Virus record (IMG/VR): IMGVR_UViG_3300005264_000064
Span: 38,938-102,937 of that record
Strand: one strand, 5' to 3'
Source of the DNA: a virus
Length of the DNA: 64,000 nucleotides
Shown: positions 1-64,000 of the stretch, piece after piece
How positions within the stretch are numbered: position 1 is the stretch's first letter
Layout: each line of letters begins with the position of its first letter
Position numbers and translations under genes: made by a program
The notes under the pieces: generated by a model
The model's database searches: none
Told to the model about the DNA's origin: nothing
The model's input: only the letters and a program-made list of their open reading frames with translations

Positions 1-466
1 AACCTGCGTAGGCTGTTCTGAAGAACTCGTTGAGGTGTGCATCCTGGAATTTTTGCTGACTTTTCAACTCGTGACCTTTACCTTGTAGGCCACTACTGTA
101 GTTGTGTACCATAAATGACAGGTGGTCGGATATTATTATACGATGGGCGAACATCGGGATTATAGTACCCGCTGAGGCAACTGTGCCTGTTAGGTGTGCA
201 ATAACTATGCCCTGGGTGTTCTTCATTGCATCGCAAATAGCTAGAGCTGAGTCGATTACACCGCCAGGGGTGTTGATATGGAGAATTAGCTGTTCACCTT
301 TGTCGAGGGTGCTAATTGAAAATGCTAACTTGTTGTACATAAAGGGGTCTTCAATACTTCCATGCAGGTAGGCGTGATACACGTCCTTAGATTTGATTAT
401 GGGTACCTCATGGTCCCAGACTGACTTGTCGTCTACTTTTGGCTCGTGCGGGATTATTATTTCCAT
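1..466 (-). CDS. ClpP-like serine protease (partial, C-terminus off window)
   Basis: The minus-strand frame begins with ATG at 466 and runs off the left edge, giving about 155 residues. Motifs in ClpP order are visible: a glycine-rich NTPGGVIDSA segment, the nucleophile region GTVASAGT with the catalytic serine, and the histidine region MVHNYSSG. ClpP-fold serine peptidases cut unfolded or partner-delivered proteins. In phages such enzymes often mature capsid proteins, but here the gene sits with DNA-metabolism genes rather than head genes, so either processing or host-protein turnover is possible. The start overlaps the stop of the upstream gene (TAATG), which implies translational coupling. 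The catalytic aspartate lies beyond the edge. The family call is solid; the substrate is unknown. Confidence 0.85.
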   Translation of the reverse strand, partial: MEIIIPHEPKVDDKSVWDHEVPIIKSKDVYHAYLHGSIEDPFMYNKLAFSISTLDKGEQLILHINTPGGVIDSALAICDAMKNTQGIVIAHLTGTVASAGTIIPMFAHRIIISDHLSFMVHNYSSGLQGKGHELKSQQKFQDAHLNEFFRTAYAG

Positions 467-750
467 TAAGTTTCCTTTACTGTAATTTCTTTAGTTCGAT
501 TTACTATCACGTTTTCTACGAATGTGATCAGTATATTGTCTATTGTGTCGAACGGACTTGACTCATGTTGCACGTTTATTTGCTTTATGGCAAATGCCGC
601 TACTGCGCCTTTGGCAAGTTCACGTATTCGAGGTTTTATGTACGCAAGGATTTCCTCCTCAACTCTGTCAATGAGTTCGGACTGGATTGCCTGCTTAGCG
701 AATTCTGTTGCAACGCGGTCGTTATCGTGAGTTGGTACTGATGCCATCAT
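466..750 (-). CDS. Hypothetical protein upstream of ClpP-like gene
   Basis: A protein of about 94 residues. Two adjacent ATGs at 750 and 747 follow an AAGGAGG ribosome-binding site, and I take the outer one. A longer reading from 816 lies inside the preceding gene and lacks that site. The sequence is mostly helical with no recognised domain (VEEEILAYIKPRIRELAKG in the middle). Its stop overlaps the ATG of the ClpP-like gene, and its 5' end overlaps the dNTP diphosphohydrolase gene by 29 bp, so the three form one translational unit. Function is unknown. Confidence 0.7.
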   Translation of the reverse strand: MMASVPTHDNDRVATEFAKQAIQSELIDRVEEEILAYIKPRIRELAKGAVAAFAIKQINVQHESSPFDTIDNILITFVENVIVNRTKEITVKET

Positions 751-1294
751 GTTCCTCCTTAGTGGCTGATTTCTTACTTTCGAAGTATTGAAGGAATGCT
801 GCATTCGTTGCTGCATGGTCTAGGTGTGAAAGTCCGGACTCTGGGTCGTGACTTTCTCCTGCTCTGTAAGCTTCAAGGTGGCGATATAGGGCATCGAGGT
901 AGCGTTCTTCTGCATTATCGACGAGTTGCCAGTTGTTGGGGCCATACTTGGAGGCACCAAAAGTAAGAACTTCTGCAATGCCTTTGATAGCAACTGGTGG
1001 GACTAAGGAGTACCGTAATTTACCAGTATCGTACTTACGACCCTTAGTGGGGGTGTTTTTGGTAGTCTGCAGTATACAACTTATACAGTAGTCTGAGCCT
1101 GATTCAGCAGACTTTTTTCCACATTTAGTGCACGTAGGTGTTTTGTCTTCGTATTCGAACGAGTACTCCTTGTCTTCGATGGATTGCCGTATTGCAGCTC
1201 TCAGGACTTCGTTAGGTAGTTTTTTACTCTCACTAGCTGATGTGTATTTGTCGCAAGTATTTTTTGCTTCATGAATGTGTGCTTCTAGGCTCAT
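722..1294 (-). CDS. MazG-like dATP/dGTP diphosphohydrolase (DUF5664 type)
   Basis: 190 residues. The C-terminal two-thirds match the phage dATP/dGTP diphosphohydrolase family (DUF5664): GRKYDTGKLRYSLVPP, then FGASKYGPNNW, then ERYLDALYRHLEAY and DHAATNAAF. These are the helical, acid-rich metal-site segments of an all-alpha NTP pyrophosphatase. Residues of about 55-75 add a CxxC...CxxC zinc-ribbon-like insert (CTKCG, CISC). Family members hydrolyse deoxypurine triphosphates to monophosphates and shape the dNTP pool. In Z-DNA phages the relative MazZ removes dATP and dGTP, but no PurZ gene is visible here. The start overlaps the stop of a 55-residue gene by 4 bp (ATGA). Confidence 0.82.
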   Translation of the reverse strand: MSLEAHIHEAKNTCDKYTSASESKKLPNEVLRAAIRQSIEDKEYSFEYEDKTPTCTKCGKKSAESGSDYCISCILQTTKNTPTKGRKYDTGKLRYSLVPPVAIKGIAEVLTFGASKYGPNNWQLVDNAEERYLDALYRHLEAYRAGESHDPESGLSHLDHAATNAAFLQYFESKKSATKEEHDGISTNSR

Positions 1295-1458
1295 GTCAGC
1301 AGCTTTATCAGAGTCTTACGGGTTGGGCCTTTCTTTGGGGAACGGATCATGGAAGGGTTTGCTTTACATAAAGCCTTCATGTTGTCGTAGCCACATAAGC
1401 GGATGATTTGTTTCTTGGATAAGAGCAGTAAGTCTGCTCTTGTATATTCTGTTGGCAT
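1291..1458 (-). CDS. Small basic hypothetical protein, 55 aa
   Basis: A 55-residue frame starts with ATG at 1458, preceded by TAAGGAGGCGCA, a near-ideal ribosome-binding site. It ends in an ATGA overlap with the diphosphohydrolase gene. It is lysine-rich (RSPKKGPTRKTLIKLL at the C-terminus), with an amphipathic N-terminal helix. I do not recognise a family. The binding site and the tight junction on both sides make it a real gene rather than chance. Confidence 0.65.
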   Translation of the reverse strand: MPTEYTRADLLLLSKKQIIRLCGYDNMKALCKANPSMIRSPKKGPTRKTLIKLLT

Positions 1459-1467
1459 TGCGCCTCC

Positions 1468-1944
1468 TTAGAATAACTTGAATTTTCCGAAGATTGTCCA
1501 TAGCTGGTAGCTGCGGAGATGTTCGAGAAAAGATGATGAGTCTTGGGTACTCTCTTTGGCTGATTGTAGAGCCTTAAGAGTAGACGCCTTTGTGTGAGGA
1601 ATGTCACACTTGGAGCAGTCACAATGTTTGACGTTGCCTGTTGTAAATACAGCGCTAAATCTGCTATTAATTGTGCATATAGATTCAGTGATGTATCCCT
1701 GGATGTCAGGTGCTGGGTTGTCTACTACTTTGAAGTGAGGACAAGCACACTGGAAACAGTTGAGGTCTTTCATATTGTGACAGCGTGTGTTCGACTTGTA
1801 GAGAGGACAGAAGTCTGGCTCATTCTTTCGCATGTTATCGTACATGAAGTACTGATAGACTGCCTCCGGGGATTTATCCCGGAGTGAGCCATAGATTGCT
1901 GCAACTTTCTTCGAGTGTTCAGCTGACCATTCTGAATATGTCAT
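1468..1944 (-). CDS. Cysteine-rich metal-binding protein
   Basis: 158 residues when started at the ATG at 1944, which follows AAAGGAACC. A longer frame to 1974 overlaps the ribonucleotide reductase end. The core has a dense cysteine and histidine cluster (FCPLYKSNTRCHNM, then NCFQCACPHF), resembling the bacterial cysteine-rich small domain with a CPLY...C...NC.FC.CP pattern. A second cluster, CDCSKCDIPH, follows near residue 125. These are likely zinc or iron-sulfur ligands. It lies directly downstream of the B12-dependent reductase, so a redox or metal role linked to that enzyme is possible, but this is only context. Confidence 0.65.
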   Translation of the reverse strand: MTYSEWSAEHSKKVAAIYGSLRDKSPEAVYQYFMYDNMRKNEPDFCPLYKSNTRCHNMKDLNCFQCACPHFKVVDNPAPDIQGYITESICTINSRFSAVFTTGNVKHCDCSKCDIPHTKASTLKALQSAKESTQDSSSFLEHLRSYQLWTIFGKFKLF

Positions 1945-1957
1945 GGACGAGGTTCCT

Positions 1958-4900
1958 TTAGAATTCGAGTTCACAATTGCCTCCGGAACAACCGGATGAT
2001 CCTAGAGTGTCCACATCAACGAATTTCTTTGCTGAGAGGTGTGTTGTCCAGTTAATCTCGGATGCTGTTGACGTTATTTTCCACCACTTGTGGAGGTTGT
2101 AAACGTCTTTGAGGCAGTTGGCGCATTGGTCTTCTGAGTCGAAGTTAAATGCGAATTTCTTGAAGCGACGTACGAAGTCTCTTTTTAGGAGATCTTTGTG
2201 GTCGTCTGTTAGAGTTTCACCATAACCTAAGCATGTACTGATTGCAGTCCACAAGTCATTGTTGAAGGCAGAAAGTCCTGCTTCAATGAGGGCTGATGTG
2301 AATAGTGCTGGTTGGCCATAGGTTTCAACGATTTGCTCGTGTGTGAATACCTCTGTGAACGGTGCTTGTGGGTACGCCCTATCTCCTGCTGCTGATAGGA
2401 GTGATACTCCGCAGAGTGAGCGACGGTTTTCGTAGATGTAGTCTGTAACAGCATCCCAGTCGTCTACTGTTATCGTGTTTGAGACGTTGTGTTTGAGGAA
2501 TGGTTTAACGCACAGGTCGTGGTTTGTTCCATGCTCGATCCAGTAGTCTTGTGCTAATTTAACGTATTCTAGCTGCTTTACACCTAGTAAGTCTGACTTG
2601 TAAATTGAGCCTTCGATAGGTTCGATTGGAAACCCTATGGTGTAGTCTAACGAAGACCATACTGATGTCTCTACCATAGAGGGGTTTGTTGCTGCGAATA
2701 GCTGTCCTACTTCTGTCTCCTTGTTCATTTGAACGTGACGGATGTACCGTGGCGAGTGTTCGCCATGAATGCCTGATGCAGTGCCTAGAAGGACACTAGC
2801 GTTGCCGCTGGGCTTCACGCAAGTTACTCTTGCTGCTTGGTTGATACCTATTAATGCTGCTACTGTTTTATTCCAATACTTAACCTCATTTGCACCATCA
2901 ATCATGTTCTTTTTGTCGAATAGAACCTCTGGGTTGTTCATCCATCCAGTAACCCCGACACCTATTAGGGCTTCACGGTCGACGATTTCCTTAGTAGCTT
3001 TTGAGACATACGAGAAGTCCGTATAACCCGCCTGTAGTGTACCGATAATGGCACCTGCCTTACATTGAGCTAAGAATTTTTCTCTAGTCGTACTTAAGCT
3101 ACCATTCAGTTCTGAAAGGTTGCACATCTGGAATCCTGACCTGCCATCCGGGGTGTACCCTTGCATACCAATTTCGACGCAAGGGTTGAAGAGAATGTCT
3201 AGGTCGTCTGTCCAAACAAAGCCAGGTTCACCAGAATGTTTAACTGACTCCATAATAGATGTGAATTGTTCCTTAGTAGTATCAGAGCGGAGTAGTACTG
3301 CTGAATTATTACTACGTCCTCTTTGTGAGGCTTTTTCCCACCAGTCTCCTGTCTTACATGTAATCATATCTTGGTCGTCGGCGGAGAACATGCAGATAGT
3401 GGCTGCTCTTCGTACTCCTCCTGAGATTACCGCATCTGCTATGTGCATGACACAGTCATAGGCTGCTAGTGTTGTTAGGCGAGTTTGACCGTTGCTTAAG
3501 AGTGACTTGATTAAATTCTCAATTTTGTCTAGTGCTTTACGTAGTGGTTCTGGGCCAGGTGCCTTGAAGCCTCCTGAGATCTCAGCGCCTTTTGGGCGAA
3601 TTTGTGATAGGTCAAAGTAGACGGGGTGTCCGCTGTTAGGTTGATCGACGAAGAAGGAATTCATCAGGGCTTGAACTGCGTCAGCCCACCCTTCAATTGA
3701 GTCGTCTACTATGTGGTTGATAGGTGTACCTGAACGTTTAGCTATAGCTGGGAGTTTGGCAATGTGTTGCTTTTGCACTGAGAAGCCGACACCGCAGCCG
3801 CATAACATCAGCCAGAAGCACTCGCCGAAGAAGTCTGGGCGATCAAGGTAGGATGCTGTGCAGTTACCTGTCACTATCCCGCCTTCTAGAAGGAAAGAAT
3901 GGTCGTCTTCTACTTCAAGGCACCAAACTTCTTCAGTCCCTAGGGGACTGATATCAGTAACTTTAGTTACTGCTGAGGTCTTTCCTCCTGGATGGTCTTT
4001 TATAGTGAACTTAATAGTGTACGGGCGTATGCCATAGTTAGTGACTTGATTTGTCAATTCTGTCTCACTAGTTATAGTAATACCAGCTATCGGAAAGCAC
4101 TTTCTGATGAAATTGATGTGTTCTAAATCAGAGGCTTGTATAGAGGTATAGCGTTTGCCAGACTTGTTTTTAGCCTTCTCACCATCTGCTTGTAAGTAAC
4201 CTGCAACAAATGCACGGATTAGACGTGGTTCGTCTACTGAAGGGTCTGGGGAAGTTTTCTTATATGTCCCGGTGTAGGCATAAAAATCCCCAGCAAGAGA
4301 CTCAGTAGTGGATGTTTTGAAGCCTAGGCGACTGAAACGCTCAGCGAATTGCTTATCATGACCACATAAGCGGATGTGAGAGTGCTTGCCGTTTATGGCT
4401 CCGTCCCCGTAGACTAAACCGTATAGCCAGTACTTTTGTTCGTCTGTTGGCGCTGTGTCGAAGTTAAAATCTCCGAAATAGTCAAACGGCTTTAGTAGTT
4501 TGTCTCCTACGGCTAATGCTGTAGTGTCTGTGCCATCAGCGAGTAACCATCTGTGGTCTTTCGTGACTTGTTTAGTGTAAATGTTTGTCCCACGCTGAAT
4601 AGTTATTGAATACAACTGCTGAGTGCCGTAGTTCTTGACTACTGCTTTTTTCCAAGCACCAGTATGTGTAAGTACTCGAATGTTGGCTCCATCTACAAAG
4701 TTGTTGAAAGATCTGAGGCCTTCTGAGGTTACAAAAGTTGTATTAGCTGAGAAGCAGTTATACATCTTTGCGTTCTTGCTTAAGAGTTGCTCCCCTCCGA
4801 ATTGAAGAGCTCTTTGAGCACCTAGTATTTCCTTGTTAGTGTATGCGTCTTGAGCATACTGGATTAAAGACTCAAGTTCCGGTGTCATTACTGACTTGTA

Positions 4901-5032
4901 GCGGGTGCGATGCATCTGCATTACACGAGCGACAGCCTCAGGCCACGTTTCATAGCGGCTGAGGTTATTGTCGTATCTAGCATATGACTCATAGAACTTG
5001 GCGTCTGCCATGAGCTGTGCTGTCTTAGTCAT
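1958..5032 (-). CDS. nrdJ: Class II (B12-dependent) ribonucleotide reductase with intein
   Basis: 1024 residues including a 298-residue intein (residues 93-390); the spliced enzyme is about 726 residues, typical of monomeric adenosylcobalamin-dependent reductases. It reduces ribonucleotides to deoxyribonucleotides. Visible landmarks: the N-terminal active-site cysteine in MYN-CTASYL restored by splicing, FNPCVEIGM with the radical cysteine, MCNLSELNG with the paired cysteine, VKPSGNASVLLGTASGIHG for substrate phosphate binding, and a C-terminal CSGGNC shuttle pair. The start overlaps nothing and has a weak ribosome-binding site, 2 bp after the HU stop, suggesting coupling to the HU gene. The oxygen-independent cofactor choice fits a host that makes or imports cobalamin. 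Confidence 0.93.
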   Translation of the reverse strand: MTKTAQLMADAKFYESYARYDNNLSRYETWPEAVARVMQMHRTRYKSVMTPELESLIQYAQDAYTNKEILGAQRALQFGGEQLLSKNAKMYNCFSANTTFVTSEGLRSFNNFVDGANIRVLTHTGAWKKAVVKNYGTQQLYSITIQRGTNIYTKQVTKDHRWLLADGTDTTALAVGDKLLKPFDYFGDFNFDTAPTDEQKYWLYGLVYGDGAINGKHSHIRLCGHDKQFAERFSRLGFKTSTTESLAGDFYAYTGTYKKTSPDPSVDEPRLIRAFVAGYLQADGEKAKNKSGKRYTSIQASDLEHINFIRKCFPIAGITITSETELTNQVTNYGIRPYTIKFTIKDHPGGKTSAVTKVTDISPLGTEEVWCLEVEDDHSFLLEGGIVTGNCTASYLDRPDFFGECFWLMLCGCGVGFSVQKQHIAKLPAIAKRSGTPINHIVDDSIEGWADAVQALMNSFFVDQPNSGHPVYFDLSQIRPKGAEISGGFKAPGPEPLRKALDKIENLIKSLLSNGQTRLTTLAAYDCVMHIADAVISGGVRRAATICMFSADDQDMITCKTGDWWEKASQRGRSNNSAVLLRSDTTKEQFTSIMESVKHSGEPGFVWTDDLDILFNPCVEIGMQGYTPDGRSGFQMCNLSELNGSLSTTREKFLAQCKAGAIIGTLQAGYTDFSYVSKATKEIVDREALIGVGVTGWMNNPEVLFDKKNMIDGANEVKYWNKTVAALIGINQAARVTCVKPSGNASVLLGTASGIHGEHSPRYIRHVQMNKETEVGQLFAATNPSMVETSVWSSLDYTIGFPIEPIEGSIYKSDLLGVKQLEYVKLAQDYWIEHGTNHDLCVKPFLKHNVSNTITVDDWDAVTDYIYENRRSLCGVSLLSAAGDRAYPQAPFTEVFTHEQIVETYGQPALFTSALIEAGLSAFNNDLWTAISTCLGYGETLTDDHKDLLKRDFVRRFKKFAFNFDSEDQCANCLKDVYNLHKWWKITSTASEINWTTHLSAKKFVDVDTLGSSGCSGGNCELEF
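3863..4756 (-). other. Intein with LAGLIDADG homing endonuclease inside NrdJ
   Basis: Residues 93-390 of the NrdJ reading frame. It starts with Cys (CFSANTTFVTSEG, splicing block A), has block B KDHRWLL, and two LAGLIDADG-type motifs, WLYGLVYGDGAI and VAGYLQADGEK. It ends with block F VWCLEVEDDHSFLLEGG and block G VTGN, followed by Cys of the C-extein. The usual penultimate His before the terminal Asn is Gly here, as in some active inteins. Protein splicing would join MYN to CTASYL. The LAGLIDADG pair implies a homing nuclease that spreads the element. Confidence 0.92.
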
Positions 5033-5034
5033 AG

Positions 5035-5274
5035 CTAAGCTACTTGTAGCTTAAAGGCTTCAAATGGACGGAATTTAGGCACTACTTTGCCGTTTGCTAG
5101 CTTGAACGGTTCGAACTTGCCGAAGCCGGCGATGCTGACAGTGTTACCTTCACTTACTTCTGTAGTGATGATGCCGAAGAAATCCTCTACGAATCTCCTA
5201 GACTGTACTTTTGTTTCGAAGTTATCGAATTCGTACACGCGCTCGATTAAAGCGTCTTTGTTAAATGTTGCCAT
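5035..5274 (-). CDS. HU/IHF-family DNA-binding protein
   Basis: 79 residues, a little short of the usual 90. The start ATG follows AAAGGAACCACAC. The N-terminal helices (NKDALIERVYEFDNFETKVQ) lead into the conserved dimer core VSIAGFGKFEPF and the tail FRPFEAFKL, matching HU proteins; the DNA-binding beta-arm is shortened (NGKVVPKFRP). HU dimers bend and compact DNA and aid replication and transcription. Placed between the reductase and polymerase genes, it probably serves phage DNA replication or nucleoid structure. Confidence 0.85.
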   Translation of the reverse strand: MATFNKDALIERVYEFDNFETKVQSRRFVEDFFGIITTEVSEGNTVSIAGFGKFEPFKLANGKVVPKFRPFEAFKLQVA

Positions 5275-5285
5275 GTGTGGTTCCT

Positions 5286-5579
5286 TTACAATTTTATTAG
5301 TGTTCTGCTGATGCAGACACCATTGTCGTCAAACGTCTCTGATAGTTTGACACCTGGTACGAATGTAACGGCCTCTGCTACGTTGCCGTACTGTTGTGTA
5401 GTAACTTGAGCTACGCAGCCTATTGGTGTTTCCATTACCTTAGTGGACTTCATCCATTCTTCTGCAACGCTCGATGCTTTGCTTAAGAGCTTGAATTTGT
5501 CACCGTCGCCCCAGAATACTATATCTTTGACGTTCTTTGTAGCTCCGTTTGAGTCGGTGTTACTGAGTGTTTTTGTCAT
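5286..5579 (-). CDS. Hypothetical protein, 97 aa
   Basis: 97 residues with AAAGGAGCCAC before ATG. Not recognised. The sequence is mixed alpha/beta, without membrane segments or cysteine clusters; segments such as IVFWGDGDKFKLLSKAS and GVKLSETFDDNGVCI look globular. It sits between the polymerase and HU genes in the same run, so a replication-linked accessory role is plausible but unsupported by any motif. Confidence 0.6.
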   Translation of the reverse strand: MTKTLSNTDSNGATKNVKDIVFWGDGDKFKLLSKASSVAEEWMKSTKVMETPIGCVAQVTTQQYGNVAEAVTFVPGVKLSETFDDNGVCISRTLIKL

Positions 5580-5626
5580 GTGGCTCCTTTATGTGATGTT
5601 GAAGGGTGTTTAGTGGCACACCCTCC

Positions 5627-7480
5627 TTAGCCATGGAATGAGTCGAGGACTGACTGGATGTCGGAAGTCGATGCGTTGTGCGGGATTTGTCTCATGTCGG
5701 CCCAGTCGTATCCGATTTCAGCCGTTGCTTCGTTACGGATGGTCTGGTTGTCCATGAAGTCCCTTGTTAGAACGGGTACAAGCCAGTTGTTGAGGGCCTG
5801 GATGATGACGGGATCGTCGTCTACAACATAGTAGATGGAGTCATAGATGGTGGAAATGCACTCGATTGAGTCTTGGAGTCCTGAGGCATCTATGAGTTGG
5901 TGTACTTTGTTGATTGCCAGTAATGTGAGGAGAGACCAAAACTGGCAGGTGGCGTTATTGAGAGTACGTATGTCCTTACGAGGCGAGTCGGTGCTAATGT
6001 AGCAGCCGAGGCCTAGGTGGATTTTGCCGTTGTCCTTTGCTGTAGGGAGGACGTACTTCTCTCGGTATTCGGTGATACCGGGATACAAGACTTCGTGGTA
6101 ACGGTTGAATATGGCTTCAGCCGCGGGTAAAGAGATCTTGAGGGACGAGGCTACCTTTGGCGGGTATGAGCCATAACTTAAGCCAAACGTGGCAGGCTTT
6201 CCTTTTTGTCGGATTGCCTTGAGGGGTTTGTGGCCGTCTTCTACAAGGCGGTAGAACTCGGTGACGTCGATTCTAGTGTCGTCGGTGAGGGTCATGTGCT
6301 CTGCTATTTCTTCCTTGAAGTACCCGTAGGCATTTAGGCAATGGCCGTCGAGGCCGTCGAGGAATATTGAACACTTGTTGGTGTCTCGTGAAAGGGAGGC
6401 GATAACACGGTCTTCTAACGCACCGTAATCGATTGCCAGTATCACTTTGCCTGGAGGGGCGATGAGGCATTGCTTGACAGGTTTTGCGTAAATTGATCTT
6501 GTTGAAGGGAGATTCAACATGTTAGGATTGGAACTTGTTAATCTAAATGATTTCGCTCCGAAGAGCTTTATGTTTCCGTGTAGTCTTCCATCGTGGGTGT
6601 ACTCGTAAAACCCGGCGATGAAATTTTGTTTGACTATGGCTGAGAATGAGAAATCAATAAATGCCTGAGTAAAGTCCTTGATGTCTTCGTTGTCGGTTTC
6701 TCTGTTGACGCGTTCTACTTCGTCGCGGTCCCACGATGGTAGACCTGTATCCTTTGATTTCTTGTCGGATTCCAGGCCGAGCCAGGCGAAGAGCTTACCT
6801 TTTTGTAGGGATGAAGCAGGGTTAAACGGTGGAAGTGGTATTGTATCGACGTTGCTAATTAGATCGTGGTATGCTCTGTTGTAAATTGTTGCCTTGTCGA
6901 TTGCTAGTTGCTTCATTGCTGCTTTCGCGTATTTGTTGGATGGTGCTATTTTCTTGGATAGTAGGAGGCGAATAGCTGGGTGTTGTGACTCGTAACGCTT
7001 GCAGAGGCGTGCTGGCCATTTGGGTACACCCGTTGGTAGAGTGTCTGTTGGTGGTACAGGTTTATTGGGCATGTCCTCAATTACTTGCTGCATAAAGTAG
7101 GAACGATGCTCCATCTTGGAAGGGTCGAATTCTTTTAAATAGTGTTTGGGTGTTCGCATCTTGGAACGCTTTTCGGCTATGAATTCGGCCTTGAGTGTAG
7201 TGTGCTGCAATGTCTGGAATTGCCGGATTAACGGGTTCTTGGCTAGTCTGCGAGTAACATCTGCTAAGACGTTGTCGAGGACTTGCTCTAGGGCTTCGAC
7301 TTTAGTGAGGTCGATGGGAATGCCGTTGTGCATGATACGGACGGTGTCTTTGATTAAGTGCTTACTGACTTGATGATAGAATTGTCCCTCAGGCGGACTG
7401 ACTGTTCTAGGTTCAGGAGCAGGTAGTAAGTCGTGGGGGCTGTACCCAGGATCTGAAGTTGATGGTATTGTGTATGTCAT
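5627..7480 (-). CDS. Family A DNA polymerase, polymerase domain only
   Basis: 617 residues, ATG preceded by AAAGGAGACTA. Polymerase motifs: A at about 348-360 (LAIDYGALEDR, metal Asp351), B at about 424-437 (RQKGKPATFGLSYG, with Arg, Lys and Phe of the O-helix), C at about 545-549 (TIYDSIY, Asp547 but Tyr in place of the usual His of HDE). There is no 3'-5' exonuclease domain; that lies in the separate next gene upstream. So the replicative polymerase is split in two polypeptides. The first 250 residues hold a charged, proline-rich segment of unknown purpose. It is the likely genome replicase, acting with the SF1 helicase, SSB-like protein and primase-like protein of this arm. Confidence 0.9.
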   Translation of the reverse strand: MTYTIPSTSDPGYSPHDLLPAPEPRTVSPPEGQFYHQVSKHLIKDTVRIMHNGIPIDLTKVEALEQVLDNVLADVTRRLAKNPLIRQFQTLQHTTLKAEFIAEKRSKMRTPKHYLKEFDPSKMEHRSYFMQQVIEDMPNKPVPPTDTLPTGVPKWPARLCKRYESQHPAIRLLLSKKIAPSNKYAKAAMKQLAIDKATIYNRAYHDLISNVDTIPLPPFNPASSLQKGKLFAWLGLESDKKSKDTGLPSWDRDEVERVNRETDNEDIKDFTQAFIDFSFSAIVKQNFIAGFYEYTHDGRLHGNIKLFGAKSFRLTSSNPNMLNLPSTRSIYAKPVKQCLIAPPGKVILAIDYGALEDRVIASLSRDTNKCSIFLDGLDGHCLNAYGYFKEEIAEHMTLTDDTRIDVTEFYRLVEDGHKPLKAIRQKGKPATFGLSYGSYPPKVASSLKISLPAAEAIFNRYHEVLYPGITEYREKYVLPTAKDNGKIHLGLGCYISTDSPRKDIRTLNNATCQFWSLLTLLAINKVHQLIDASGLQDSIECISTIYDSIYYVVDDDPVIIQALNNWLVPVLTRDFMDNQTIRNEATAEIGYDWADMRQIPHNASTSDIQSVLDSFHG

Positions 7481-7489
7481 TAGTCTCCT

Positions 7490-8161
7490 TTACGTATTAC
7501 TTTTATTGACTTCTTTTAAGTAAGCCTGCTGGGCTTGCCAAAGAGCGTAAGTAGCCGCAGCGTCTATCCCTGCATATTTAATCAGCTTTTCATCGAAGAG
7601 GTTGTCTTCTACAAATTTGTCGGCAGAGACAGCCCAGGCTCCATACTTGTGGCCCATTAGGAGCTTAAGTTGTGTATTAGCTTGCCAACTGTTAACGTGA
7701 TTGAGGATGGACTTTGCTAGCTGTTGTGTGTCTTCGTAGTTCTTAGGGAACTTGCCTGTTTGATAGTAAATATGTTTAAAGTCGAATGAAGCGTTGTGCC
7801 ATATTTGTAGAATATCTGTCGTCGTTAGCCAGTGAAGTACTCGACGGGTGACTAGCGGTTTGTCTAAGATAACGATACGTGCTGACGTATCACTGTCAGT
7901 AAATGAGACGTGTGTCAGACGGGATAGTGATGGATGTGACAGACCCGTGGAGTTAATACGTTGTCGGAGTACTCTTTTGCGTAGTTTGTCACTAGAGATT
8001 TCTAGCTCTTGTGCGTATCTAGTTTTGTCTTCAGCAGAGTACTTTGAGGCTGTTTCAAAGTCGAAGGCCGCAACAGGTCCCAAGTTATTGAGCCAACGGA
8101 TAGCAGTAAATGGGTCGTTAGTGTACTCATAATCGACTTTCGTGTTTAGGGTTTTGACCAT
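7490..8161 (-). CDS. DnaQ-like 3'-5' proofreading exonuclease (split polymerase subunit)
   Basis: 223 residues. The DEDDy exonuclease motifs are clear: ExoI AAFDFETAS near residue 33, ExoII WHNASFDFKHI near 122, and ExoIII YAGIDAAATYAL near 195 (Tyr and Asp). This is the domain normally fused to the N-terminus of PolI-type polymerases. Here it ends 10 bp before the polymerase gene, so proofreading is supplied in trans. The arrangement resembles other phages with separate exo and pol genes. Confidence 0.87.
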   Translation of the reverse strand: MVKTLNTKVDYEYTNDPFTAIRWLNNLGPVAAFDFETASKYSAEDKTRYAQELEISSDKLRKRVLRQRINSTGLSHPSLSRLTHVSFTDSDTSARIVILDKPLVTRRVLHWLTTTDILQIWHNASFDFKHIYYQTGKFPKNYEDTQQLAKSILNHVNSWQANTQLKLLMGHKYGAWAVSADKFVEDNLFDEKLIKYAGIDAAATYALWQAQQAYLKEVNKSNT

Positions 8162-8170
8162 GGGTACTCC

Positions 8171-9595
8171 TTATAGGTGTTCAGCGTTGTAGAGACGGTG
8201 GCGTGCTCTAGAGCAGGCGACATAGTATAAGTAGATCTCAGACTTCATTTCCTGTGGAAGAGCCTGTGGGCAAAAGTTGTCTGGCAATTGGTCAAAGATT
8301 TTGCTGAGGGCGTGGTTCATATCATCTGCTAGAGAAACGAAATCTGCCTCTAGACCTTTGAAGGAGTGGGCAGTACCCACAAGGTAATTTGTCTTTGTCT
8401 TTTCGTGTGACTTAGCCTCGTTGTAGCAACTTGTTATATCTTCTGCTCCGTAGCGTTGAATTAAAGCTATTGCATTCTGTAGTGAGATGTCGTCCTCGTG
8501 CAAGTGCTTTAGGTACATTAGAGGTGTACGAAATTGGGCTTTCAGTTCATCGTCTAGAAAGTACTCATCTACGTCTTGTTGTAGATGTTTGAAAGATGGG
8601 TCACCTATGAAGCCCTTGAACGTGAGTTTCATTATTGAGAGTATCGGTTTAAAGATTGTATCGGCTGCTCGGACTAAGGTGTACGGCGTGCGGTGCCTGT
8701 TTAGTACCATTAGTTGACTGATTAGACCAGCGTTGGTACGTGAGATAAAAGCAGTTGTTGGTGTCTTTGGTGTAGGACTGTCGACTCCTAGAAACTGCAT
8801 GGTGGGATCGATGTTTGCGTTTGCGAATGCCTGTATTGACGCGGCTATTTGCTTTGAGACACGGAATGACTGTGTCATAGTAAACAAGGTGCCTTGGTTT
8901 TTCATTACATCGAAGCAGTTGATAGTGTGATTGAAGGCGAAGATATTTTGCATTGCGTCGCCAACTAGGATCTTTTTCTTTGCTGGTAGTAGCTTGAAAA
9001 TTTCTAGTGTGACTTCGTTTAAGTCTCCTGCTTCGTCTAACATAAGGAGGTCAAGCTCGTCATATTCTAAGTCTCCCGACGCTAGTAACAGGTGGAAGTA
9101 CTTGAGGTAGAAGTCATGGGAAGCTTCGATGTCGCCTTCCATCATTAAGTTGAGGTGACGAACGCAGTGGTCTGCTATTACTCGTGGTATTTCATACTCT
9201 TCAGCGAATTGCTCGAAGGATGTGAACCTAGAGAGGCAGAATTGCTTTATGTACTCTAGGATAGCTACTTTTTGATCGTAACGTTTTACTTTTTGTATAG
9301 AGCGGTAGTTGAACATACCTAGCTTTATGTTGCGGTCTACGACTGTCGGGCGGTATGCTAATGAGTGCGTAGTACAGCAAGTAACTGAAGAGGGGAATTT
9401 TGTCTTGGCCTCCGTCGCGACTGCTTTTGTGTATGCTAGGTAGAGAGCGCTACTAGGGTTTAATTGCTTAGAGATTTCGACAAGGAGTGAGGTCTTACCG
9501 GAACCGGCTACTGAGCTGACTAATGTGAGGGCATTGTCGGCTGTGTCTGATTTAATATGGTCTATAATTGCTTGCTGCTCAGGTGTACAGTTCAT
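8171..9595 (-). CDS. SF1 DNA helicase, UvrD/PcrA-like
   Basis: 474 residues. Motif Q-like TPEQQAII, Walker A VSSVAGSGKTSLL at 27-38, motif II LLMLDEAGDLN near 184 (DEAG rather than DEAQ), motif III VGDAMQNIFAF, and C-terminal motifs V VGTAHSFKGLEADFV and VI YYVACSRARHRL are all present in order. These are ATP-driven 3'-5' DNA helicases. It is shorter than UvrD (about 720), lacking much of the 1B/2B insertions. It lies immediately upstream of the exonuclease and polymerase genes, so it is likely the replication or recombination helicase. Confidence 0.87.
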   Translation of the reverse strand: MNCTPEQQAIIDHIKSDTADNALTLVSSVAGSGKTSLLVEISKQLNPSSALYLAYTKAVATEAKTKFPSSVTCCTTHSLAYRPTVVDRNIKLGMFNYRSIQKVKRYDQKVAILEYIKQFCLSRFTSFEQFAEEYEIPRVIADHCVRHLNLMMEGDIEASHDFYLKYFHLLLASGDLEYDELDLLMLDEAGDLNEVTLEIFKLLPAKKKILVGDAMQNIFAFNHTINCFDVMKNQGTLFTMTQSFRVSKQIAASIQAFANANIDPTMQFLGVDSPTPKTPTTAFISRTNAGLISQLMVLNRHRTPYTLVRAADTIFKPILSIMKLTFKGFIGDPSFKHLQQDVDEYFLDDELKAQFRTPLMYLKHLHEDDISLQNAIALIQRYGAEDITSCYNEAKSHEKTKTNYLVGTAHSFKGLEADFVSLADDMNHALSKIFDQLPDNFCPQALPQEMKSEIYLYYVACSRARHRLYNAEHL

Positions 9596-9747
9596 TTATT
9601 ATTTTGTCCTTTATTTTAATTTTTATTAGTGTTTATTAGTCAATGCCTACATTACTGTAGAGGGTGTACCCATTAATCTATGGAAAATGCTGGCTCTTGA
9701 ACTATTAGAGTAGTCGTGGCTGTTTACAATGAAGTAGACTTGTGACA

Positions 9748-9999
9748 TTAAGGTATCCTTACGTAATGGGTACCCTCTTTGACGAAGGTTAGGGAATTGA
9801 GTATTAAAGTTTGCTGTTCTGTGAGCGGTTGCCAGTAAAAACGTGATAGGTGGGTATACCTACGTTCTTGTGCTTGTCCACACTCGGGACAATAGCGATG
9901 GGAAATAATGTCTGTGTGCATAGGCTGCCCTAGGTATGTCGACTGAGTAGCTTTGTGAACATTAACCCAATTATGTAAATGTATCCCGAAGATTTTCAT
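9748..9999 (-). CDS. Hypothetical protein with one CPxCG motif
   Basis: 83 residues, AAAGGACCGCT before ATG. It has a single CPECG knuckle near residue 37 with nearby His residues (HLHNWVN, MHTDIISHRY), which could form one metal site. It stands alone between the helicase gene and the phosphoesterase gene, with about 150 bp of non-coding sequence downstream. No family recognised. Confidence 0.55.
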   Translation of the reverse strand: MKIFGIHLHNWVNVHKATQSTYLGQPMHTDIISHRYCPECGQAQERRYTHLSRFYWQPLTEQQTLILNSLTFVKEGTHYVRIP

Positions 10000-10049
10000 A
10001 GCGGTCCTTTGTAGATATTAGAGAGCCCTCCGAAGAGGACTCGAAATAG

Positions 10050-11189
10050 CTAAATGACGGTGTATGTGTTGCGAGAAATCTCGCCTCTGTCGTCTTTGAA
10101 GGTAATTGACTTCATTGTACCTAATTGACGTCGGTACCCCATGTCATGGGCCCAGAAGTTGTTGGAGGGTATGTTGCGGAAGGACTCAGCCTTGCATATA
10201 CGTCCGTCGACAACTGCGTCCACATGTGTGTGACCGAAGAAAGCGTAACGAAACTTTGAGTCAGAGAATGTGCTGGCGCAATCTACTGCGAGTACTTCAC
10301 CTGCATTCTTCATCTTCAATGAATCGCCGTGGGCGAATTGAAAGATGTTTTGTCCGAAGTGGTGATACTTGATAGGATTGGCTGAATCACATACAATGAC
10401 TCGTGGTTCGTTGCGGTAGTATTGAAGAATTACTTCGCGGACTGCGGTACTCATAACGAATGAGTGGTTACCAATTATGTTATAGAAGTAGACTATCTCG
10501 TGTTTAGCGAGGGCCTTGTCAATTAGATTGATTAAGGCTTTATACGCTACGCGTAGAACTTTAGGTAGTCTGCTGTCGACGTCTAGCTGGTTTCCTGATT
10601 TGGCGGTCGTGTTAGATGTAGAGTCTGCTTCTACGAGATCACCAAGGTCAACTACAAGACCGTATTTAGACATAGGGGCAGCGTCTACTAAGTAGGTAAC
10701 GGCTTTGTCTAGTTCAGTTTCTGCTGTGTGAATGTCCCAATCTTTGCCAGTTTCATCACCCCAAGAGAGCATTCCGAAGTGTAAGTCATTGCTGATATAC
10801 ATCGTTAGTGAGTGCTCGTCTAGGTTGACGTCTGCTAGCGGCTCGGGTACGGGTTCACTCGGTGTGAGTGTTGCTGCTAGATTTTTAACTGCATCAGCTA
10901 CTGCTGACAGTTGGTCTTCCTTTGCAACGTCTGACTTTACCCACTGAATTATGACATTTCCAGAATCATCATACAGCGTACTTGTGCCTTTTAGGACCTC
11001 TCCAACAGAGACATAGTTCCCAGAGTCTATAGGCAGTAAGCCCTTGCGTCGGTAACGTTCTAGGCGTTCCTTTACGCGTTGTTTTGACATCTTTGGGTTT
11101 GTCTCCCGTATACGTTCGAGCATGGCAGTAAGGTTGTGGTTACAGTCATTAGCTATTGTTATGAATTCTTCTGACTTTATATACGTCAT
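10050..11189 (-). CDS. Calcineurin-like metallophosphoesterase with N-terminal helical domain
   Basis: 379 residues, ATG after AAAGGAGTTCG. The catalytic domain starts near residue 130: ISNDLHFGML (motif I, D and H), VVDLGDLVEAD (motif II GD), NIIGNHS (motif III GNH), FAHGDSLK and FFGHTHVD (motifs IV and V). These residues bind two metals and cleave phosphoesters, often nucleic acid or cyclic nucleotide. The first 60 residues (MSKQRVKERLERYRRKG) look like a basic helix-turn-helix DNA- or RNA-binding segment. It lies downstream of the SSB and Sak4 genes, so a nuclease role in recombination is possible; the substrate cannot be read from sequence. Confidence 0.8.
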   Translation of the reverse strand: MTYIKSEEFITIANDCNHNLTAMLERIRETNPKMSKQRVKERLERYRRKGLLPIDSGNYVSVGEVLKGTSTLYDDSGNVIIQWVKSDVAKEDQLSAVADAVKNLAATLTPSEPVPEPLADVNLDEHSLTMYISNDLHFGMLSWGDETGKDWDIHTAETELDKAVTYLVDAAPMSKYGLVVDLGDLVEADSTSNTTAKSGNQLDVDSRLPKVLRVAYKALINLIDKALAKHEIVYFYNIIGNHSFVMSTAVREVILQYYRNEPRVIVCDSANPIKYHHFGQNIFQFAHGDSLKMKNAGEVLAVDCASTFSDSKFRYAFFGHTHVDAVVDGRICKAESFRNIPSNNFWAHDMGYRRQLGTMKSITFKDDRGEISRNTYTVI

Positions 11190-11237
11190 CGAACTCCTTT
11201 GTGTTGATCTAGGACTTACTCCGAGGATGCCTTGATG

Positions 11238-11966
11238 CTATTTGAACTTTGCGAATTTACTACCAGCAGTACCCGTTTTCTTTGGTGCTGGGGCTTTCTT
11301 ACCGCCTTTGCTACCACGTTTTGCTTCGATCCAGGCTGCTACCTCTTCTGGAGTTGGGGCTGCTTCGCCTGCTGATTTATTTTCTTTATAGAAAGGCTGG
11401 GTAGTAGCGTCTTTAGTTAGGATCTTTTCTAACTGAGCGCCTAGTACTACCTTGTCGTCATCTTCTTTCTGTGTTAACTCGTCAGCTGTTGCGCCTTCTG
11501 CTGAAAAGAAGTTATAAGGAACCATAGATTCTCTGATTTCGCCTTTGTATTTAGTAAACTCTTGTTTGATTTGGATTTTAATTTCCAAGTCTGCTAAGTC
11601 TGTTAAGCACATAAACTCTTGAGGCTTGTTATCCTTACCTACGTTGTGCACCTCTTCTTCCATTGTCGGCTCTTGTCCATCTTCCATACCACCTATTACT
11701 AGTAGTTTATTTAGTAGACGTGCTCCGATTTCGTTTGTAGACTCGTCGATGTTTTGTACAGTCGAGCCATATATAGTCTGAGAGTTACCGTTGTAGTCTA
11801 CGTTCATATTGAAAGAGACTGCACCTTTTGCTGATTGGTCTAATGAAACGAAGTTAATTTTAACATCGTAAACTCCTGATGCGCCTATAAAAGATGATCC
11901 TGTAGATTCTTTTAACGCGTCTTTATTTTTACTTACTTTAAGCGGGTTCGAGCTAAAGTTCGAAAT
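11238..11966 (-). CDS. ssDNA-binding-protein-like gene, non-canonical start (ATT) or +1 frameshift
   Basis: The open frame runs from just after a TAG at 11967-11969 to 11238, 242 residues, but contains no ATG, GTG or TTG until an internal ATG at 11807, which would delete 53 conserved-looking residues (LKVSKNKDALKESTG, then FIGASGVYDVKINF). An ATT at 11964-11966 sits 6 nt after an AGG core, giving an N-terminus SNFSSNPLKV. Alternatively the upstream gene ends CTT-TAG-C, resembling the prfB +1 frameshift site, and shifting there enters this frame. The tail is typical of phage SSBs: alanine- and lysine-rich linker and a short end (SKFAKFK). The upstream Sak4-like gene supports an SSB role, since the two are often paired. 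Start uncertain. Confidence 0.6.
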   Translation of the reverse strand: MSNFSSNPLKVSKNKDALKESTGSSFIGASGVYDVKINFVSLDQSAKGAVSFNMNVDYNGNSQTIYGSTVQNIDESTNEIGARLLNKLLVIGGMEDGQEPTMEEEVHNVGKDNKPQEFMCLTDLADLEIKIQIKQEFTKYKGEIRESMVPYNFFSAEGATADELTQKEDDDKVVLGAQLEKILTKDATTQPFYKENKSAGEAAPTPEEVAAWIEAKRGSKGGKKAPAPKKTGTAGSKFAKFK

Positions 11967-12615
11967 CTACTACCTGGTCTGTTAACTTACTAAGTTGTGC
12001 CATATGTTCTGCTAAGTTGTAGCTTTCTACTGGTTGGCTAGCTGGTAGGTCATTTAGAACTGTACGTGCTGGGAACTTTGTTGAGCGGTGATGAATAATA
12101 CGTTTATTGTTTTTAGTTTCTACAAATACGCTATTATCAACTTCTGCAAGGAAGCCCCCTCTTTTGGCAAAATTACCTTTTCCCACTAAGTTGTACATAG
12201 CGGTGTCGGGATCCCATATTGCATGAGAGATTAGCACTACATTTATGTCAGATCCTATGAGAGTATTCTGGACATACGAGGTAAACTCATTTATTTCTCT
12301 ATCTAATTCTGAGTAGACTTTAAACCCTGTATGTTTTTGGTTACAGTTATCTAAGATTGTATCGAATATTTTTGATACGGAATCCCACACAATCGTTGCT
12401 GGGTACGTGCTAAACTTACTTTTGTAAGCCTCTATCTTAGAATTTGTTAGCTTAATTAGCTCATCAACTGAATCAAATGTTGTGATGTTTGTATGAGGTA
12501 TTGGAAAGGGGTAATTCTTACCGTCATGAGACATTACAAGTGTATCTTTTAGTGGTTCTGTCAATGTAGTTTTACCCGCGTTAGACTGCCCACTTACTAA
12601 TAGTTTAATTGCCAT
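11953..12615 (-). CDS. Sak4-like RecA-type ATPase (single-strand annealing recombinase)
   Basis: 220 residues. Walker A VSGQSNAGKTTL at 7-18, Walker B ATIVWDSVSKIFD near 74, and a sensor-like VVLISHAIWD near 127 match the Sak4/AAA_24 RecA-core proteins of phages. They promote strand annealing with the help of a cognate SSB. The gene downstream is SSB-like and the gene upstream is a RecB-like nuclease, so this forms a recombination trio. The gene ends in CTTTAG, overlapping the next frame. Confidence 0.8.
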   Translation of the reverse strand: MAIKLLVSGQSNAGKTTLTEPLKDTLVMSHDGKNYPFPIPHTNITTFDSVDELIKLTNSKIEAYKSKFSTYPATIVWDSVSKIFDTILDNCNQKHTGFKVYSELDREINEFTSYVQNTLIGSDINVVLISHAIWDPDTAMYNLVGKGNFAKRGGFLAEVDNSVFVETKNNKRIIHHRSTKFPARTVLNDLPASQPVESYNLAEHMAQLSKLTDQVVDFEL

Positions 12616-12856
12616 ATAATTCCTTATTATTTTAGTATGTAGCTGATAATACCATCAGGAAATAGATCTCCTTGAGGATTACCAAGTGTTAGAATTAACA
12701 AAGTTAATTCGCCTATGGAGCATACCGATATAAGTACTACCTGTTGTTGGTATTGTCACGGCTACTCCTTGTATTAAGTTGTCACAATAAAACTAAGTAC
12801 CAAATTTTCGCGCTAAGATGTCCTGGATTCTAGATCTGGCTGATGCAGCATGCGCT

Positions 12857-12893
12857 AGGTAGTTATCGTGAGCTTTAGCGTAGATAACTACCT
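12857..12893. repeat. 11-bp perfect inverted repeat (hairpin)
   Basis: AGGTAGTTATC at 12857-12867 pairs with GATAACTACCT at 12883-12893 around a 15-nt loop. No T-run follows on either strand, so it is not a standard terminator. The GATG motif follows about 26 nt later, as at the 20-kb hairpins. Confidence 0.8.
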
Positions 12894-12907
12894 TATTAGT
12901 ACCATTA

Positions 12908-12936
12908 TGTTACATAGCTGATGGAGGCTACTACAG
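12908..12936. repeat. GATG-stem motif, copy 1
   Basis: A TGTTACATA..YGATGNAGGCTACTACA element. Close copies occur at 12968, 20114 and 20320. The stem TGGAG/CTACA around GCTA has one mismatch here. It lies 26-27 nt right of the 12857 hairpin. Confidence 0.7.
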
Positions 12937-12967
12937 TACTAACGTAGTTATTGTTCGTACTTAGCTT

Positions 12968-12998
12968 TAATGTAACAACTTAATGAAGGCTACTTTAG
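12968..12998. repeat. GATG-stem motif, copy 2 (diverged)
   Basis: AATGTAACAACTTAATGAAG followed by GCTACTTTA. The stem TGAAG/CTTTA around GCTA pairs on the plus-strand reading with one G-T wobble. It overlaps the last codons of the nuclease gene. ATGTAACA here can also pair with TGTTACAT of copy 1, so the two copies may form the ends of one larger fold. Confidence 0.6.
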
Positions 12999-13931
12999 TC
13001 TATAGTCTTTGTAGAGTAAATAGTTAAGTGATGGATTTTCTTTTGACTTTTGCATTGTTTCTGCCACTAGTTTAAGGAGTGATGTGATGAAACGAATGTC
13101 GTCGAGGTTAATGTACTCTGTTGTTTGGGTACACGTCGCTGGATAATCTTTTATTTTGTTGCCTTTGGTTCCTGTCCTGTTGATATTGTCACGAGTAATC
13201 CAGATAATTCGGATACGGTCCACTTTGTACCCTAACGCTGTGTAGATGTAGGCGTAGCATAGAAGCTGAAGCTTATAGGCATAGGGGATTGTTTTAGGTG
13301 GAGTAAGTGCAGACGTGGTTTTGTAATCCTCAATGCAAAGTGACGTTTTATTTCCTTGGGCTGCGTCACATGACCCACATACGTGATAGCCAGGAATAAC
13401 TTCAGCGTGTATGAGTTCTTCGGAGTGTGCTGGCAGACCATTCTGTCTGATGTACTGAATGAGGGCGTTACCCATTGGTTTATATTGTTGGAGTATGATG
13501 TCGGCGTCTATATCTGGATTTTGCCAACGTTCGCTGAGTAGTTCCTCGATGTCGCATTTAACATCGTCTTTATAACGTACATCGTCGTCGTATGTTTCAT
13601 CGTTTGGAGCAGGCTGTAGGGTGTCAAATTCCTCTAGTAGCTGAAGGAATTGTTGTTCGTAGTTGGCAGGTATTTTACCTTGGGTGAATAAATACTTCCA
13701 CATTTCTCGTGAGTCGACTTTCTGTGTCTTGGTAAAGTCCTCTGCTATAAAGTGTATTAAAGTTCCGAGCACACTGGCCGTTGAACCTGTGAAGCCTTCG
13801 TTACCGAGGATTTCAGTGTCATACCACTTATGCGGTTCTTTAAAGAACCTTGCAAACTGTGATGGAGATATTCCCTCTGTGTTAGGAGGAAGGACTGACT
13901 TCCCACTGATATAGTCTAATTTAGTTTTCAT
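12990..13931 (-). CDS. RecB/Cas4-like PD-(D/E)XK nuclease
   Basis: 313 residues. An N-terminal SPSQFARFFKEPHKWY segment (the 'S.S....C...W' start common in RecB-like nucleases) leads to the catalytic core near residue 205: GSCDAAQG supplies the Asp, and LCIEDYKTTS supplies the E-x-K-like pair. It is followed by YKLQLLCYAYIY, the Q-h-x-x-Y motif of RecB nucleases. These enzymes resect DNA ends for recombination. It sits upstream of the Sak4 and SSB-like genes, matching an exonuclease/annealase pair. Its start overlaps the nucleotidyltransferase gene by 11 bp. Confidence 0.82.
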   Translation of the reverse strand: MKTKLDYISGKSVLPPNTEGISPSQFARFFKEPHKWYDTEILGNEGFTGSTASVLGTLIHFIAEDFTKTQKVDSREMWKYLFTQGKIPANYEQQFLQLLEEFDTLQPAPNDETYDDDVRYKDDVKCDIEELLSERWQNPDIDADIILQQYKPMGNALIQYIRQNGLPAHSEELIHAEVIPGYHVCGSCDAAQGNKTSLCIEDYKTTSALTPPKTIPYAYKLQLLCYAYIYTALGYKVDRIRIIWITRDNINRTGTKGNKIKDYPATCTQTTEYINLDDIRFITSLLKLVAETMQKSKENPSLNYLLYKDYRLK

Positions 13932-14889
13932 GGACGCGCCTTTTCTTGTAATATGATAGTAAGAGATGATCGAGGAATTTCCTATCTACTTCTTCTGGGA
14001 GGTCACTGTTTCGTATTAGCTGCTCTACTTCGTCAAGTGCAACTTTGATGTTATCTAGAGTTGCTGACAATAGGGATTCATCTGTGTTATATTTGACTTG
14101 TTTGACGCTGTCTGCGTACGCTAAAGGGAACTTGATATTGTTTGTCGATATGAGTTCTCGTAATTCTAAGGTTACCCGTAGAGCATGACTGAGGGCCTTC
14201 CAGTCAGTACCTGTTGCTGAGGACTTAGCCCGTGAACCGTATTGGTCACGTGCTGCGAGAACTCTGTCTTTTAGGAGCTGGACAGGTAGAGACATGTCAT
14301 GAAGCTTGCCGAGAACTGAGATGTACTTCTTACCCTTTTGTTCTATGCGCATGATGTATTTATACCCTTCTGTAGATACTTGATAGCAGTTGGAACATGT
14401 AGAAAGGTGTTTTGCAAATTCTACTATTTCTCCATAGCGTGAGCCCTTGATGCCGTACTTCGATGCTTGTTGCATGCAGTAACCTACAAATGATGATGTG
14501 TTGTTTGTTAGAAGTTTGTCGAGGTTTCTGTGAAGTGTGTCGACAAAACTCGGGTCAGAAAAAATTGCTGAGGATGATTTCATTGAGAACAGTAGGTCGA
14601 GGGCAGATGTTTCTCCCTTGCTGAGAAGCTTAAAGTATTGCTGGACACTGTAGAGACTGATGTCGATGTCGTCTGCTGTGTTCTTTGAGTTCTGGTTACC
14701 GGATGAGTACTCGTATGTGGACTTGTTGCTGCCAAGGATGACAGAGTCAATCGATGGTAGGAAGATGCCCTTGTAGTCGATGTCGGATGATGGAGAGTCT
14801 GTGCCATACAAGGTACTACCGAATTCTGTTAGGTAGATGAGGCGGTCGCCTGGTTGTAATAAAGATTTAGCTCGTTGTACGGGTGTCAT
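13921..14889 (-). CDS. RlaP-type Pol-beta nucleotidyltransferase (RNA repair)
   Basis: 322 residues. The Pol-beta superfamily signature G-S-x(9-12)-D-x-D is plain: FGSTLYGTDSPSSDIDYKG at about residues 23-41. The remainder fits the PF10127 family, known as RlaP (RNA-ligase-associated polymerase-like nucleotidyltransferase), proposed to add nucleotides to damaged RNA ends. It overlaps the start of the RNA ligase gene region by 23 bp, the classic RlaP-ligase neighbourhood. The specific substrate is not visible; repair of host-cleaved tRNA is the leading idea. Confidence 0.83.
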   Translation of the reverse strand: MTPVQRAKSLLQPGDRLIYLTEFGSTLYGTDSPSSDIDYKGIFLPSIDSVILGSNKSTYEYSSGNQNSKNTADDIDISLYSVQQYFKLLSKGETSALDLLFSMKSSSAIFSDPSFVDTLHRNLDKLLTNNTSSFVGYCMQQASKYGIKGSRYGEIVEFAKHLSTCSNCYQVSTEGYKYIMRIEQKGKKYISVLGKLHDMSLPVQLLKDRVLAARDQYGSRAKSSATGTDWKALSHALRVTLELRELISTNNIKFPLAYADSVKQVKYNTDESLLSATLDNIKVALDEVEQLIRNSDLPEEVDRKFLDHLLLSYYKKRRVHEN

Positions 14890-15877
14890 TGAGTAGTCCT
14901 ATAAAATATGTGCGAGCTAGTCTGCTTAGGGGTTTGCTGACCTGTTTTGTGGTGAGTTTAGCCTCTTCTAGTATGTCATACTCTTCCTTCCAGGTGTCTT
15001 CGAGGACCCACTTTAAGTAAGTACCTAGCTCTTTGTAACTGATGTCTTGTTCCCAGTTGGGGCCATAGATTTCAAATATTGCCTGTTGGCAACGTTCAGG
15101 TGAGAATAGCTGGCGTGCTACGCGGTCGTAATTGGCGGTGTTTGCTAATTCCTCTGGAGTAAATGGTTGTTTGGGTACACGAGAAGCTTTACTGTGTTTA
15201 TCCCCTTTCACTTTAAAGCGGATTACTTTATCATTGAACATTGCTTTCCAGACTACACCTTCACCGATAAGATTAGTGTCGTCAGGTAGGTAGTGTGCGG
15301 CTACTGGGCAGCAGTCTTCTACTTCTTGTGTATATGGTGCTAAGAGAGTTGTCAGTTCTTCCAAAGACTTGGAGAAGTCGATAGCTATTGATTTGTAGTA
15401 GAATGACTGAATAGCATTGTACGCCGGTAGATTCAATTCTGGATTTAACCAAGGCTCTGTTGTTGTGGGACTCGTATCTTCTATATGACTTTCGATTTCG
15501 AAAGCGTAGAATGATTTTGGTAATTTGCTGATGCCAATGTTCTTTTGAATACCTTTGCCAGCGAATTCTCCGAAGACGATAACGGTCTCTTTGGGGTGTT
15601 GGATGGCGTTAAACAGTACGTCGAAAGAATGTTTGTGCTCTACTACGTACTTGGCGAAACCCATATGGTCGTCTTCTGGAGTAATGATTTTGTTGCGAGA
15701 CTGTGCGTAACGAGTACCATCTGGTAGTTGTACTACAGCAGCATTGACTCCGTGGAGTTTAACTGTACCACTGAAGTTGATAGTTGGATACGGAAGGTTG
15801 TCGTACTCAGCTTGTTCACGAATTGCTTTGTACACGTGACGGAATTGTTCGATTGATGGGTACTTGTAATGTGTCAT
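14867..15877 (-). CDS. RNA ligase (Rnl2-like family)
   Basis: 336 residues, ATG after AAGGACTAAC. Nucleotidyltransferase motifs appear in order: motif I GTVKLHGVNAA near 37-47 with the adenylated lysine, motif III IVFGEFAGKG near 99, motif IV GEGVVWKAM near 210, and motif V IRFKVKG near 222. ATP-dependent RNA ligases seal 3'-OH/5'-phosphate nicks, in phages mostly in tRNA cut by anticodon nucleases. The neighbours RlaP and two phosphoesterases make a coherent repair operon. Confidence 0.88.
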   Translation of the reverse strand: MTHYKYPSIEQFRHVYKAIREQAEYDNLPYPTINFSGTVKLHGVNAAVVQLPDGTRYAQSRNKIITPEDDHMGFAKYVVEHKHSFDVLFNAIQHPKETVIVFGEFAGKGIQKNIGISKLPKSFYAFEIESHIEDTSPTTTEPWLNPELNLPAYNAIQSFYYKSIAIDFSKSLEELTTLLAPYTQEVEDCCPVAAHYLPDDTNLIGEGVVWKAMFNDKVIRFKVKGDKHSKASRVPKQPFTPEELANTANYDRVARQLFSPERCQQAIFEIYGPNWEQDISYKELGTYLKWVLEDTWKEEYDILEEAKLTTKQVSKPLSRLARTYFIGLLNDTRTTS

Positions 15878-15878
15878 G

Positions 15879-16145
15879 TTAGTCCTTTAGGTTGATTACT
15901 GAGCTGTCTTGAAGGTAGTGAACGCCGCGTATGTTGTAATAATGGTGGAAATCGTGGTTGCCAGCGACTAAGAATTTGTCCTTATAAGGCTGTTGACAAA
16001 ACCAGTCTAGGAACTCAATAGATTCATCTTTGTGCTGTACCCGAGAAGCAGTGAAGTCGCCAACATGGATTAAGACGTCAGCTGGTGGTAGGTTACGTGG
16101 TTTGTAGCCGTGGGTGTCTGATATGCAACATATGGTCATATTCAT
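15879..16145 (-). CDS. Short metallophosphoesterase, N-terminal half only
   Basis: About 88 residues from the ATG at 16145; an upstream TTG at 16163 is less likely. It has motif I CISDTHG, motif II HVGDFT and motif III AGNHDF of calcineurin-like phosphoesterases, but stops before the C-terminal HGH/GHTH motifs that complete the metal site. Family members are usually 200 residues or more. It abuts the RNA ligase start, whose ribosome-binding site covers its stop. It may be a degraded enzyme, or a half that needs a partner. Located in the RNA-repair island. Confidence 0.7.
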   Translation of the reverse strand: MNMTICCISDTHGYKPRNLPPADVLIHVGDFTASRVQHKDESIEFLDWFCQQPYKDKFLVAGNHDFHHYYNIRGVHYLQDSSVINLKD

Positions 16146-16146
16146 A

Positions 16147-16374
16147 TCAGTGTTCTCTACCAAAGTAGTTGTACACTGCAGTGTAGAGCTCCAGTAGTAC
16201 CATTCGCATTGCTACTATTGCTGTTAGTAAGAAATAAATTATACCTACGTTAGTCAAATATGCTGCAGGCTGTTCTAAGATACTGGTATGTGGCTGTGTG
16301 TACACAGCTAGGACGAAAGGTGACCCTAGTAGTAGTATAGTTTTTAGGTGTGTTAGTACTTTATGTTTTGTCAT
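16147..16374 (-). CDS. Two-helix membrane protein, 75 aa
   Basis: 75 residues with two hydrophobic spans (about 10-25 HLKTILLLGSPFVLAVY and 42-62 VGIIYFLLTAIVAMRMVLLE). Short cytoplasmic-type ends are charged. No family recognised. It lies between the small phosphoesterase and another membrane microprotein, so it may act at the envelope during infection. Confidence 0.6.
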   Translation of the reverse strand: MTKHKVLTHLKTILLLGSPFVLAVYTQPHTSILEQPAAYLTNVGIIYFLLTAIVAMRMVLLELYTAVYNYFGREH

Positions 16375-16386
16375 GTCTGGCCTTTG

Positions 16387-16494
16387 TTAGTCTTCATTTA
16401 CCGCGTTATATAGCATTACGCCTAGTAGTATGAATGCTGCTACAATTGGTGCAAAAACCACTATGAGGCCTACTGTATGCACTAAAGCGGTCAT
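16387..16494 (-). CDS. Single-span membrane microprotein, 35 aa
   Basis: ATG at 16494 follows AAAGAGACAGAT. The product is nearly all one transmembrane helix (VGLIVVFAPIVAAFILLGV) with an acidic tail NAVNED. It overlaps the last codon of the phosphatase gene. A longer upstream reading has no ribosome-binding site. Function unknown. Confidence 0.55.
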   Translation of the reverse strand: MTALVHTVGLIVVFAPIVAAFILLGVMLYNAVNED

Positions 16495-17207
16495 ATCTGT
16501 CTCTTTACTTGGACTACTTCGAAGGATGGTAGTAGGATAGCTGTGAGGTACCCGCGATGGCGAGTGTCGTAACAGCAACCTGTGTCGAGGTTAAGGGTGT
16601 TATGTTTATATTCGGCTGTTGGTGGTTGAGTGTAAGTGTTAGTATATTTTCCTTGCTTCCAGTAATCGACTGGTGTGTGGCCGAATACGTTGAAGTAAAG
16701 TTGCTTGCGAGGTCTAGTGGAGCGGTTCCATGTTGACGGTTCATCGAGTAAGGTGTGCTGACGGCAGGCGTCGTCATGGATAGCAAAAAGTCCCGTAATG
16801 TCAGTGTGCGATACAATGATTGGTAGGCCTTCTGACGTGACATGGCCAGTGTTAATTGCTAGCGGGAGAGTTTTGAAGTATTCTATGTCGGAGTACAGCT
16901 GTTGCATGTCGTCGGAGTATGACCGTATACAAGTACCACCGCCGTTGGTATACCATGGGGTGTACTCTATGTCAGCGGATTGGAGTGCGGGAGAGTCCTG
17001 AATGGCCATGAGCTCATGGTTGCCAACTACACATTTGTAGTTGTTGTCACGAAATAATTTGATTACTTTAGCGGAGTCAGGGCCTCTGTCGATGAGATCT
17101 CCTACAGCGACTACGTTTGTTGTTGTGAGGTCTACTTTAGTAAGGAGCTCTTGTAATTCAGAAAAACATCCGTGGATATCTCCGATGATTAGCGTTTGTC
17201 GTTTCAT
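16491..17207 (-). CDS. PPP-family protein phosphatase (lambda phosphatase-like)
   Basis: 238 residues. All PPP signatures are present: IIGDIHGCFSEL at 7-18, VAVGDLIDRGPDS at 33-45, VVGNHELM near 61, IVSHTDITGL near 133 and VFGHTPVDYW near 176. These two-metal enzymes dephosphorylate Ser/Thr proteins, or in ApaH-like members Ap4A and capped RNA. Given the surrounding RNA-repair genes, removal of RNA-end phosphates is also possible. Its ATG overlaps the stop of the next upstream gene (ATGA). Confidence 0.87.
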   Translation of the reverse strand: MKRQTLIIGDIHGCFSELQELLTKVDLTTTNVVAVGDLIDRGPDSAKVIKLFRDNNYKCVVGNHELMAIQDSPALQSADIEYTPWYTNGGGTCIRSYSDDMQQLYSDIEYFKTLPLAINTGHVTSEGLPIIVSHTDITGLFAIHDDACRQHTLLDEPSTWNRSTRPRKQLYFNVFGHTPVDYWKQGKYTNTYTQPPTAEYKHNTLNLDTGCCYDTRHRGYLTAILLPSFEVVQVKRQI

Positions 17208-17503
17208 CTTTTTTCCTTATAGAGCTGACATATTAATTTTGTCGTGTCGTGTACTCTTGCTTTTGACCACCAATATGGGAGGTCTAGTGATCCTAATCCG
17301 TAACGTAACCACAGGACTTGCCCAAAGAAGGTGTCCTTGAACATGTGGTCTTTACTGAGGTCGTACTTGCAGAGGAACTCCAGGGCTTCTGCTGCTGAGG
17401 CCTTGCGCCAACGGTACGTGAGTAAGCCTGGGGATTCCAGTGGTACTTTCTCTTTTACCATGAGTACTTGTTTACAGAATCCCTGTTTAAACATATATTG
17501 CAT
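17204..17503 (-). CDS. Hypothetical protein, 99 aa
   Basis: 99 residues, basic and aromatic-rich (QVLWLRYGLGSLDLPYWWSKAR). Its stop overlaps the phosphatase ATG. It begins two bases after the stop of the RtcB-tail gene. No recognised family; the operon position suggests a part in the RNA-repair set. Confidence 0.55.
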   Translation of the reverse strand: MQYMFKQGFCKQVLMVKEKVPLESPGLLTYRWRKASAAEALEFLCKYDLSKDHMFKDTFFGQVLWLRYGLGSLDLPYWWSKARVHDTTKLICQLYKEKR

Positions 17504-17505
17504 GA

Positions 17506-17655
17506 TTAGCCTTTGATATTGAGGATGGGCACCACTCTGTCTAGGACTTCTACTAGGTCGGACTGGTTGTTCATAACCTCGAAGATGTTTTTGTAGGCTA
17601 GAGGCGCCTCGTCTAAGTTGCTGTCTGAGTGGTTTGTTGCTAGATCTGGTCTCAT
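17506..17655 (-). CDS. Free-standing RtcB C-terminal domain microprotein
   Basis: A 49-residue frame, ATG at 17655 after AAAGGAGTTAA. Its last 35 residues match the C-terminal end of RtcB RNA ligase: DEAPLAYKNIFEVMNNQ, then SDLVEVLDRV and the terminal LNIKG. RtcB ends the same way, with a final Lys-Gly next to the guanylate site. The 400-residue catalytic body of RtcB is absent here. Whether this is a remnant or a working split piece (whose partner lies outside the window or in the host) is open. The good ribosome-binding site and 2-bp spacing to the next gene favour expression. It sits at the head of the RNA-repair island. Confidence 0.75.
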   Translation of the reverse strand: MRPDLATNHSDSNLDEAPLAYKNIFEVMNNQSDLVEVLDRVVPILNIKG

Positions 17656-17695
17656 TTAACTCCTTTGTAGGTATTGTTTCTATCGTAACCTGTAG

Positions 17696-19939
17696 TTAAA
17701 ATCTTCTAATTTGCTTAAGTATAGTTTTCTCTAGACGTTCTTCGCTTAATGGGGATACCCAGAAGTCGTTGATGTCTTTGACTAAGTCGATGATTTCTTC
17801 TACTGAAGCACCTAATTCTTTGGCATGGTGTGCTGCTGAAATTAGTCGACGAGATCCCTGTCCGTCAGGTGCGTCGTAGGCATAGTTGAATGTTGCCATA
17901 GTGTCACCGAGGGCTGAGGTTTTCTGAGCTGCTGTTAGGGCCTTCGTTGTTGAAGGATTCTTCGCTGTGTCGTTAGCGTGCATAATGTGGTCACGTACCT
18001 TGATCGGTGAGGCGTCTGTTACGGACAGTACTGGAGATGTCGAGTACGAGAAGAATATCTGTGACTGAGGTAGTGGATCTACATTAAGAGCTAGCTCACG
18101 AGCTATTGACTTGTAGAACGGAATCCATGCGTCGCTGTCTAGGGTGACGACGGCTTCTAATTCGACAATGACACGAAACTTAAAGTTATTTTCAGGGTCT
18201 GACGATAGGGCCACGTGGTGGTTGATGTCGGATAGAATGAAGTGAGCTTCGTCGGCGGTTATTGTGGAGTCATCGATGTCGAGGACTAGCCATTTGGTAC
18301 CTGGTAGGAGGTTGTCCTTATTTCGGATACCATCCTTGAAGCGGTACGGACTATAGGCAAAGTCTCCTTTTAAGAGGTCACCTAGTTCAGCGAACGTTGT
18401 TTCTGCTACCTCGAGACCGGAGTTTGCTGTAGAGGCTACCTTATTTTTGGCAGCGTCGATTAGCTTTTTGTCTTTAGTAGGTACTGCATTGAATATAGGG
18501 GTGTTATCTATTTCTTTATAGGTAATGTTGATTGCCGTTACTGGTTCAATGCCTTCATACGTAATGCCTGTTTCTGATGCTGTATAAACACCGTTAACAT
18601 CGTAAGAAGCTGATAGGTGACAAAGATCTCGTAGTTTTTCGATCATGCGTCCTACCCCGTTTATGTACCCTAATTTACGTAACATGTGCAGAGATGCTGT
18701 AGATTGGTTGTTAACTGCGTTTGCTCGCATATAGTCGGAGAATAGTTGATATGGCTCTTTGATGAGTTCGTTTTCGAAATTTGATAAGTCGTCAGCTAGT
18801 AGTTCACAGAAGTTGATGGCATGGACATAGTCTTCTGGCTCAATGCGGTCGTGTTGATTGTAGAGGGCGTAAGCACCTGCCATTTTAAGTGCCTTCCATT
18901 GCATATGTTCACGTGAAATTGTAGCTATTGGGTGTAAGGGTGACATTGTAAGCGCAACTTCCTGGTTGTAACGTTTATACGTGGCGAATAAGAAACGTAC
19001 CTTAGGGTTTACTTCTAGTGGTTGTCCTAGATGTTTTAGTCCCCACTCAGTCACTATTTCGACACCAGTATTTACTACGGCACGTGCCTCTAGGGCTTTG
19101 TCGTCTATTGCAATTTCTGCTTGTATCATCTCCTCGTTGCTTGTGTAATGTACGAGTGGCATTTCCTCAGGGTTGAAATTGAAGAATGAACGTCTAGCGA
19201 GGCGGTTGGAAAACTCCTCACGAAAGAGGTTCTTGGATACCTGGCTTTCGAGTAAGTTTGCCTGAGAGCCTGCGAATACTGCTGATACAGGAAGGTTGCG
19301 GATAGAACGTCCTTGCTCCTCCTTGGCTCCAATTAACTTGACTTCCTTGTGGCCCGTGTCATAGACTTCTGACATAAAAAGCATAAGTTCTTTGGCGTTT
19401 CCTGATGCAAGTTCGCTTGTTACTTCACCAGTGTAGATAAAACCACCGCCGATACCGGAGTCTTCAAGGTCATTGAAGTGCATAGTCAGACCCTTGATTG
19501 AGGATGCTGATGATGCAATGATGTCTTCTGGTTGTCTATAGAACTCTTCATAGTTTTCTGGTGCTCTAGGGTTGTCAACTCCTGCCTCCATGGCTCTACG
19601 GATTGCAAGGTTTGTTGCTTCTACTTGTCTGCGAGACTCTAGTTGGTCGTAGCCTGATTTGAAGCATTTACGTGCTGCGTTGATTGAGGAGTCTTTTCCT
19701 TTTCCCGACTTTGCAAATATGAAAGTTAGGCAGTTGACGGGGATTAGTCCGCCATCCCAGTGTTGGATATTGCGGCGTAGATGAGATGCAAACAGCATTG
19801 CTTCTGTTGCAGCGATAGTTAATTTCATTCGGTGAGGTATTGCTGCAGGAATAGCCTCTGCTACTTTGGTGACTATTGGTGCATATGTATTTGACAAAGC
19901 TCCTGCTTTTAGAAGTTCGTCTCTTGTTATATCTAGCAT
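17696..19939 (-). CDS. Primase/helicase-like replication protein
   Basis: 747 residues, ATG after AAAGGAATCCT. The N-terminal half has a P-loop FIFAKSGKGKDSS near 73-85 and downstream segments (GFIYTGEVTSEL, PVSAVFAGSQANL) in the style of DUF3987-type phage helicase/ATPases. The C-terminal third (about 555-660) has KWLVLDIDDSTITADEAHF, HHVALSSDPENNFKFRVIVEL and a conserved YKSIARELAL, which looks like an archaeo-eukaryotic-type primase core with a D-h-D metal motif. A fused helicase-primase would open and prime phage DNA. The domain calls are by motif only; order helicase-then-primase is reversed relative to T7. Confidence 0.62.
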   Translation of the reverse strand: MLDITRDELLKAGALSNTYAPIVTKVAEAIPAAIPHRMKLTIAATEAMLFASHLRRNIQHWDGGLIPVNCLTFIFAKSGKGKDSSINAARKCFKSGYDQLESRRQVEATNLAIRRAMEAGVDNPRAPENYEEFYRQPEDIIASSASSIKGLTMHFNDLEDSGIGGGFIYTGEVTSELASGNAKELMLFMSEVYDTGHKEVKLIGAKEEQGRSIRNLPVSAVFAGSQANLLESQVSKNLFREEFSNRLARRSFFNFNPEEMPLVHYTSNEEMIQAEIAIDDKALEARAVVNTGVEIVTEWGLKHLGQPLEVNPKVRFLFATYKRYNQEVALTMSPLHPIATISREHMQWKALKMAGAYALYNQHDRIEPEDYVHAINFCELLADDLSNFENELIKEPYQLFSDYMRANAVNNQSTASLHMLRKLGYINGVGRMIEKLRDLCHLSASYDVNGVYTASETGITYEGIEPVTAINITYKEIDNTPIFNAVPTKDKKLIDAAKNKVASTANSGLEVAETTFAELGDLLKGDFAYSPYRFKDGIRNKDNLLPGTKWLVLDIDDSTITADEAHFILSDINHHVALSSDPENNFKFRVIVELEAVVTLDSDAWIPFYKSIARELALNVDPLPQSQIFFSYSTSPVLSVTDASPIKVRDHIMHANDTAKNPSTTKALTAAQKTSALGDTMATFNYAYDAPDGQGSRRLISAAHHAKELGASVEEIIDLVKDINDFWVSPLSEERLEKTILKQIRRF

Positions 19940-20021
19940 AGGATTCCTTTATTTTATTTATGTAATTAAATGGATAGTACACGGTACTGAAAAATTTCTG
20001 AAGGAATTGGTCTCCAGGTGT

Positions 20022-20100
20022 TAACATGTGCTGCCCATAGTGGTGTCCAAACAATTTAGAATAAATTGTTCGGGGAGCCACGGTTGGGCAGCACATGTTA
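20022..20100. repeat. 16-bp perfect inverted repeat with nested 9-bp stem
   Basis: TAACATGTGCTGCCCA at 20022 pairs with TGGGCAGCACATGTTA at 20085. AACAATTTA/TAAATTGTT (20050-20058/20062-20070) forms the tip, and GTGG/CCAC pairs in between. It is nearly a continuous long hairpin. No U-run follows, so it is not a simple terminator. Confidence 0.9.
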
Positions 20101-20113
20101 GTGAATAGCGTTG

Positions 20114-20142
20114 TGTTACATAACCGATGTAGGCTACTACAC
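20114..20142. repeat. GATG-stem motif, copy 3
   Basis: TGTTACATAACCGATGTAGG followed by CTACTACAC. The stem TGTAG/CTACA closes a GCTA loop. GATG begins 26 nt after the end of the 16-bp hairpin at 20100, the same spacing as the next copy. Confidence 0.75.
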
Positions 20143-20184
20143 TATCCGGTGTGCTTATTCTACCGATACTACCCATTTAATTAC

Positions 20185-20397
20185 ATTACTGCTACCAGAA
20201 ACCTACACGTACGAGACTAGCTCTATGCTAGACATGTGTTGAACTGCATTGAACCTGAGAGATCTCTCGTAGAGTAGATTCTGGGTTCATTCAGTTCAAC
20301 ACATGTGGTCATAAGCAGTTTATAGATAGCCGATGGAGGCTACTCCACTTACGTGTGTGTTGTTTATTTCTACGTGTAGGCTTGTGGTAGCAGTAAT
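20185..20397. repeat. Large multibranched inverted-repeat structure
   Basis: Outer 12-bp stem ATTACTGCTACC (20185) with GGTAGCAGTAAT (20386); then 10-bp CCTACACGTA (20202) with TACGTGTAGG (20371). Inside, a 15-bp stem ACATGTGTTGAACTG (20232) with CAGTTCAACACATGT (20292) caps a TGAACC/GGTTCA stem. The GATG motif copy 4 lies on the 3' side within the outer stems. Conserved pairing at four levels is beyond chance. Confidence 0.88.
20320..20348. repeat. GATG-stem motif, copy 4
   Basis: TTATAGATAGCCGATGGAGG followed by CTACTCCAC. The stem is TGGAG/CTCCA around GCTA. Relative to copy 3 (TGTAG/CTACA) both strands of the middle pair changed together, a compensatory substitution. GATG begins 26 nt after the 15-bp stem end at 20306. 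Confidence 0.75.
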
Positions 20398-20534
20398 TGA
20401 GTCCTGCTGAACTGTAGGCATACCCTGGCTTTCTCCCGTCTACAGGATTTTAAGAATATGTGTAACGGAGTATGTACACCGCCTATTGTGGTCGGATCTC
20501 TGTTACAAAGAATTTCCAGGAACTGTTAGTTTGG

Positions 20535-21278
20535 TTATCTGAGAGCTCTTGGTAGTAAGAGTCTTGACGAGGTGACTAAACCTCCGAGTGATGGACCATT
20601 TCTTTGGTGTCTGGCACATCTGATTTTCTTACGTATTTTTCTGGTAGGTGAAATACCTTCTGATCCTACCATGACTCCTAGAATACGACGGTTGCCGAAT
20701 TTGGCGTGATGTATACGGGTTTTAGCCGGGTTGATGGTAAGTCCGTAGTCTGACATGACCTCGGTGACTATTGCTATTGCTTCGTTGAGTTTTGTATATG
20801 ACGAAGGCGGAAAAGATAGTTGGATATCATCGGCGTATACCGTAAGTTTGTAGTCTGTATAGTATATATCGAATATGTCGCAGATTTCTTTTACCGGTGT
20901 AAGTAGATATATGTTTGCAAGCATAGGAGAGGTTGCAAAACCTTGTGCAAGAGTACCATCCGTGTGGGAAAAATGCTCAGGGTTTTCTAGAGGTACGTTA
21001 ATGGCATCTATTTTGATTGTGTCGAAACAATTAGATATGTCGAGGCCGATAGTATGGGCGTAGCCTATGTGCTGGATAGCTGCTGTTACACAGTTCCTGT
21101 CTTTGATGAATCCATGGAAAATTTTGTTGTCTCCGAAAAGTTGCGTTTCTCTTGAGTTAAATAGTGCTGACAACGTTGGTAATATGTTACGCTGTGTAGC
21201 TAGCAGATCTGCGTCAGGTGCACATATTCTACGATGTTTGCCGTTCTTTTTCTTTATAGTAAATTCACGGTATGTCAT
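20535..21278 (-). CDS. Retron/group II-like reverse transcriptase
   Basis: 247 residues, ATG after AAAGGACATAC, 9 bp from the stop of the JAB gene. RT motifs: N-terminal KKKNGKHRRICAPDADLLATQ (RT1), HGFIKDRNCVTAA (RT2), GLDISNCFDTI with Asp80 (RT3/A), AQGFATSPMLANIYL (RT4/B), VYADDIQLSF with Asp150-Asp151 (RT5/C), GLTINPAKTR (RT6) and ILGVMVG (RT7, where retron RTs usually read VTG). The QGxxTSP box is retron/group II-like, not the DGR variant. At 247 residues it lacks a clear thumb extension, ending LPRALR. It would make cDNA from a template RNA; the adjoining hairpin region is the obvious candidate template. Confidence 0.88.
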   Translation of the reverse strand: MTYREFTIKKKNGKHRRICAPDADLLATQRNILPTLSALFNSRETQLFGDNKIFHGFIKDRNCVTAAIQHIGYAHTIGLDISNCFDTIKIDAINVPLENPEHFSHTDGTLAQGFATSPMLANIYLLTPVKEICDIFDIYYTDYKLTVYADDIQLSFPPSSYTKLNEAIAIVTEVMSDYGLTINPAKTRIHHAKFGNRRILGVMVGSEGISPTRKIRKKIRCARHQRNGPSLGGLVTSSRLLLPRALR

Positions 21279-21287
21279 GTATGTCCT

Positions 21288-22523
21288 TTATTCGGGGTAT
21301 GCTTCTTCGTGGTATTTCGCTAGTTGTTCGTCTGTGAGATTAACAAGGATAGCTTTATCTACACCTATTGCGAGTAGCTCTTCTTGCATCACAATCTTGT
21401 CATACTCACGTACTGCTAGCTCGTCGTTGATTTCTTCGTAGCCTTCTAATATTGTTGTAACTAAATCTTTGCGTGAATAGATACTGTAATCGGTATAGTC
21501 CAGGTTAAAGAAGTCGTCTATCGTATGTGCCGCGGCATATAATTTTTCTAAAGGTAGTTGCTCTAGCTCAGAGAGTTCATACATCTTTGGCACATCTGGT
21601 CGTTTTACACTCATTCCTGGTAGTTGTGGAGTTTTAAGCCAGCTGCCTGCGGAAGTATAACGGAACGTAGACGGTGATATTGCCTTCTTTGTTACGTGCT
21701 TAGGGTTAATTAAGAGAAGCGGTAATAGAGTAGTTTGTAGGATGGAAACCAAGGCTGTGTTATGGGTTTCCAATAAGGCCGAATTCTTAGCTCTAATTTC
21801 GTAGGGTGTATCTTTGCATTGTCCTAGTAACCTTTCTACTGTACTCAGTTGTATGGGTACTCCCAGTGCTATAGAGTGACAGCGTGCTTCTGTATACGTT
21901 GTAGTAGACTCTGTTGAGTTTACGATGCGATACTCTGTGTGCGCTAAGTTGCACTGCCCATTGTCGATAGCCATAATTGATGCAAAATTCGGTGTTAGGT
22001 TACCGGATGTTAATGGGTATACTATACCTGGCTCAGTGATCGTACGGTCTAGATCTGTACCAGAGAATGATTGTCGCGCAGAGCCTCCAGGATGTCTGTG
22101 GATACTGTTGACTGTTGATGTTACAGGTGTGAATTTTACGTTGAACAGATCTTCTAGTTGCTGCTGGAGGGATGTACCCAATAGCTTAGTTACCTGAGTA
22201 GTGTGTACTGGTCTTATTTTCTCTGATGTGGCTTTGACGTCTTTTAATTCGAAGTCGATGTGTGCACTAGTTACCTGTTGTGGGTAATTGAAGAATACTG
22301 TCGGTACTGCGACGTCGAGTATTGAGTCGTCGGCTGCTATGTGCCTGAAGACTAGAGCGTAATAGTGCACTTGGAATTCGTTGGAAATTGCTGCAGGGCC
22401 TGACCGTGTGTAGATTTCCTGTAGGGTTGCTTGGTTTAAGAGTAGAACTCCTTGATGACGTGATGACTCGTAAGTCTGGAAGGTCTTCTTAGTCTTCTGT
22501 TGTGGTGGTATTATTGGCTTCAT
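21288..22523 (-). CDS. JAB/JAMM metallopeptidase domain protein
   Basis: 411 residues, ATG after AAAGGAATTCG, overlapping the preceding gene by 35 bp. A JAMM zinc-peptidase core is seen at residues 139-157: NSIHRHPGGSARQSFSGTD, giving His142, His144, Ser152 or Ser154 and Asp157. Such domains remove ubiquitin-like modifiers. The rest has no recognised fold; a C-terminal helical region follows residue 320. The neighbours are E2-like and E1-like genes, as in PRTRC- and Bil-type ubiquitin-like cassettes, which supports a deconjugase or modifier-processing role. Confidence 0.72.
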   Translation of the reverse strand: MKPIIPPQQKTKKTFQTYESSRHQGVLLLNQATLQEIYTRSGPAAISNEFQVHYYALVFRHIAADDSILDVAVPTVFFNYPQQVTSAHIDFELKDVKATSEKIRPVHTTQVTKLLGTSLQQQLEDLFNVKFTPVTSTVNSIHRHPGGSARQSFSGTDLDRTITEPGIVYPLTSGNLTPNFASIMAIDNGQCNLAHTEYRIVNSTESTTTYTEARCHSIALGVPIQLSTVERLLGQCKDTPYEIRAKNSALLETHNTALVSILQTTLLPLLLINPKHVTKKAISPSTFRYTSAGSWLKTPQLPGMSVKRPDVPKMYELSELEQLPLEKLYAAAHTIDDFFNLDYTDYSIYSRKDLVTTILEGYEEINDELAVREYDKIVMQEELLAIGVDKAILVNLTDEQLAKYHEEAYPE

Positions 22524-24102
22524 CGAATTCCTTTATGACATCCTGTAGTGGACGTAAGTATTTAGTTGTCAGTTTAGCGATCAGCTCAGCGCGGGCTACT
22601 TGTGCCATGCGGTAATTTTTAAAGAAGGGGTCTTTTAGAGTACTGAAGTTATCACAGGCAACTACTTTAAAGTAACCAGAACCGACGTATATTGTAGTAA
22701 TATCCGTTGAGGCCATGTTATCTTTAAACAATTGTTCAAAACGTCTTTCTGAGATTAGTGCGGGGACCTCCAGTTCTATGACATAGTGTTCGTCTTCATC
22801 TGTGTACTTTAAGCTTATTTCTTGCTGAGTGTTTGGTTGTAGCTCCAGGTAAGCGTGTATCTCTTTGTGGTAGTATGCTGCTTGTAGTGTTGTGCAGTCT
22901 TGTAACTTTTTAAGTTGGATAATAGCTGCGGCAGGACTGTTGTTCTTGAAAACAGCTATGTGCTCGGCTGGAAAAACTACTGGAGGAGTGGGTTCTTTTA
23001 CTATCGGTGTGTAGTCTTCTATGTAACCTGCTTTGTGGTAAAGGAACATCGAGGTATCAATGCATTGGTCAGCGTATAGAAGAGCTCCTGGTCGTATCAG
23101 TGTACGGTTTAGTGGTGAACCTAAGTATGAGTGATTGAGCGTTGAGAGTCCTTCAAGTGTTTGCTTCGATTGGCTGCCTGTACAGACGTTATTGAAGATT
23201 ATGCGATTGTCGTCTGCTTGGATAGTTGAATATGATATATTTGCTGCTAGAAACGGGGTTATCTGGCAACACTCGCCGTTAGCGCCTGGAGTTAGACGGA
23301 GTATTGATGTTCCGTAATAGGGAGCAATGTTTCCTCTTGTTAGTAATTGGTGAGGAAGAGTGTAGTGTACTGCGGCTGGGTCGTAATATGAGTTGTAGTT
23401 CTCAGGTATGTCGACTGCTGGCACTGTCTTGACTACTGTTACTGATGTGCTATCTTTACTTGGTATTACATCTGTAATTTTAGAAGTGTCTAGTATAACT
23501 TCTGTGTTTTTCTTAGAAAGACGTAGTAAGTTGGTAACAGCTGTTGATACCTCGGCTACGGTAGTATTGTAGGACTTATACGTCTTATCCATTGCTTTTC
23601 TGTTAGGGTAGAAATAAACTAGGACTTTAAACTTTATGTTTGAATACGTAGATGTAGTTAAAATAGCAGACGCTACCAGTGGGTGGAGTGGGTTAATCAT
23701 AAGTGCTTTACTCTTTACACCCCGCAGTACTACACCGTAGAAGTTATTGCCGGCCTTTTTTATTAGTGTATTTATTATAGGTATTGCTTCTTTGATGGTG
23801 TATTCACCATCGAGGGTTAAAATACTTTTTGTGATACTTGTGAAGAACGCTGTACCGTTTGATTGTTCTGGATTGAAGTCTGTACCTAGTCGGCCGCGAC
23901 TGACTGCTAAGCGCTTATAGACGTTTGTGTTTGTGTATATCGGAGTGATGGGTACACCCTTCTTATAGAACATCAGGGGCTCTTGGTTGCTGGGTTGTGC
24001 GCTGAAGGTAGGTACGGCGACTGCTTTTACAAACTCCTTGAACTCGGCTTTGTGCAGGCGTTGTATGAAAGTATCGCTAGTTCCGGTTATTTGATTATAC
24101 AT
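22489..24102 (-). CDS. Putative E2-like conjugating protein (PRTRC B-like)
   Basis: 537 residues from the ATG at 24102, which follows AAGGATCCTC. The stretch RIIFNNVCTGSQSKQTL (Cys307) followed by STLNHSYLGSPLN resembles the N-x-V-C-x-G...(F/L)xxSxF pattern of PRTRC system protein B, an E2-fold relative in which the Cys is the thioester site. No other domain is clear; the N-terminal 250 residues look globular. Flanked by E1-like and JAB genes with tight junctions, it is the natural place for an E2. The E2 call rests on that short match and context and could be wrong. Confidence 0.5.
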   Translation of the reverse strand: MYNQITGTSDTFIQRLHKAEFKEFVKAVAVPTFSAQPSNQEPLMFYKKGVPITPIYTNTNVYKRLAVSRGRLGTDFNPEQSNGTAFFTSITKSILTLDGEYTIKEAIPIINTLIKKAGNNFYGVVLRGVKSKALMINPLHPLVASAILTTSTYSNIKFKVLVYFYPNRKAMDKTYKSYNTTVAEVSTAVTNLLRLSKKNTEVILDTSKITDVIPSKDSTSVTVVKTVPAVDIPENYNSYYDPAAVHYTLPHQLLTRGNIAPYYGTSILRLTPGANGECCQITPFLAANISYSTIQADDNRIIFNNVCTGSQSKQTLEGLSTLNHSYLGSPLNRTLIRPGALLYADQCIDTSMFLYHKAGYIEDYTPIVKEPTPPVVFPAEHIAVFKNNSPAAAIIQLKKLQDCTTLQAAYYHKEIHAYLELQPNTQQEISLKYTDEDEHYVIELEVPALISERRFEQLFKDNMASTDITTIYVGSGYFKVVACDNFSTLKDPFFKNYRMAQVARAELIAKLTTKYLRPLQDVIKEFDEANNTTTTED

Positions 24103-24110
24103 GAGGATCC

Positions 24111-25724
24111 TTAAAAATTGTTTGCTTCGGTTGTTGTCATTACGAGATTGTTGTGGTCTAACTGCCAATGGTAGTTACGATCCGGACGGAGTTTTAGTGT
24201 GCCGTCGAATTCGAAATCCATGATGTGTTTATCTGCTTCATGTAAGTCTTGGTCTGAGGCTAATAATTTTAGTAGCTCGATCGTCATTTGTAATTGGTTC
24301 ATAAAGAATGATCCAAGTTGTATGATGCCGTATGTCTCAATTTGGAGATCCATATTTTGTTTAGGGTTAAGCCAAATTGAACATGACGTGTTGGCATGAG
24401 TTGCGCAGATTAAGGGACCAATTTTTGCAAGTTCGTCCCTGTACTCGATTCCGGGTGCGCCGTATAGTACTGTGTTATCTACTACGTGCTCTGTTGGGTG
24501 TCTCTTTACTATTTCTGAAGATATATATTTCTTTGCTGGTAAGTATTGTTCGTGTATTTCTAATGTTCTTGAACCGAGGTTTTTTAGTAGAGGGGTAATA
24601 AGCTGTATTTTGTTCAGGTTGCCTCTGGGTATGTTATAGGCAGAACTGTCTAGTGGGAAACGCAGCATGTTAGAATACTCTACAGATTCTTTTTCGAATA
24701 CTGCTACTTTTGAAAATATTTTATAGGTGCTTGTCAGCTTTGTTAATTCTGATAGCCAATAAGCTGTGTTCATTCCGGTACCCCCCGCCCCAAGAAATAC
24801 GAAGTTTAACTTCTTTCTTTTGACTTCTGTCAGTAGCTGTTTAATGTCCTTTAGGGTGTACCCGAGAACTCTAAGTAGCTGGTCTGTAGGGACTTTTTTT
24901 ACGTTTAGATACTCTGCTACAAATGGTGAGATAGCTACTGCCGTTGATGGTATATCGCTATTTTCTTGGATTTGTTTTTTGTCGCCGTTGTATCTAAACA
25001 TTAATCGAGGAAAGAAGCTGTCCATTACTACGTTGGAAAGTCCTGACTTTGGTCTGTCGAAGAATGCATAACGTACACGAATTTGCTCTGATAAATAGCT
25101 AGAAAATAGATGCATGTCGGCTGTTGTTATTTTGTTGTACTTGCCGTTAGAGTCTCTGTGCAGGTATGCTGGAGCTCGTAAAGTGCCGTAGACGGAGCGT
25201 CCTACATATTTATTTGTAGGGTTATGGTAAGCAACCATCGAAATATAGGTGCCATGCCCTGCTGTAAAAATTGCATGGGCACTATACTCTAGTAGTTCGA
25301 GGGTGCTTATAGGCTCAAGGTAATCGCTACTAATGCGTACCGGCTCCCGTCTGCAGGAAACTGACATACAATAATAAGTGTCTGGTTGGTCTTGGGGAAT
25401 AACTTTAGTCAACAGAGCATCAGGGTGGTTCAGGAAAACCTCATATCTTTCACTAGTCTGTAGCGTTGCCAGTACTACTGCGGGATTAGTGACTTTGTAC
25501 ATCTGCGGGACGTTACGCAGAAGTGTACGTTGGCCTTCTTCTGTTGTGAAATCTAAGGGTACTGGTCTTGCTACATCGTTGTCTTGTGTGTCTATTATTG
25601 TGTACTGTTCTGTGTCGTCGTGTGTCTCCACCTGCATCTTGACTGTGCCTGGTAACCAAGTTAGGATCTTCTTCAGTAGTGCTGTGTTTTCTTCGGTGAC
25701 TGGTGTTGATATATTATATGTCAT
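24111..25724 (-). CDS. ThiF/E1-like adenylating enzyme
   Basis: 537 residues, ATG after AAGGAAACATAA. The C-terminal half is a ThiF/E1 Rossmann domain: NFVFLGAGGTGMNTAYWL with the glycine loop at 312-317, then VAVFEKESVEYSNMLRF (acidic-tip and arginine region). A cysteine-bearing segment PLICATHANTSCSIWLN follows (Cys440, Cys448). These enzymes adenylate the C-terminus of a ubiquitin-like protein and pass it to a Cys. The N-terminal 300 residues are a separate domain of unknown fold. First gene of a four-gene run ending in the reverse transcriptase. Confidence 0.75.
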   Translation of the reverse strand: MTYNISTPVTEENTALLKKILTWLPGTVKMQVETHDDTEQYTIIDTQDNDVARPVPLDFTTEEGQRTLLRNVPQMYKVTNPAVVLATLQTSERYEVFLNHPDALLTKVIPQDQPDTYYCMSVSCRREPVRISSDYLEPISTLELLEYSAHAIFTAGHGTYISMVAYHNPTNKYVGRSVYGTLRAPAYLHRDSNGKYNKITTADMHLFSSYLSEQIRVRYAFFDRPKSGLSNVVMDSFFPRLMFRYNGDKKQIQENSDIPSTAVAISPFVAEYLNVKKVPTDQLLRVLGYTLKDIKQLLTEVKRKKLNFVFLGAGGTGMNTAYWLSELTKLTSTYKIFSKVAVFEKESVEYSNMLRFPLDSSAYNIPRGNLNKIQLITPLLKNLGSRTLEIHEQYLPAKKYISSEIVKRHPTEHVVDNTVLYGAPGIEYRDELAKIGPLICATHANTSCSIWLNPKQNMDLQIETYGIIQLGSFFMNQLQMTIELLKLLASDQDLHEADKHIMDFEFDGTLKLRPDRNYHWQLDHNNLVMTTTEANNF

Positions 25725-25775
25725 TTATGTTTCCTTGTGTTTCTCTACAGTGGAGCTCTCCTGAGAGGGCTATGT

Positions 25776-26663
25776 TTAGAGGAGTTTATTAATAAGTTCT
25801 TCGCGTAGTGCGGTATACTCATCGTCTGTGAAATTCCTGGTGTGTTCGAGGTTGTGGTCACGTATGTACTTGTCATAGAAGTAGGCGCACTCTTTAGCCG
25901 AATCCGCAGTGTGGATTTGAACCTCTATACCCCTTACCTTAACACGTGCTCTGTACGTAGTTTTATCGTGTGATGTAAAGCTTACACCGCGGTAACCTGA
26001 CGTGTTGCTGCTGCGTAAAAGCCTGGTGTTTCTTTGTTGTATGGTTTGTGCAACCCATCGACAGTTGTCTGGGGAGTACCCTTTACTGTTATTAATTCGG
26101 TCTATTGTTAAGTTACTTGCGTAGCCGTTGGCGAGAGACCACTCAAAAAATTTTCTGCGGTCTTGTGCCCATTCATCACATACTTTAATATTAGTAGTTG
26201 TGTAATAGTCATTACCTTTTCGATACTCCCCTGTTCTATTGAGCATATTATTGAAAATATGGTATAATCGATGCTTATTTGTAATACCTAAGTCTTTATA
26301 CTTCTGTGTTTTATTTCCTCGTATACTATCTGTGCATGCTTTACACCCGTAGCGTGTGAATAGGTAGGGTCTATATTGTACTATTGACTTACTACCGCAG
26401 TGTTTGCAGAGCACTTCGCATGTCTTATGTCCATCAACAAATTTTGTTATGTAGAGGCCGTTATCCTTACTGTTGTGTGCGGCTACGTAATCTACTACCT
26501 TTTGTTGCCTAGCTTTCGCTAATTCTTTATTGATGCAAGTAAAGCATGGTTTATGCTGTGCTCGTTTTGCTGTGAAATAGCCAGTTGTCTGTGTTTGACC
26601 ACAGACATGGCAGGTAACCTCTGCTTTTGATTTATCGTCAGTGTGTCTGATGATTGTTTTCAT
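25776..26663 (-). CDS. Free-standing HNH homing endonuclease with AP2 domain
   Basis: 295 residues, ATG after AAGGAAGATAA. N-terminal CxxC zinc knuckles (CHVCG, CFTC, CKHCG, CKAC) are followed by an HNH-type core NLTIDRINNSKGYSPDNCRW, then an AP2-like DNA-binding domain SGYRGVSFTSHDKTTYRARV. This is the standard layout of phage homing endonucleases. It sits between a small acidic gene and the E1-like gene, probably as a mobile intruder, and may have split an older operon. Confidence 0.82.
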   Translation of the reverse strand: MKTIIRHTDDKSKAEVTCHVCGQTQTTGYFTAKRAQHKPCFTCINKELAKARQQKVVDYVAAHNSKDNGLYITKFVDGHKTCEVLCKHCGSKSIVQYRPYLFTRYGCKACTDSIRGNKTQKYKDLGITNKHRLYHIFNNMLNRTGEYRKGNDYYTTTNIKVCDEWAQDRRKFFEWSLANGYASNLTIDRINNSKGYSPDNCRWVAQTIQQRNTRLLRSSNTSGYRGVSFTSHDKTTYRARVKVRGIEVQIHTADSAKECAYFYDKYIRDHNLEHTRNFTDDEYTALREELINKLL

Positions 26664-26719
26664 TTATCTTCCTTATCCTTGATATGAAGTATTATAGCGG
26701 AGGTTACCTTCAGGTTAGT

Positions 26720-26860
26720 TTAATTAGGGTGTACACCCGATTTTGATTTCGCTTCACTAACTCCGCCTTCTACAGACGTAATAGTTATTTGCTCTTCCTC
26801 ATTCTCTGCCATTTCTTCGATTAGGGCGTCTAAGTCGAATTCTTCTGTATTGTCAGCCAT
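26720..26860 (-). CDS. Small acidic protein, 46 aa
   Basis: ATG at 26860 after AAGGAGAGTAAA. Very acidic (EEFDLDALIEEMAENEEE) with a short C-terminus ending GVHPN. Acid-rich microproteins of this size are often DNA mimics or inhibitors, but nothing specific supports that. It overlaps the leader of the gene before it. Confidence 0.55.
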   Translation of the reverse strand: MADNTEEFDLDALIEEMAENEEEQITITSVEGGVSEAKSKSGVHPN

Positions 26861-26861
26861 T

Positions 26862-27134
26862 TTACTCTCCTTTTTCTTCATCAAGCATTGCGCCTGATAC
26901 TGGTAAGTCGATACTGATTTCACCGCTGAATTTGTAAACTTCAATCTTTGCTTCTGGGCATCTTAGTACGATTGCCTTTGCTGCTTTGATTAAGTCTTTC
27001 TTTGTTGCTGGTCTGTTCTGTAGAACTGAACCGTTTACTACTAAGATGAATTTAGGTGTTGTTTTCTTCTTAGTTTTCTTTGGTGCAAGCATTTCTTGTA
27101 GTGCTGCAGCTACTTCGCTCTTGATGTTACTCAT
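26862..27134 (-). CDS. Small alpha/beta protein, 90 aa
   Basis: A Lys-rich N-terminal arm (PKKTKKKTTPKF) is followed by a compact beta-alpha-beta unit, ILVVNGSVLQNRPATKKDL then IEVYKFSGEISIDLP. The same layout (VLIIYNQNGNIF..., IRIYKFNKGFTTSIP) occurs at the C-terminus encoded at 41161-41445, so these are paralogs. The protein could serve as a small binding module. It has no C-terminal Gly-Gly, so it is not an obvious ubiquitin-like modifier for the E1 nearby. Confidence 0.6.
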   Translation of the reverse strand: MSNIKSEVAAALQEMLAPKKTKKKTTPKFILVVNGSVLQNRPATKKDLIKAAKAIVLRCPEAKIEVYKFSGEISIDLPVSGAMLDEEKGE

Positions 27135-27181
27135 GAGTACTCCTTATAAGGTTGGGCTTACGTATCGTGTACTGCCGTATG

Positions 27182-27670
27182 TTAATTATTTCTTTCTAAT
27201 TCGATCTCTGATAGTGGTGACCAAACACAGCTGTATCTACGAATTCCTGCAGATAATCTTGCAGCTGTTCTGTCTTTTTTATCAGATTCAAGCAATAGAC
27301 CTTGTACTCTGTCTCTAGCTTGGCTGATGTTACAGATGTTATACCTGTTGTTTGATTGACAAATTACTAAGCCGCGTAGTGCCAATAATTTATTGAAACG
27401 TGTGTATGCGGTTAGTAATGCAATCTGATGGTCTTTAACCATGCGAACTATGTTATTGACAGATAGGCCCTCTATGTTTAGAGGAGGAATCGACCACATG
27501 TTTCTAAGGGTAGATTGCGTCATGTAGCTACCGGCTCTGAATACTCTAGGGTGACGATTAATGATTTGATGCATTACTGGTGTTGATAATGAACGCATTG
27601 CCTTTGTTGGTTTCAGAATTCCTCCAATATAGTTGCGGGGTTCTTGCTTTGTTGTGCGTCTTGTTCTCAT
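27182..27670 (-). CDS. Basic hypothetical protein, 162 aa
   Basis: Start taken at the ATG at 27670 (after AGGAAATAGC); a longer frame to 27703 lacks a site. Strongly basic at the N-terminus (MRTRRTTKQEPRN) with a helical core containing RMVKDHQIALLTAYTRFNKL. No family recognised. The composition suggests nucleic-acid binding. Confidence 0.55.
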   Translation of the reverse strand: MRTRRTTKQEPRNYIGGILKPTKAMRSLSTPVMHQIINRHPRVFRAGSYMTQSTLRNMWSIPPLNIEGLSVNNIVRMVKDHQIALLTAYTRFNKLLALRGLVICQSNNRYNICNISQARDRVQGLLLESDKKDRTAARLSAGIRRYSCVWSPLSEIELERNN

Positions 27671-27741
27671 GCTATTTCCTATGTAATATTGTAAGTACTT
27701 CAAAGATTGCTGTTATGGCAATCGCTTCAGTAGGTAGTGAT

Positions 27742-28044
27742 TTAACCATGTCTTGGTAACCATGTCTTGGTAACCATGTCTTGGTAAACTTGTCGACTAA
27801 GTGGGCTGTAGTATGCTTTAGCTAACAGAACATCTTCTATTATTTGCCTTGGTAGACGAGACGAGTTAATTCGTGAGGCTGCTATTTCTCTACCTGTCTT
27901 TTTGCAGTACTGGTCGCGTTTTGAGCATTCTGCAATGCCGACTTTGTAGTTGATACCGTCTTGCTCGATGGCGATAGTTCTACCGCCTGTGGCCTTTAGG
28001 TTTCCTTTGTCGTCATATAGACGTATGTGTTTATAGTGAATCAT
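27742..28044 (-). CDS. Hypothetical protein with repeat-shifted C-terminus, 100 aa
   Basis: ATG at 28044 follows AAAGGAGCAACAC. The body includes DDKGNLKATGGRTIAIEQ, a beta-hairpin-like stretch, and CSKRDQYCKKTGREIAASR. The last 13 residues (YQDMVTKTWLPRHG region) are encoded entirely by three tandem 14-bp repeats, so each unit is read in a different frame. Repeat expansion by slippage has probably replaced the original end. Confidence 0.6.
   Translation of the reverse strand: MIHYKHIRLYDDKGNLKATGGRTIAIEQDGINYKVGIAECSKRDQYCKKTGREIAASRINSSRLPRQIIEDVLLAKAYYSPLSRQVYQDMVTKTWLPRHG
27745..27786. repeat. Three tandem 14-bp repeats at a gene end
   Basis: The unit ACCATGTCTTGGTA occurs three times in perfect tandem. 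It spans the 3' end of the coding region. As 14 is not a multiple of three, each added unit alters the C-terminal frame. Confidence 0.95.
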
Positions 28045-28409
28045 GTGTTGCTCCTTTGCATTAAGTTTGATAACTTTATCCATTTGAGGGTGCCGTCGTT
28101 ATTAGTACATTGAGCGTAGTGTCCGTCAGAGGATACTTGAAGTATGGTCCAGTTGCCGTAGAGTTCTGTGTTTAGTCCCTTGTAAGTGGTGCACTTACGT
28201 AGGTATGTGGTGTACTGTAGCTTCATTTCTTCCCAGTGTGAGAGAGCTTTACAAACTACGGCTATTTTGTCGTCGTGTAGATCTGCGTAGACTAGTGCGT
28301 CTCGGCGTAGTTTGAGCATGGGTATACATTTGTTTGATGCTGCGAGGATGGTACCCGCTAAATCAATTGTCATGTAACCGCCGTAGATATCGGATATTGT
28401 ATATGTCAT
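28041..28409 (-). CDS. Hypothetical protein, 122 aa
   Basis: 122 residues; the ATG overlaps the ThyX stop (ATGA-type junction) and its own stop overlaps the next gene. The C-terminal half (NWTILQVSSDGHYAQCTNN then GTLKWIKLSNL) looks like a small beta domain. No known family. Confidence 0.55.
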   Translation of the reverse strand: MTYTISDIYGGYMTIDLAGTILAASNKCIPMLKLRRDALVYADLHDDKIAVVCKALSHWEEMKLQYTTYLRKCTTYKGLNTELYGNWTILQVSSDGHYAQCTNNDGTLKWIKLSNLMQRSNT

Positions 28410-29182
28410 TTTGCTGCCTTGTATAGGGAGTCTGTGAATAAGTACTTATGGTCGGATGGTAAAGTTGAATATATAGTGTTTGCTAAGTCTCTAATTTCCC
28501 ACAGGGCTGCTGGTGCTGTGCGGAGAGATAAGAAATTTTGCAGCGAACGAGCATTGATAGTCCAAACTAGTGAAGTCTTGTAGGCTTCAGGCAGCATGTA
28601 CTTAGTTTTATCGTTTGCTTTTTTGAGGTGACGTTGGAGAATACCTAACGTAAGGATGTTATGAGCGTCAAGTCCGGTATTCCCAGTGAATACTAAAAAC
28701 TCGGCCCCAGTTTTCCAGTCACAATCCTTAGGCGCATCGTACCACATATCAGGAGCATGTTTTAACTCAGCTAAGGTGTAGCGACTTGACTTTACGCTTA
28801 GTGAGGCATGGCGGTGACGTGCTAGCTCTTGTAGGCATGCACGGCTAATGCCGTTGATGTCGAATGTGTAACTTAAATGCTCCAGAGTTGAGCTGTGTTT
28901 GTTCTTGTTACCGACGCGGTCGATGAGCTCACAGTCTTTTGGGCCGCATCCAGTGTATTTCGGGTACATATTAGCGTCGCATTTTGGACACGATGTCATG
29001 CCATCAGGAAATGCGGGTAGATGTAGGTCTGTTATGTCTAAATTGCACGAACTGCAGTATTCTTTCATACTGTCACTCTTATCCTCACTACTCCAGCATT
29101 TTCTTATAGCCTTAGCACATACCCATAATGGTGTGTGATGTAGTAATTGGACTTTGCAGCTAGAGGTCTCTTGTGTAGTCAT
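28406..29182 (-). CDS. thyX: Flavin-dependent thymidylate synthase ThyX
   Basis: 258 residues. The ThyX signature RHRHASLSVKSSRYTL (RHRxxSxxxxSxR) is at about residues 128-143, preceded by ISRACLQELA. ThyX makes dTMP from dUMP using FAD, NADPH and methylenetetrahydrofolate. Unusually, residues of about 40-75 carry a zinc-ribbon-like insert with CSSC and CPKC before the signature. It supplies dTMP beside the class II reductase, an oxygen-independent nucleotide route. Preceded by a spacer of about 140 bp with no clear gene. Confidence 0.92.
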   Translation of the reverse strand: MTTQETSSCKVQLLHHTPLWVCAKAIRKCWSSEDKSDSMKEYCSSCNLDITDLHLPAFPDGMTSCPKCDANMYPKYTGCGPKDCELIDRVGNKNKHSSTLEHLSYTFDINGISRACLQELARHRHASLSVKSSRYTLAELKHAPDMWYDAPKDCDWKTGAEFLVFTGNTGLDAHNILTLGILQRHLKKANDKTKYMLPEAYKTSLVWTINARSLQNFLSLRTAPAALWEIRDLANTIYSTLPSDHKYLFTDSLYKAAK

Positions 29183-29321
29183 TATATGACTCCTTTATTT
29201 TGATTTTTTCCTACTACATGTTCCCCGTAGGAGAATATTTCTGACAGTAGTTTGTTAGTCACATTAGGTAGTGTATGTGCTACTTATGAGGCGTATGGTG
29301 TTGAGTGTAGTAAAATTATAG

Positions 29322-29534
29322 TCATGATTTGTCCTTTATTAGTTTACAACGCTGTTTGTCGATGTAGAATACGTCCTCGCCGTAGAGGTTTGACTTGTGG
29401 GCGAAGGGTGATTTTGGTTCGATGGCACGTACTGTGAGGAAATCTCCGTTACAGTTAAGGACTACGCCACGGTGTCCTTTATGCTTGCTGCCAAAGACAG
29501 CTTCGACTATTGAGTTAATTGGTGCTGTTTTCAT
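29322..29534 (-). CDS. Small KOW-like beta protein, 70 aa
   Basis: 70 residues. GSKHKGHRGVVLNCNGDFLTV resembles a KOW/SH3-like hairpin (basic-G-x-x-G-x-V), seen in ribosome- and RNA polymerase-linked proteins. The match is weak. The upstream microprotein overlaps its first codons. Confidence 0.55.
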   Translation of the reverse strand: MKTAPINSIVEAVFGSKHKGHRGVVLNCNGDFLTVRAIEPKSPFAHKSNLYGEDVFYIDKQRCKLIKDKS

Positions 29535-29649
29535 GAGTAGTCTCTTTTATTTTGTTTATAACATATTTAAACACATTACGTATACCGAGTGGGCCTAGTA
29601 GTATTCCCATTGTTAATATAGCGGTGCCTACGAATATACCTATAGCCAT
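29515..29649 (-). CDS. Single-span membrane microprotein, 44 aa (start uncertain)
   Basis: From the ATG at 29649 the frame gives one hydrophobic span (AIGIFVGTAILTMGILLGPLG) and a basic-polar tail, ending inside the next gene. The same frame stays open upstream for about 30 codons to the stop of the lysozyme-like gene (FKEDWLDTDNHLGVVPWFP), which reads like protein but has no canonical start. Either the ATG is real or a rare start is used. Confidence 0.45.
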   Translation of the reverse strand: MAIGIFVGTAILTMGILLGPLGIRNVFKYVINKIKETTHENSTN

Positions 29650-29742
29650 AGGCCCTATGACAGGAAACCAGGGGACTACTCCTAAATGGTTATCAGTGTC
29701 TAGCCAATCTTCTTTGAAGTACAGTATTGCTGTTAGTGAGGT

Positions 29743-30417
29743 TTAATCGTAAATTTTTGCAAATAATATTCTGCCTACGACAGCACGTATTTTGTCTGTG
29801 TATACTCTTTGCTTCTTAGCGCCGAAGTATCTACGTAGTGCGGAAGTAGTGGAGTCACTGGTTCCCTTAAGCATGGGACTTTTCTTGTATTCATTGAGTA
29901 CAAAGCCTATAGCCATAATGTTCTTGGTGGGGTTATACAGGTCGCTTTTGGTTTCAATGATACCTGCTTTTCTGAGCTTACTCATCCAATATGTAGGGAG
30001 AATACCACCAATACCAATAGCATTGTCCTTTTTTCCGTTAATGACAACTTGTGTATGAGTAACCCAAGGTCTAAAGTTAGTTTCTACGTCGCAAACGCCA
30101 TAAAGGATGACAGGATTTACGTTGAACCTGTCAGCAGACTTGGCTATAGCGAGTAAAAAGATCTCTCTATCTGCTTTAGAGATATATTTATAGATATGCT
30201 TTAAGTCGTTGTCTAAGTCAGCCATGGTGATTGAAGCAATGACACCTTTGGGTTCTTTGTAGATAATCTTGTCTTTGTAGATGGTAGTTGTTTTATTTTG
30301 GTCTTGTTTTAGTTTTGCTATTTCAAGATTCTTGCTGTCAAATAAATTTCCTATGTATAAAGATATAAATATTATAACAAGTACAGCGCTGATTGCAATG
30401 GTATTTTTCTTAATCAT
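29743..30417 (-). CDS. Membrane-anchored lytic transglycosylase-like lysozyme
   Basis: 224 residues. The N-terminus is a transmembrane or signal-anchor helix (TIAISAVLVIIFISLYIG) followed by a Lys-rich spacer. The catalytic domain from about 85 is SLT-like: VNPVILYGVCDVETNFRPW with the acid Glu, NAIGIGGILPTYW (GIG/GLMQ-type motif) and NPTKNIMAIGFVLNEY. Such enzymes cut peptidoglycan for lysis (signal-arrest-release) or DNA entry. It opens the A+T-rich block of this arm; the composition differs from its neighbours to the left. Confidence 0.8.
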   Translation of the reverse strand: MIKKNTIAISAVLVIIFISLYIGNLFDSKNLEIAKLKQDQNKTTTIYKDKIIYKEPKGVIASITMADLDNDLKHIYKYISKADREIFLLAIAKSADRFNVNPVILYGVCDVETNFRPWVTHTQVVINGKKDNAIGIGGILPTYWMSKLRKAGIIETKSDLYNPTKNIMAIGFVLNEYKKSPMLKGTSDSTTSALRRYFGAKKQRVYTDKIRAVVGRILFAKIYD

Positions 30418-30685
30418 CGTATGCCTTTTTAATTAATGTATTAAACTTGTCTTTGCTTATATAATCAGCAATAGTGACTGTAAACACTACGTCTAATTCA
30501 GATATTGGTTCTATAAGAGTTATCTCGATAGATTCATTAAAGTCCTCTACAGAACCATCAGCTATAGCTTCTTCTAGTTGAGCTATTATGTCATCAGTAT
30601 CAGAATTGTCTATCTCGTGAACCCATGTCGTCTGTCCACAATTGCCATCTATATCGGTTTCGTAGTTTTCTGTATAACTAATCAT
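30410..30685 (-). CDS. Acidic hypothetical protein, 91 aa
   Basis: 91 residues, ATG after AAGGATAACAA; its stop overlaps the lysozyme gene. Highly acidic (DNSDTDDIIAQLEEAIADG). No recognised family. A+T-rich like its neighbours. Confidence 0.55.
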   Translation of the reverse strand: MISYTENYETDIDGNCGQTTWVHEIDNSDTDDIIAQLEEAIADGSVEDFNESIEITLIEPISELDVVFTVTIADYISKDKFNTLIKKAYDD

Positions 30686-30706
30686 TTGTTATCCTTACTA
30701 GGTTAT

Positions 30707-31018
30707 TTACCTATAGCCATTCTGCATAGACCAGTCCATGTATGCTCCGTATTGCTCTTTGTCCATATATGCAACCATTTTATCCTCGTTGCCTGTACTA
30801 GTCCTAGTACTCATCAGCTGTATAGCAGTCTCTATCTCAGTCATAGCGTAAAAACAACCATTAACCTTGTATTCTAGCGTAGATGAGTCTATTTCAAAAT
30901 GACTCCATACATTATAGTCTTCGAAGTACTCTCTAAATTCTATAAAGTGACTATCTTCGTCTTTTCTATAGTAACCCTCTACAGTTTTACCATCTAGTGT
31001 TTTAGCTCTACTTAACAT
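30707..31018 (-). CDS. Hypothetical protein, 103 aa
   Basis: 103 residues, starting at the stop of the next upstream gene. Contains FREYFEDYNVWSHFEID and a Tyr/Met-rich C-terminus (MDKEQYGAYMDWSMQNGYR). No family recognised; part of the A+T-rich accessory block. Confidence 0.5.
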   Translation of the reverse strand: MLSRAKTLDGKTVEGYYRKDEDSHFIEFREYFEDYNVWSHFEIDSSTLEYKVNGCFYAMTEIETAIQLMSTRTSTGNEDKMVAYMDKEQYGAYMDWSMQNGYR

Positions 31019-31278
31019 TATTCCTCCTTTTGAACCAAAATGACATATAGAGTTCCATAATCATTCATATAGGTTGATTGTATTTTGTAATTTGTGTGGT
31101 AGTTGTCATCCCAATGAAACTCACCTTGTTCATTTATTAAACAAGGGAAACCTCTACCTTCTTCTTCTATGTAGCACATAACATGTACCTCTTTTGAAGG
31201 AGCTTTGCTTATGAGTACTAAAAGAAAAATTAAAACAACTAATAGTACTGTAGTTATTTCATTAAATATACGTTTCAT
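31018..31278 (-). CDS. Small single-span exported or membrane protein, 86 aa
   Basis: An N-terminal hydrophobic helix (TTVLLVVLIFLLVLI) precedes a polar domain with two Cys (MCYIEE, FPCLIN), as in a periplasm-facing anchored protein. Overlaps the next upstream gene by 4 bp. No family recognised. Confidence 0.55.
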   Translation of the reverse strand: MKRIFNEITTVLLVVLIFLLVLISKAPSKEVHVMCYIEEEGRGFPCLINEQGEFHWDDNYHTNYKIQSTYMNDYGTLYVILVQKEE

Positions 31279-31676
31279 TTTAATTTCTGCTGATCTGTAT
31301 ATACATCATTATCTGTTAGTGTTTCAACCCATTCATGAGCTTCATCCCAAGTCATTTTTTTAGTTGATGATTTAGACCACTCAAGACCATTACTTGACGG
31401 GCGGACACAGCGAACAAAATAGGTATTCGCCTTATCGCTCCAATAGTCTTTGCCGTTGTTGAAGTTGATTCCCCATGCAGCGAAAATAACACCCGCAACC
31501 GTAGTAGACGACCAATAATAGGAATTCTCTGTGTCTATTAAGTCACAAGCAAGATCAGTTTTCTCGTAATTTACGAGTGTAAGCAACTCTCGCATAGTTG
31601 GTAATCTCCAGCCGTAATCACTAGATTCGATTAGGGTTAGTTTGTATTTCTTGTTGTCTATAGTTATAGTTTTCAT
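31275..31676 (-). CDS. DUF1566 (Lcl-type C-type-lectin-like) protein
   Basis: 133 residues. YGWRLPTMRELLTLVNYEK, then YYWSSTTVAG, AWGINFNNG and YFVRCVR are the hallmarks of the DUF1566/Lcl family, a C-type-lectin-like fold often on the surface of bacteria and phages. It binds glycans or proteins. No export signal is evident. Family clear; role in this phage unknown. Confidence 0.8.
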   Translation of the reverse strand: MKTITIDNKKYKLTLIESSDYGWRLPTMRELLTLVNYEKTDLACDLIDTENSYYWSSTTVAGVIFAAWGINFNNGKDYWSDKANTYFVRCVRPSSNGLEWSKSSTKKMTWDEAHEWVETLTDNDVYTDQQKLK

Positions 31677-31682
31677 TTTGGT

Positions 31683-31931
31683 TCACCTTGTTTTGCTAAA
31701 AGATTTCGCAGATGATCTAGCATCTTTTCTGGTCCATTTGGTACCTGATCCATGTGGGAAAGCAAATTGTCTAGTTTTTTGCTTATTGCAATGCTTACAC
31801 TTAAAGAGATATGTACCTATTATACTAGGGAATTGTTTATCTATACCATCTTCAAATGCAACATATTGAGTATTTTTCCAAGAGTGTAATCCACATAGAC
31901 ATTTTAATTTGTTGAGCGTACAGATAATCAC
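31683..31931 (-). CDS. Small zinc-ribbon protein, 82 aa
   Basis: Metal-binding pairs CLCGLH near residue 11 and CKHCNK near residue 45 suggest one zinc ribbon. The C-terminus is basic (KWTRKDARSSAKSFSKTR), as for nucleic-acid binding. No family recognised. Confidence 0.55.
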   Translation of the reverse strand: MIICTLNKLKCLCGLHSWKNTQYVAFEDGIDKQFPSIIGTYLFKCKHCNKQKTRQFAFPHGSGTKWTRKDARSSAKSFSKTR

Positions 31932-31934
31932 TAT

Positions 31935-32978
31935 CTATCCTTCTAATTTTGACTTTATAAGTTTAGATATTTCTACCAAATCATTATTTTTTTGTTTTGG
32001 CAAATTGAGTTTGGCTCCACTAGCGTTAGGGTGTCCACCTCCGCCGAATAACTTAGCAAATTCAACTGCTTTGCTGTTGATGCTTCTAAACATCATAGCT
32101 CCATAGTTTCTATCAATTTTACATAATACAACATTTGCATAGCTAGGGTCATTCTCAAAAAGAAAGTCGAACCCATACTGTGCAGTTCCACTATTAATAT
32201 CAGAATAAATATGAAGTGTGGTTCCAAATAATTCAAATGAGTCAAATGGAGTAAGTGATTCAGCTGGAAATGTTGAAAGCTTGACAGTAGTACAAATATT
32301 AGTATTGCTCATAACTTTTTCCATTGGTAGTGTCTTTGCCATTAAAGTCAGAGTTGAAGAAATGACTTCGATTAAAGTTTTCTCTAAATCTGAAGTTGTT
32401 AAGTCTTCATCAACATAATAGTGAGACATCTTTTCTAAAACGATAGATATATATTCTTGGCTAAATGGAGAGTCAATTTGTTTGTTCTTGACAAAATCAG
32501 CTAACAGTGCAGTTTTGTTGAAATCAAGTCTGTTCTCTTTACGCCACATATCATATGTATCAACGTATTTAATAAATTCATGTAACCACGCCTTGTCTTT
32601 GTCTGTAGAACCAAGTTCATCTACAAAAAAGTAATTAAATGTAGCTAGCGTAGCCGATATAGAAGTATCTAAATGATACCAATCATATATGTCAGCCTGT
32701 TCTTGACCAGTACCGTGATGGTCTAATAAAACCACAACAACACCTGTTTTCTTTATAAATGAATTGTCAACAAATGCTGCTTGTTTAGCAGTAAGGTTTA
32801 AATCAGTTATATATAGAACATCGTTTTTAGTTAGGTTCTTTAGAAGACTATGAAGTACATCTGTTATATCGCTATAGTCTGCGTTTAAATAGTTTATGTT
32901 ATCATTTGGAAATGCTAATTTAGTAATTAGTTGGCAACTGTAACCGTCGAGGTCTGTGTGTGAAAGGTGGTGTATCAT
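31935..32978 (-). CDS. DHH/DHHA1-family phosphoesterase (NrnA-like)
   Basis: 347 residues. Motifs: SHTDLDGYSC (motif I), YITDLN (motif II), LLDHHGTG (the DHH motif) and C-terminal GGGGHPNASGA (DHHA1). Proteins of this group degrade short oligoribonucleotides or cyclic dinucleotides such as c-di-AMP and pApA, and in phages may clear defence signals. It is A+T-rich with AGG-type start context. The substrate cannot be told from motifs. Confidence 0.88.
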   Translation of the reverse strand: MIHHLSHTDLDGYSCQLITKLAFPNDNINYLNADYSDITDVLHSLLKNLTKNDVLYITDLNLTAKQAAFVDNSFIKKTGVVVVLLDHHGTGQEQADIYDWYHLDTSISATLATFNYFFVDELGSTDKDKAWLHEFIKYVDTYDMWRKENRLDFNKTALLADFVKNKQIDSPFSQEYISIVLEKMSHYYVDEDLTTSDLEKTLIEVISSTLTLMAKTLPMEKVMSNTNICTTVKLSTFPAESLTPFDSFELFGTTLHIYSDINSGTAQYGFDFLFENDPSYANVVLCKIDRNYGAMMFRSINSKAVEFAKLFGGGGHPNASGAKLNLPKQKNNDLVEISKLIKSKLEG

Positions 32979-32988
32979 TATTGGTTCC

Positions 32989-33147
32989 TTATATTAGTGT
33001 ATTTTTAAGTACTATATCTATTATGTCTGATAGTAAAAGTCCAGCTGCAAAACTAGAAAATAGTGCTGTTTTATAATTTTGTACAATGTAGTTTACAAAC
33101 ATTAGTGTAAAGTTAAGTACAAAGAAAATTATGATTAAAGTTAGCAT
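32989..33147 (-). CDS. Membrane microprotein, 52 aa
   Basis: ATG at 33147 after AAGGATAAACA. Two hydrophobic spans (LTLIIIFFVLNFTLMFVNYIV and FSSFAAGLLLSDIIDIVL). A further 16-codon frame with its own AAGGAAACACA site ends just upstream of it. Function unknown. Confidence 0.55.
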   Translation of the reverse strand: MLTLIIIFFVLNFTLMFVNYIVQNYKTALFSSFAAGLLLSDIIDIVLKNTLI

Positions 33148-33214
33148 TGTTTATCCTTGAGATTTTGAGGAAGTTCGTATAAAATATTCACATGTATTCA
33201 TTGTGTTTCCTTAC

Positions 33215-33565
33215 TTAGTTCCAGAGTTCTGGTAAAATTAGACCAAAATTTGCTAGGGCATATTTAACTTCTGTCTCTTCTTCGTTATTAAACAGTCTTG
33301 CACCAGAGTTTCTTGTGAATATTTTAAGTCCATTGAGAACTCTTTCCCATTTTTCTTCTATCTTGAAGGTTCTGTTTTTCTTCTCTATTTTGATGAAGTG
33401 TTCTAATCTAGGTATAGCGAAATTAATTATAGTGTCTCCTAGTGACCACAATTCAGATTCGTCAAAACCTCTAGATTTTCTCTGTTTTTTCCATTCTTTA
33501 CTACGAATGTCTTTTCCATCTAGTTTATCTAGGCCGTAATACCCAGTTTTACATATTTTCATCAT
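33215..33565 (-). CDS. Hypothetical protein, 116 aa
   Basis: Start at the paired ATGs (33565/33562) after AAGGAACC. Basic and helical (KEWKKQRKSRGFDESELWSLG...). No known family. Last gene of the A+T-rich block before the large hairpin field. Confidence 0.5.
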   Translation of the reverse strand: MMKICKTGYYGLDKLDGKDIRSKEWKKQRKSRGFDESELWSLGDTIINFAIPRLEHFIKIEKKNRTFKIEEKWERVLNGLKIFTRNSGARLFNNEEETEVKYALANFGLILPELWN

Positions 33566-33593
33566 TGGTTCCTTATGGTTTATCAATTCACTA

Positions 33594-33644
33594 GAGCAGA
33601 TACTTTGCCGTGGTCATTAACCACAGTGTTATGTGTATCTGCTC
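33594..33644. repeat. 10-bp perfect inverted repeat with nested 5-bp stem
   Basis: GAGCAGATAC (33594) pairs with GTATCTGCTC (33635); GTGGT/ACCAC sits inside. No T-run follows. Confidence 0.85.
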
Positions 33645-33726
33645 CATCAATTGACTGCTTGGCATACTAACGGTGCCATCGCCTGCACATACTGAGTTTA
33701 GAGACATCGCTAAGTGCGTTGGTCTT

Positions 33727-33793
33727 GTGAACTACTGCGGAATCGAACCACAACCTTCGCCGCGTTACGTTGCTCTCCATGAGCTAATAGTTC
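33727..33793 (-). other. tRNA-like element 1 with shortened anticodon region
   Basis: Acceptor GAACTAT/GTAGTTC, D-stem GCTC/GAGC around ATGGA, T-arm TGTGG-TTCGATT-CCGCA, all in order. Between the D- and T-arms are 18 nt instead of about 22, and no clean anticodon stem forms. The 3' end reads ACA, not CCA. A decoy, a pseudo-tRNA or a tRNA-like RNA end are all possible. Confidence 0.4.
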
Positions 33794-33795
33794 AT

Positions 33796-33824
33796 ATAAA
33801 AATCTCCCAGCTAATCAGGCTGGG
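33796..33824 (-). terminator. Probable rho-independent terminator (minus strand)
   Basis: CCCAGC-CTGATTA-GCTGGG followed by AGATTTTTAT on the minus strand. The U-run and 6-bp G+C-rich stem are standard. It would end leftward transcripts just before tRNA-like element 1. Confidence 0.7.
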
Positions 33825-33992
33825 CTAGTTCGCTGGATGTACAGACACCAGTCTCGACTATCGGTTTCAACAGTGTAGCTTCACCTTTATAGCTACCAAG
33901 GTAACAGCTGCATGACCCGGGGCTGTTGATAGGGAGCATTTCCGTAATGCTAGAGGCACATCAATTAGATGCGAGTTTGGAGACTGATTAAG

Positions 33993-34065
33993 ACTCCTAT
34001 GAGCACACTTACTTTTGTATCATACTTATCTCGACTTGAGCGAGTTTCGGTGTGCTCATAGGAGT
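33993..34065. repeat. 16-bp perfect inverted repeat
   Basis: ACTCCTATGAGCACAC (33993) with GTGTGCTCATAGGAGT (34050), enclosing CTCG/CGAG. GATGAGG begins 24 nt beyond its right end, echoing the unit seen at 20 kb. Confidence 0.9.
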
Positions 34066-34101
34066 GTTATGTTGGTTCCCATTCAATAGATGAGGTGCGG
34101 G

Positions 34102-34129
34102 TAAAAGCGTCCAGGTAGTTAGACTGGAC
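34102..34129 (-). terminator. Terminator-like hairpin (minus strand)
   Basis: GTCCAG-TCTAACTAC-CTGGAC followed by GCTTTTACC. The T-run is only four long, so it is weaker than the 33.8-kb terminator. Its sequence is related to that one, consistent with duplication. Confidence 0.5.
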
Positions 34130-34278
34130 TGGCTCGCAGGTTCTTTAGTGGACCTGTCGGCAGCGTTGGCGTTTCAAACTGCTGGTACTGTCCTCGACCA
34201 GTGGAGGTACAGAACGTTGAAGACTGCCTGTAGAAACTACTTACTCAAGGCGTAAGTGGGCACATGGAGGGACTACCT

Positions 34279-34314
34279 CCGAGGAACCTGCTGTGTGGCG
34301 TACAGGTTCCTCGG
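34279..34314. repeat. 12-bp perfect inverted repeat
   Basis: CCGAGGAACCTG (34279) with CAGGTTCCTCGG (34303); GGGCAC/GTGCCC extends it outward. GATGTCGTAG with a CTACG partner follows 20 nt later. Confidence 0.88.
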
Positions 34315-34400
34315 AAGGAGTGGTGCCCGATTTGATGTCGTAGCCTAGGCGGTACTACGTCTGTTGATAACCGTGATGTGAATTCACGGCATACACTTCC

Positions 34401-34462
34401 TCGACCAGTTGGAATCGAACCAACCTTGGCTGCCTGGAGGTCACCAGTCCTCTCGTGGCCTA
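34401..34462 (-). other. tRNA-like element 2 lacking an anticodon arm
   Basis: T-arm GTTGG-TTCGATT-CCAAC is perfect; D-stem GAGG/CCTC encloses ACTGGTGA; acceptor TAGGCCA/TGGTCGA pairs at 6 of 7 positions. Only 12 nt separate the D- and T-arms, too few for an anticodon arm. No encoded CCA. Confidence 0.4.
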
Positions 34463-34549
34463 CTTGAAATGTACTTTTACCGGATGGAAGGAACCCCTTT
34501 AGAGGGCACCTACATTGATATGTCTATATCAGGTATAATTGTTAGTGGT

Positions 34550-34716
34550 TTAAACATAATTTTGTAAAACGATGTACTGACGTTTTTTAGCTGAGATTTG
34601 TTCAGCGAAGTATGTTACGTTGTCAGAAAGACCTAAGAAATGTTTCTTATATTCATTGCCGGCTTTGCAGGTAACTTCAAGTTGATTTTTTTTTTTTAGT
34701 AGGTATTTTTTACTAT
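34550..34716 (-). pseudogene. Start-less coding remnant after a 12-A run
   Basis: The frame reads LEVTCKAGNEYKKHFLGLSD and continues to QYIVLQNYV-stop. It looks like protein, and AAGGAG precedes it, but no ATG, GTG or TTG exists between that site and the A12 tract. A mutated start or a homopolymer length change probably disabled it. A matching LEVTCK fragment lies near 41.13 kb. Confidence 0.5.
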
Positions 34717-34722
34717 GACTCC

Positions 34723-36363
34723 TTATAGTTGGTTGCGAAGTCTGGCTCTGATGTCTTCTAGTGACGTTTCATAGAAAGTTAAACCTCCGTTATAGAACAT
34801 TGTCTGGAGTGCATTAACTGCTGATTGCTCCAGTTCTGGTGAGACTTGGTCTTCGAGAGTTAATTGTCCTGCGTCGTCGTGTACACACAATAGACCTTTC
34901 GCTGACTTCTTAGTACCCGAATCGGTGATGGGGTCTTTAAAGATTTCGCGTGGTTCGCCGTCTACTATTCCGTACGTTGCTTTCATTGCGAAACCGAACG
35001 TGTCTCTAGTGTTGTACTGGTAGCTGTATGAGCCTATACCGAATACGACGTTGTCTGAAGCGAAGCCTTGTTGTTCTAGGCGTGATAGGATCTCCTCTTG
35101 GCGGGCTAACGTTATTGAATCGCCATAGATTAACCCGATGCGTGGGTTTAGGGTTTTATAGCCTTTGTCGTTGACTGTACCGCCGAAGGTATTCCATAGT
35201 AGTTGAATTGCTCCTAAGTCTTTAGGAGTAGGTGTATGCTTACGTGCTCTGTTATTCACATCGCTTAGGTAGTATTGGCCAGTTTTACTGTTGAGGTAAG
35301 GAACTTCTATCATGTGTTCCCCGGTGTGTCTATACCCAGTGTACAATGCTTGGTTTTCAGTTAATAAATCCGCTACTATTGCTGTCCCGCAGATGATGTC
35401 GACGGGGTCTCCGCTGTCTGGTCTGATTACGACTTTGGCGTTGCCTAGTGCGTCTGGCTTACGGTCTAAGATGTCTTGTTTGAGTGCTGGCAGGTAGTCA
35501 GTTAGGACTTTCCAGAAGTCCCAAGTGTCTGATACTATCGAGATAATGCCTGATGGGTACAACTCTGTTATGAGACGTTTGAATGTGGCGATTTCAGCGT
35601 CTTTTGTTGAAAGAGCCATTACACTGTGCTCCGTTGCTGGTACACTACAGCCAACTAGCTCTTTTGAAGAATCTGCGTTGTAGAAGTCTTCCGCTCCGTC
35701 AATGGCCCTGATTGTATCAGTACCTACGAACGAAGTTAGGTGACCGATCGACGCTTTGTAACCGTCTTCTCTGTTAGAGAGACCGCGTGCTGAGAAGTCA
35801 TGTCCCTGGAATGGGATAAACTCTTTTGACGCTCCTGTCAGGTCTGCGTATTTATGAAACGTACGTAAGTACTCAAAAGCAATAGTTGCTGTTGTCATCG
35901 GCTTCCAGAGTTCTGTGGATAGAACTGTTTCCAGGTAGTTTGTTAACCAGAAGAAGTCTGGGTGCGTATTTGTTATAGTAAGGACAGGTACCTTGATTGG
36001 GCAACGTGTGCCTTCGGGTAGTGCCTTAATGTGGATAGGCAGGTAGCCTAATTCATGTAAGGCCTTAATGTGGTCTGTTGATACAGCACCCTCGCCGAGA
36101 GAGGTATCCATACGGCGTTTGTACTTCATTAGAACCTTCGTCAGTTTCTTGTTGAAGAAATTCTTTTGAAATTCGTCAATTAGGAAGTCTTTGATGAATA
36201 GCTGAATGCCGAATACAACTACCTTGTCGTCGTAATACTTGCTGCCGTTGAACAGACGAGCTGAACGTGGTGTAAAGTTACTATAGATTTGAGTAGTGCC
36301 TTCTGGGTACATCTTGTGATGAGACGTCTTGTAGAAGTCGGTGCAGTTGATAGGGTTTTTCAC
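34723..36363 (-). CDS. nadV: Nicotinamide phosphoribosyltransferase (NAMPT/NadV)
   Basis: 546 residues. DFYKTSHHKMYPEGTTQIYSNF at the N-terminus, FIPFQGHDFSARGLSNRED, ATEHSVMAL, IVSDTWDFWKVLTDYLP, VIRPDSGDP and LIYGDSITLARQEEIL are the active-site blocks of NAMPT. It converts nicotinamide and PRPP to NMN, the salvage step to NAD. Phages use it to rebuild NAD, including after NAD-destroying defence. No NMN adenylyltransferase was seen in this window, so the host enzyme or another phage gene must finish the pathway. Confidence 0.94.
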   Translation of the reverse strand: MKNPINCTDFYKTSHHKMYPEGTTQIYSNFTPRSARLFNGSKYYDDKVVVFGIQLFIKDFLIDEFQKNFFNKKLTKVLMKYKRRMDTSLGEGAVSTDHIKALHELGYLPIHIKALPEGTRCPIKVPVLTITNTHPDFFWLTNYLETVLSTELWKPMTTATIAFEYLRTFHKYADLTGASKEFIPFQGHDFSARGLSNREDGYKASIGHLTSFVGTDTIRAIDGAEDFYNADSSKELVGCSVPATEHSVMALSTKDAEIATFKRLITELYPSGIISIVSDTWDFWKVLTDYLPALKQDILDRKPDALGNAKVVIRPDSGDPVDIICGTAIVADLLTENQALYTGYRHTGEHMIEVPYLNSKTGQYYLSDVNNRARKHTPTPKDLGAIQLLWNTFGGTVNDKGYKTLNPRIGLIYGDSITLARQEEILSRLEQQGFASDNVVFGIGSYSYQYNTRDTFGFAMKATYGIVDGEPREIFKDPITDSGTKKSAKGLLCVHDDAGQLTLEDQVSPELEQSAVNALQTMFYNGGLTFYETSLEDIRARLRNQL

Positions 36364-36373
36364 TTAGTGTCCT

Positions 36374-36658
36374 TTAGTTTGCTGAACTGGAACAATTTGG
36401 TAATATGTTGTAAGAGTAGTCTGTAGACGGGTTGACCAGTTTTTTATTTATAAGTATGTAACCCCTCGCTTTAGAAACAATTATTTTGTGTGAATCGAAA
36501 ACACTGTTTTTACAGTAGACATTTTTACCGCTGTTAAAACGTGATGTGATATCGTGCTCTGCGGTATCCAATACCTTGACTACATTGTTTACTGCAAAAT
36601 GGGTAAGTGAACCCAGTAATCCTAGTATCGTTATAGTAACTGCTATAAATAATTTCAT
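36374..36658 (-). CDS. Exported or membrane-anchored small protein, 94 aa
   Basis: A signal-like helix (LFIAVTITILGLLGSLTHFAV) precedes a basic domain with two Cys (VYCKNSV, LPNCSS). Possibly periplasmic. Its start overlaps the end of the remnant frame upstream. No family recognised. Confidence 0.55.
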   Translation of the reverse strand: MKLFIAVTITILGLLGSLTHFAVNNVVKVLDTAEHDITSRFNSGKNVYCKNSVFDSHKIIVSKARGYILINKKLVNPSTDYSYNILPNCSSSAN

Positions 36659-36870
36659 TTAGTGTCCTTTGATATGTCTACGAACATACGTAATGTTTTA
36701 TAAGCTGACTGTAGGCCAGCTCTGTCATCGAGAAGAGTGCTGTAGTATAGCCTTGAAGTTCCCGACGGTACCGATGAAGCGTTGATACTGCAGTCTGCTA
36801 GGTTGTTGTATCTTAGTACTTCAAGTATTTTGGGTACTTGGTCTGAGGTAGTTTTAGCTAGAACTGCTTT
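36655..36870 (-). pseudogene. Start-less open frame, 71 codons
   Basis: After two in-frame stops the frame reads KAVLAKTTSDQVPKILEVL and on to TLRMFVDISKDTK, with protein-like composition and a stop overlapping the next ATG. No canonical start precedes it. It is either a decayed gene or one using a rare start codon. Confidence 0.4.
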
Positions 36871-36879
36871 TTAGTAGGG

Positions 36880-37164
36880 CTAAGTGCCCCTGTAAGCAAG
36901 AGTATACCCAAGGTACTGAATATCAACACTGCCATTGTTACATACTCCGGTGCCGTGTTTTGCCTTTTTGTTGAATATCCTACGGAGAGTGTAGCTCCTG
37001 ATGAGACTGATTACTGTAAAGTAAAGTCCGATCAGGAGGTTGTCTGATAACGGGAGATGTACCCCAAATAGCGGGAAGATGGCTAGTTGGCTAAGGATTG
37101 CTACCATGTAGCCGATGAGGATGTTAAGGATTGCTTCTCGTAATGAATCGGTTCTTGATTGCAT
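36880..37164 (-). CDS. Two-helix phage membrane protein (DUF7220-like)
   Basis: 94 residues. QSRTDSLREAILNILIGYMV, FPLFGVHLPLSDNLLIGLYF, and SLIRSYTLRRIFN match the widespread small phage membrane family with the RSYxLRRxF end. Most relatives stop near RRIF; this one adds a Cys-containing 26-residue tail. Role unknown. Confidence 0.72.
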   Translation of the reverse strand: MQSRTDSLREAILNILIGYMVAILSQLAIFPLFGVHLPLSDNLLIGLYFTVISLIRSYTLRRIFNKKAKHGTGVCNNGSVDIQYLGYTLAYRGT

Positions 37165-37173
37165 TAGAGCTCC

Positions 37174-39459
37174 TTAGAATATGATCTTAGCGAGTTGCTC
37201 GCCATTTGTTAGAACGTTGAGTGTCCCGTTGTTGTCTGCTGAGATGACAGTGTCAGCTGACATTTTGTTCGTAGTAATTTGTGACTTCTTGATTGACTTA
37301 CGAAGTACGTAGTCTACTGACAGACGTTGTGGTAAGTTAGCCAGTAAATGCTTGGTGTTATCAAATGAGGATATGACAGTGTTATGAAGAGAACTATTAT
37401 CTGAGATAGGTTTAGTAATAAATTTACACTTACCAGCCTTAACGTCGATGTATGAACCTACATAAGCCTTTGCTGGGTCATTTAGTTTGATAGCGTATGC
37501 TTGGCGTGCTAAGTCAATTGTTAGACTATTACTTGCCATGACTCTTTTTGATCTTGGAATGAAGTCTATGAACAAATGTGTATCGTATTTGTCTAAAGTT
37601 GCGCCACTGTACATTGTTAATGAGTTGATGATAGTATCTATCTCTGCTGATTGTGCCAGCTTGTAGTCTATGTCGATGAACTCTGCGGAGTATGTCGTAG
37701 TTGAGCATGACGTGATGTCTCCTGAGGATACTGCGAGTAGTTGTGGTTTCCCGGTGGCCTTGTTCCCTACCTGTAGCTGCGGTGCGCCGTAGTAGCATTG
37801 ATACACTTGTTCACCACGTAGGAGGGATGTGTTGAGGTCGATGTCACACGAGCCGTTTCCAGCGTCTCTCCATACTACACCTAGACGTATGAAATCTGTG
37901 TCTACTGGGATAGTTATTGATGAACCTGGAGGTAGGAAATTGCCTGAGACTTGATTATCTGTAGACTCTGCTCCTGAGTATTGAATAGCGATATCTGCTA
38001 GCGATGGATCGATGTAGACTTTACCAAGAGATTTGTTCTGTTCTTTCTTGACTGACTTAATGTAGCTCTTTAAGGTCTTAAGGGCTGACTTAGCCATCGT
38101 TGTGTCAATAGCTGGTATTGGTGTTGTGTAGCGAACTGTGACACCTTGTACCTCACGAGTTGTAATTGGTGATTGATGTACTGGGTTCTTAATTTCTTCG
38201 ATTAACTGCCAAGCTGTTTTAATAGCTGGTGTTGTCTTTGTTAGAAAATCTGAAAAATCGTACTTTAAGAATGCAGTAATATCAGATTTAGCATACTTAG
38301 TTTTGTCTAACAGCAAATCAGTTGTATTTGGAGTTGTCTTACTTGCCAGTGGAGTACCCTTTGGGTATTTCAACAAGTTAACAAGGTTACGTAGTACAAG
38401 TCCTGGACGTTCCTGCAGTATTTCAACAGCTTTAGCGAAGTCTCCTGCTTGCATTGCTGCTGAGTAGCGGCTGTTGAATGTCCAACTACGGTCATTGCTA
38501 TATAGTTTGTCAGTGAGTACTTTGAGGTTCGGGTACCTCTTTAGTTCACGAGAAGCTGATGTCCAGTGGCAATGATGTAGGCAACGTTTCCAAAATTGCT
38601 CGTTTGTTAGGAGTTGTTCTACGATGTAGTCAGTATTCTCACAGTCGTTGAAATACTGAAGTATCACTTTCTTCATTCTCGTTGGTAAGTGGAATTTGAA
38701 GGATTTTAACATACTATTAGTTATTTGTCCTGAATAGTCAATTGCATTATCACCTTGTTGGAAGTTAGTGAGAATGAGCCTCATTAACATTGTTGGTGAC
38801 TTAATATGAGGTGTATTACCTAAGTTGTGCATAAGGTTCATGTAGAATGCTTCAGTTGCCTGTACCTTAAAATCTGTTGATGCAAGTTTAATGATGTGCT
38901 CTGGAGCTGCCTTTAGCAACTGCTTTTGTTGAAGGCGGAGAGGTACTGGAGATGACAAGATTGATTGTAGGTACACAACAGCATCTGCTGTATTTAGCAA
39001 TGTAACTTCCTTAGTAGTCGATGGTAGTTTTACGGCTGTTGTAAAATCATAGTCATTTGCATAGTTTGCCAATACTTTTACAGCAGTTTCTGGGAAATTT
39101 GCCGCGTAAAGGTCTTGCCATCCATAAGTAACAGCGTATTGTGCTAAGATTACTGCTGTCTCTTCAAGAGTATACGTTTCTAACTTAGTAGTGCTTGCAA
39201 ACGAATCTCTGAGCTTATACGCACCAACTTGTGCAGAATTTGCAACAGTTGGTATTTGCTCTAGAGCTATAGCTAGGAAATCTCTGTTTGCTGAAAACAA
39301 TATTTCTGGATTTGTTAGATGCAGGTTTAACTTTGACAGTTTTAGTAAAACTGCAGTAATAAGCTCTCTAGTAGTGTAGTCTGACTGGGTTGGCTTGCTG
39401 TCGATATAAATGTTGCTGGTAGTTCCAAACAGTAATGTTTGAAATTGTGTTGCTTTCAT
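37174..39459 (-). CDS. Large protein with helical N-terminus and TerD-like domain
   Basis: 761 residues. The first 450 residues are helical repeats including AAMQAGDFAKAVEILQERPG, reminiscent of bacterial proteins that carry RPG-containing helical domains in tellurite-resistance-type gene neighbourhoods. Residues of about 510-650 (IRLGVVWRDAGNGSCDIDLN, then SGDITSCSTTTYSAEFIDID and FIDFIPRSK) follow the TerD layout of a beta-sandwich with acidic metal-binding turns. TerD proteins bind calcium and are tied to stress and phage defence. By motif only. Confidence 0.5.
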   Translation of the reverse strand: MKATQFQTLLFGTTSNIYIDSKPTQSDYTTRELITAVLLKLSKLNLHLTNPEILFSANRDFLAIALEQIPTVANSAQVGAYKLRDSFASTTKLETYTLEETAVILAQYAVTYGWQDLYAANFPETAVKVLANYANDYDFTTAVKLPSTTKEVTLLNTADAVVYLQSILSSPVPLRLQQKQLLKAAPEHIIKLASTDFKVQATEAFYMNLMHNLGNTPHIKSPTMLMRLILTNFQQGDNAIDYSGQITNSMLKSFKFHLPTRMKKVILQYFNDCENTDYIVEQLLTNEQFWKRCLHHCHWTSASRELKRYPNLKVLTDKLYSNDRSWTFNSRYSAAMQAGDFAKAVEILQERPGLVLRNLVNLLKYPKGTPLASKTTPNTTDLLLDKTKYAKSDITAFLKYDFSDFLTKTTPAIKTAWQLIEEIKNPVHQSPITTREVQGVTVRYTTPIPAIDTTMAKSALKTLKSYIKSVKKEQNKSLGKVYIDPSLADIAIQYSGAESTDNQVSGNFLPPGSSITIPVDTDFIRLGVVWRDAGNGSCDIDLNTSLLRGEQVYQCYYGAPQLQVGNKATGKPQLLAVSSGDITSCSTTTYSAEFIDIDYKLAQSAEIDTIINSLTMYSGATLDKYDTHLFIDFIPRSKRVMASNSLTIDLARQAYAIKLNDPAKAYVGSYIDVKAGKCKFITKPISDNSSLHNTVISSFDNTKHLLANLPQRLSVDYVLRKSIKKSQITTNKMSADTVISADNNGTLNVLTNGEQLAKIIF

Positions 39460-39567
39460 TATGTTTCCTTTGGGTTTAGTGCTTAAATCAACGCAGTGTA
39501 TGTAGTTAGTAGTTTAATCCAAAATAAGTAACTAAAAACAGGACTGCGCTGGTTTAAGAACTAGAAG

Positions 39568-39724
39568 TACTCATTTCAAAGACACACAGTTACTACAGCC
39601 AGAGGCTAGCATAGTGCGTAGGTGTTGCTGCATAAGGTACCAGGGAGCTACCCAGGGTTCTAGTGAATTTAAAATTACTGTAAAACCTGTAATCTACAAC
39701 AACTGTGTGCCTATGAAATGAGTA
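39568..39724. repeat. Long two-part inverted repeat
   Basis: TACTCATTTCA (39568) with TGAAATGAGTA (39714), and CACACAGTT (39583) with AACTGTGTG (39701). The interior is about 110 nt. Confidence 0.82.
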
Positions 39725-39891
39725 ATAGGTATAATTTCCAGAGTTATACTGGATTCTTATACAATGACAGGCGGTTCTTGTACGCTATCAGTCATAGTGT
39801 AAAGGGGCTCTTTAGTGACAGTGTTGACATAACTGTCAGAGTGAAAGGCGGTGTAATCTTCGATCGAAGACTACGAGAGTTTAAGTGATTT

Positions 39892-39985
39892 ACACTTAAC
39901 AAGACGTAGTGTATGTGTGATGTAGTTATTGCAAATTAAAAGTTTGTTAAGTAACATCGATACAGGACTACGCCTTGTTAAGTGT
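39892..39985. repeat. 12-bp inverted repeat with extension
   Basis: ACACTTAACAAG (39892) with CTTGTTAAGTGT (39974), extended after one mismatch by CGTAGT/ACTACG. Confidence 0.85.
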
Positions 39986-40057
39986 AGGATATAAGCGACT
40001 TTATAACTGTGGCTATTGACTATCAGGGCAACTAAGTATAGAGTACAGGTAGTTGAG

Positions 40058-40139
40058 CTCGGCAAGTGTATAGGTGTAGTAGTTGTTGGTTAGCCCGAAG
40101 GCTATAATATTTAAGTAACTACACGAAGGACTTGCCGAG
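40058..40139. repeat. 10-bp inverted repeat with inner stems
   Basis: CTCGGCAAGT with ACTTGCCGAG, then GTGTAGT with ACTACAC, then TAGCC-CGAA-GGCTA at the tip. Ends 4 bp before the stop of the next gene. Confidence 0.85.
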
Positions 40140-40143
40140 TTTA

Positions 40144-40314
40144 CTACATTTCGTAAGTTGTTGTAGAGATCTTCTGACCTTTGCTGTTTTTAGAGATTGT
40201 GACTACTGTCTTCATCCCAACTGATGTCTTACGTGCACTACCATTGCCCCAAGTGGAGTTTCTGTTTTTCTTGCATGTGTGTAGAGCTTTGCGCTCCCCT
40301 ACTTTTAGTGCCAT
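40144..40314 (-). CDS. Basic small protein, 56 aa
   Basis: ATG at 40314 after AAGGAAAATAGT, 1 bp from the previous stop. Very basic (GERKALHTCKKNRNSTWGNG, VTISKNSKGQKI). Looks like a small nucleic-acid-binding protein or a ribosomal-protein mimic; no family recognised. Confidence 0.55.
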   Translation of the reverse strand: MALKVGERKALHTCKKNRNSTWGNGSARKTSVGMKTVVTISKNSKGQKISTTTYEM

Positions 40315-40315
40315 A

Positions 40316-40615
40316 CTATTTTCCTTGTAGTGTAATAATTGTGTGCAAGGCTACTACTAATGCCTGCTGTTTACTTGTTGAACATGTCTCCATGTATTGC
40401 AGTAATGATACTATGTTAGTAATTTTGTCGGATACTACAGCATGTAATACCATTATTATTGCCCCTAACGTTTTATCATCTACTGCGTTGAGTGCTAGTC
40501 CTATTGTTAGTAGGACGTAGAGTTCCATATTGTCTTCTGGTACGTCGTTTTTAGTTGAGTAGCCGAATAGGCCTGTTACTGTATCTGCCTCTGGGTGTGT
40601 AATTAGCGATTTCAT
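40316..40615 (-). CDS. Hypothetical protein, 99 aa
   Basis: 99 residues, largely helical and hydrophobic in the middle (MELYVLLTIGLALNAVDDK, GAIIMVLHAVVSDKI) without being a clear membrane protein. The ATG overlaps the stop of the upstream microprotein (ATGA). No family recognised. Confidence 0.5.
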   Translation of the reverse strand: MKSLITHPEADTVTGLFGYSTKNDVPEDNMELYVLLTIGLALNAVDDKTLGAIIMVLHAVVSDKITNIVSLLQYMETCSTSKQQALVVALHTIITLQGK

Positions 40616-40722
40616 TTTGATTCCTTTTCATTTACTAATGTCCAGCCTAATCCTAGTAGTCTGTTCACTTCTGATTTTTCAATATTGAAAATCTGCCCGT
40701 TAGGGTTCTTCATGGGTACCAT
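40612..40722 (-). CDS. Microprotein with NGxIFxIEKSEV motif, 36 aa
   Basis: Start at the ATG at 40722 after AAAGGACACCT. KNPNGQIFNIEKSEVNRLLG followed by GWTLV is a compact motif that recurs in phage proteins as a small helical module. Standing alone here. It overlaps its neighbours at both ends. Confidence 0.5.
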   Translation of the reverse strand: MVPMKNPNGQIFNIEKSEVNRLLGLGWTLVNEKESK

Positions 40723-40957
40723 AGGTGTCCTTTATCTCTGTCTGTTGTTTTATGCGGCCAGAATTGCAGTTTTTCTTTTCCGTAGGTTTTACCCGATAGC
40801 CAGTATGGTTATCCCATGTTGGGTTAGAACAGTAATACCATACACCTGCCCAAATTTCAATAGTCTTACCTTCAGCGAATGCTTTACGCTCTTCAAAAAA
40901 CTTATCTTGAATAGCAAAGGGTCCTAGTCCTGAACTTAGCGTTGTACTTGGGTCCAT
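40700..40957 (-). CDS. Hypothetical protein, 85 aa, probably 5'-truncated
   Basis: From the ATG at 40957 the product includes EIWAGVWYYCSNPTWDNHTG. The frame stays open for another 33 codons upstream (KDRKEVIIALLNDIPVRSLG) without a canonical start, so the ATG may be internal to a once-longer gene. Confidence 0.45.
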   Translation of the reverse strand: MDPSTTLSSGLGPFAIQDKFFEERKAFAEGKTIEIWAGVWYYCSNPTWDNHTGYRVKPTEKKNCNSGRIKQQTEIKDTYGTHEEP

Positions 40958-41160
40958 CTTGAACCACTCACCGTTTGAGCCTAAGCTCCGTACTGGTATA
41001 TCGTTTAGTAAGGCTATAATAACCTCTTTTCTATCTTTCAGTTCTGAAGTATAAACTCACAAGCTTCAAAATAGTCGCTGGCCCTGAATTTACCTACGAC
41101 TTTGTAATGATACACGTCTTGCAAGTAACTTCAAGCTGTCGACCTTAGTCAGATATACTT
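40958..41160 (-). pseudogene. Frameshifted coding remnant
   Basis: Three short protein-like pieces lie in successive frames: LEVTCK near 41.13 kb, VVGKFRASDYFEACEFILQN near 41.06 kb, and SELKDRKEVIIALLN near 41.02 kb. Joined, they resemble the 34.6-kb remnant followed by the 40700-40957 protein. I read this as one decayed gene. Confidence 0.4.
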
Positions 41161-41445
41161 TTAGCCTTTTGTTTCTACAACTGGAATTGATGTTGTAAAG
41201 CCTTTATTAAACTTGTAAATACGGATTGTAAACCCAAGATATCCTGGTTTTTGAAGGTCAGCTTTTGCTGACTTTATGTCTGTTGCTGTTGCTTCTGTTT
41301 TCATGTCAAATATATTGCCATTTTGGTTGTATATTATAAGTACTGCAGAAGTAGCTTTCTCCAGAGCTGTTTTAGGCGCCTCTGGTTGTGGTTCTACTTG
41401 TCTAAGTATACTCGCGTCTATTTCTACTGTTACTTTTTCTTGCAT
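41161..41445 (-). CDS. Possible internal-start product, 94 aa
   Basis: ATG at 41445 lies in frame inside the longer gene and carries its own strong site AAAGGAAAG. The product (MQEKVTVEIDASILRQ..., VLIIYNQNGNIF, IRIYKFNKGFTTSIP) is the size of its paralog at 26862-27134. It was probably a separate gene joined to the upstream one by loss of a stop. Confidence 0.5.
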   Translation of the reverse strand: MQEKVTVEIDASILRQVEPQPEAPKTALEKATSAVLIIYNQNGNIFDMKTEATATDIKSAKADLQKPGYLGFTIRIYKFNKGFTTSIPVVETKG

Positions 41446-42480
41446 TGTTCTTTCCTTTATTGTTTGTGTTTGTTTTTTAAGTTCTTGTGATTCACTGAAC
41501 TCACCGTTCTTGGTGTCATTTACTTTAATTTTAAATAACCTAGGTCTATTGTCCTTTAAGTAGTATACTTGTTTTAAATCTTTAATTATGTCTACAGGTG
41601 TCCACTCGGTAGTACCATAAGCAAAATATTCTAGCGTATGTGTCTTATTAAGCTCTTCCCAAAATTCCCAGTATTCATCAGAGAATTGATCATCAGGACA
41701 ACCTTCTGGCAAGTCTGCCTGTTTATACACAGGAATAAATGTTTTTGATAGCTGTATTCTACGTAATTGCTTGCTTATAGTAGCTGGACTAGTACATTTA
41801 ACCAGAGGTACCCATGAGGGTTTTTGTAAACAAGTGTATACCAATCTAACTCCAGTCTTGTATACTATTTGAAAAGCATCAAAGTATTCTTTAGTTTGTC
41901 TAGGCAGAAGTGAGTTTTGGTCAGCAGATTTTACTAACTCCCAATTTTCGTAGTGTGACGTAAAAGTATCTGTATAATACACAGTTTTTCCAACAACTTT
42001 ACATACCGTATGTTCAGAGTCTATAGGACATAAGTTACTTCCATTAGCTATTCTACGAATTACATCGCCTACTTTGAATGGGTTAGTGGTTACGGTTTCT
42101 TGGCAAATTACACGGAAGTCTTTAAAATTAATAAAGCCGTTATTAGAAGAAATCGTTACTCCGTTTGTGTGTATACACTTCACTTGTTCCAACGTACCTA
42201 TTACATGCTTTTCATACGCATGGTGAGATCTAATAGTAGTTTTAACAACTGTATCACCAACTTTAGCTTCTTCGCCAGGCAATGTTTCAATAAGTTTCCA
42301 GCCGTTAGTTACGTATTCAAAGTCTTGGATAACAGCATTAACGCTGTTTACATAAATACCTTCTTTAGGTACTTCAACAATTTGACGTAGCTCTCCTGGT
42401 TTTATGTCTCTATAGGCATTCTTTGCTTCTACTATGTCACCTACTTGAGCTTGTTCTATTGGTTTGTATGTATATTTCAC
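41161..42480 (-). CDS. KVGD-repeat protein fused to a small alpha/beta module
   Basis: 439 residues from a GTG at 42480 preceded by AAAGGAATAACA. At least three related beta units begin AQVGDIVEAKN, AKVGDTVVKTT and FKVGDVIRRIA, resembling SH3-like or phage 'hypothetical KxGDxV' domains. The last 94 residues form a separate module related to the 26862-27134 protein. An internal AAAGGAAAGAACA-ATG at 41445 could express that module alone. Function unknown. Confidence 0.6.
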   Translation of the reverse strand: MKYTYKPIEQAQVGDIVEAKNAYRDIKPGELRQIVEVPKEGIYVNSVNAVIQDFEYVTNGWKLIETLPGEEAKVGDTVVKTTIRSHHAYEKHVIGTLEQVKCIHTNGVTISSNNGFINFKDFRVICQETVTTNPFKVGDVIRRIANGSNLCPIDSEHTVCKVVGKTVYYTDTFTSHYENWELVKSADQNSLLPRQTKEYFDAFQIVYKTGVRLVYTCLQKPSWVPLVKCTSPATISKQLRRIQLSKTFIPVYKQADLPEGCPDDQFSDEYWEFWEELNKTHTLEYFAYGTTEWTPVDIIKDLKQVYYLKDNRPRLFKIKVNDTKNGEFSESQELKKQTQTIKERTMQEKVTVEIDASILRQVEPQPEAPKTALEKATSAVLIIYNQNGNIFDMKTEATATDIKSAKADLQKPGYLGFTIRIYKFNKGFTTSIPVVETKG

Positions 42481-42523
42481 TGTTATTCCTTTACTAGTTA
42501 AGTAGCATTTTTTGTAAGTACGG

Positions 42524-42646
42524 TTACACTTTATGTTTTCTTGGTAGACGTACAAATATTTGGTCGAAGTGTTTAAGCCACTTACGTGTCATTGTCTTTG
42601 TTGCTAGTTTTTTGTAATATAGTTTCCATAACGTTTTAGTTGTCAT
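42524..42646 (-). CDS. Basic microprotein, 40 aa
   Basis: ATG after AAGGAGACATT. Lysine- and aromatic-rich (LWKLYYKKLATKTMTRKWLK). No family recognised. A hairpin (ATCGAGT/ACTCGAT with GTATGCT/AGCATAC) lies 35 bp upstream. Confidence 0.5.
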   Translation of the reverse strand: MTTKTLWKLYYKKLATKTMTRKWLKHFDQIFVRLPRKHKV

Positions 42647-42773
42647 AATGTCTCCTTACTTACTATCGAGTTTTGGTATGCTTTTTACGAGCATACTCGA
42701 TGTTATCACCCTGTACGATTGACGTAATGAACTCCGTATCTCTCCTTATCTTACCGGCGAGGGTTTAGCCTTG

Positions 42774-43049
42774 TTACGAATGTACATCGAGATACTTATG
42801 TACTCGTTTAGATTGTTGTAACTCAGATGACAGTAATAATGCATCAACTCTGTTTTGTAGCATTGTTAAGTACTTATTGTTTACTTCTTGTTGTTTTTGT
42901 AACTCTGTATTGGTTCTTTTAAGTTTAATAATGGAAGTCAGCTGTTTATGTAACCAGTTAGCGGGTACTGTAATAGTTTCATCTTGTGGATGATGATCAA
43001 CTAGAAACTGGTCTAAGTCAACTACTTCAGCTATGTCGAAAGGTTGCAT
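42774..43049 (-). CDS. Coiled-coil hypothetical protein, 91 aa
   Basis: An acidic N-terminus (DIAEVVDLDQFLVDHHPQDE) is followed by a long heptad-rich helix (LKRTNTELQKQQEVNNKYLT). Probably oligomeric. No family recognised. Confidence 0.55.
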   Translation of the reverse strand: MQPFDIAEVVDLDQFLVDHHPQDETITVPANWLHKQLTSIIKLKRTNTELQKQQEVNNKYLTMLQNRVDALLLSSELQQSKRVHKYLDVHS

Positions 43050-43226
43050 TATTTTTCCTTTTCTTCTATAATTTAACGTAGTATTACTTGAAATGTATTT
43101 CTCGTAGCTACTTTAGAACAATTTAGCTTACCTCGTCGGGCTTTAACGTTGTTCTTTTATTCGCAAAGAGCAACTCTTATAAGGATTCCTAGTATTACCT
43201 AGGTTATTTTCATAAGTTATCCCTTT

Positions 43227-43496
43227 TTAGTAATGTTCTTCACTATCGTCAGACATTGTAACTAGTTCCAAACAGTCTGCGTATATAATTGTACCTTGGG
43301 TTAATAGTATATCCCCATCGCTGTCTGTACTATGTACTACTAAATCATTTGTAGTGTTACCGAGGAATTCTAGTATATCAGCGGAACCCCCGCATGCTCT
43401 GGCGTGTACTGCCATTCTCTTGTTTCTTATGTTATCGCAGACAATCTCCCAGTTGTCTACTAGACGTACATTATCACCATCGTTGAACGTTTTCAT
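43227..43496 (-). CDS. Acidic hypothetical protein, 89 aa
   Basis: 89 residues with FNDGDNVRLVDNWEIV at the start, beta-rich, and an acidic C-terminus (MSDDSEEHY). No family recognised. The 180 bp downstream of the next gene hold no clear feature. Confidence 0.5.
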   Translation of the reverse strand: MKTFNDGDNVRLVDNWEIVCDNIRNKRMAVHARACGGSADILEFLGNTTNDLVVHSTDSDGDILLTQGTIIYADCLELVTMSDDSEEHY

Positions 43497-43580
43497 GCTA
43501 TTTTTCCTTGTTTAAGTTTTGTAGTACTAAGTGCCTACTTGTGTGTTTAAAGCTGTTAAGGATTATCGAAAATCCAAGTG

Positions 43581-43793
43581 TTAAGGTATTGGTATTGTTT
43601 CAGCTTCGTCTGATATTAAATTTGCTGATTCATGACGGCATATATCTGCTAATATTGAAGTCTTGAGTTCAGCTAATTCTTGTGTCACTTCTGTCAGTTC
43701 TTCGGCTGTCATTTTACGTAATTCGTCGGCGTCGTGTAATACCTGACATGAGAACGCTTGTAGGTGTTGTAATGTTGCTGTTGAAAGTATCAT
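43581..43793 (-). CDS. Helical hypothetical protein, 70 aa
   Basis: Largely one acidic helix (ADELRKMTAEELTEVTQEL), overlapping the upstream gene by 4 bp. No family recognised. Confidence 0.5.
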   Translation of the reverse strand: MILSTATLQHLQAFSCQVLHDADELRKMTAEELTEVTQELAELKTSILADICRHESANLISDEAETIPIP

Positions 43794-44053
43794 TCTAATT
43801 CTCCTTCTGGGAATAATTTACAGTCAGTAGTCGCTATTAGTACCTTGTTGTAAGACACATGAGAGCAAGTACAGTTGTTGATAATTTGGTTTAGCCAAGC
43901 CTTGAGTTTAGGGACTTGCTGTATGGGTACCCTCACTGGCACCATTGGGTGTGGGTTAAACACTATTGCAAGGGCCGTGATTACTGGTGGTACTTCGGCG
44001 CCTAACTCTTGGGGTTTTCCGTTGACAAGTATCTGTAACATTACACTACCCAT
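43790..44053 (-). CDS. Hypothetical protein, 87 aa
   Basis: 87 residues, beta-rich (MLQILVNGKPQELGAEVPPV, PMVPVRVPIQQVPKLKAWL), two Cys near the C-terminal half. Overlaps the next upstream gene by 13 bp. No family recognised. Confidence 0.5.
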   Translation of the reverse strand: MGSVMLQILVNGKPQELGAEVPPVITALAIVFNPHPMVPVRVPIQQVPKLKAWLNQIINNCTCSHVSYNKVLIATTDCKLFPEGELE

Positions 44054-44364
44054 CCTGGAACCGATATAATGGTACCTACGGAGTCCCTGGTGGCATGATT
44101 GCTGTCTGGGGCTACAAAGTCTTGTCTACCTAAGTATTGTGCCTGCTGGAGCACTACAGCGGATACTATGTAGTATGTATCCTTGATGACTGGTGGTAAT
44201 GGATCAATGAGGTTGCGAGTTGACTGAATGGGGAAGCCATCTAGCATACCTTTGTGTACCCAATCTAGCGAAGTCCTGATTGGTGGGCCTGATTTTCTAT
44301 ACACCCTTCGGTGGTCTCCGTTTACGAGTACTACGGTATGCGGCGTTAAGTTTATCATGTTCAT
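44041..44364 (-). CDS. 'NLTPH' family phage protein, paralog of 47664-47981
   Basis: 107 residues. INLTPHTVVLVNGD, a PPIR stretch, DTYYIVSAVVLQQA, RQDFVAPDS and a final GTIISVPGW match a family of small phage proteins that start N-L-T-x-H-x-V and end in a D-x-x-x-P segment. The same layout is encoded at 47664-47981. Function unknown; common among early genes. Confidence 0.6.
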   Translation of the reverse strand: MNMINLTPHTVVLVNGDHRRVYRKSGPPIRTSLDWVHKGMLDGFPIQSTRNLIDPLPPVIKDTYYIVSAVVLQQAQYLGRQDFVAPDSNHATRDSVGTIISVPGWVV

Positions 44365-44376
44365 TGTGTTGTTCCT

Positions 44377-44448
44377 TTAGGTTTGTATAAACGTTATTAG
44401 TAGTGAAATAATTGCCAATACTAAGATAAGGTATATATCACTTTCCAT
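44377..44448 (-). CDS. Transmembrane microprotein, 23 aa
   Basis: ATG after AGGAAGTATAAA; nearly the whole product is one helix (YLILVLAIISLLITF). Similar in kind to the 24-residue product at 52166. Small size limits confidence. Confidence 0.4.
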   Translation of the reverse strand: MESDIYLILVLAIISLLITFIQT

Positions 44449-44449
44449 T

Positions 44450-44842
44450 TTATACTTCCTGTAATAGTATGTTCAGTGTGTCGTAGACATTTCTGAAGTT
44501 CTTTTGGTTCTTTGGATGGCGTAAGAAACGGAATACGTTATTTTCTACATCTTTAGCTGTTTGGTGGCTGGTTAGTTGAAGAAGATAGTTAATGTCAGTC
44601 ATCTTTAGGTCCTCAAAGTAGCAAGCTTTCTCACTATCAAGTAATTGGAGTGCGATAAGAGGTCGTAAGAAGTCTCTAATGAATATTGGTTTAGTAATCA
44701 GACGACGATTGTTTAGACGAGTAGTTATTACAAATTTGTCATATAGTTCCTTTTGTGTCTTCTTACTGAGAGCTTTCTCGAAACCGTCTATAAGAGCCTT
44801 TAGGTACTCGACTTCTGGGGCGTAGTTCCGGGTAGTTTGCAT
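44450..44842 (-). CDS. Hypothetical protein, 130 aa
   Basis: 130 residues, helical and basic (KNQKNFRNVYDTLNILLQEV at the end). Starts inside the sigma-4-like gene in another frame, overlapping by 80 bp. No family recognised. Confidence 0.5.
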   Translation of the reverse strand: MQTTRNYAPEVEYLKALIDGFEKALSKKTQKELYDKFVITTRLNNRRLITKPIFIRDFLRPLIALQLLDSEKACYFEDLKMTDINYLLQLTSHQTAKDVENNVFRFLRHPKNQKNFRNVYDTLNILLQEV

Positions 44843-44954
44843 TTATTTTCCTTTTAAGTTTTAGCATTGCTGCTTGATATATTTGATGAACTCGTTGTCT
44901 GGATACTCCTAGTTGTTGGGCAATCTCATCGAATGTCATGGGTTCTTCTGTCAT
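44763..44954 (-). CDS. Sigma-70 region 4-like HTH protein, 63 aa
   Basis: MTFDEIAQQLGVSRQRVHQI then LKLKRKINANYP is the helix-turn-helix of sigma region 4 (the -35-binding part). No other sigma regions are present. Such small proteins can redirect host RNA polymerase or act as anti-sigma partners. Its early position fits a transcription switch. Confidence 0.75.
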   Translation of the reverse strand: MTEEPMTFDEIAQQLGVSRQRVHQIYQAAMLKLKRKINANYPELRPRSRVPKGSYRRFRESSQ

Positions 44955-44967
44955 TGGTACTCCTTGT

Positions 44968-45168
44968 TTAGTTGATAACGTGTTGACTATACAATCCTTG
45001 TGAGAGAGTGCCTAGCGAGTTTCCATCAAGAAATCCTGCTAACGCCGGTATATACGTAAGAATGGTATTATTACAGATATCAAGTATTTCTTGCAGTGCT
45101 TTGTCTTCATGTGCTTGTGTGATGTAGATATGTTTACGATACCTGCCTTTGTATTTACGTCGTTTCAT
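44968..45168 (-). CDS. Hypothetical protein, 66 aa
   Basis: Start at the ATG at 45168 after AAGGAAGAAC. A basic N-terminus (MKRRKYKGRYRKHIYIT) is followed by a helical domain. No family recognised. Confidence 0.5.
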   Translation of the reverse strand: MKRRKYKGRYRKHIYITQAHEDKALQEILDICNNTILTYIPALAGFLDGNSLGTLSQGLYSQHVIN

Positions 45169-45176
45169 GTTCTTCC

Positions 45177-45320
45177 TTACAGTACTCTGTGATCCCACGC
45201 AGCGTAGTCACGGTAGCTGGATGGGTACCCATAAAGCAAATGTTCATTGTCATGGCACTCTCTACATAGTGAGATGAGTGATGACATTGGTTCGTGTGGG
45301 ATTAATATGTAGTCAGCCAT
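45177..45320 (-). CDS. HNH endonuclease C-terminal fragment, 47 aa
   Basis: The product reads SSLISLCRECHDNEHLLYGY near the middle, matching the last HNH motif and tail of the gene at 46450-47019 (LVALCRTCHTNTHEAYGYP). The CxxC and earlier His motifs are missing. It is therefore the relic of an HNH gene, next to the homing gene inserted on the opposite strand. Confidence 0.6.
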   Translation of the reverse strand: MADYILIPHEPMSSLISLCRECHDNEHLLYGYPSSYRDYAAWDHRVL

Positions 45321-45377
45321 GTGATGTTAAGCGTGTATTAAGATTAGTTATGTTATTGTACCGTATAAGGATTTACA

Positions 45378-46472
45378 ATGGTATTAGCTAAAGGTATTAC
45401 ACACAAAACTATTCTTAAAACGTTCAGTAACCTACCTAGCAGGCTTTTTAAGGTGCATGGTACTAAATACACTTATGATAATGCTATATTTTCTGGGGTT
45501 AAGAAAGAGTTTATTGCTACATGCAGTAAGCATGGGGACTGGAGTACTACGGTGGATAGGCTTGTCAATGCTAGGTCTGGCTGCCCATTGTGCAGTGGTA
45601 TATACACAGGAACTACCGCTACATTTATAGCAAAGTCAAAAGAATTATATGGTACTATGTTTTCTTATGCGTCTACTAACTATACTTGTAGTAGTGAGGC
45701 TGTAGTGGTTACTTGTAGCCAACACGGGGACTTTACAACTATACCTGCCCAACATCTTACGGGTACTTCTGGCTGCAAGATGTGTGCTGGACGGGTTTAT
45801 GACACTAGTAGTTTCATAAGTAAAGCTACTACAGTACACGCCTCTAAGTATAAGTATAACAAAGTTGCGTATAGTACAGCGCACAGAAAAGTTGTAATAA
45901 CATGTCCAATACATGGGGATTTTAAACAAACCCCAAACTCCCATTTAGCAGGTAAAGGTTGTACCAAGTGCAGTAGTACTTTAGTGGGTAACAAGAAAAG
46001 AAAGACTAGCAACACTTTTGCACATGAGGCTAATAAGGTGCACCACGGTGCTTATACTTACGGTCCTTATGTGTCTGCACATACTAAGATTTGTATTACC
46101 TGTAAGGAACATGGGGAATTTTTTCAAACTCCTCGTAACCATTTAGCAGGTACTGCTTGTCCTGGGTGTAGTAGTGGTGGTTTTAACCCAAATAAGCCCG
46201 CTATTTTATACTACCTTTCTATTAATAACGGTAAAGCGTATAAGATAGGAATTACTAATAGAACAGTTAAAAAGCGGTATAGCCCTGAAGATCGTAAAAA
46301 GATTAGTATTTTGGCCCAAGTGCTTTATATAAACGGTAATGACGCTCGCCTAGAAGAACAGCGAATACTTACTAAGTATCAGCATTTCAAGTACAAGGGG
46401 AAACCCTTATTAGCTACCGGGAATACAGAGTTATTCTATTTGGATGTGCTTAATTTCGCGGGTCCGCATTAA
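45378..46472 (+). CDS. GIY-YIG-like homing endonuclease with DUF723-type repeats (plus strand)
   Basis: 364 residues, the only plus-strand gene inside the leftward arm. Four repeats of about 65 residues each carry the frame H-x-x-x-Y...Y...C-x-x-HG-x-F...GC-x-x-C (CSKHGDWSTT, CSQHGDFTTI, CPIHGDFKQT, CKEHGEFFQT), zinc-binding units of DUF723-type homing proteins. The C-terminus (YYLSINNGKAYKIGITN, then RYSPEDRKKISIL) is GIY-YIG/T5orf172-like. It lies between an HNH fragment and a membrane-HNH gene and overlaps the latter's end by 23 bp, as expected of a recent insertion. Confidence 0.82.
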   Translation: MVLAKGITHKTILKTFSNLPSRLFKVHGTKYTYDNAIFSGVKKEFIATCSKHGDWSTTVDRLVNARSGCPLCSGIYTGTTATFIAKSKELYGTMFSYASTNYTCSSEAVVVTCSQHGDFTTIPAQHLTGTSGCKMCAGRVYDTSSFISKATTVHASKYKYNKVAYSTAHRKVVITCPIHGDFKQTPNSHLAGKGCTKCSSTLVGNKKRKTSNTFAHEANKVHHGAYTYGPYVSAHTKICITCKEHGEFFQTPRNHLAGTACPGCSSGGFNPNKPAILYYLSINNGKAYKIGITNRTVKKRYSPEDRKKISILAQVLYINGNDARLEEQRILTKYQHFKYKGKPLLATGNTELFYLDVLNFAGPH

Positions 46473-47019
46473 AGTCCATGTACTCCTGGTGTGTATTAGG
46501 GTAGCCATAGGCTTCATGTGTATTTGTATGGCAAGTTCTGCATAGCGCTACTAAGTCTTTTTCAGTTTCCGATGGTACGTTTTTATACATGATGTGATGC
46601 ACATCGAGTGCTACATCGGTAGCTCCGCATCGTTGGCACACATAGTTGTCTCTCTTTAGTACTGCCTTTCTTTTAGTGTCCCACATAGTAGACTTTAAGT
46701 AGTCTGTTTTCATGAGGCGGAAAGCGTAGGCTGTTTGTTGGTCATCTAAGTCTTCTATATCTATTGGCAGGTCTAAGGGTGTGTCGAGAGTGTTTTTGAG
46801 GAGGTCTTGGAGTTCTTGTAGAGATACTCTGCAGTTAGGGGTCTTGCTAAGTTTCTTTACGTCCTTTAGGTCTTCGGTTACTTGCTCATTGTTAAATACC
46901 GCATATGCTATTACGTACACTACACCTCCCAGTAGCCCTGCGACAATTATAGGTAGTACTGTTAGAGCTAGAAAGAATGCAATCCAGCCAAGGACAGCAC
47001 TGACATGCGTATTATTCAT
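46450..47019 (-). CDS. Membrane-anchored HNH endonuclease
   Basis: 189 residues. An N-terminal 45-residue hydrophobic part (AVLGWIAFFLALTVLPIIVA, LLGGVVYVIAYAVF) makes one or two membrane spans. The C-terminal domain is HNH: CQRCG, LDVHHIMYK, LVALCRTCH. An HNH nuclease tethered to the membrane is unusual, and could act on incoming DNA at the envelope. Overlaps the next upstream gene by 8 bp. Confidence 0.72.
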   Translation of the reverse strand: MNNTHVSAVLGWIAFFLALTVLPIIVAGLLGGVVYVIAYAVFNNEQVTEDLKDVKKLSKTPNCRVSLQELQDLLKNTLDTPLDLPIDIEDLDDQQTAYAFRLMKTDYLKSTMWDTKRKAVLKRDNYVCQRCGATDVALDVHHIMYKNVPSETEKDLVALCRTCHTNTHEAYGYPNTHQEYMDFNADPRN

Positions 47020-47266
47020 CTAGTGTGTCTTTTGGTTTATACTGCTCAATTATGTCGGCAAGTTCGTCGAGGTCGTGCCAGCCGTTGTTGATGTTCAGTG
47101 AGTCCTCCAGACGTTTAATAGTCTTTGTGATGTCCTTTTGGTTATCTATTTTCTGGTTCTTGGCCCATATTGATATTGACTGCTCAGCCGTTTCCGCGAC
47201 TTCTCTGAAAGCAGACAACAAGAAAAAAATAAATACAAGAACAACAAGTATAATTACTGTATCCAT
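47012..47266 (-). CDS. Membrane-anchored coiled-coil protein, 84 aa
   Basis: N-terminal span (MDTVIILVVLVFIFFLLSAF) followed by a charged helical region (KNQKIDNQKDITKTIKRLED). Similar in layout to the 52299-52586 protein. No family recognised. Confidence 0.55.
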   Translation of the reverse strand: MDTVIILVVLVFIFFLLSAFREVAETAEQSISIWAKNQKIDNQKDITKTIKRLEDSLNINNGWHDLDELADIIEQYKPKDTLDE

Positions 47267-47268
47267 AA

Positions 47269-47562
47269 CTATATTCTCCTTTTTGTAGATGTACCGCTAA
47301 GACCAGTAAACGGGGTAGCAGTCGTATTGTTTATATTAAAGTGTAAGGGGTACTTAATAAGGTAGAGGGAAAACAGCATAGACGCTATCATACCTATAGC
47401 TAAGGCAGACGTAGAATTACTGAACATATATGAAATGCTGGCAAATACTAATGAGTCAGCAGCAGCATTTGCGTAGTTAGCATGCTTAAGCTTTGATAAA
47501 ATGATAGCAAAGTTAAAGAAAGTTGCTAAACCTATGATTGAGATCAGGTTAAGAGAGGCCAT
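47269..47562 (-). CDS. Multi-span membrane protein, 97 aa
   Basis: Start at the ATG at 47562 after AAGGAGTACACC; the upstream T-rich reading has no site. Three hydrophobic stretches (NLISIIGLATFFNFAIIL, AADSLVFASISYMF, ALAIGMIASMLFSLYLI). No family recognised. Confidence 0.55.
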   Translation of the reverse strand: MASLNLISIIGLATFFNFAIILSKLKHANYANAAADSLVFASISYMFSNSTSALAIGMIASMLFSLYLIKYPLHFNINNTTATPFTGLSGTSTKRRI

Positions 47563-47663
47563 GGTGTACTCCTTAAGTAAAATATTCGTATTCTTCTTGA
47601 TAAAAATAAAGTAACAAAAAAAAAATAAATAGATAACCACAATTAAGTGATTACCTACTATTC

Positions 47664-47981
47664 TTAGAGCTGCTTAAAACCAAGACATCCAACTATGTCG
47701 CCATTTTCATTTCGTTGTGTGTTGCCTGGTGATACTACGTCTTGTCTTTCTCTTGGTACTCTGTTATGCACTAGACTAGATACTATATACATTGTACCTT
47801 CTCTTGGGTCAGGTAAACCATCAACTGTTGACACACGGGTACGGTAAATCGGTGCCCCATCTACTGTTCTTAGGGTTGTTTTGCTTGTTTTCACTGTTGC
47901 ACGTCTACCACTCGGTGGTATTGTGCGGCCTGATACCATTTCATTTACAGTATGGTTCGTTAAGTTTATAAAGTTTATCAT
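47664..47981 (-). CDS. 'NLTPH' family phage protein, paralog of 44041-44364
   Basis: 105 residues. FINLTNHTVNEMVSGRTIPPSG, then GTMYIVSSLVHNRV, RQDVVSPGNTQRNENGDIVG and a final GF match the family named for the N-L-T-x-H start. The pair is an internal duplication. Function unknown. Confidence 0.65.
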   Translation of the reverse strand: MINFINLTNHTVNEMVSGRTIPPSGRRATVKTSKTTLRTVDGAPIYRTRVSTVDGLPDPREGTMYIVSSLVHNRVPRERQDVVSPGNTQRNENGDIVGCLGFKQL

Positions 47982-48038
47982 ATTTTCTCCTTAATTATTG
48001 AACACAGCACAGGACCTCTGCACTGTGTATGTGGTATG

Positions 48039-49967
48039 TTATTTCAATACCATTGGGTTTAGTTCAAAGTCTTCTGCTACTGGTAGCACTTTACTGGCAA
48101 CTTCTTGATTCCATTTAACAATTGCTGTAGCAGGAATGCCTATAGAGTGAAAGTAGTTGCTTAGTATAGCTTTACGGTTTACGTAGGTATGTTTTAACGA
48201 TGGCTGGTTTTCGTTAGCACCATTGCAATAGATATCTCTGCAGAAATCTGCTGCTTCACAGCATAGTATAGTTGCGTCATGGATAGGTAATGCCCAACCG
48301 TATTTTTCTATTACTTCTCTAACTGTGTTGTCTTCTACCTGGTTGTCTACTCTGTGGATTATACCAGTTACCATGTACTTACGAAATCTTTCAAGGTCAG
48401 GTATTTTAATTGTGTCCGTGTGTTTGATTAACTTGATGCTATTTGTAGCAGTGTCGTATAAATCGTACGCAACTGTTGTTTCACCTTTGTTGAAGAAGTG
48501 GTTACAGTTAGTTGTTATAACTTCATTGTCTACTTCTAGGTGCATTACAGCCGCAGGGTTACAGTTATTAATTACAAAGTCTTTAAACGCTTTAGCTAGT
48601 GCTAATTCACCGTTTTGTAGTTCGGCGTTGAAAGCTGCTACCTCTTCTGCTGTGTAGTCTATACCCATCTCTTGCCACATTTTCACAGGGCTTAAGTTAC
48701 TGCCATATAGAGTTCTCATAATTGTCTTGAATTGGTCACGGTTTGTGATTTTGTCACTTCCCCATGCGTCGTTTAGCTTTTCTGATTTAATGATGTTACA
48801 TCTCTCTAAGTACAGTGCGTGTCCAAGTAATAGGCCCAAGTAACCAAGGACTGACGCTGACATGTCGATTTCTATTGGATACATCCAGTTGTAGTCTTCA
48901 AGTGTTTCAACTTTTGCCTCTAATGCTGATAATGTAATTTTATAACATCCCTTTCTAGTTTTGTCGTTGTAGAGTTTGATGATGAATTGCTTGAAACGGT
49001 TGTTAGCGATGCCGAACGCGTTATCTAGGTCTTCGTAAGTGTTTTCTAACCCTATGTTGTGTATTGGGTTATTTGTCATTTTACGTGTATAGTAGCATTC
49101 TCGCCCTTGTGCAACTTTACTTTCTACAGTACCTTCCCTAAAGCCGCTGAGTTCTGCTATTGCTAGGAATTTGTTTTTGACACCTTTAGCAGTAGCTTTG
49201 TTGCGGTACCCTTCAGGGATTACTAGGTTTTGTCTCATTACCTTGTAACCAACTGGGTTACCTACACGATTTAGATAGCCAGCAATGTCTCTACCTCTAG
49301 GGTCTAGTCTATTTTGCCCACTCATATAAGTAGCGTCGTGGTTAGCATAGCTTTCTACTATTTCTGATGAAATTGTAGCGTAGTTAGCCTTGTTATTTAG
49401 GAGTCCTGGGTACCTCTCGATAGTTTTGTTGATGCCCTTGTTTATTTCTCTTGTGAACAGGCCCATGTTAGCTGCGATTCTACTGGTATTGAATTTAAAA
49501 GGTACAGTCGATGCCATTGCGAAGCCAGGTCTGTAAATGCCATTATAGTCTTCCTTAGCAATGAATGTAGCGTCATATGTCTCAAGGGTGTACTCTTGTA
49601 GTTTAGCGAATTTACGAGTAGACTCTAACGTTGTAGCTGACACATATTCCAGCAGTTTTGCTTCATTTAATTGTACTTCTGACCAGTTTCTAGATGGTTG
49701 AGTTAGCACTGTTATCCAACCTGCTTGACTTAGTGTCATTAGTAATACGTTGAAAGCTTTAGGGTTAGCAAATCTCTTAGCCCAGTACACTGTTGAAGTA
49801 GTAGCATTGTCAGCGTTCTTTAGGTAGTGATACCATAGAGATTTGAAGAATGCTTCCGCTAAGTATTGGATGTCGTCACCAAACTCATCAGCATAGCCAG
49901 TTATTGTTGGTAGTGATAATCGGCCTTGTTCTATTTGAATTGTTATTGTATTGTGGATGTCTATCAT
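48039..49967 (-). CDS. Single-subunit (T7-type) RNA polymerase
   Basis: 642 residues. Catalytic motifs of the T7/N4 class: LDPRGRDIAGYL at 221-232 (T/A region DxRGR), motif A PIEIDMSASVLGYL with Asp368, motif B RDQFKTIMRTLYGSN with Arg410, Lys414 and Tyr421, and motif C LPIHDATIL with His563-Asp564. It is much shorter than T7 RNA polymerase (883), lacking most of the N-terminal promoter-melting domain, closer in size to N4-like polymerases. It probably transcribes middle or late genes; its promoter is not identified, though the repeated short hairpins are candidates. It lies near the divergent control region, as an early gene should. Confidence 0.9.
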   Translation of the reverse strand: MIDIHNTITIQIEQGRLSLPTITGYADEFGDDIQYLAEAFFKSLWYHYLKNADNATTSTVYWAKRFANPKAFNVLLMTLSQAGWITVLTQPSRNWSEVQLNEAKLLEYVSATTLESTRKFAKLQEYTLETYDATFIAKEDYNGIYRPGFAMASTVPFKFNTSRIAANMGLFTREINKGINKTIERYPGLLNNKANYATISSEIVESYANHDATYMSGQNRLDPRGRDIAGYLNRVGNPVGYKVMRQNLVIPEGYRNKATAKGVKNKFLAIAELSGFREGTVESKVAQGRECYYTRKMTNNPIHNIGLENTYEDLDNAFGIANNRFKQFIIKLYNDKTRKGCYKITLSALEAKVETLEDYNWMYPIEIDMSASVLGYLGLLLGHALYLERCNIIKSEKLNDAWGSDKITNRDQFKTIMRTLYGSNLSPVKMWQEMGIDYTAEEVAAFNAELQNGELALAKAFKDFVINNCNPAAVMHLEVDNEVITTNCNHFFNKGETTVAYDLYDTATNSIKLIKHTDTIKIPDLERFRKYMVTGIIHRVDNQVEDNTVREVIEKYGWALPIHDATILCCEAADFCRDIYCNGANENQPSLKHTYVNRKAILSNYFHSIGIPATAIVKWNQEVASKVLPVAEDFELNPMVLK

Positions 49968-50017
49968 TTTAACTCCTTAATTATGAGGTACCGTTTTATG
50001 AGTACCTCTGTGCTAAT

Positions 50018-50647
50018 CTAGTCCTCTAGTGTGAATCTATCGCCAGTCTTTATTAGGTCAGCGGCTTTGTTAAATTCAGCTAGTTTGCGGTTGGCAGTTG
50101 CTTCTGCTTTAGCGAACCACAGGTCGTATTTAGCCTTACTCATTTCCATTGAGCAGTCGTGTATTTCCAGTTTTAGTGCTAGTGACTTGATGATTTCTAC
50201 CAGTTCGTAGTAGTCTCCCTCTACAGCTGGGAACACGTCACCATCTTTGTAGTAAGCAGGTGAGCCTAGTGCAAGTGATGCTTGCTGTAACTCGATGAAC
50301 GGAACGTTGATAACAGCTTCGAATTGCATTTGTAGTTCATCAGTAAATGCACCTCTACTGCCTTGTACGATGCCTATTAGCTCTCCTAAGCCGATACCAA
50401 AGAAAGGTACAGAGAATACGTTGAGGTTAAATTTACGGCCGTCGTTAGCGATGAATGGCGGTAGTTTATTTAATGTTGTCATTGCAGTCTGTAACTTGCT
50501 TACTTCGGCACTCATTGCTGTTAGCTTTCTCTGTGATTCAATAAAATTAGTGTCCTCTAGTAGGGCTTTCACTCTTGTCTCTACTGACTTTTGTTTAGCT
50601 TTTTGTGCCGTTGCTACTTTGTCTGCGATTAGTTGATTGATGTCCAT
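50018..50647 (-). CDS. Hypothetical protein, 209 aa
   Basis: 209 residues with helical N-terminal (KAKQKSVETRVKALLEDTN) and C-terminal segments and a hydrophobic middle (VFSVPFFGIGLGELIGIVQG). No family recognised. It precedes the RNA polymerase gene in the leftward run, so it would be expressed with it. Confidence 0.55.
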   Translation of the reverse strand: MDINQLIADKVATAQKAKQKSVETRVKALLEDTNFIESQRKLTAMSAEVSKLQTAMTTLNKLPPFIANDGRKFNLNVFSVPFFGIGLGELIGIVQGSRGAFTDELQMQFEAVINVPFIELQQASLALGSPAYYKDGDVFPAVEGDYYELVEIIKSLALKLEIHDCSMEMSKAKYDLWFAKAEATANRKLAEFNKAADLIKTGDRFTLED

Positions 50648-50778
50648 TTGTTTTCCTTGTTGTTGTTGCCGGTCATTGCCGGTGAAGGTGTTATTACAGC
50701 GGGTTGATTTGCGTGGTTGACTTGTGTTTTAATGCATTGGCGTTCCTTCGATGTTAGTTTCATTTAGGATGTTTATAC

Positions 50779-51087
50779 TCACCATTCGTCGCCCATTGTT
50801 CTACGAATGATATCGCCTAGCGTTTCCCTATCATCCCCGCATTCGTCTTGCGTACGCTCTGCGGTAGCACTGTTGCGCGTTTGCTGTTGTGCTATCGTGC
50901 ATATCTCCATACCTCTCAGTACAGCGATAACAGCTTTCACATTGGAACAGATTTCAGCATCGATACCGTTGATCACGATTTTGATGCTGTCATCTGTGAA
51001 GCATAGTTCTGTACTGAAATCTGTTATTTCATTCAGGTCGTTAACTGTTGTATTCAGCATTGCCATATTATTGATAGTTTTGCTCAT
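50779..51087 (-). CDS. Acidic hypothetical protein, 102 aa
   Basis: Start at the ATG at 51087 (after AAGGATTGGAAAA). Acidic, with an Asp-rich tail (TQDECGDDRETLGDIIRR). No family recognised. Confidence 0.5.
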   Translation of the reverse strand: MSKTINNMAMLNTTVNDLNEITDFSTELCFTDDSIKIVINGIDAEICSNVKAVIAVLRGMEICTIAQQQTRNSATAERTQDECGDDRETLGDIIRRTMGDEW

Positions 51088-51216
51088 TTTTCCAATCCTT
51101 TTTGTGTTTGAGTTTGCGTTTATACTTTGTTTTATCGGGTACACACCGTGTTTTGAGAGATATCTGTCCGGTACTAGCCAGGTAGATGTTATAGTCTCTC
51201 TTTGGCTGTTTCTTAC

Positions 51217-51579
51217 TCACGGTATCACCCAGCCCAGATGTTTGAACGAGTTTACCTTTACAACCGTACCGTCCGGTTGAGTTTGCTCTTCAGACACTCT
51301 TTGAGAGAACGAGTACATTGGGCTGATGCCGATAGCTCGGAGTGTTGTCTCTAACGGTGCCATTAAGTAAGGTGCTCCACCTACCATTACGTTACTGACG
51401 TGTTCACGCATTGCCAGTGCGCTGATAGCTTTGGCTCTTTTAGCTATTTCCTGTTGCGTTGGTAATTCGTCGAATGTTAGCAAGCATTGCAGTGTCATTT
51501 TTTCTTTTTCACCTAGGTCGATTACTCCGGCTTTCAGTTGTTCTACAGTTGCTGGGTGTTGAGTTAGATTTAGTATCAT
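51217..51579 (-). CDS. 'NLTQH' family phage protein, 120 aa
   Basis: ILNLTQHPATVEQLKAGVID is the N-terminus of a widespread early-type phage family. The C-terminus (FKHLGWV) matches its usual end. It is distinct from, but reminiscent of, the two NLTPH paralogs. Function unknown. Confidence 0.68.
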   Translation of the reverse strand: MILNLTQHPATVEQLKAGVIDLGEKEKMTLQCLLTFDELPTQQEIAKRAKAISALAMREHVSNVMVGGAPYLMAPLETTLRAIGISPMYSFSQRVSEEQTQPDGTVVKVNSFKHLGWVIP

Positions 51580-51871
51580 AATGGCCCTTTCAAGATGTTA
51601 TACGGAATATCGTATAGTTTGGTTGGTCAGCTGTATATTTAACACAGTTCAGTGTTAATAGCTGACATAGGTTTTGGTATGTATTAAGGTTTCCTTAAGT
51701 CTTTTGGTTACTTTTTAAGCAGTTGATTTTAGGTAGCTGGTTGATTTTTAAGCAGGGTTGGGTAACTTGGATAATTAAAATAACTAGAATAGCTAGAGTA
51801 ATTAGAATAACTAGAGTAATGTAGCTACTCTGCCTGTTAGTCTCTTTACTCTACCTACGTGAGGCTATTTC
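51580..51871. other. Non-coding stretch with tandem 9/18-bp repeats
   Basis: No gene seen. The right half is an A+T-rich tandem array AATAACTAG / AGTAATTAG alternating about five times (roughly 51768-51826). It may be a spacer or replication-related sequence. Confidence 0.5.
51768..51826. repeat. Tandem AATAnCTAG/AGTAATTAG repeats
   Basis: A roughly 18-bp unit (AATAACTAGAGTAATTAG and variants) repeats about three times. Sequence slippage array; no frame runs through. Confidence 0.75.
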
Positions 51872-52084
51872 CTACGATCTAATTTTAATATCTCCCCGAC
51901 TAGGGCTATTTTGCCAGCGTTGAAACGGTTTCCAGAACTCGTCTTTGAAGCTTACCATACCATTACTGTCGATGCAGATGAGGTGAGCTTCCGTTGTACT
52001 GATGCCTGTATAGAGGACGAATGCCTCTTCTTCTAGCTGTGCGTCTAGTTCGGTTTGATGCTTGTACGGCTGTATTTTCAACAT
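51872..52084 (-). CDS. Hypothetical protein, 70 aa
   Basis: 70 residues, YKHQTELDAQLEEEAFVLYT to FKDEFWKPFQRW. No family recognised. Early-region small gene. Confidence 0.5.
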   Translation of the reverse strand: MLKIQPYKHQTELDAQLEEEAFVLYTGISTTEAHLICIDSNGMVSFKDEFWKPFQRWQNSPSRGDIKIRS

Positions 52085-52165
52085 GGTTGTCCTTTTGTTG
52101 TTAGCGAGGGTTTGCCTCTTGCGGTTCTCTCTGACCCTCTGAAAGAAGGGATTGCCCTCTTCCTG

Positions 52166-52240
52166 TTATAGTACTTGTTGTATTAATGATATGAGTGGTA
52201 CCCATATACTAATACCTACTACTATTGGTGTTATCGACAT
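52166..52240 (-). CDS. Transmembrane microprotein, 24 aa
   Basis: ATG after AAAGGAAACGTT. Almost all one helix (PIVVGISIWVPLISLIQQ). Small size limits confidence, but the ribosome-binding site is good and a similar gene is at 44377. Confidence 0.4.
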   Translation of the reverse strand: MSITPIVVGISIWVPLISLIQQVL

Positions 52241-52298
52241 AACGTTTCCTTTAGGTTTATTGTCCCGCCATTATACTGAGACGGGAATCAGTTGTTGG

Positions 52299-52586
52299 TT
52301 ACGCTGCCTTAGGTGATTTACCTTTTAGCAATGCGTCTAACTCGTCTATAGTAACTATAGATGTCATAGCTTGTGCTCTAACTGCTAGCTCGTTGCGGTG
52401 TTCAGCGTTGTCTAGTTTAAGGTCGAACGCGTAAGTACCAGCTGTGTCGTCTGCGACGTCTGCAACTGTATCAACTACTTTAGCGCCTGTTTGTACAACT
52501 CTCTCTGCTGATGATGCCATTGCACTGATAGCCTTACCGAAGTAAAAGATTACCGCGATGATTCCTACTATGTATACTAATTCCAT
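52299..52586 (-). CDS. Membrane-anchored small protein, 95 aa
   Basis: N-terminal span (MELVYIVGIIAVIFYFG) followed by a helical, Ala/Val-rich region and an acidic tail. No family recognised. Confidence 0.55.
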   Translation of the reverse strand: MELVYIVGIIAVIFYFGKAISAMASSAERVVQTGAKVVDTVADVADDTAGTYAFDLKLDNAEHRNELAVRAQAMTSIVTIDELDALLKGKSPKAA

Positions 52587-52836
52587 TTTGTCTCCTTAGT
52601 TACCCGATGTGGGTTGTGTGACTACAATTATTTGTATACCGCCCCTAGTCACCGTTGCGGTTAGACATATAATAATATATCTATTTAATAAAAATTGATG
52701 TGTACATGGTCGGTGTAGTAGTTAGTATGGTCTGTTAGTATGGTCTGTTAGTATGGGCTGTGTAGTATGTACGGTGGTATTTAAACCGTTCTCTCTGACC
52801 ATGGACTGTAAGGAAAGAAAAAAAGGGACCTACTCG
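52587..52836. other. Non-coding stretch with short tandem repeats
   Basis: Contains GTTAGTATGGTCT repeated about three times near 52725-52765 and no credible gene. Confidence 0.45.
52725..52765. repeat. Tandem 13-bp repeats
   Basis: GTTAGTATGGTCT occurs about three times in tandem with one variant (GGGCT). Confidence 0.75.
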
Positions 52837-53097
52837 TTAGAGTAGATCACTGACATCGATAGGCGCAGCGCGCACTATTTCACCTGTGTATAGCTTCCTA
52901 GCCATACTTAGGAAGAAGAGGCATTTATCCTCGTCTTTGTCTAACTTCAGACCCTCTGAAGCTAGGAACAGTACTGCCCATTGGGCTGGTACAGTTAACT
53001 CAGCAGGCATACGCTCTGCTAGTTTAGTTGCCACTGTCCAACCTTTGGTTGTCAGTGTCATCTCGTCTTCGACTAGTGTATCAATTAGCTTGCTCAT
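52837..53097 (-). CDS. Hypothetical protein, 86 aa
   Basis: 86 residues, helical with hydrophobic middle (PAQWAVLFLASEGLKLD) and an acidic stretch DKDEDK. Start ATG after the AAAGGATCTACA site. It is the first gene of the leftward arm and so likely an early gene. Confidence 0.55.
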   Translation of the reverse strand: MSKLIDTLVEDEMTLTTKGWTVATKLAERMPAELTVPAQWAVLFLASEGLKLDKDEDKCLFFLSMARKLYTGEIVRAAPIDVSDLL

Positions 53098-53569
53098 TGT
53101 AGATCCTTTAGGTTTAATAGTTTATCTATTTAATAAAAATTGAACTGTGAACGGTTTTAGTGAGCAGTTTGTCTTAGGGGGGGCACCCCAGCAGGGAAAG
53201 AAAGAAAGTAGGGAACTGCCCCTACTCGCAAAAAAATGTAATTACAGGTATGAAATTCTTAAATTATTCTTAAGTACACCGCCCTTCCACGAAAAAATAA
53301 CAATGTACACACATGGAATTCTTAAACGAGCCTTGGAACCCCTGCCTGCTGTGTACAGTAAAATACGTAACTTATAAACTACGTATTTCCGAACATGGAA
53401 AGAAATATGTACAATTCCTGCAAAGTTATCGATAACGAGTACCCGCCGTTAGAAGTGTATATATTATTAATTAATAAGGGAAGACTTACAAAATGATCCG
53501 TAGGTCCTACAGAGAGGGCAGAGCTCCCGATATCGAGTGAATATAAATGAGCGTGAATAAGTACCTATT

Positions 53570-53585
53570 CGCACATTAATGTGCG
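53570..53585. promoter_or_regulatory. 16-bp perfect palindrome (operator candidate)
   Basis: CGCACATTAATGTGCG, immediately followed by TTTGAC. Its symmetry fits a dimeric repressor site. It lies about 95 bp upstream of the winged-helix gene, a possible autoregulation site. Confidence 0.6.
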
Positions 53586-53642
53586 TTTGACCCCCACAAA
53601 AAACCTATTAATGAGACAAGCTTATTTTCAGGTGTATTGCAG

Positions 53643-53648
53643 TATAAT
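53643..53648 (+). promoter_or_regulatory. Candidate -10 box
   Basis: TATAAT, 31 bp before the ATG at 53680. No convincing -35 at the right spacing (CTTATT region), so host-sigma recognition is uncertain. Confidence 0.4.
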
Positions 53649-53679
53649 ATGCACATAAATAAGTAGCCAAGGAGCTAAC

Positions 53680-54024
53680 ATGCATAAAATCAAGAAAAGG
53701 AGTATAGTGATGCACGCAAAAGCAGCGTATAGATGTAGAATACCAAGTGACGAGGCATTATCTGCAATGAAGGACTTATCAGCCGGTGCTTTTAAGTTGT
53801 TGGTGTACTACTATAGTAAGAGTACTGGATGGGAATTTATCGACAAAGAGATAGCAGAAGCCTTAGATGTTACAGAGAGACGGTTAGCTGTACTTAAGAA
53901 AGAGTTGACAGATAAAGATTACCTGTTGCTGTTAAAGGGGTCGGATATTGACAACTACTTTATAGGCAGGCAAGCAGTACAGGCCTGGAAGAATCCGAAG
54001 AATGACAGCGGAGAGGATGAGTAA
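53680..54024 (+). CDS. Winged-helix DNA-binding protein
   Basis: 114 residues, ATG after AAGGAGCTAAC. DLSAGAFKLLVYYYSKSTGW followed by DKEIAEALDVTERRLAVLKK is a clear helix-turn-helix/winged-helix (DUF-type phage regulator with an 'xxxLxVTxRxxxxxxKxL' recognition helix). It is the first rightward gene, so it may regulate the divergent promoters. Confidence 0.75.
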   Translation: MHKIKKRSIVMHAKAAYRCRIPSDEALSAMKDLSAGAFKLLVYYYSKSTGWEFIDKEIAEALDVTERRLAVLKKELTDKDYLLLLKGSDIDNYFIGRQAVQAWKNPKNDSGEDE

Positions 54025-54233
54025 TGGAGCCTAACAGTGTAACAATACCGGCGCAGCTGCTGGATATATTCCTGATGGTAGACAAACCCGACCAGGTACT
54101 GATCCAACGTATACTGCGGAATGATGGGTACCACCCGACGGCAGAGGAACTGTCGATGGTGAGGCAACTGCTGAAGAGACGCGTCATCAGAGAAACACCG
54201 AGCGGACTAAAGGTCGACAATGGCCAAGCGTAG
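54024..54233 (+). CDS. Hypothetical protein, 69 aa
   Basis: 69 residues, helical (QLLDIFLMVDKPDQVLIQRI); its start overlaps the preceding stop (TAATG) and its end overlaps the resolvase gene by 14 bp. No family recognised. Confidence 0.55.
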   Translation: MEPNSVTIPAQLLDIFLMVDKPDQVLIQRILRNDGYHPTAEELSMVRQLLKRRVIRETPSGLKVDNGQA

Positions 54234-54630
54234 CGCGGTGAGTACCCGAACAACAACCTTCGACATCGAACCCGTACCAGCAAGTAGACCGAGAGTTACA
54301 AGATGGGGGGCGTACTACGGGAAGAAGTATACTAAGTTTAAGAAGGACATGGAGGAACTGGTCGGAGGTATGGAGAAGACGGAGGGGTTGCTGAAGGTAG
54401 ACCTTGTTTTCTGGGTACCAATGGCTAAGTCATGGAGCAAGAAGAAGAAAGCGGAGTATGATGGGCAGTGGTGTGACTCTAATAGTGACATTGATAATTT
54501 GCAGAAAGCTGTGTTAGACTCTATGAACGGGTATGCGTACGATGATGACAGACAGATTGTTGACATACATGCCGTCAAGAAATGGGCGGTTGATGGAAAG
54601 ATCGAGGTGCGCATTGATCAAGTTGCCTAA
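54220..54630 (+). CDS. RusA-like Holliday junction resolvase
   Basis: 136 residues. PVPASRPRVTRWGAYYGKKY at the N-terminus, then DSNSDIDNLQKAVLDSMNGY and AYDDDRQIVDIHAVKKW: the DxDN...K...D...Y-DD pattern of RusA/YqaN-type resolvases, which cut Holliday junctions at branched phage DNA. Expected before packaging. Confidence 0.85.
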   Translation: MAKRSAVSTRTTTFDIEPVPASRPRVTRWGAYYGKKYTKFKKDMEELVGGMEKTEGLLKVDLVFWVPMAKSWSKKKKAEYDGQWCDSNSDIDNLQKAVLDSMNGYAYDDDRQIVDIHAVKKWAVDGKIEVRIDQVA

Positions 54631-54652
54631 ACTTAGAGTGAGTAAGAAAGAG

Positions 54653-55021
54653 ATGGCAGATGACGAGGGGATATTGTACTTGCTGTATGTAATGCATGAA
54701 GGATGTAAGTTAGTGAAGATCGGTATCACCAAGAGGCCGACTATTGTTGACAGAGTGTTGGAAATTGTTGCCGGGTACTATAAAGTGTATAGGATATTCC
54801 CAGAGGTGTACCCGAAAAGGCATAGACGGACGACAATGGTCTTCAAGAAGGAGGCGATGATGCATGCATACTACAGGGATATGAAGGTAGAGTTCGATAA
54901 ACCGTTTACTGGGTACACAGAGATGTTTAAGATTGATGATGAGGAGCATCTGTTAGAAGTATACCAGCGAGTGGTTGATGGTGAGGAGCTTAAGGTAAAT
55001 AACAGCGAAGAAAAGGTATAA
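54653..55021 (+). CDS. GIY-YIG/T5orf172-like nuclease-domain protein
   Basis: About 122 residues from the ATG at 54653; a longer in-frame reading overlaps RusA and is less likely. GILYLLYVMHEGCKLVKIGI then TKRPTIVDRVLEIVAGYYKV follows the GIY-YIG/T5orf172 layout. A possible DNA nuclease. Start uncertain, since the GTG 15 bp upstream is also possible. Confidence 0.6.
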   Translation: MADDEGILYLLYVMHEGCKLVKIGITKRPTIVDRVLEIVAGYYKVYRIFPEVYPKRHRRTTMVFKKEAMMHAYYRDMKVEFDKPFTGYTEMFKIDDEEHLLEVYQRVVDGEELKVNNSEEKV

Positions 55022-55052
55022 TGGTCAATAAAGTAGTAGCAGGAGGTAGACC

Positions 55053-55247
55053 ATGTATGAATGGTTATGTAAGTTTGCGTTAAAAAGAACTAGCAGACAG
55101 TTTCAAATATTATTAGCAAAGTATATAGTTGAAGACATACAGGGATGTACCGACTACAGTATAGGCAATACCGTGGCAGAAAAGATAATCGAAGCTGTAG
55201 TCAAAAGTAGCGGAAATAAAGTGACCGCTTTCGTACTAAAGGACTAG
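55053..55247 (+). CDS. Hypothetical protein, 64 aa
   Basis: ATG after AGGAGGTAGACC. Basic helical protein (KFALKRTSRQFQILLAKYIV). No family recognised. Confidence 0.5.
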   Translation: MYEWLCKFALKRTSRQFQILLAKYIVEDIQGCTDYSIGNTVAEKIIEAVVKSSGNKVTAFVLKD

Positions 55248-55249
55248 AT

Positions 55250-55504
55250 ATGGTAACTGAGACTGTTGTACTTGATAGATCGGATAACGAGTGGATAAGC
55301 GTAGTGAACACTGCGGGTACTATCATTATCGCAGGCATGACAGGAAGTATTAGACTTAGGTTCGGTATAGATAGTAGTAGTGCCGGGATGTTGTTGGATG
55401 AAGAGGATACAATTACTGCCCACGAGACGTTTTACATACAGCCCGTGCCTAAGACATCAAAGAGACAGTATGGGTACACAGAAGTATGTGTACATAAAGG
55501 GTAG
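55250..55504 (+). CDS. Hypothetical protein, 84 aa, beta-rich
   Basis: 84 residues, beta-rich (ISVVNTAGTIIIAGMTGSIR), compatible with a small structural or decoration protein. It follows the previous stop by 2 bp. No family recognised. Confidence 0.5.
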   Translation: MVTETVVLDRSDNEWISVVNTAGTIIIAGMTGSIRLRFGIDSSSAGMLLDEEDTITAHETFYIQPVPKTSKRQYGYTEVCVHKG

Positions 55505-55506
55505 AG

Positions 55507-55845
55507 ATGATATCTAAGGGTGGAAAGAACGTAAACTTCGGAAGCACTTCAGCAGGTGGTGGAGAAGGTATAAGCCCTAGCCAGACTATTATCATAGAAC
55601 AGAACCTGGGAGCACAGATTGACGAGAGGGAAGGGCATACCGAAATTACGTGGAGTAACGGGCTGCCCAGTAAAATAGAAAAGTGGACTGACAGCGGGAA
55701 GACGAAGAAGTTGTGGACAATTAGTCCCACGTTTGTAGGGGGAGTACCCATACAGGTAGTGAGACTTAATGAGGATGACGGCATTAGTGAAACTGTGACA
55801 ATAGAATGGGCTGACGGCGTGCCTATTAAAGTAAGTAAAGGGTAG
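55507..55845 (+). CDS. Hypothetical protein, 112 aa
   Basis: 112 residues, with two similar halves: ITWSNGLPSKIEKWTDSGKT and IEWADGVPIKVSKG. Likely a beta-structured virion accessory protein. No family recognised. Confidence 0.5.
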   Translation: MISKGGKNVNFGSTSAGGGEGISPSQTIIIEQNLGAQIDEREGHTEITWSNGLPSKIEKWTDSGKTKKLWTISPTFVGGVPIQVVRLNEDDGISETVTIEWADGVPIKVSKG

Positions 55846-55847
55846 TA

Positions 55848-56531
55848 GTGAAGTACTCAACAAAGAATGTAATGGTGGTGGTACTAATAGTGATGAGTAC
55901 AATCACTATAGACACGTGGTGGGCGTATAACCTGGAAAACAGTGCAAGAACGCAGGCAAGATACAATTTAGAACAAATAAAGGCTTGCGTAAATGACTTG
56001 ACGGTAGAGGGGACCAATGAAGAACTCGAAAAGACATTGAAAACGTGCGCTAGGAGAAGTAGAGTAAGTCCAACAGGGGATGTATTCGCGTATGATATGG
56101 GTAGTAGAGAATTTGTATTCGATCCTAGCCTAGACTGCTTTGTTGAGGGTGGTAAATTTATGACAGTAGAAAGTGAATGCCAGTTACACACAGAACCTAA
56201 GCAATGTGAACAAGCACTAGCAGTACTAGGACAAGGATACGATAGTGATGAGAATACAAAATTGAGCTGGCAATTTGATGACTCGGAAGAATATCTAGAA
56301 TTTAAAATATTACCAGAAGAAACGTTAGGGTTCAAAGGAATACAACGTGGCTCTAATAGAAAAAGACCACATCAGTTGGTTGTGGTTCAAGGGATACAGG
56401 AAGATGAAATAAGAAATAGGTATGCTGGATTTCGCGGTTTGGTGTATGCAATAGGATTCATGTCAATAATATTAAATTTGGCAATAGCAGTACATACGCC
56501 AAATCACGGGAGAAAAAAAGATGACCGCTAG
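55848..56531 (+). CDS. Membrane protein with large periplasmic-type loop, 227 aa
   Basis: Starts with GTG at 55848. An N-terminal span (MVVVLIVMSTITIDTWWAY) and a C-terminal span (GLVYAIGFMSIILNLAIAV) enclose about 170 soluble residues with three Cys pairs (CVNDL, CARR, CQLHTEPKQCEQ). Its end overlaps the holin gene by 11 bp, suggesting a lysis-linked role. No family recognised. Confidence 0.6.
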   Translation: MKYSTKNVMVVVLIVMSTITIDTWWAYNLENSARTQARYNLEQIKACVNDLTVEGTNEELEKTLKTCARRSRVSPTGDVFAYDMGSREFVFDPSLDCFVEGGKFMTVESECQLHTEPKQCEQALAVLGQGYDSDENTKLSWQFDDSEEYLEFKILPEETLGFKGIQRGSNRKRPHQLVVVQGIQEDEIRNRYAGFRGLVYAIGFMSIILNLAIAVHTPNHGRKKDDR

Positions 56532-56865
56532 AGAAGGAATAGAGATAGCAACAGAGGTGGCAGTAGCACTAAAGAATGTAATGCTAGGTGGGGCAGGAGG
56601 AATCGTGGCTTATATGTATGATTACTCAAAAACAAAAAAGATGAATAAAGAAATAGAATGGTCGAATAGCGCAGTGGTGATAAATATGTTCATAGGAGCA
56701 TTTGTAGCAAGTTCGCTAGCAACATTCATACCACAGGATATGGGCGGTAGAGATGGAATAGTGGCATTCATAGGTGTATCAAGTTATGCAATATTAGGAA
56801 TAGTAGAGAGTCGATTTGCTAAGTATATATTAGGAAAAACAATAGGATTCAAAGATGGGATGTAG
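56521..56865 (+). CDS. Holin-like membrane protein
   Basis: 114 residues with three spans (VMLGGAGGIVAYMYDY, VVINMFIGAFVASSLATFIP, GIVAFIGVSSYAILGIVESR). The pattern of a GRDG...G segment between spans two and three resembles class III/LydA-like holins, which form pores timing lysis. The lysozyme-like gene is in the other arm, at 29743. Confidence 0.7.
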   Translation: MTAREGIEIATEVAVALKNVMLGGAGGIVAYMYDYSKTKKMNKEIEWSNSAVVINMFIGAFVASSLATFIPQDMGGRDGIVAFIGVSSYAILGIVESRFAKYILGKTIGFKDGM

Positions 56866-56983
56866 CAAGTGTATGTATGGATATACAAAAGAAACATGTC
56901 CGAAAAGGAAATATGAGAACCACAGACTGATACTTAGTGGGGTGGTGTTGGTTCTCATAGCAATAATAGTATATATAGCGTAA
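56855..56983 (+). CDS. Cys-rich membrane microprotein, 42 aa
   Basis: ATG at 56855 after AGGATTCAAAG, overlapping the holin gene end. A Cys cluster (GCSKCMYGYTKETC) precedes one span (LILSGVVLVLIAIIVYIA). Possibly a lysis accessory protein (antiholin or spanin-like), but this is only position. Confidence 0.5.
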   Translation: MGCSKCMYGYTKETCPKRKYENHRLILSGVVLVLIAIIVYIA

Positions 56984-56993
56984 AGGTTAACTG

Positions 56994-59522
56994 ATGGCAT
57001 ATAAGATAAGTAGTACATACGAGTACATACTAAATACAGATAGTCTAGGAAATAATATACAGCCTCCATTCCTAGCAGACGTGAAAGCTGGTGATGTGCT
57101 TATTATGATGTGGAATCAGAATGATGATGATAAAATTACTATCGACGATGGGTGGAGTGAAATACCAAATACAGACCCAAAAGATACCTCACTTGAAGTA
57201 AGAGCGTATTACCATGTAGCTACAAGTGATGGAGAGCAATGTAGTAGTTACTCAAATACTTTTGCAGGTTACTTATATATGCACACTATGTGTATCAGAG
57301 TTGATGGGGCTTGGGAATTTGTTGATAGTGGGGCAATTAAGCAAAAAAGTGCATCAAATACAAATATAGACTATCCTGCACTAGAGGCAACAGCAGCAGG
57401 ACAACTAGTATTCTATCTTGGTGGTTCAGATGCAGATAATATACAAGAGGGAGTTCATCCTGATAAAAGACAAATCAGCGGCGTATATGACGTAAATGAT
57501 AGTGTAGCTTATGAGTATGTAACTACAGGAGCTGGAACTATACCTGCATTTCAAGACCACGTAGATAGTGACCAAACAACCGCTTTAGGGTTTATAATTG
57601 GTGATGAGGGTGGATTACCACCACTTGACATACAGCCTGTAAAAGCACTTGCACCAATAACCGATATAACCCATAACACGCAATGGATGGAAGATATATA
57701 TGCAAGCGGCTATGATATAGACACTGGAGAGCCTAGAGTACCTTTAAACGTGACATTAACTGCGTATACTGGAACTACATACGTAATAAGAGTTGACCAA
57801 GCGAGTTCATTAAGTGGTTGTGTTGATGGGGATACAGTAACTTTTGGAAGTGGTAATACAGCTACTTTTAGAAGTTATAGACAATACCAATCCTCGTCGG
57901 GTGGTAAAGGCTACATAACTATAAGTGACTACACAGGAAGTGGTGAAAGCGACAATGAGACTGTTGAATGTAACGGAAATACTGCTCTATGCTACGGTAG
58001 TGGTGCAGCTTACCAAATCAATGTAACAGGGTTGATTAAGAGTTCTGAAAAATTAGCTGACTACAAGTCATACAAAGTTAATGGTTATGAGGCTATTGGA
58101 TTAACTGATGGTAGTGTTTATTGGGTGAGAGACACAAGTAACGCAGATAGTGAAAATGAAGGGTATTGGTATACTTTTACTAGTCATGCACATAAATATG
58201 AAGCAGGTACTACTGTGACACCTACTGGTGGTGGGGCAATAACAGGAACGCTTAATAATTATGGAATGTGTCATTATGAACATAATATAGATGCAGATAA
58301 TGATTATCCAGCAACTCCAAAAGAACCAAGCGGATATACAGGCTGGAAAAAAGCTTTAGTAGGTAGTGTAAAGACTTTTGATAGTCCTAAAGATATGAGG
58401 GATGAACTTATGGCAGTGTGGACTAAACCAACTGGTGTTAGTACCGCTTATATGTATGTACTAGCAATAGATACTTCTAACAGATGGAAGCTATGGAAAA
58501 TTAGAAGTAAGTATATAAGCGGTTATATAGCTACGGCGATATATCATAATCTAATTAGTATGAGTAGTGTAGATACTCCAATGTTTCAAGTACCGGGCTT
58601 TGACGCGACAGCAGTTAAGAAGTACGGAATTATGTTTAGGTTAAGTAGTGATACGCAGAGAAATGGTTGTAGTACATACGGACAATCACTAATTCAGAAG
58701 CAGACTATAACAGGCGGTGGAGAGGGTAAGCAAGTAACATTTAGCGACATAGCAACTATGCTGAGTTCAGAAGTATCAGCAGAGGGTATAGCGTACACAG
58801 AGTCCCTAACAAATAATGCAGATGCACAATTTGTATTAAGTCGAGATTTGGTATTAAGTTGTAATATACATATGGATACTCAGTCACTTATAACCCCTCT
58901 ACAAGCAGACGGTGTAAGCACTTTCTTGTCTAATGTGGACGGTGGAAAAGTAGGTATTGAGACTAATAATGCAAATGGTCAGATAACAACGTCACTAATA
59001 TCAACAAGTAAAGGTGGATATTGGAAAAGTGGAACTGGGGACTCAATAGAGTACAACGGTACTACACTAGGTAAGTTTGATGTAAGCCTAGTAAGTGGTA
59101 AAACCTACACAGGTGTAACATATACAGGGTGTAGTCAAATACTACAAAATGGGGCAACCCTAAACAACTGTAACATCAAAAATACTACAAGCTCGCAAGG
59201 GGCAATATTGCTAAATGGTACTATTACGGGTGGTTCAATTACAGATAACTTGTACGGTATAGAGATAGCAAGTGCTGGTACATATACACTTAATGATATA
59301 AGCTTTAGTAACAACACAAAAGATATAAATGTAACAGCTACAACTGGCACAGTAACGATAGTGACAAATGTGGCTGGAATTACTTGTATAACAGCTGGAG
59401 CGACAGTCGATTTACAAGCACCTGAGACGACGTATACGATGAAAGATATACCGGTAGGTGCAGAGTATAGGTTGTATGTGAAAGACCCTCTGGAGGGGGT
59501 TATAGGAACCATAGGGACGTGA
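56994..59522 (+). CDS. Large virion protein, likely tail fibre or baseplate
   Basis: 842 residues, ATG after AAAGGTTAACTG. Ser/Thr/Gly/Asn-rich with beta repeats. The C-terminal third (TYTGVTYTGCSQILQNGATL, NCNIKNTTSSQGAILLNGTI) resembles a right-handed beta-helix, typical of adhesin tips. It is A-rich compared with upstream genes. Host binding is the most likely role. No exact family recognised. Confidence 0.6.
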   Translation: MAYKISSTYEYILNTDSLGNNIQPPFLADVKAGDVLIMMWNQNDDDKITIDDGWSEIPNTDPKDTSLEVRAYYHVATSDGEQCSSYSNTFAGYLYMHTMCIRVDGAWEFVDSGAIKQKSASNTNIDYPALEATAAGQLVFYLGGSDADNIQEGVHPDKRQISGVYDVNDSVAYEYVTTGAGTIPAFQDHVDSDQTTALGFIIGDEGGLPPLDIQPVKALAPITDITHNTQWMEDIYASGYDIDTGEPRVPLNVTLTAYTGTTYVIRVDQASSLSGCVDGDTVTFGSGNTATFRSYRQYQSSSGGKGYITISDYTGSGESDNETVECNGNTALCYGSGAAYQINVTGLIKSSEKLADYKSYKVNGYEAIGLTDGSVYWVRDTSNADSENEGYWYTFTSHAHKYEAGTTVTPTGGGAITGTLNNYGMCHYEHNIDADNDYPATPKEPSGYTGWKKALVGSVKTFDSPKDMRDELMAVWTKPTGVSTAYMYVLAIDTSNRWKLWKIRSKYISGYIATAIYHNLISMSSVDTPMFQVPGFDATAVKKYGIMFRLSSDTQRNGCSTYGQSLIQKQTITGGGEGKQVTFSDIATMLSSEVSAEGIAYTESLTNNADAQFVLSRDLVLSCNIHMDTQSLITPLQADGVSTFLSNVDGGKVGIETNNANGQITTSLISTSKGGYWKSGTGDSIEYNGTTLGKFDVSLVSGKTYTGVTYTGCSQILQNGATLNNCNIKNTTSSQGAILLNGTITGGSITDNLYGIEIASAGTYTLNDISFSNNTKDINVTATTGTVTIVTNVAGITCITAGATVDLQAPETTYTMKDIPVGAEYRLYVKDPLEGVIGTIGT

Positions 59523-59569
59523 AAGTCAAACTAGTTAGAGACACAAATATATAATAAAAAGGAAAATAG

Positions 59570-60988
59570 ATGAGTGCAGTATTAGGGGATTATGTTCAGA
59601 GTACACAAGGTAGAGCGGGGACGCCAGATGGGAATGTATACTTCGATGTAGCAAGTGGAAAGCTGGAGTTTTTCTTCGATACAGAAGTAGCACAGGTGGA
59701 TTATGGTTCAGGGCTAGAAGCAAATAGATTAACAGCTGATAATAGACCGACGCTGGCAACGCTGTATGCATTCGAGAGAGCAAGAAGAGGGGCTGATGAA
59801 GTACTAAGACAATACGACGTGTTCTTAGAGGGTTCGTATAAGAGAGCTGGAGCGTATAACTTTGTTAATGGAAGAACATTTGCGACAGCAAATGAGTGGA
59901 AAAAGACAGATGCGTCAGGCTGGAATGAAGTTGACACAAGTGATGTGATACAGAAGATATGGTACGGAGCTATTTCGCTTGGTAACATTGAACCAACATC
60001 ACAACCATTCTACAGTTTTGCTGATGGGGTTCCTGTAGATTTTGATAGACCTGGGCCAGTTTCAGAACCAGTGCTGGTATACACAAATGGTGGAGCTGAT
60101 AACAGAGGGGTGTTCAATATTGGTGTAAGAACATTCGGGTACTCGTTCTCAAGTAAGAGTTTGCTGGATCTACCATACGATACAACAGATGCCGATATTG
60201 GTGGTTTTGCGATTACTGAGTCTGAAAAGAAATGGATTACAGACGCAGGGTACACGTTTACGAGTGTATACTCAACGCCAGTAGCACCATTTGATGGTAT
60301 GACTCTAGCTAAGCTAAGTAGCCCAGTTACTAGAAGTGGGTTTGCAGGAGCAGACAAAGCCTTTACGTATGTGGTTCTGAACACAGGTGCAGGAACAGTA
60401 CAGGAAGTAATGGCAAAGCTAGATGCATTTGCAAGTACAGATGACAACATAAACACAGGTACAGGTAACGACTCTAGTATAATACACGGGAAGCGTGAAA
60501 GTGAATGGTATAGTATAGACGCTAATGGTAGAATGGTTACGAAACAAGGGTTGTTCATAGACGGATTGCCAGCAAGTGAGAGCCAAAAGATTGTGCAAAC
60601 AAGTGATGATGGTACAGAATGTACATACGCATACTACCCAGCATGTGAGATAGCAGTTGGAACCAGTGCAAAAACTGACAGCAACGCTTGGTACCAAGTG
60701 TACTACAAAGACGGAGCAGCTGATGCGGATTTTAATAAAGCAAATGCTGTGACAGTAAAAGACAAAGATGGTGTTGACGTTAAAGGTAGTGTCGGTGGTT
60801 CAGATATATCATTCCTGTACGACTATGTAGGTAACACGCAGGCTGGGTTGCCTGGAGATACCGATAAAGTAATGGTAGTCGAAGTAGAAGGTGACGGTGG
60901 TTGTACAGCAGCTAAGACAGAGTTCGTAATGAAAAAACAAGATGTGAACAGTGTAACGTGTGCACCTAGTCCAGAGAGTAACATCTAA
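59570..60988 (+). CDS. Virion structural protein, 472 aa
   Basis: 472 residues, ATG after AAAAAGGAAAATAG. Begins GDYVQSTQGRAGTPDGNVYF and has a beta-rich middle with GFNIGV-type segments; the final part has Gly- and Asp-rich loops. Layout resembles large tail or capsid-associated proteins. No family recognised. Confidence 0.55.
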   Translation: MSAVLGDYVQSTQGRAGTPDGNVYFDVASGKLEFFFDTEVAQVDYGSGLEANRLTADNRPTLATLYAFERARRGADEVLRQYDVFLEGSYKRAGAYNFVNGRTFATANEWKKTDASGWNEVDTSDVIQKIWYGAISLGNIEPTSQPFYSFADGVPVDFDRPGPVSEPVLVYTNGGADNRGVFNIGVRTFGYSFSSKSLLDLPYDTTDADIGGFAITESEKKWITDAGYTFTSVYSTPVAPFDGMTLAKLSSPVTRSGFAGADKAFTYVVLNTGAGTVQEVMAKLDAFASTDDNINTGTGNDSSIIHGKRESEWYSIDANGRMVTKQGLFIDGLPASESQKIVQTSDDGTECTYAYYPACEIAVGTSAKTDSNAWYQVYYKDGAADADFNKANAVTVKDKDGVDVKGSVGGSDISFLYDYVGNTQAGLPGDTDKVMVVEVEGDGGCTAAKTEFVMKKQDVNSVTCAPSPESNI

Positions 60989-61000
60989 TAAAGGCGTGAT

Positions 61001-61315
61001 ATGTTAGAACAAATAAGAGCTTCGAAAATAACAATAGATTTACCCAAGGTAGGAAGTATGCCTTGGGTTCAGATAACAGTACAGAAAGTATTGAGAGACG
61101 AAAATACTTACGAAATAAAAAATACACTAACGAGGTGGGAACAATTCAGTATGCCACTAAGTGAAGTGATGGGTAAAACATTACCAGTATCGACGGAAAG
61201 TAACGATGTCGTATCAGGGGGAGAGGTGTTCAACTCAATATATACACTAGTAATATTGGCATTGCAAGATAAGTACGGTGGAACCATCAATGATAAGCAG
61301 GACCTAATACTATGA
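61001..61315 (+). CDS. Hypothetical virion-region protein, 104 aa
   Basis: 104 residues (ATG after AAAGGCGTGAT), stop overlapping the next ATG. Mixed alpha/beta with GSMPWVQITVQKVLRDENTY. Probably a head-tail adaptor or connector by position. No family recognised. Confidence 0.5.
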   Translation: MLEQIRASKITIDLPKVGSMPWVQITVQKVLRDENTYEIKNTLTRWEQFSMPLSEVMGKTLPVSTESNDVVSGGEVFNSIYTLVILALQDKYGGTINDKQDLIL

Positions 61316-61782
61316 TAGCATCAATAGATGGAGAAAATAGGCTCATATACTTAGATGCAAGTACAGTAAATACGTCGATACATCCGATAGACATATACAA
61401 AGAAATGAGAGCATTAAGAAGGACTGACGAGAGTCTAAGGAAGTATGAGATATTCCTGAAGGCGTATGGGAACGCCCCAAAAGGCGGGGGTAAAAGTACA
61501 GAAAGGTACGTACAAACTATAAATGGAACCACAATAGTTCCTTATGATGTAAGTCAGATGCTGACTGTGGTGGGGACAATAATAACAGATGATGGAAATG
61601 AAGGCGTGTACTGCTTTAATAGAGCAGAGCTTAGTCCAAGTGTAGAAGTGGATATAAACTACGTACCACCACAGGTAGAGGTTATAACTGTAGCCACTGG
61701 CGGAGCAATGACACAAGCGGAGCATGATAAATTGATGTCAACTAGCAGTAAAAGTGATGTATACGGTGCAGCCTTCCTATGA
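61312..61782 (+). CDS. Hypothetical virion-region protein, 156 aa
   Basis: 156 residues, starting at an overlap with the previous stop. Contains IHPIDIYKEMRALRRTDESL and a segment related in layout to residues 60-120 of the 59570-60988 protein (ALRRTDESLRKYEIFLKAYG versus ERARRGADEVLRQYDVFLEG), so the two may share a domain. Ends in an ATGA overlap with the next gene. Confidence 0.5.
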   Translation: MIASIDGENRLIYLDASTVNTSIHPIDIYKEMRALRRTDESLRKYEIFLKAYGNAPKGGGKSTERYVQTINGTTIVPYDVSQMLTVVGTIITDDGNEGVYCFNRAELSPSVEVDINYVPPQVEVITVATGGAMTQAEHDKLMSTSSKSDVYGAAFL

Positions 61783-61958
61783 TTAGGTTGGTTGTCAGTA
61801 AGGGCCTTGTGACAGAGGTCGGGAGACTTGAGGACGAGCTGGAGTATATGCTGGAGTACAGACTTCCGAAGGCTTTCTATCATCAGAGTGAATGGTTCAG
61901 GGATGGTACCCGAATTAACAAACTGAAAAGAGAGATCAGGAAATTAAGGGAACTATAA
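61779..61958 (+). CDS. Basic small protein, 59 aa
   Basis: ATG at 61779 overlapping the preceding TGA. Helical, ending KLKRERIRKLREL-like basic heptads (NKLKREIRKLREL). No family recognised. Confidence 0.5.
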   Translation: MIRLVVSKGLVTEVGRLEDELEYMLEYRLPKAFYHQSEWFRDGTRINKLKREIRKLREL

Positions 61959-62004
61959 GGTTCCCTCTGGTAGAATAACGGCATTAAAGAAAAAGGAGAT
62001 GCTC

Positions 62005-62094
62005 GTGGCACAGACTACATATAGTTCGTATAATTTTAGTAATTATAATCAGCCGCAGATGAGTACACTCAGTTTTCATGGACTGAGAAAGTAA
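62005..62094 (+). CDS. Possible microprotein, 29 aa (GTG start)
   Basis: AAGGAG lies 6 nt before a GTG at 62005; an ATG at 61999 directly abuts the site. Product AQTTYSSYNFSNYNQPQMST, Tyr/Asn/Gln-rich. Its stop opens a 13-bp hairpin. Low confidence. Confidence 0.35.
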   Translation: MAQTTYSSYNFSNYNQPQMSTLSFHGLRK

Positions 62095-62134
62095 ACTTTC
62101 TTAGAGACTTCAAAAGAAATTTCTAAGAAGGTTT
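62093..62134. repeat. 13-bp hairpin before the tRNA cluster
   Basis: AAACTTTCTTAGA with TCTAAGAAGGTTT (one T-G wobble). No U-run; it may protect or process the tRNA transcript. Confidence 0.7.
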
Positions 62135-62187
62135 AACTTCTTGGGATACTGCATATAAATTCAAGAAATTAAATCATTGTTAGGCAC

Positions 62188-62264
<77 letters not shown>

Positions 62265-62269
62265 AATGT

Positions 62270-62344
62270 ACGGATGTACTTTAGTGGTAAAAGGCCAGTC
62301 TGTTAAGCTGGAAGCCGTTGGTTCGAATCCAACCGTCCGTGCCA
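62270..62344 (+). tRNA. tRNA-Asn (GTT)
   Basis: Acceptor ACGGATG/CGTCCGT, anticodon loop CTGTTAA, T-arm TTGG-TTCGAAT-CCAA, CCA encoded. Confidence 0.92.
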
Positions 62345-62345
62345 T

Positions 62346-62421
62346 TCGTAAGGTAACTCAGGAGTAGAGTGCTAACCTGAAAAGTTAGAGGCCGTTGGTG
62401 CGAGTCCAACTCTTACGACCA
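62346..62421 (+). tRNA. tRNA-Phe (GAA)
   Basis: Acceptor TCGTAAG/CTTACGA, anticodon stem CTAAC/GTTAG with loop CTGAAAA, CCA encoded. The T-loop TGCGAGT lacks the second T of TTC. Confidence 0.9.
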
Positions 62422-62424
62422 TAT

Positions 62425-62498
62425 ATGGATATAGTGAAGTGACATAACACCTGTTTTGGGAACAGGAGTCGGAAATTTGATTCTTCCTATCCGTACCA
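62425..62498 (+). tRNA. tRNA-Pro (TGG)
   Basis: Acceptor ATGGATA/TATCCGT, anticodon stem CCTGT/ACAGG with loop TTTGGGA, CCA encoded. The D-arm is weak and the T-loop reads TTTGATT. Confidence 0.85.
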
Positions 62499-62501
62499 TA
62501 C

Positions 62502-62575
62502 TGAGGGATCGTATAATAGTAGTACACTGCACTTTGACTGCAGGAACAAAGGAGCGTTACCTTTTCCCTCAACCA
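62502..62575 (+). tRNA. tRNA-Gln (TTG)
   Basis: Acceptor TGAGGGA/TCCCTCA, anticodon stem CTGCA/TGCAG with loop CTTTGAC, CCA encoded. The T-loop reads AGCGTTA, far from the TTCRAN consensus. Confidence 0.85.
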
Positions 62576-62586
62576 TCATGCATATG

Positions 62587-62661
62587 GTGGCTGTAGTACA
62601 ATGGCTAGTACACTCGGCTGTGGCCCGAGGTATCTGAGTTCGATTCTCAGCAGCCACACCA
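62587..62661 (+). tRNA. tRNA-His (GTG)
   Basis: Acceptor GTGGCTG/CAGCCAC, anticodon stem CTCGG/CCGAG with loop CTGTGGC, T-loop TTCGATT, CCA encoded. A G precedes the 5' end, possibly the His-specific G-1. Confidence 0.9.
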
Positions 62662-62668
62662 TTTCTGT

Positions 62669-62754
62669 AGAGCGTTAACTAGTCGGGGACTAGGCTGGCT
62701 TGCTAAGCCAAGCGTACCATAAGGTATGGGCGTCGGTAGCTCAGCGCTCTGCCA
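62669..62754 (+). tRNA. tRNA-Ser (GCT)
   Basis: Class II tRNA: acceptor AGAGCGT/GCGCTCT, D-stem CTAG/CTAG, anticodon loop TTGCTAA, long variable arm with TACC-ATAA-GGTA, CCA encoded. The T-loop reads GTCGGTA. Confidence 0.85.
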
Positions 62755-62811
62755 TCTAACTTAAACTAAACTAAAGCAACCTTTCAGTATACTGTCATCA
62801 AGGAGAATGAG

Positions 62812-63054
62812 ATGAGAGTATTAGTAGACACGACAAAACAGGAAGTGCCCGCAGTGTGCGGTACTGAAATTGTCAAAGTGAATAGCGAGGAACTGCCGAC
62901 AGTGTCATTTGAACACGAGAGGCCGGAATTGCTGAGAGCAGAGTACCTGTATAAAGAGTGTGTAGATGGCGGTATAAAGCAAGCAGCAGTAGAGGACGCG
63001 TTGGTGGCCGAGGAATTGAAGACCTTGGGTATTGAGACCGTTCATATAATATAA
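62812..63054 (+). CDS. Hypothetical protein, 80 aa
   Basis: 80 residues, ATG after AAGGAGAATGAG. Beta-then-alpha, with acidic C-terminus (VEDALVAEELKTLGIETVHI). Between the tRNAs and TerS. No family recognised. Confidence 0.5.
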   Translation: MRVLVDTTKQEVPAVCGTEIVKVNSEELPTVSFEHERPELLRAEYLYKECVDGGIKQAAVEDALVAEELKTLGIETVHII

Positions 63055-63095
63055 ATAAACATATAACCAACCTGAGAGGGAGTTAAAGGAATACG

Positions 63096-63800
63096 ATGGC
63101 AGGAATAGGATTAATAAAGAGGTCAGAGACTCTGACTGTAGAAGAACTGAAAGAGAAGTTACCAAGTAAGAGACAGGTAATTAACCAGGAGACTGTTGAT
63201 TACTTAAATGAAGTAATGCAGAACCCGGACTACGACAGTAGCACATTTATGGACGCGTTGATCGATTACCAGAGTGTAATGGTCGACTGCAAGGTGAGTA
63301 TACCTGAGTATGTGAACGCTATTAAGTTCGTCGGTTATTTGGAGACTGGAGAGACGCTAATAGGGAGTTACAAGAAAGCGAGGGCACAGGATGCCTTTGT
63401 ACAGAAGCGGTGGAACGATGCCCCTGATAGTGATGGGTATAACGCGCTGTTGGCTGCTGCTAGTAGGTATAGACGAAGTAAGCTGGTGAAGCAACTGATG
63501 GTACAGAGCCTGCTGCCTGTGAGTGTACTCGCGACAGAGATGGAGAATGCTGCGTACAGTAAGGACAGGATTGCTGCTGCTAAAGAGTTGCTGACGGCGA
63601 CTAAAGGACCTGAGCAAGCGAATGTTGAATTGCAGATAGGGCCGAGTTCACAGGCGGTGGACTTGACGACGAAGTTATTTGATCAGTTGAGCAAGATTAG
63701 TGAAAAGCAACATGAGAGACTTGTGGACGGTGCAGACATCGGAGACGTACAGAAAATTGGAATTACGACTGAGTTCGTCGAGGCAGATGTCGATGAGTAG
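63096..63800 (+). CDS. Terminase small subunit-like protein
   Basis: 234 residues, ATG after AAAGGAATACG. It has an acidic helical N-terminus, a helix-rich middle (KFVGYLETGETLIGSYKKAR) and the TerS-type tail SKDRIAAAKELLTATKGPEQ. Small terminase subunits recognise phage DNA ends or pac sites and activate the large subunit. The next gene begins inside its end. Confidence 0.7.
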   Translation: MAGIGLIKRSETLTVEELKEKLPSKRQVINQETVDYLNEVMQNPDYDSSTFMDALIDYQSVMVDCKVSIPEYVNAIKFVGYLETGETLIGSYKKARAQDAFVQKRWNDAPDSDGYNALLAAASRYRRSKLVKQLMVQSLLPVSVLATEMENAAYSKDRIAAAKELLTATKGPEQANVELQIGPSSQAVDLTTKLFDQLSKISEKQHERLVDGADIGDVQKIGITTEFVEADVDE

Positions 63801-64000
63801 TAGAGAAAGAGAGCCGATATTCGGAAAGATTGAAGGTGATGAAAGTGTACCTTATGAGAACTGGAAAGAGTACGAGCAGGCTGTAGCCAAAGGTGCTGAG
63901 GAGTTACCGAAAGAGATTAAGACTAGGAAGAGACCTGACTACGAGTTTAATGTGGATAAGGCACTGGACAATATCGACCTGTTGTTTAATGGGTACACCC
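63793..64000 (+). CDS. Start of a packaging or head gene (partial, likely large terminase)
   Basis: Begins with ATG at 63793 (an in-frame ATG 6 bp earlier is also possible), overlapping the TerS stop, and runs off the right edge after 69 codons. Charged helices (EDKYEQAVAKGAEEL-like KEYEQAVAKGAEELPKE, RPDYEFNVDKALDNID). By its place after TerS it is most likely the large subunit, but no ATPase motif is inside the window. Confidence 0.5.
   Translation, partial: MSSREREPIFGKIEGDESVPYENWKEYEQAVAKGAEELPKEIKTRKRPDYEFNVDKALDNIDLLFNGYT

What the first reader, a model, noticed from the sequence alone, without database searches (positions are those of the whole stretch)
19940..25724. E1-like, E2-like, JAB and reverse transcriptase genes in one phage operon followed by hairpin RNA
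Seen: four leftward genes with ribosome-binding sites and gaps or overlaps of 35 bp or less, encoding a ThiF/E1 Rossmann protein, an E2-like protein (NVCTGS), a JAB protein (HRH...D) and a retron/group II-like RT (YADD, QGFATSP), then a 595-bp structured gap. Known: E1-E2-JAB sets occur in PRTRC, Bil and CBASS contexts; retron RTs pair with a structured ncRNA. I know of no described system joining both. Inference: a phage system that modifies a protein and makes cDNA from an adjoining RNA, for defence, counter-defence or RT control.
Basis: partly seen in the sequence, partly recalled or inferred. Interest (0 to 1): 0.88.

Follow-up and report, generated by a model that had tools for sequence, protein, structure and literature searches.

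The report
Phage retron arrays beside ubiquitin-like operon
A family of bacterial viruses carries a small reverse transcriptase followed by two to four different DNA-templating RNAs in a row, usually placed right behind three genes that look like a ubiquitin-type protein-tagging system, a combination and layout not found described in the literature searched here.

Summary
In a 103-kb N4-like phage record, E1-like, E2-like and JAB genes, then a reverse transcriptase (RT), lie in one leftward row followed by a 595-bp gap. Each has 26-27-nt terminal arms, a short stem-loop, a long hairpin and a guanosine (in TAG) exactly at the inner end of the first arm, where retron RTs prime. The RT groups with retron RTs (99/95 support), not with group II or diversity-generating RTs.

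Three other distinct phages carry the same RT subfamily (44-59% identical), with 2, 4 and 2 such units downstream; all ten units keep TA|G. In two of them the RT also directly follows JAB; in the third it lies 4.6 kb away. E1-E2-JAB alone is wider: 13 lineages, nine with no RT seen. So these are two modules, repeatedly but not obligately joined.

E1 and JAB rest on invariant catalytic motifs with apt but sub-threshold database hits; E2 on an invariant cysteine and a good model whose best PDB match, not significant, is an E2. No msDNA, modifier or function is shown. I rate it a new retron variant.

The parts
20535..21278 (-). Retron-clade reverse transcriptase, 247 aa, compact
   Evidence: RVT_1 1.6e-20; PADLOC retron profiles to 4e-32; retron clade 99/95; 44-59% identical relatives in L033, L121, L115 with the same short C-terminus
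20185..20397 (-). Tandem unit 1 (msr-msd-like): arm a1 20371-20397, candidate priming G 20370, arm a2 20185-20211, long hairpin 20232-20306
   Evidence: 27-nt arms 93% complementary; fold z -11.6; TA|G at inner end of a1
19960..20186 (-). Tandem unit 2 (msr-msd-like): arm a1 20161-20186, candidate priming G 20160, arm a2 19960-19986, long hairpin 20022-20100
   Evidence: Arms 95% complementary over the 20 nt reported; fold z -11.1; TA|G at inner end of a1
20323..20359 (-). 37-nt core shared by the units, copy in unit 1 (msr stem-loop)
   Evidence: 78% identical to copy in unit 2
20117..20153 (-). 37-nt core shared by the units, copy in unit 2 (msr stem-loop)
   Evidence: Reference copy of repeat D1
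21288..22523 (-). JAB/JAMM-like protein, 411 aa
   Evidence: E49, H142, H144, P145, D157 invariant in 11 sequences; nearest informative PDB match AMSH-like protease at the JAMM motif, E 1.4
22489..24102 (-). E2-like protein, 537 aa, with invariant Cys in VCTG
   Evidence: Cys invariant in 13 sequences; model of the L033 orthologue pLDDT 82, pTM 0.81; top PDB match Ube2g2 complex, E 0.23, not significant
24111..25724 (-). E1/ThiF-like protein, 537 aa
   Evidence: GxGG, N352, R355 invariant in 13 sequences; weak ThiF matches on orthologues; top PDB match a ThiF-type protein, E 0.23
26862..27134 (-). Conserved small protein, 90 aa, candidate modifier (not shown to be ubiquitin-like)
   Evidence: Orthologues directly upstream of E1 in L033 and L010 and in L119 and L120; no diglycine end; fold not tested

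Best explanation
It is a phage-borne retron of a new layout, placed in line with a separable ubiquitin-like conjugation operon. Shown by sequence: one RT is followed by two tandem RNAs, each with retron anatomy and a guanosine in TAG at the inner end of arm a1. Inferred: the RT primes on the 2'-OH of G20370 and of G20160, copies the long hairpin of each unit and so makes two different branched RNA-DNA molecules (msDNAs). Inferred: the set acts in conflict with the host or rival phages, most likely as DNA-hairpin decoys or sensors; diverged arms and hairpins around a kept priming site, and 2-4 units per phage, fit that best. Inferred: E1, E2 and JAB attach and remove a small modifier, perhaps the conserved small protein encoded upstream of E1, on an unknown target. 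The modules are repeatedly placed together; a direct biochemical link is possible but not required by the data. Separate confidences: tandem retron anatomy 0.85; ubiquitin-type triad 0.75; conflict role 0.4; direct link 0.3.
For: RT in the retron clade. Two units with strong folds and a shared core. The same RT subfamily with 2, 4 and 2 downstream units in L033, L121 and L115. TA|G at the inner end of a1 in 10 of 10 units, TAGC in two, matching the published priming-site rule (PMC6868368). Each a1 pairs best with its own a2 (mean -21.1 against -4.6 kcal/mol for other pairings). Best arm pairs 19-20 of 20 in all four gaps against 15-17 in 142 of 148 control stretches. Triad contiguous in 13 lineages with invariant catalytic motifs.
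Against: Units lie downstream of the RT, not upstream as in standard retrons. RT lacks the usual NAxxH and VTG letters (AAxxH, ILG) and has a short C-terminus. No toxic effector recognised. No family profile matches E1, E2 or JAB above threshold. Triad occurs without RT in nine lineages. No expression or msDNA data.
Confidence: 0.7

Rival explanations
1. One integrated system: msDNA from the RT senses infection or host state and gates the E1-E2-JAB cascade, or the cascade modifies and switches the RT, as standard retrons hold a neighbouring effector in check.
For: Same order E1-E2-JAB-RT-array in window, L033 and L121, with 9-bp or overlapping JAB/RT junctions in the window and L121. Both the triad and this RT subfamily are rare in the viral collection.
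Against: Nine lineages have the triad with no RT seen; in L115 the RT lies 4.6 kb from JAB. The E1 tree asks for about three gains or losses of RT.
Confidence: 0.3
2. The RT is an ordinary selfish or defensive retron picked up by these phages, unrelated to its neighbours; the second and further units are decaying duplicates.
For: Patchy presence; a precedent of duplicated msr-msd copies in Retron-Nex1 (PMC6868368).
Against: Every unit keeps pairing arms and the priming G although sequences have diverged, which decay would not do. Same place after JAB in three phages.
Confidence: 0.2
3. E1-, E2- and JAB-like readings are wrong: the three are phage proteins of other function with chance motifs.
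For: No significant family or fold match. The E1 Cys at 448 is not kept in L033.
Against: Metal-site set of JAMM, GxGG with later N and R of E1s, and the E2 Cys are invariant across 11-13 diverged sequences, in a fixed order; nearest weak matches are to ThiF, AMSH-like and Ube2g2 proteins.
Confidence: 0.15
4. The RNA is a template for a diversity-generating or group II-type element, or a long terminator, not a retron template.
For: Phages do carry diversity-generating RTs; weaker profile matches to group II RTs exist.
Against: RT is split from BPP-1 and group II RTs with 99/95 support. Units have retron arms and the priming G. No T-run terminator at the hairpins except one weak site inside unit 2.
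Confidence: 0.05

Closest known systems
Retrons (RT with msr-msd; best profiles type III-A, nearest sequences RT-protease fusions)
   Same: RT clade, a1/a2 arms, short msr stem-loop, long msd hairpin, priming G in TAG
   Different: RNA downstream of RT, 2-4 units per RT, compact RT, no recognised toxic effector, carried by N4-like phages
Retron-Nex1 (Ne160) duplicated msr-msd copies (PMC6868368)
   Same: Several msr-msd copies
   Different: Those lack an RT within a kilobase; here one RT is directly followed by the array
Retronphage phiR73 with Retron-Eco3 (PMC6868368)
   Same: Retron carried by a phage-like element
   Different: P4-like cryptic prophage with a standard retron, against a large N4-like phage with tandem units among replication genes
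Bacterial ubiquitin-like operons: type II CBASS Cap2/Cap3, Bil, PRTRC (from general knowledge; Cap2 in PMC10097602)
   Same: E1-like, E2-like and JAB-like genes together
   Different: No significant profile match, long extra domains, phage core location, no CD-NTase recognised in the immediate neighbourhood
DRT2 and other defence RTs with non-coding RNA (PMC12039810)
   Same: RT beside a structured non-coding RNA
   Different: Drt2 profile only 4e-7 against 1e-23 for retron St85

Membership tests
Retron | RT of the retron clade | tested here: met
   99/95 support apart from group II and DGR RTs, on a long branch; best profiles are retron RTs
Retron | RNA with complementary terminal arms enclosing msr stem-loop(s) and a long msd hairpin | tested here: met
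   Both window units and units in L033, L121, L115
Retron | Priming guanosine at the inner end of a1, commonly in TAGC | tested here: met
   TAG in 10 of 10, TAGC in 2; rule from PMC6868368
Retron | NAxxH and VTG motifs of retron RTs (general knowledge) | tested here: not met
   AAxxH and ILG instead; a common mark, not an absolute one
Retron | msr-msd upstream of RT (standard layout) | tested here: not met
   Array lies downstream in all four phages; usual but not defining
Retron | Branched msDNA with 2'-5' link | not testable with these tools
   Needs experiment
Retron | Cognate effector protein | tested here: inconclusive
   Neighbours have no known effector domain; the triad also occurs without RT
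Ubiquitin-like conjugation cascade | E1 adenylation signature | tested here: met
   GxGG and later N, R invariant; profile support sub-threshold
Ubiquitin-like conjugation cascade | E2 fold with catalytic Cys | tested here: inconclusive
   Cys invariant; several E2s among the PDB matches, including the first, none significant
Ubiquitin-like conjugation cascade | JAMM metal site E, HxH, D | tested here: met
   All invariant in 11 sequences
Ubiquitin-like conjugation cascade | Beta-grasp modifier with exposed C-terminal glycine(s) | tested here: inconclusive
   Candidate 26862-27134 conserved; no diglycine end, fold untested
PRTRC cassette | Prok-E2_D type E2 | tested here: not met
   No Pfam match in window or relatives
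Type II CBASS | CD-NTase gene in operon | tested here: inconclusive
   None in the operon; profile scan covered ten nearby proteins only
Diversity-generating retroelement | DGR-type RT | tested here: not met
   Separated from the BPP-1 RT; template/variable repeat pair not searched

The most novel reading that the evidence does not exclude
A single phage system in which one RT makes several different msDNAs from a tandem array and these control, or are controlled by, a phage-encoded ubiquitin-like conjugation cascade, for example msDNA-gated tagging of host defence or replication proteins. A second, untested idea: N4-type virion RNA polymerase uses single-stranded DNA hairpin promoters (general knowledge), so msDNA hairpins could be templates or decoys for it.
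Probability: 0.3. Interest if true: 0.95.

Novelty: new variant of a known kind. Interest (0 to 1): 0.84.

Why it matters
Retrons are known mainly as single-template bacterial anti-phage systems. A retron family kept by phages, with one RT serving 2-4 diverged templates, would show phages using msDNA for their own ends, give a natural multiplex source of single-stranded DNA in cells, and offer a phage-borne ubiquitin-like cascade as a companion to study. It makes the question of whether one retron RT uses several natural templates, and why, directly testable.

Tried and rejected
Frameshifted or truncated RT: rejected, the short C-terminus (GGLVTxSRLLLPxAxR) is shared by L033 and nearly so by L121. 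The E2 model from three sequences failed (pLDDT 37); it succeeded with thirteen. Rfam found nothing relevant. A DNA pattern from the 37-nt shared core found no other viral contig. A compact RT on small Klebsiella/E. coli plasmids (L018) looked like a possible relative, but its downstream region showed no comparable arms and folds only moderately (z -3.0). A Prok-E2_D search in 397 genomes found nothing even in controls, so it is uninformative. A loose TAG-anchored arm scan was too noisy to use alone. The idea that the RT always accompanies the triad was rejected. Isolated N4-like Alteromonas phages AD45-P1 and PT11-V19 show no annotated RT or triad near the primase, and the phage collection gave no tblastn match to E1, JAB or E2.

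Full report
WHAT IS THERE. The window is positions 38,938-102,937 of a 102,937-bp IMG/VR virus record. Its DNA polymerase and primase are 55% and 43% identical to those of the N4-like Alteromonas phage AD45 group, so it is an N4-like (Schitoviridae-type) phage. On the minus strand, in order: candidate modifier 26862-27134, an HNH endonuclease, E1-like 24111-25724, E2-like 22489-24102, JAB 21288-22523, RT 20535-21278, a 595-bp gap, primase.

THE GAP. It folds far below shuffled sequence (z -13.3) and resolves into two abutting units (z -11.6 and -11.1). Unit 1 has 27-nt arms (20371-20397 with 20185-20211); unit 2 has 26-27-nt arms (20161-20186 with 19960-19986). Each encloses the same order of elements: an unpaired A-rich stretch, a stem-loop holding a 37-nt core 78% identical between units, a long hairpin (20232-20306; 20022-20100) and a small hairpin. 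Arms and hairpin stems differ in sequence but pair within each unit. The 143 nt before unit 1 are not specially structured (z -0.5).

THE RT. Pfam RVT_1 1.6e-20; best PADLOC profiles are retron RTs, to 4e-32; NCBIfam retron St85 1.3e-23 against group II 1e-16 and Drt2 4e-7; solved relatives are Retron Ec67 and Ec86 RTs. In a tree with plasmid and phage RTs it joins the retron RTs with 99/95 support, apart from group II and DGR RTs, on a long branch. It is compact, with AAxxH and ILG where retrons usually have NAxxH and VTG (the usual motifs are general knowledge).

THE SAME THING ELSEWHERE. A scan of viral contigs with an RT alignment gave L033, 47% identical over the whole RT. L033 has the small conserved protein, E1, E2, JAB, RT, then a 668-bp gap with two arm-bounded units, then helicase and primase. 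A scan with the E1 alignment gave nine new contigs besides L033, L010 and L001; two of them (L115, L116) are the same phage. Annotating them, E1, E2 and JAB are contiguous in every lineage: window, L033, L010, L001, L006, L115, L118, L119, L120, L121, L123, L124, L125 (in L115 and L124 the JAB gene is split). The RT is present in L121 (directly after JAB) and L115/L116 (4.6 kb after JAB, same strand), and in no other triad virus record searched (several are fragments, and L006 was checked only as its 13-kb locus). The four RTs are 44-59% identical in pairs. L121 has four units in 1,069 bp and L115 two in 577 bp, perhaps with one more before its RT.

THE PRIMING SITE. In all ten units the base right after arm a1 is G preceded by TA, and arm a2 begins with TA; in L115 both read TAGC. 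The published rule is that the priming guanosine lies in, or immediately after, the inner end of this stem, most commonly in TAGC (PMC6868368). The units were first found by arm complementarity, except L121 unit 2, which was placed by eye; exact inner arm ends for the listing were then set by hand, so the 10 of 10 count is partly a choice of register. Controls: the best 20-nt arm pair reaches 19-20 of 20 in all four gaps, against 15-17 in 142 of 148 control stretches, 18 in four and 19 in two (the L121 gap is longer than the controls). At 14 of 16 pairs with TAG, chance hits are common, about 1.7 per 21 kb; hits of 16 of 16 occurred only in the gaps, none in 172 kb of loci without the RT.

THE TRIAD. 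No library family matches E1, E2 or JAB above threshold. Yet GxGG and the later N and R of E1s are invariant in 13 sequences, the JAMM set E, HxHP, D is invariant in 11 full-length sequences, and the E2 Cys in 13. Sub-threshold matches point the right way: a ThiF-type protein first for E1 (E 0.23), AMSH-like JAMM protease at its metal motif for JAB (E 1.4, second to an unrelated adseverin match at E 0.8). The first E2 model failed; with 13 sequences the L033 orthologue reached pLDDT 82 and pTM 0.81, with a beta-meander, then the Cys, then helices. Its first PDB match is a Ube2g2 complex, and Mms2, Ubc13, Rad6 and other E2s recur in the list, but none is significant. One predicted podovirus protein matches strongly and is unnamed. 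The E1 Cys at 448 is not kept in L033. So E1-E2-JAB is likely but not proven.

HOW IT PROBABLY WORKS. Shown: anatomy, recurrence, candidate priming sites. Inferred: the RT makes one msDNA per unit, hence two here and up to four in L121. Inferred: a role in conflict, since phage-kept, diverging hairpins suit decoys or sensors. Inferred: the triad tags and untags proteins, perhaps with the small upstream protein. The modules are separable, so I put a direct functional link at about 0.3.

LITERATURE. Searches found no report of tandem natural msr-msd arrays served by one RT, of a retron in N4-like phages, or of an RT joined to E1-E2-JAB. The library holds only open-licence papers, so absence is weak evidence. 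Nearest precedents are duplicated msr-msd copies without a nearby RT (Retron-Nex1) and retronphage phiR73 (both in PMC6868368).

LIMITS. All phage relatives are metagenomic contigs; there are no expression data. Collection scans use short peptide patterns and miss relatives, so the RT subfamily outside triad phages is not excluded. The E1 tree is poorly resolved, so gains and losses of the RT cannot be dated.

Noticed in passing
L035:2613-6759; L038:923-6690; L047:2598-6810: Other phage RTs about 30% identical to the window RT lie next to a pair of genes that look like a MoxR-type AAA ATPase and a VWA-type protein, read from sequence only; possibly another phage RT module.
   Followed up: no
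L115:12032-13748; L124:11919-13120: The JAB gene is split into two reading frames at about the same place, in L115 with a 109-aa ORF between them; perhaps an intron or insertion.
   Followed up: no
window 25776-26663: An HNH endonuclease gene (PHROG 374, 1.7e-34) lies between the candidate modifier and E1; absent at that place in L033 and L010.
   Followed up: partly
window 13921-14889; L115:13759-14523; L010:11367-12452: Proteins with a nucleotidyltransferase-like GSxLYGTxxPxSDxDY motif recur near the triad, in L115 directly after JAB.
   Followed up: no
L018:754-1590: Small Klebsiella and E. coli plasmids carry a compact RT, distantly similar to the window RT, behind a 98-aa gene of unknown function.
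   Followed up: partly
L115:18240-18520: A possible further arm-bounded unit lies upstream of the L115 RT (17 of 18 pairs), sharing a GGCGAATCGCC-like element with the downstream units.
   Followed up: partly
L006 (JAKISX010000030.1): A contig binned as a Sulfurimonas MAG carries the triad and phage-like genes; probably a phage contig.
   Followed up: no
window 62188-62661: Four tRNA genes (Met, Asn, Phe, His) on the plus strand.
   Followed up: no
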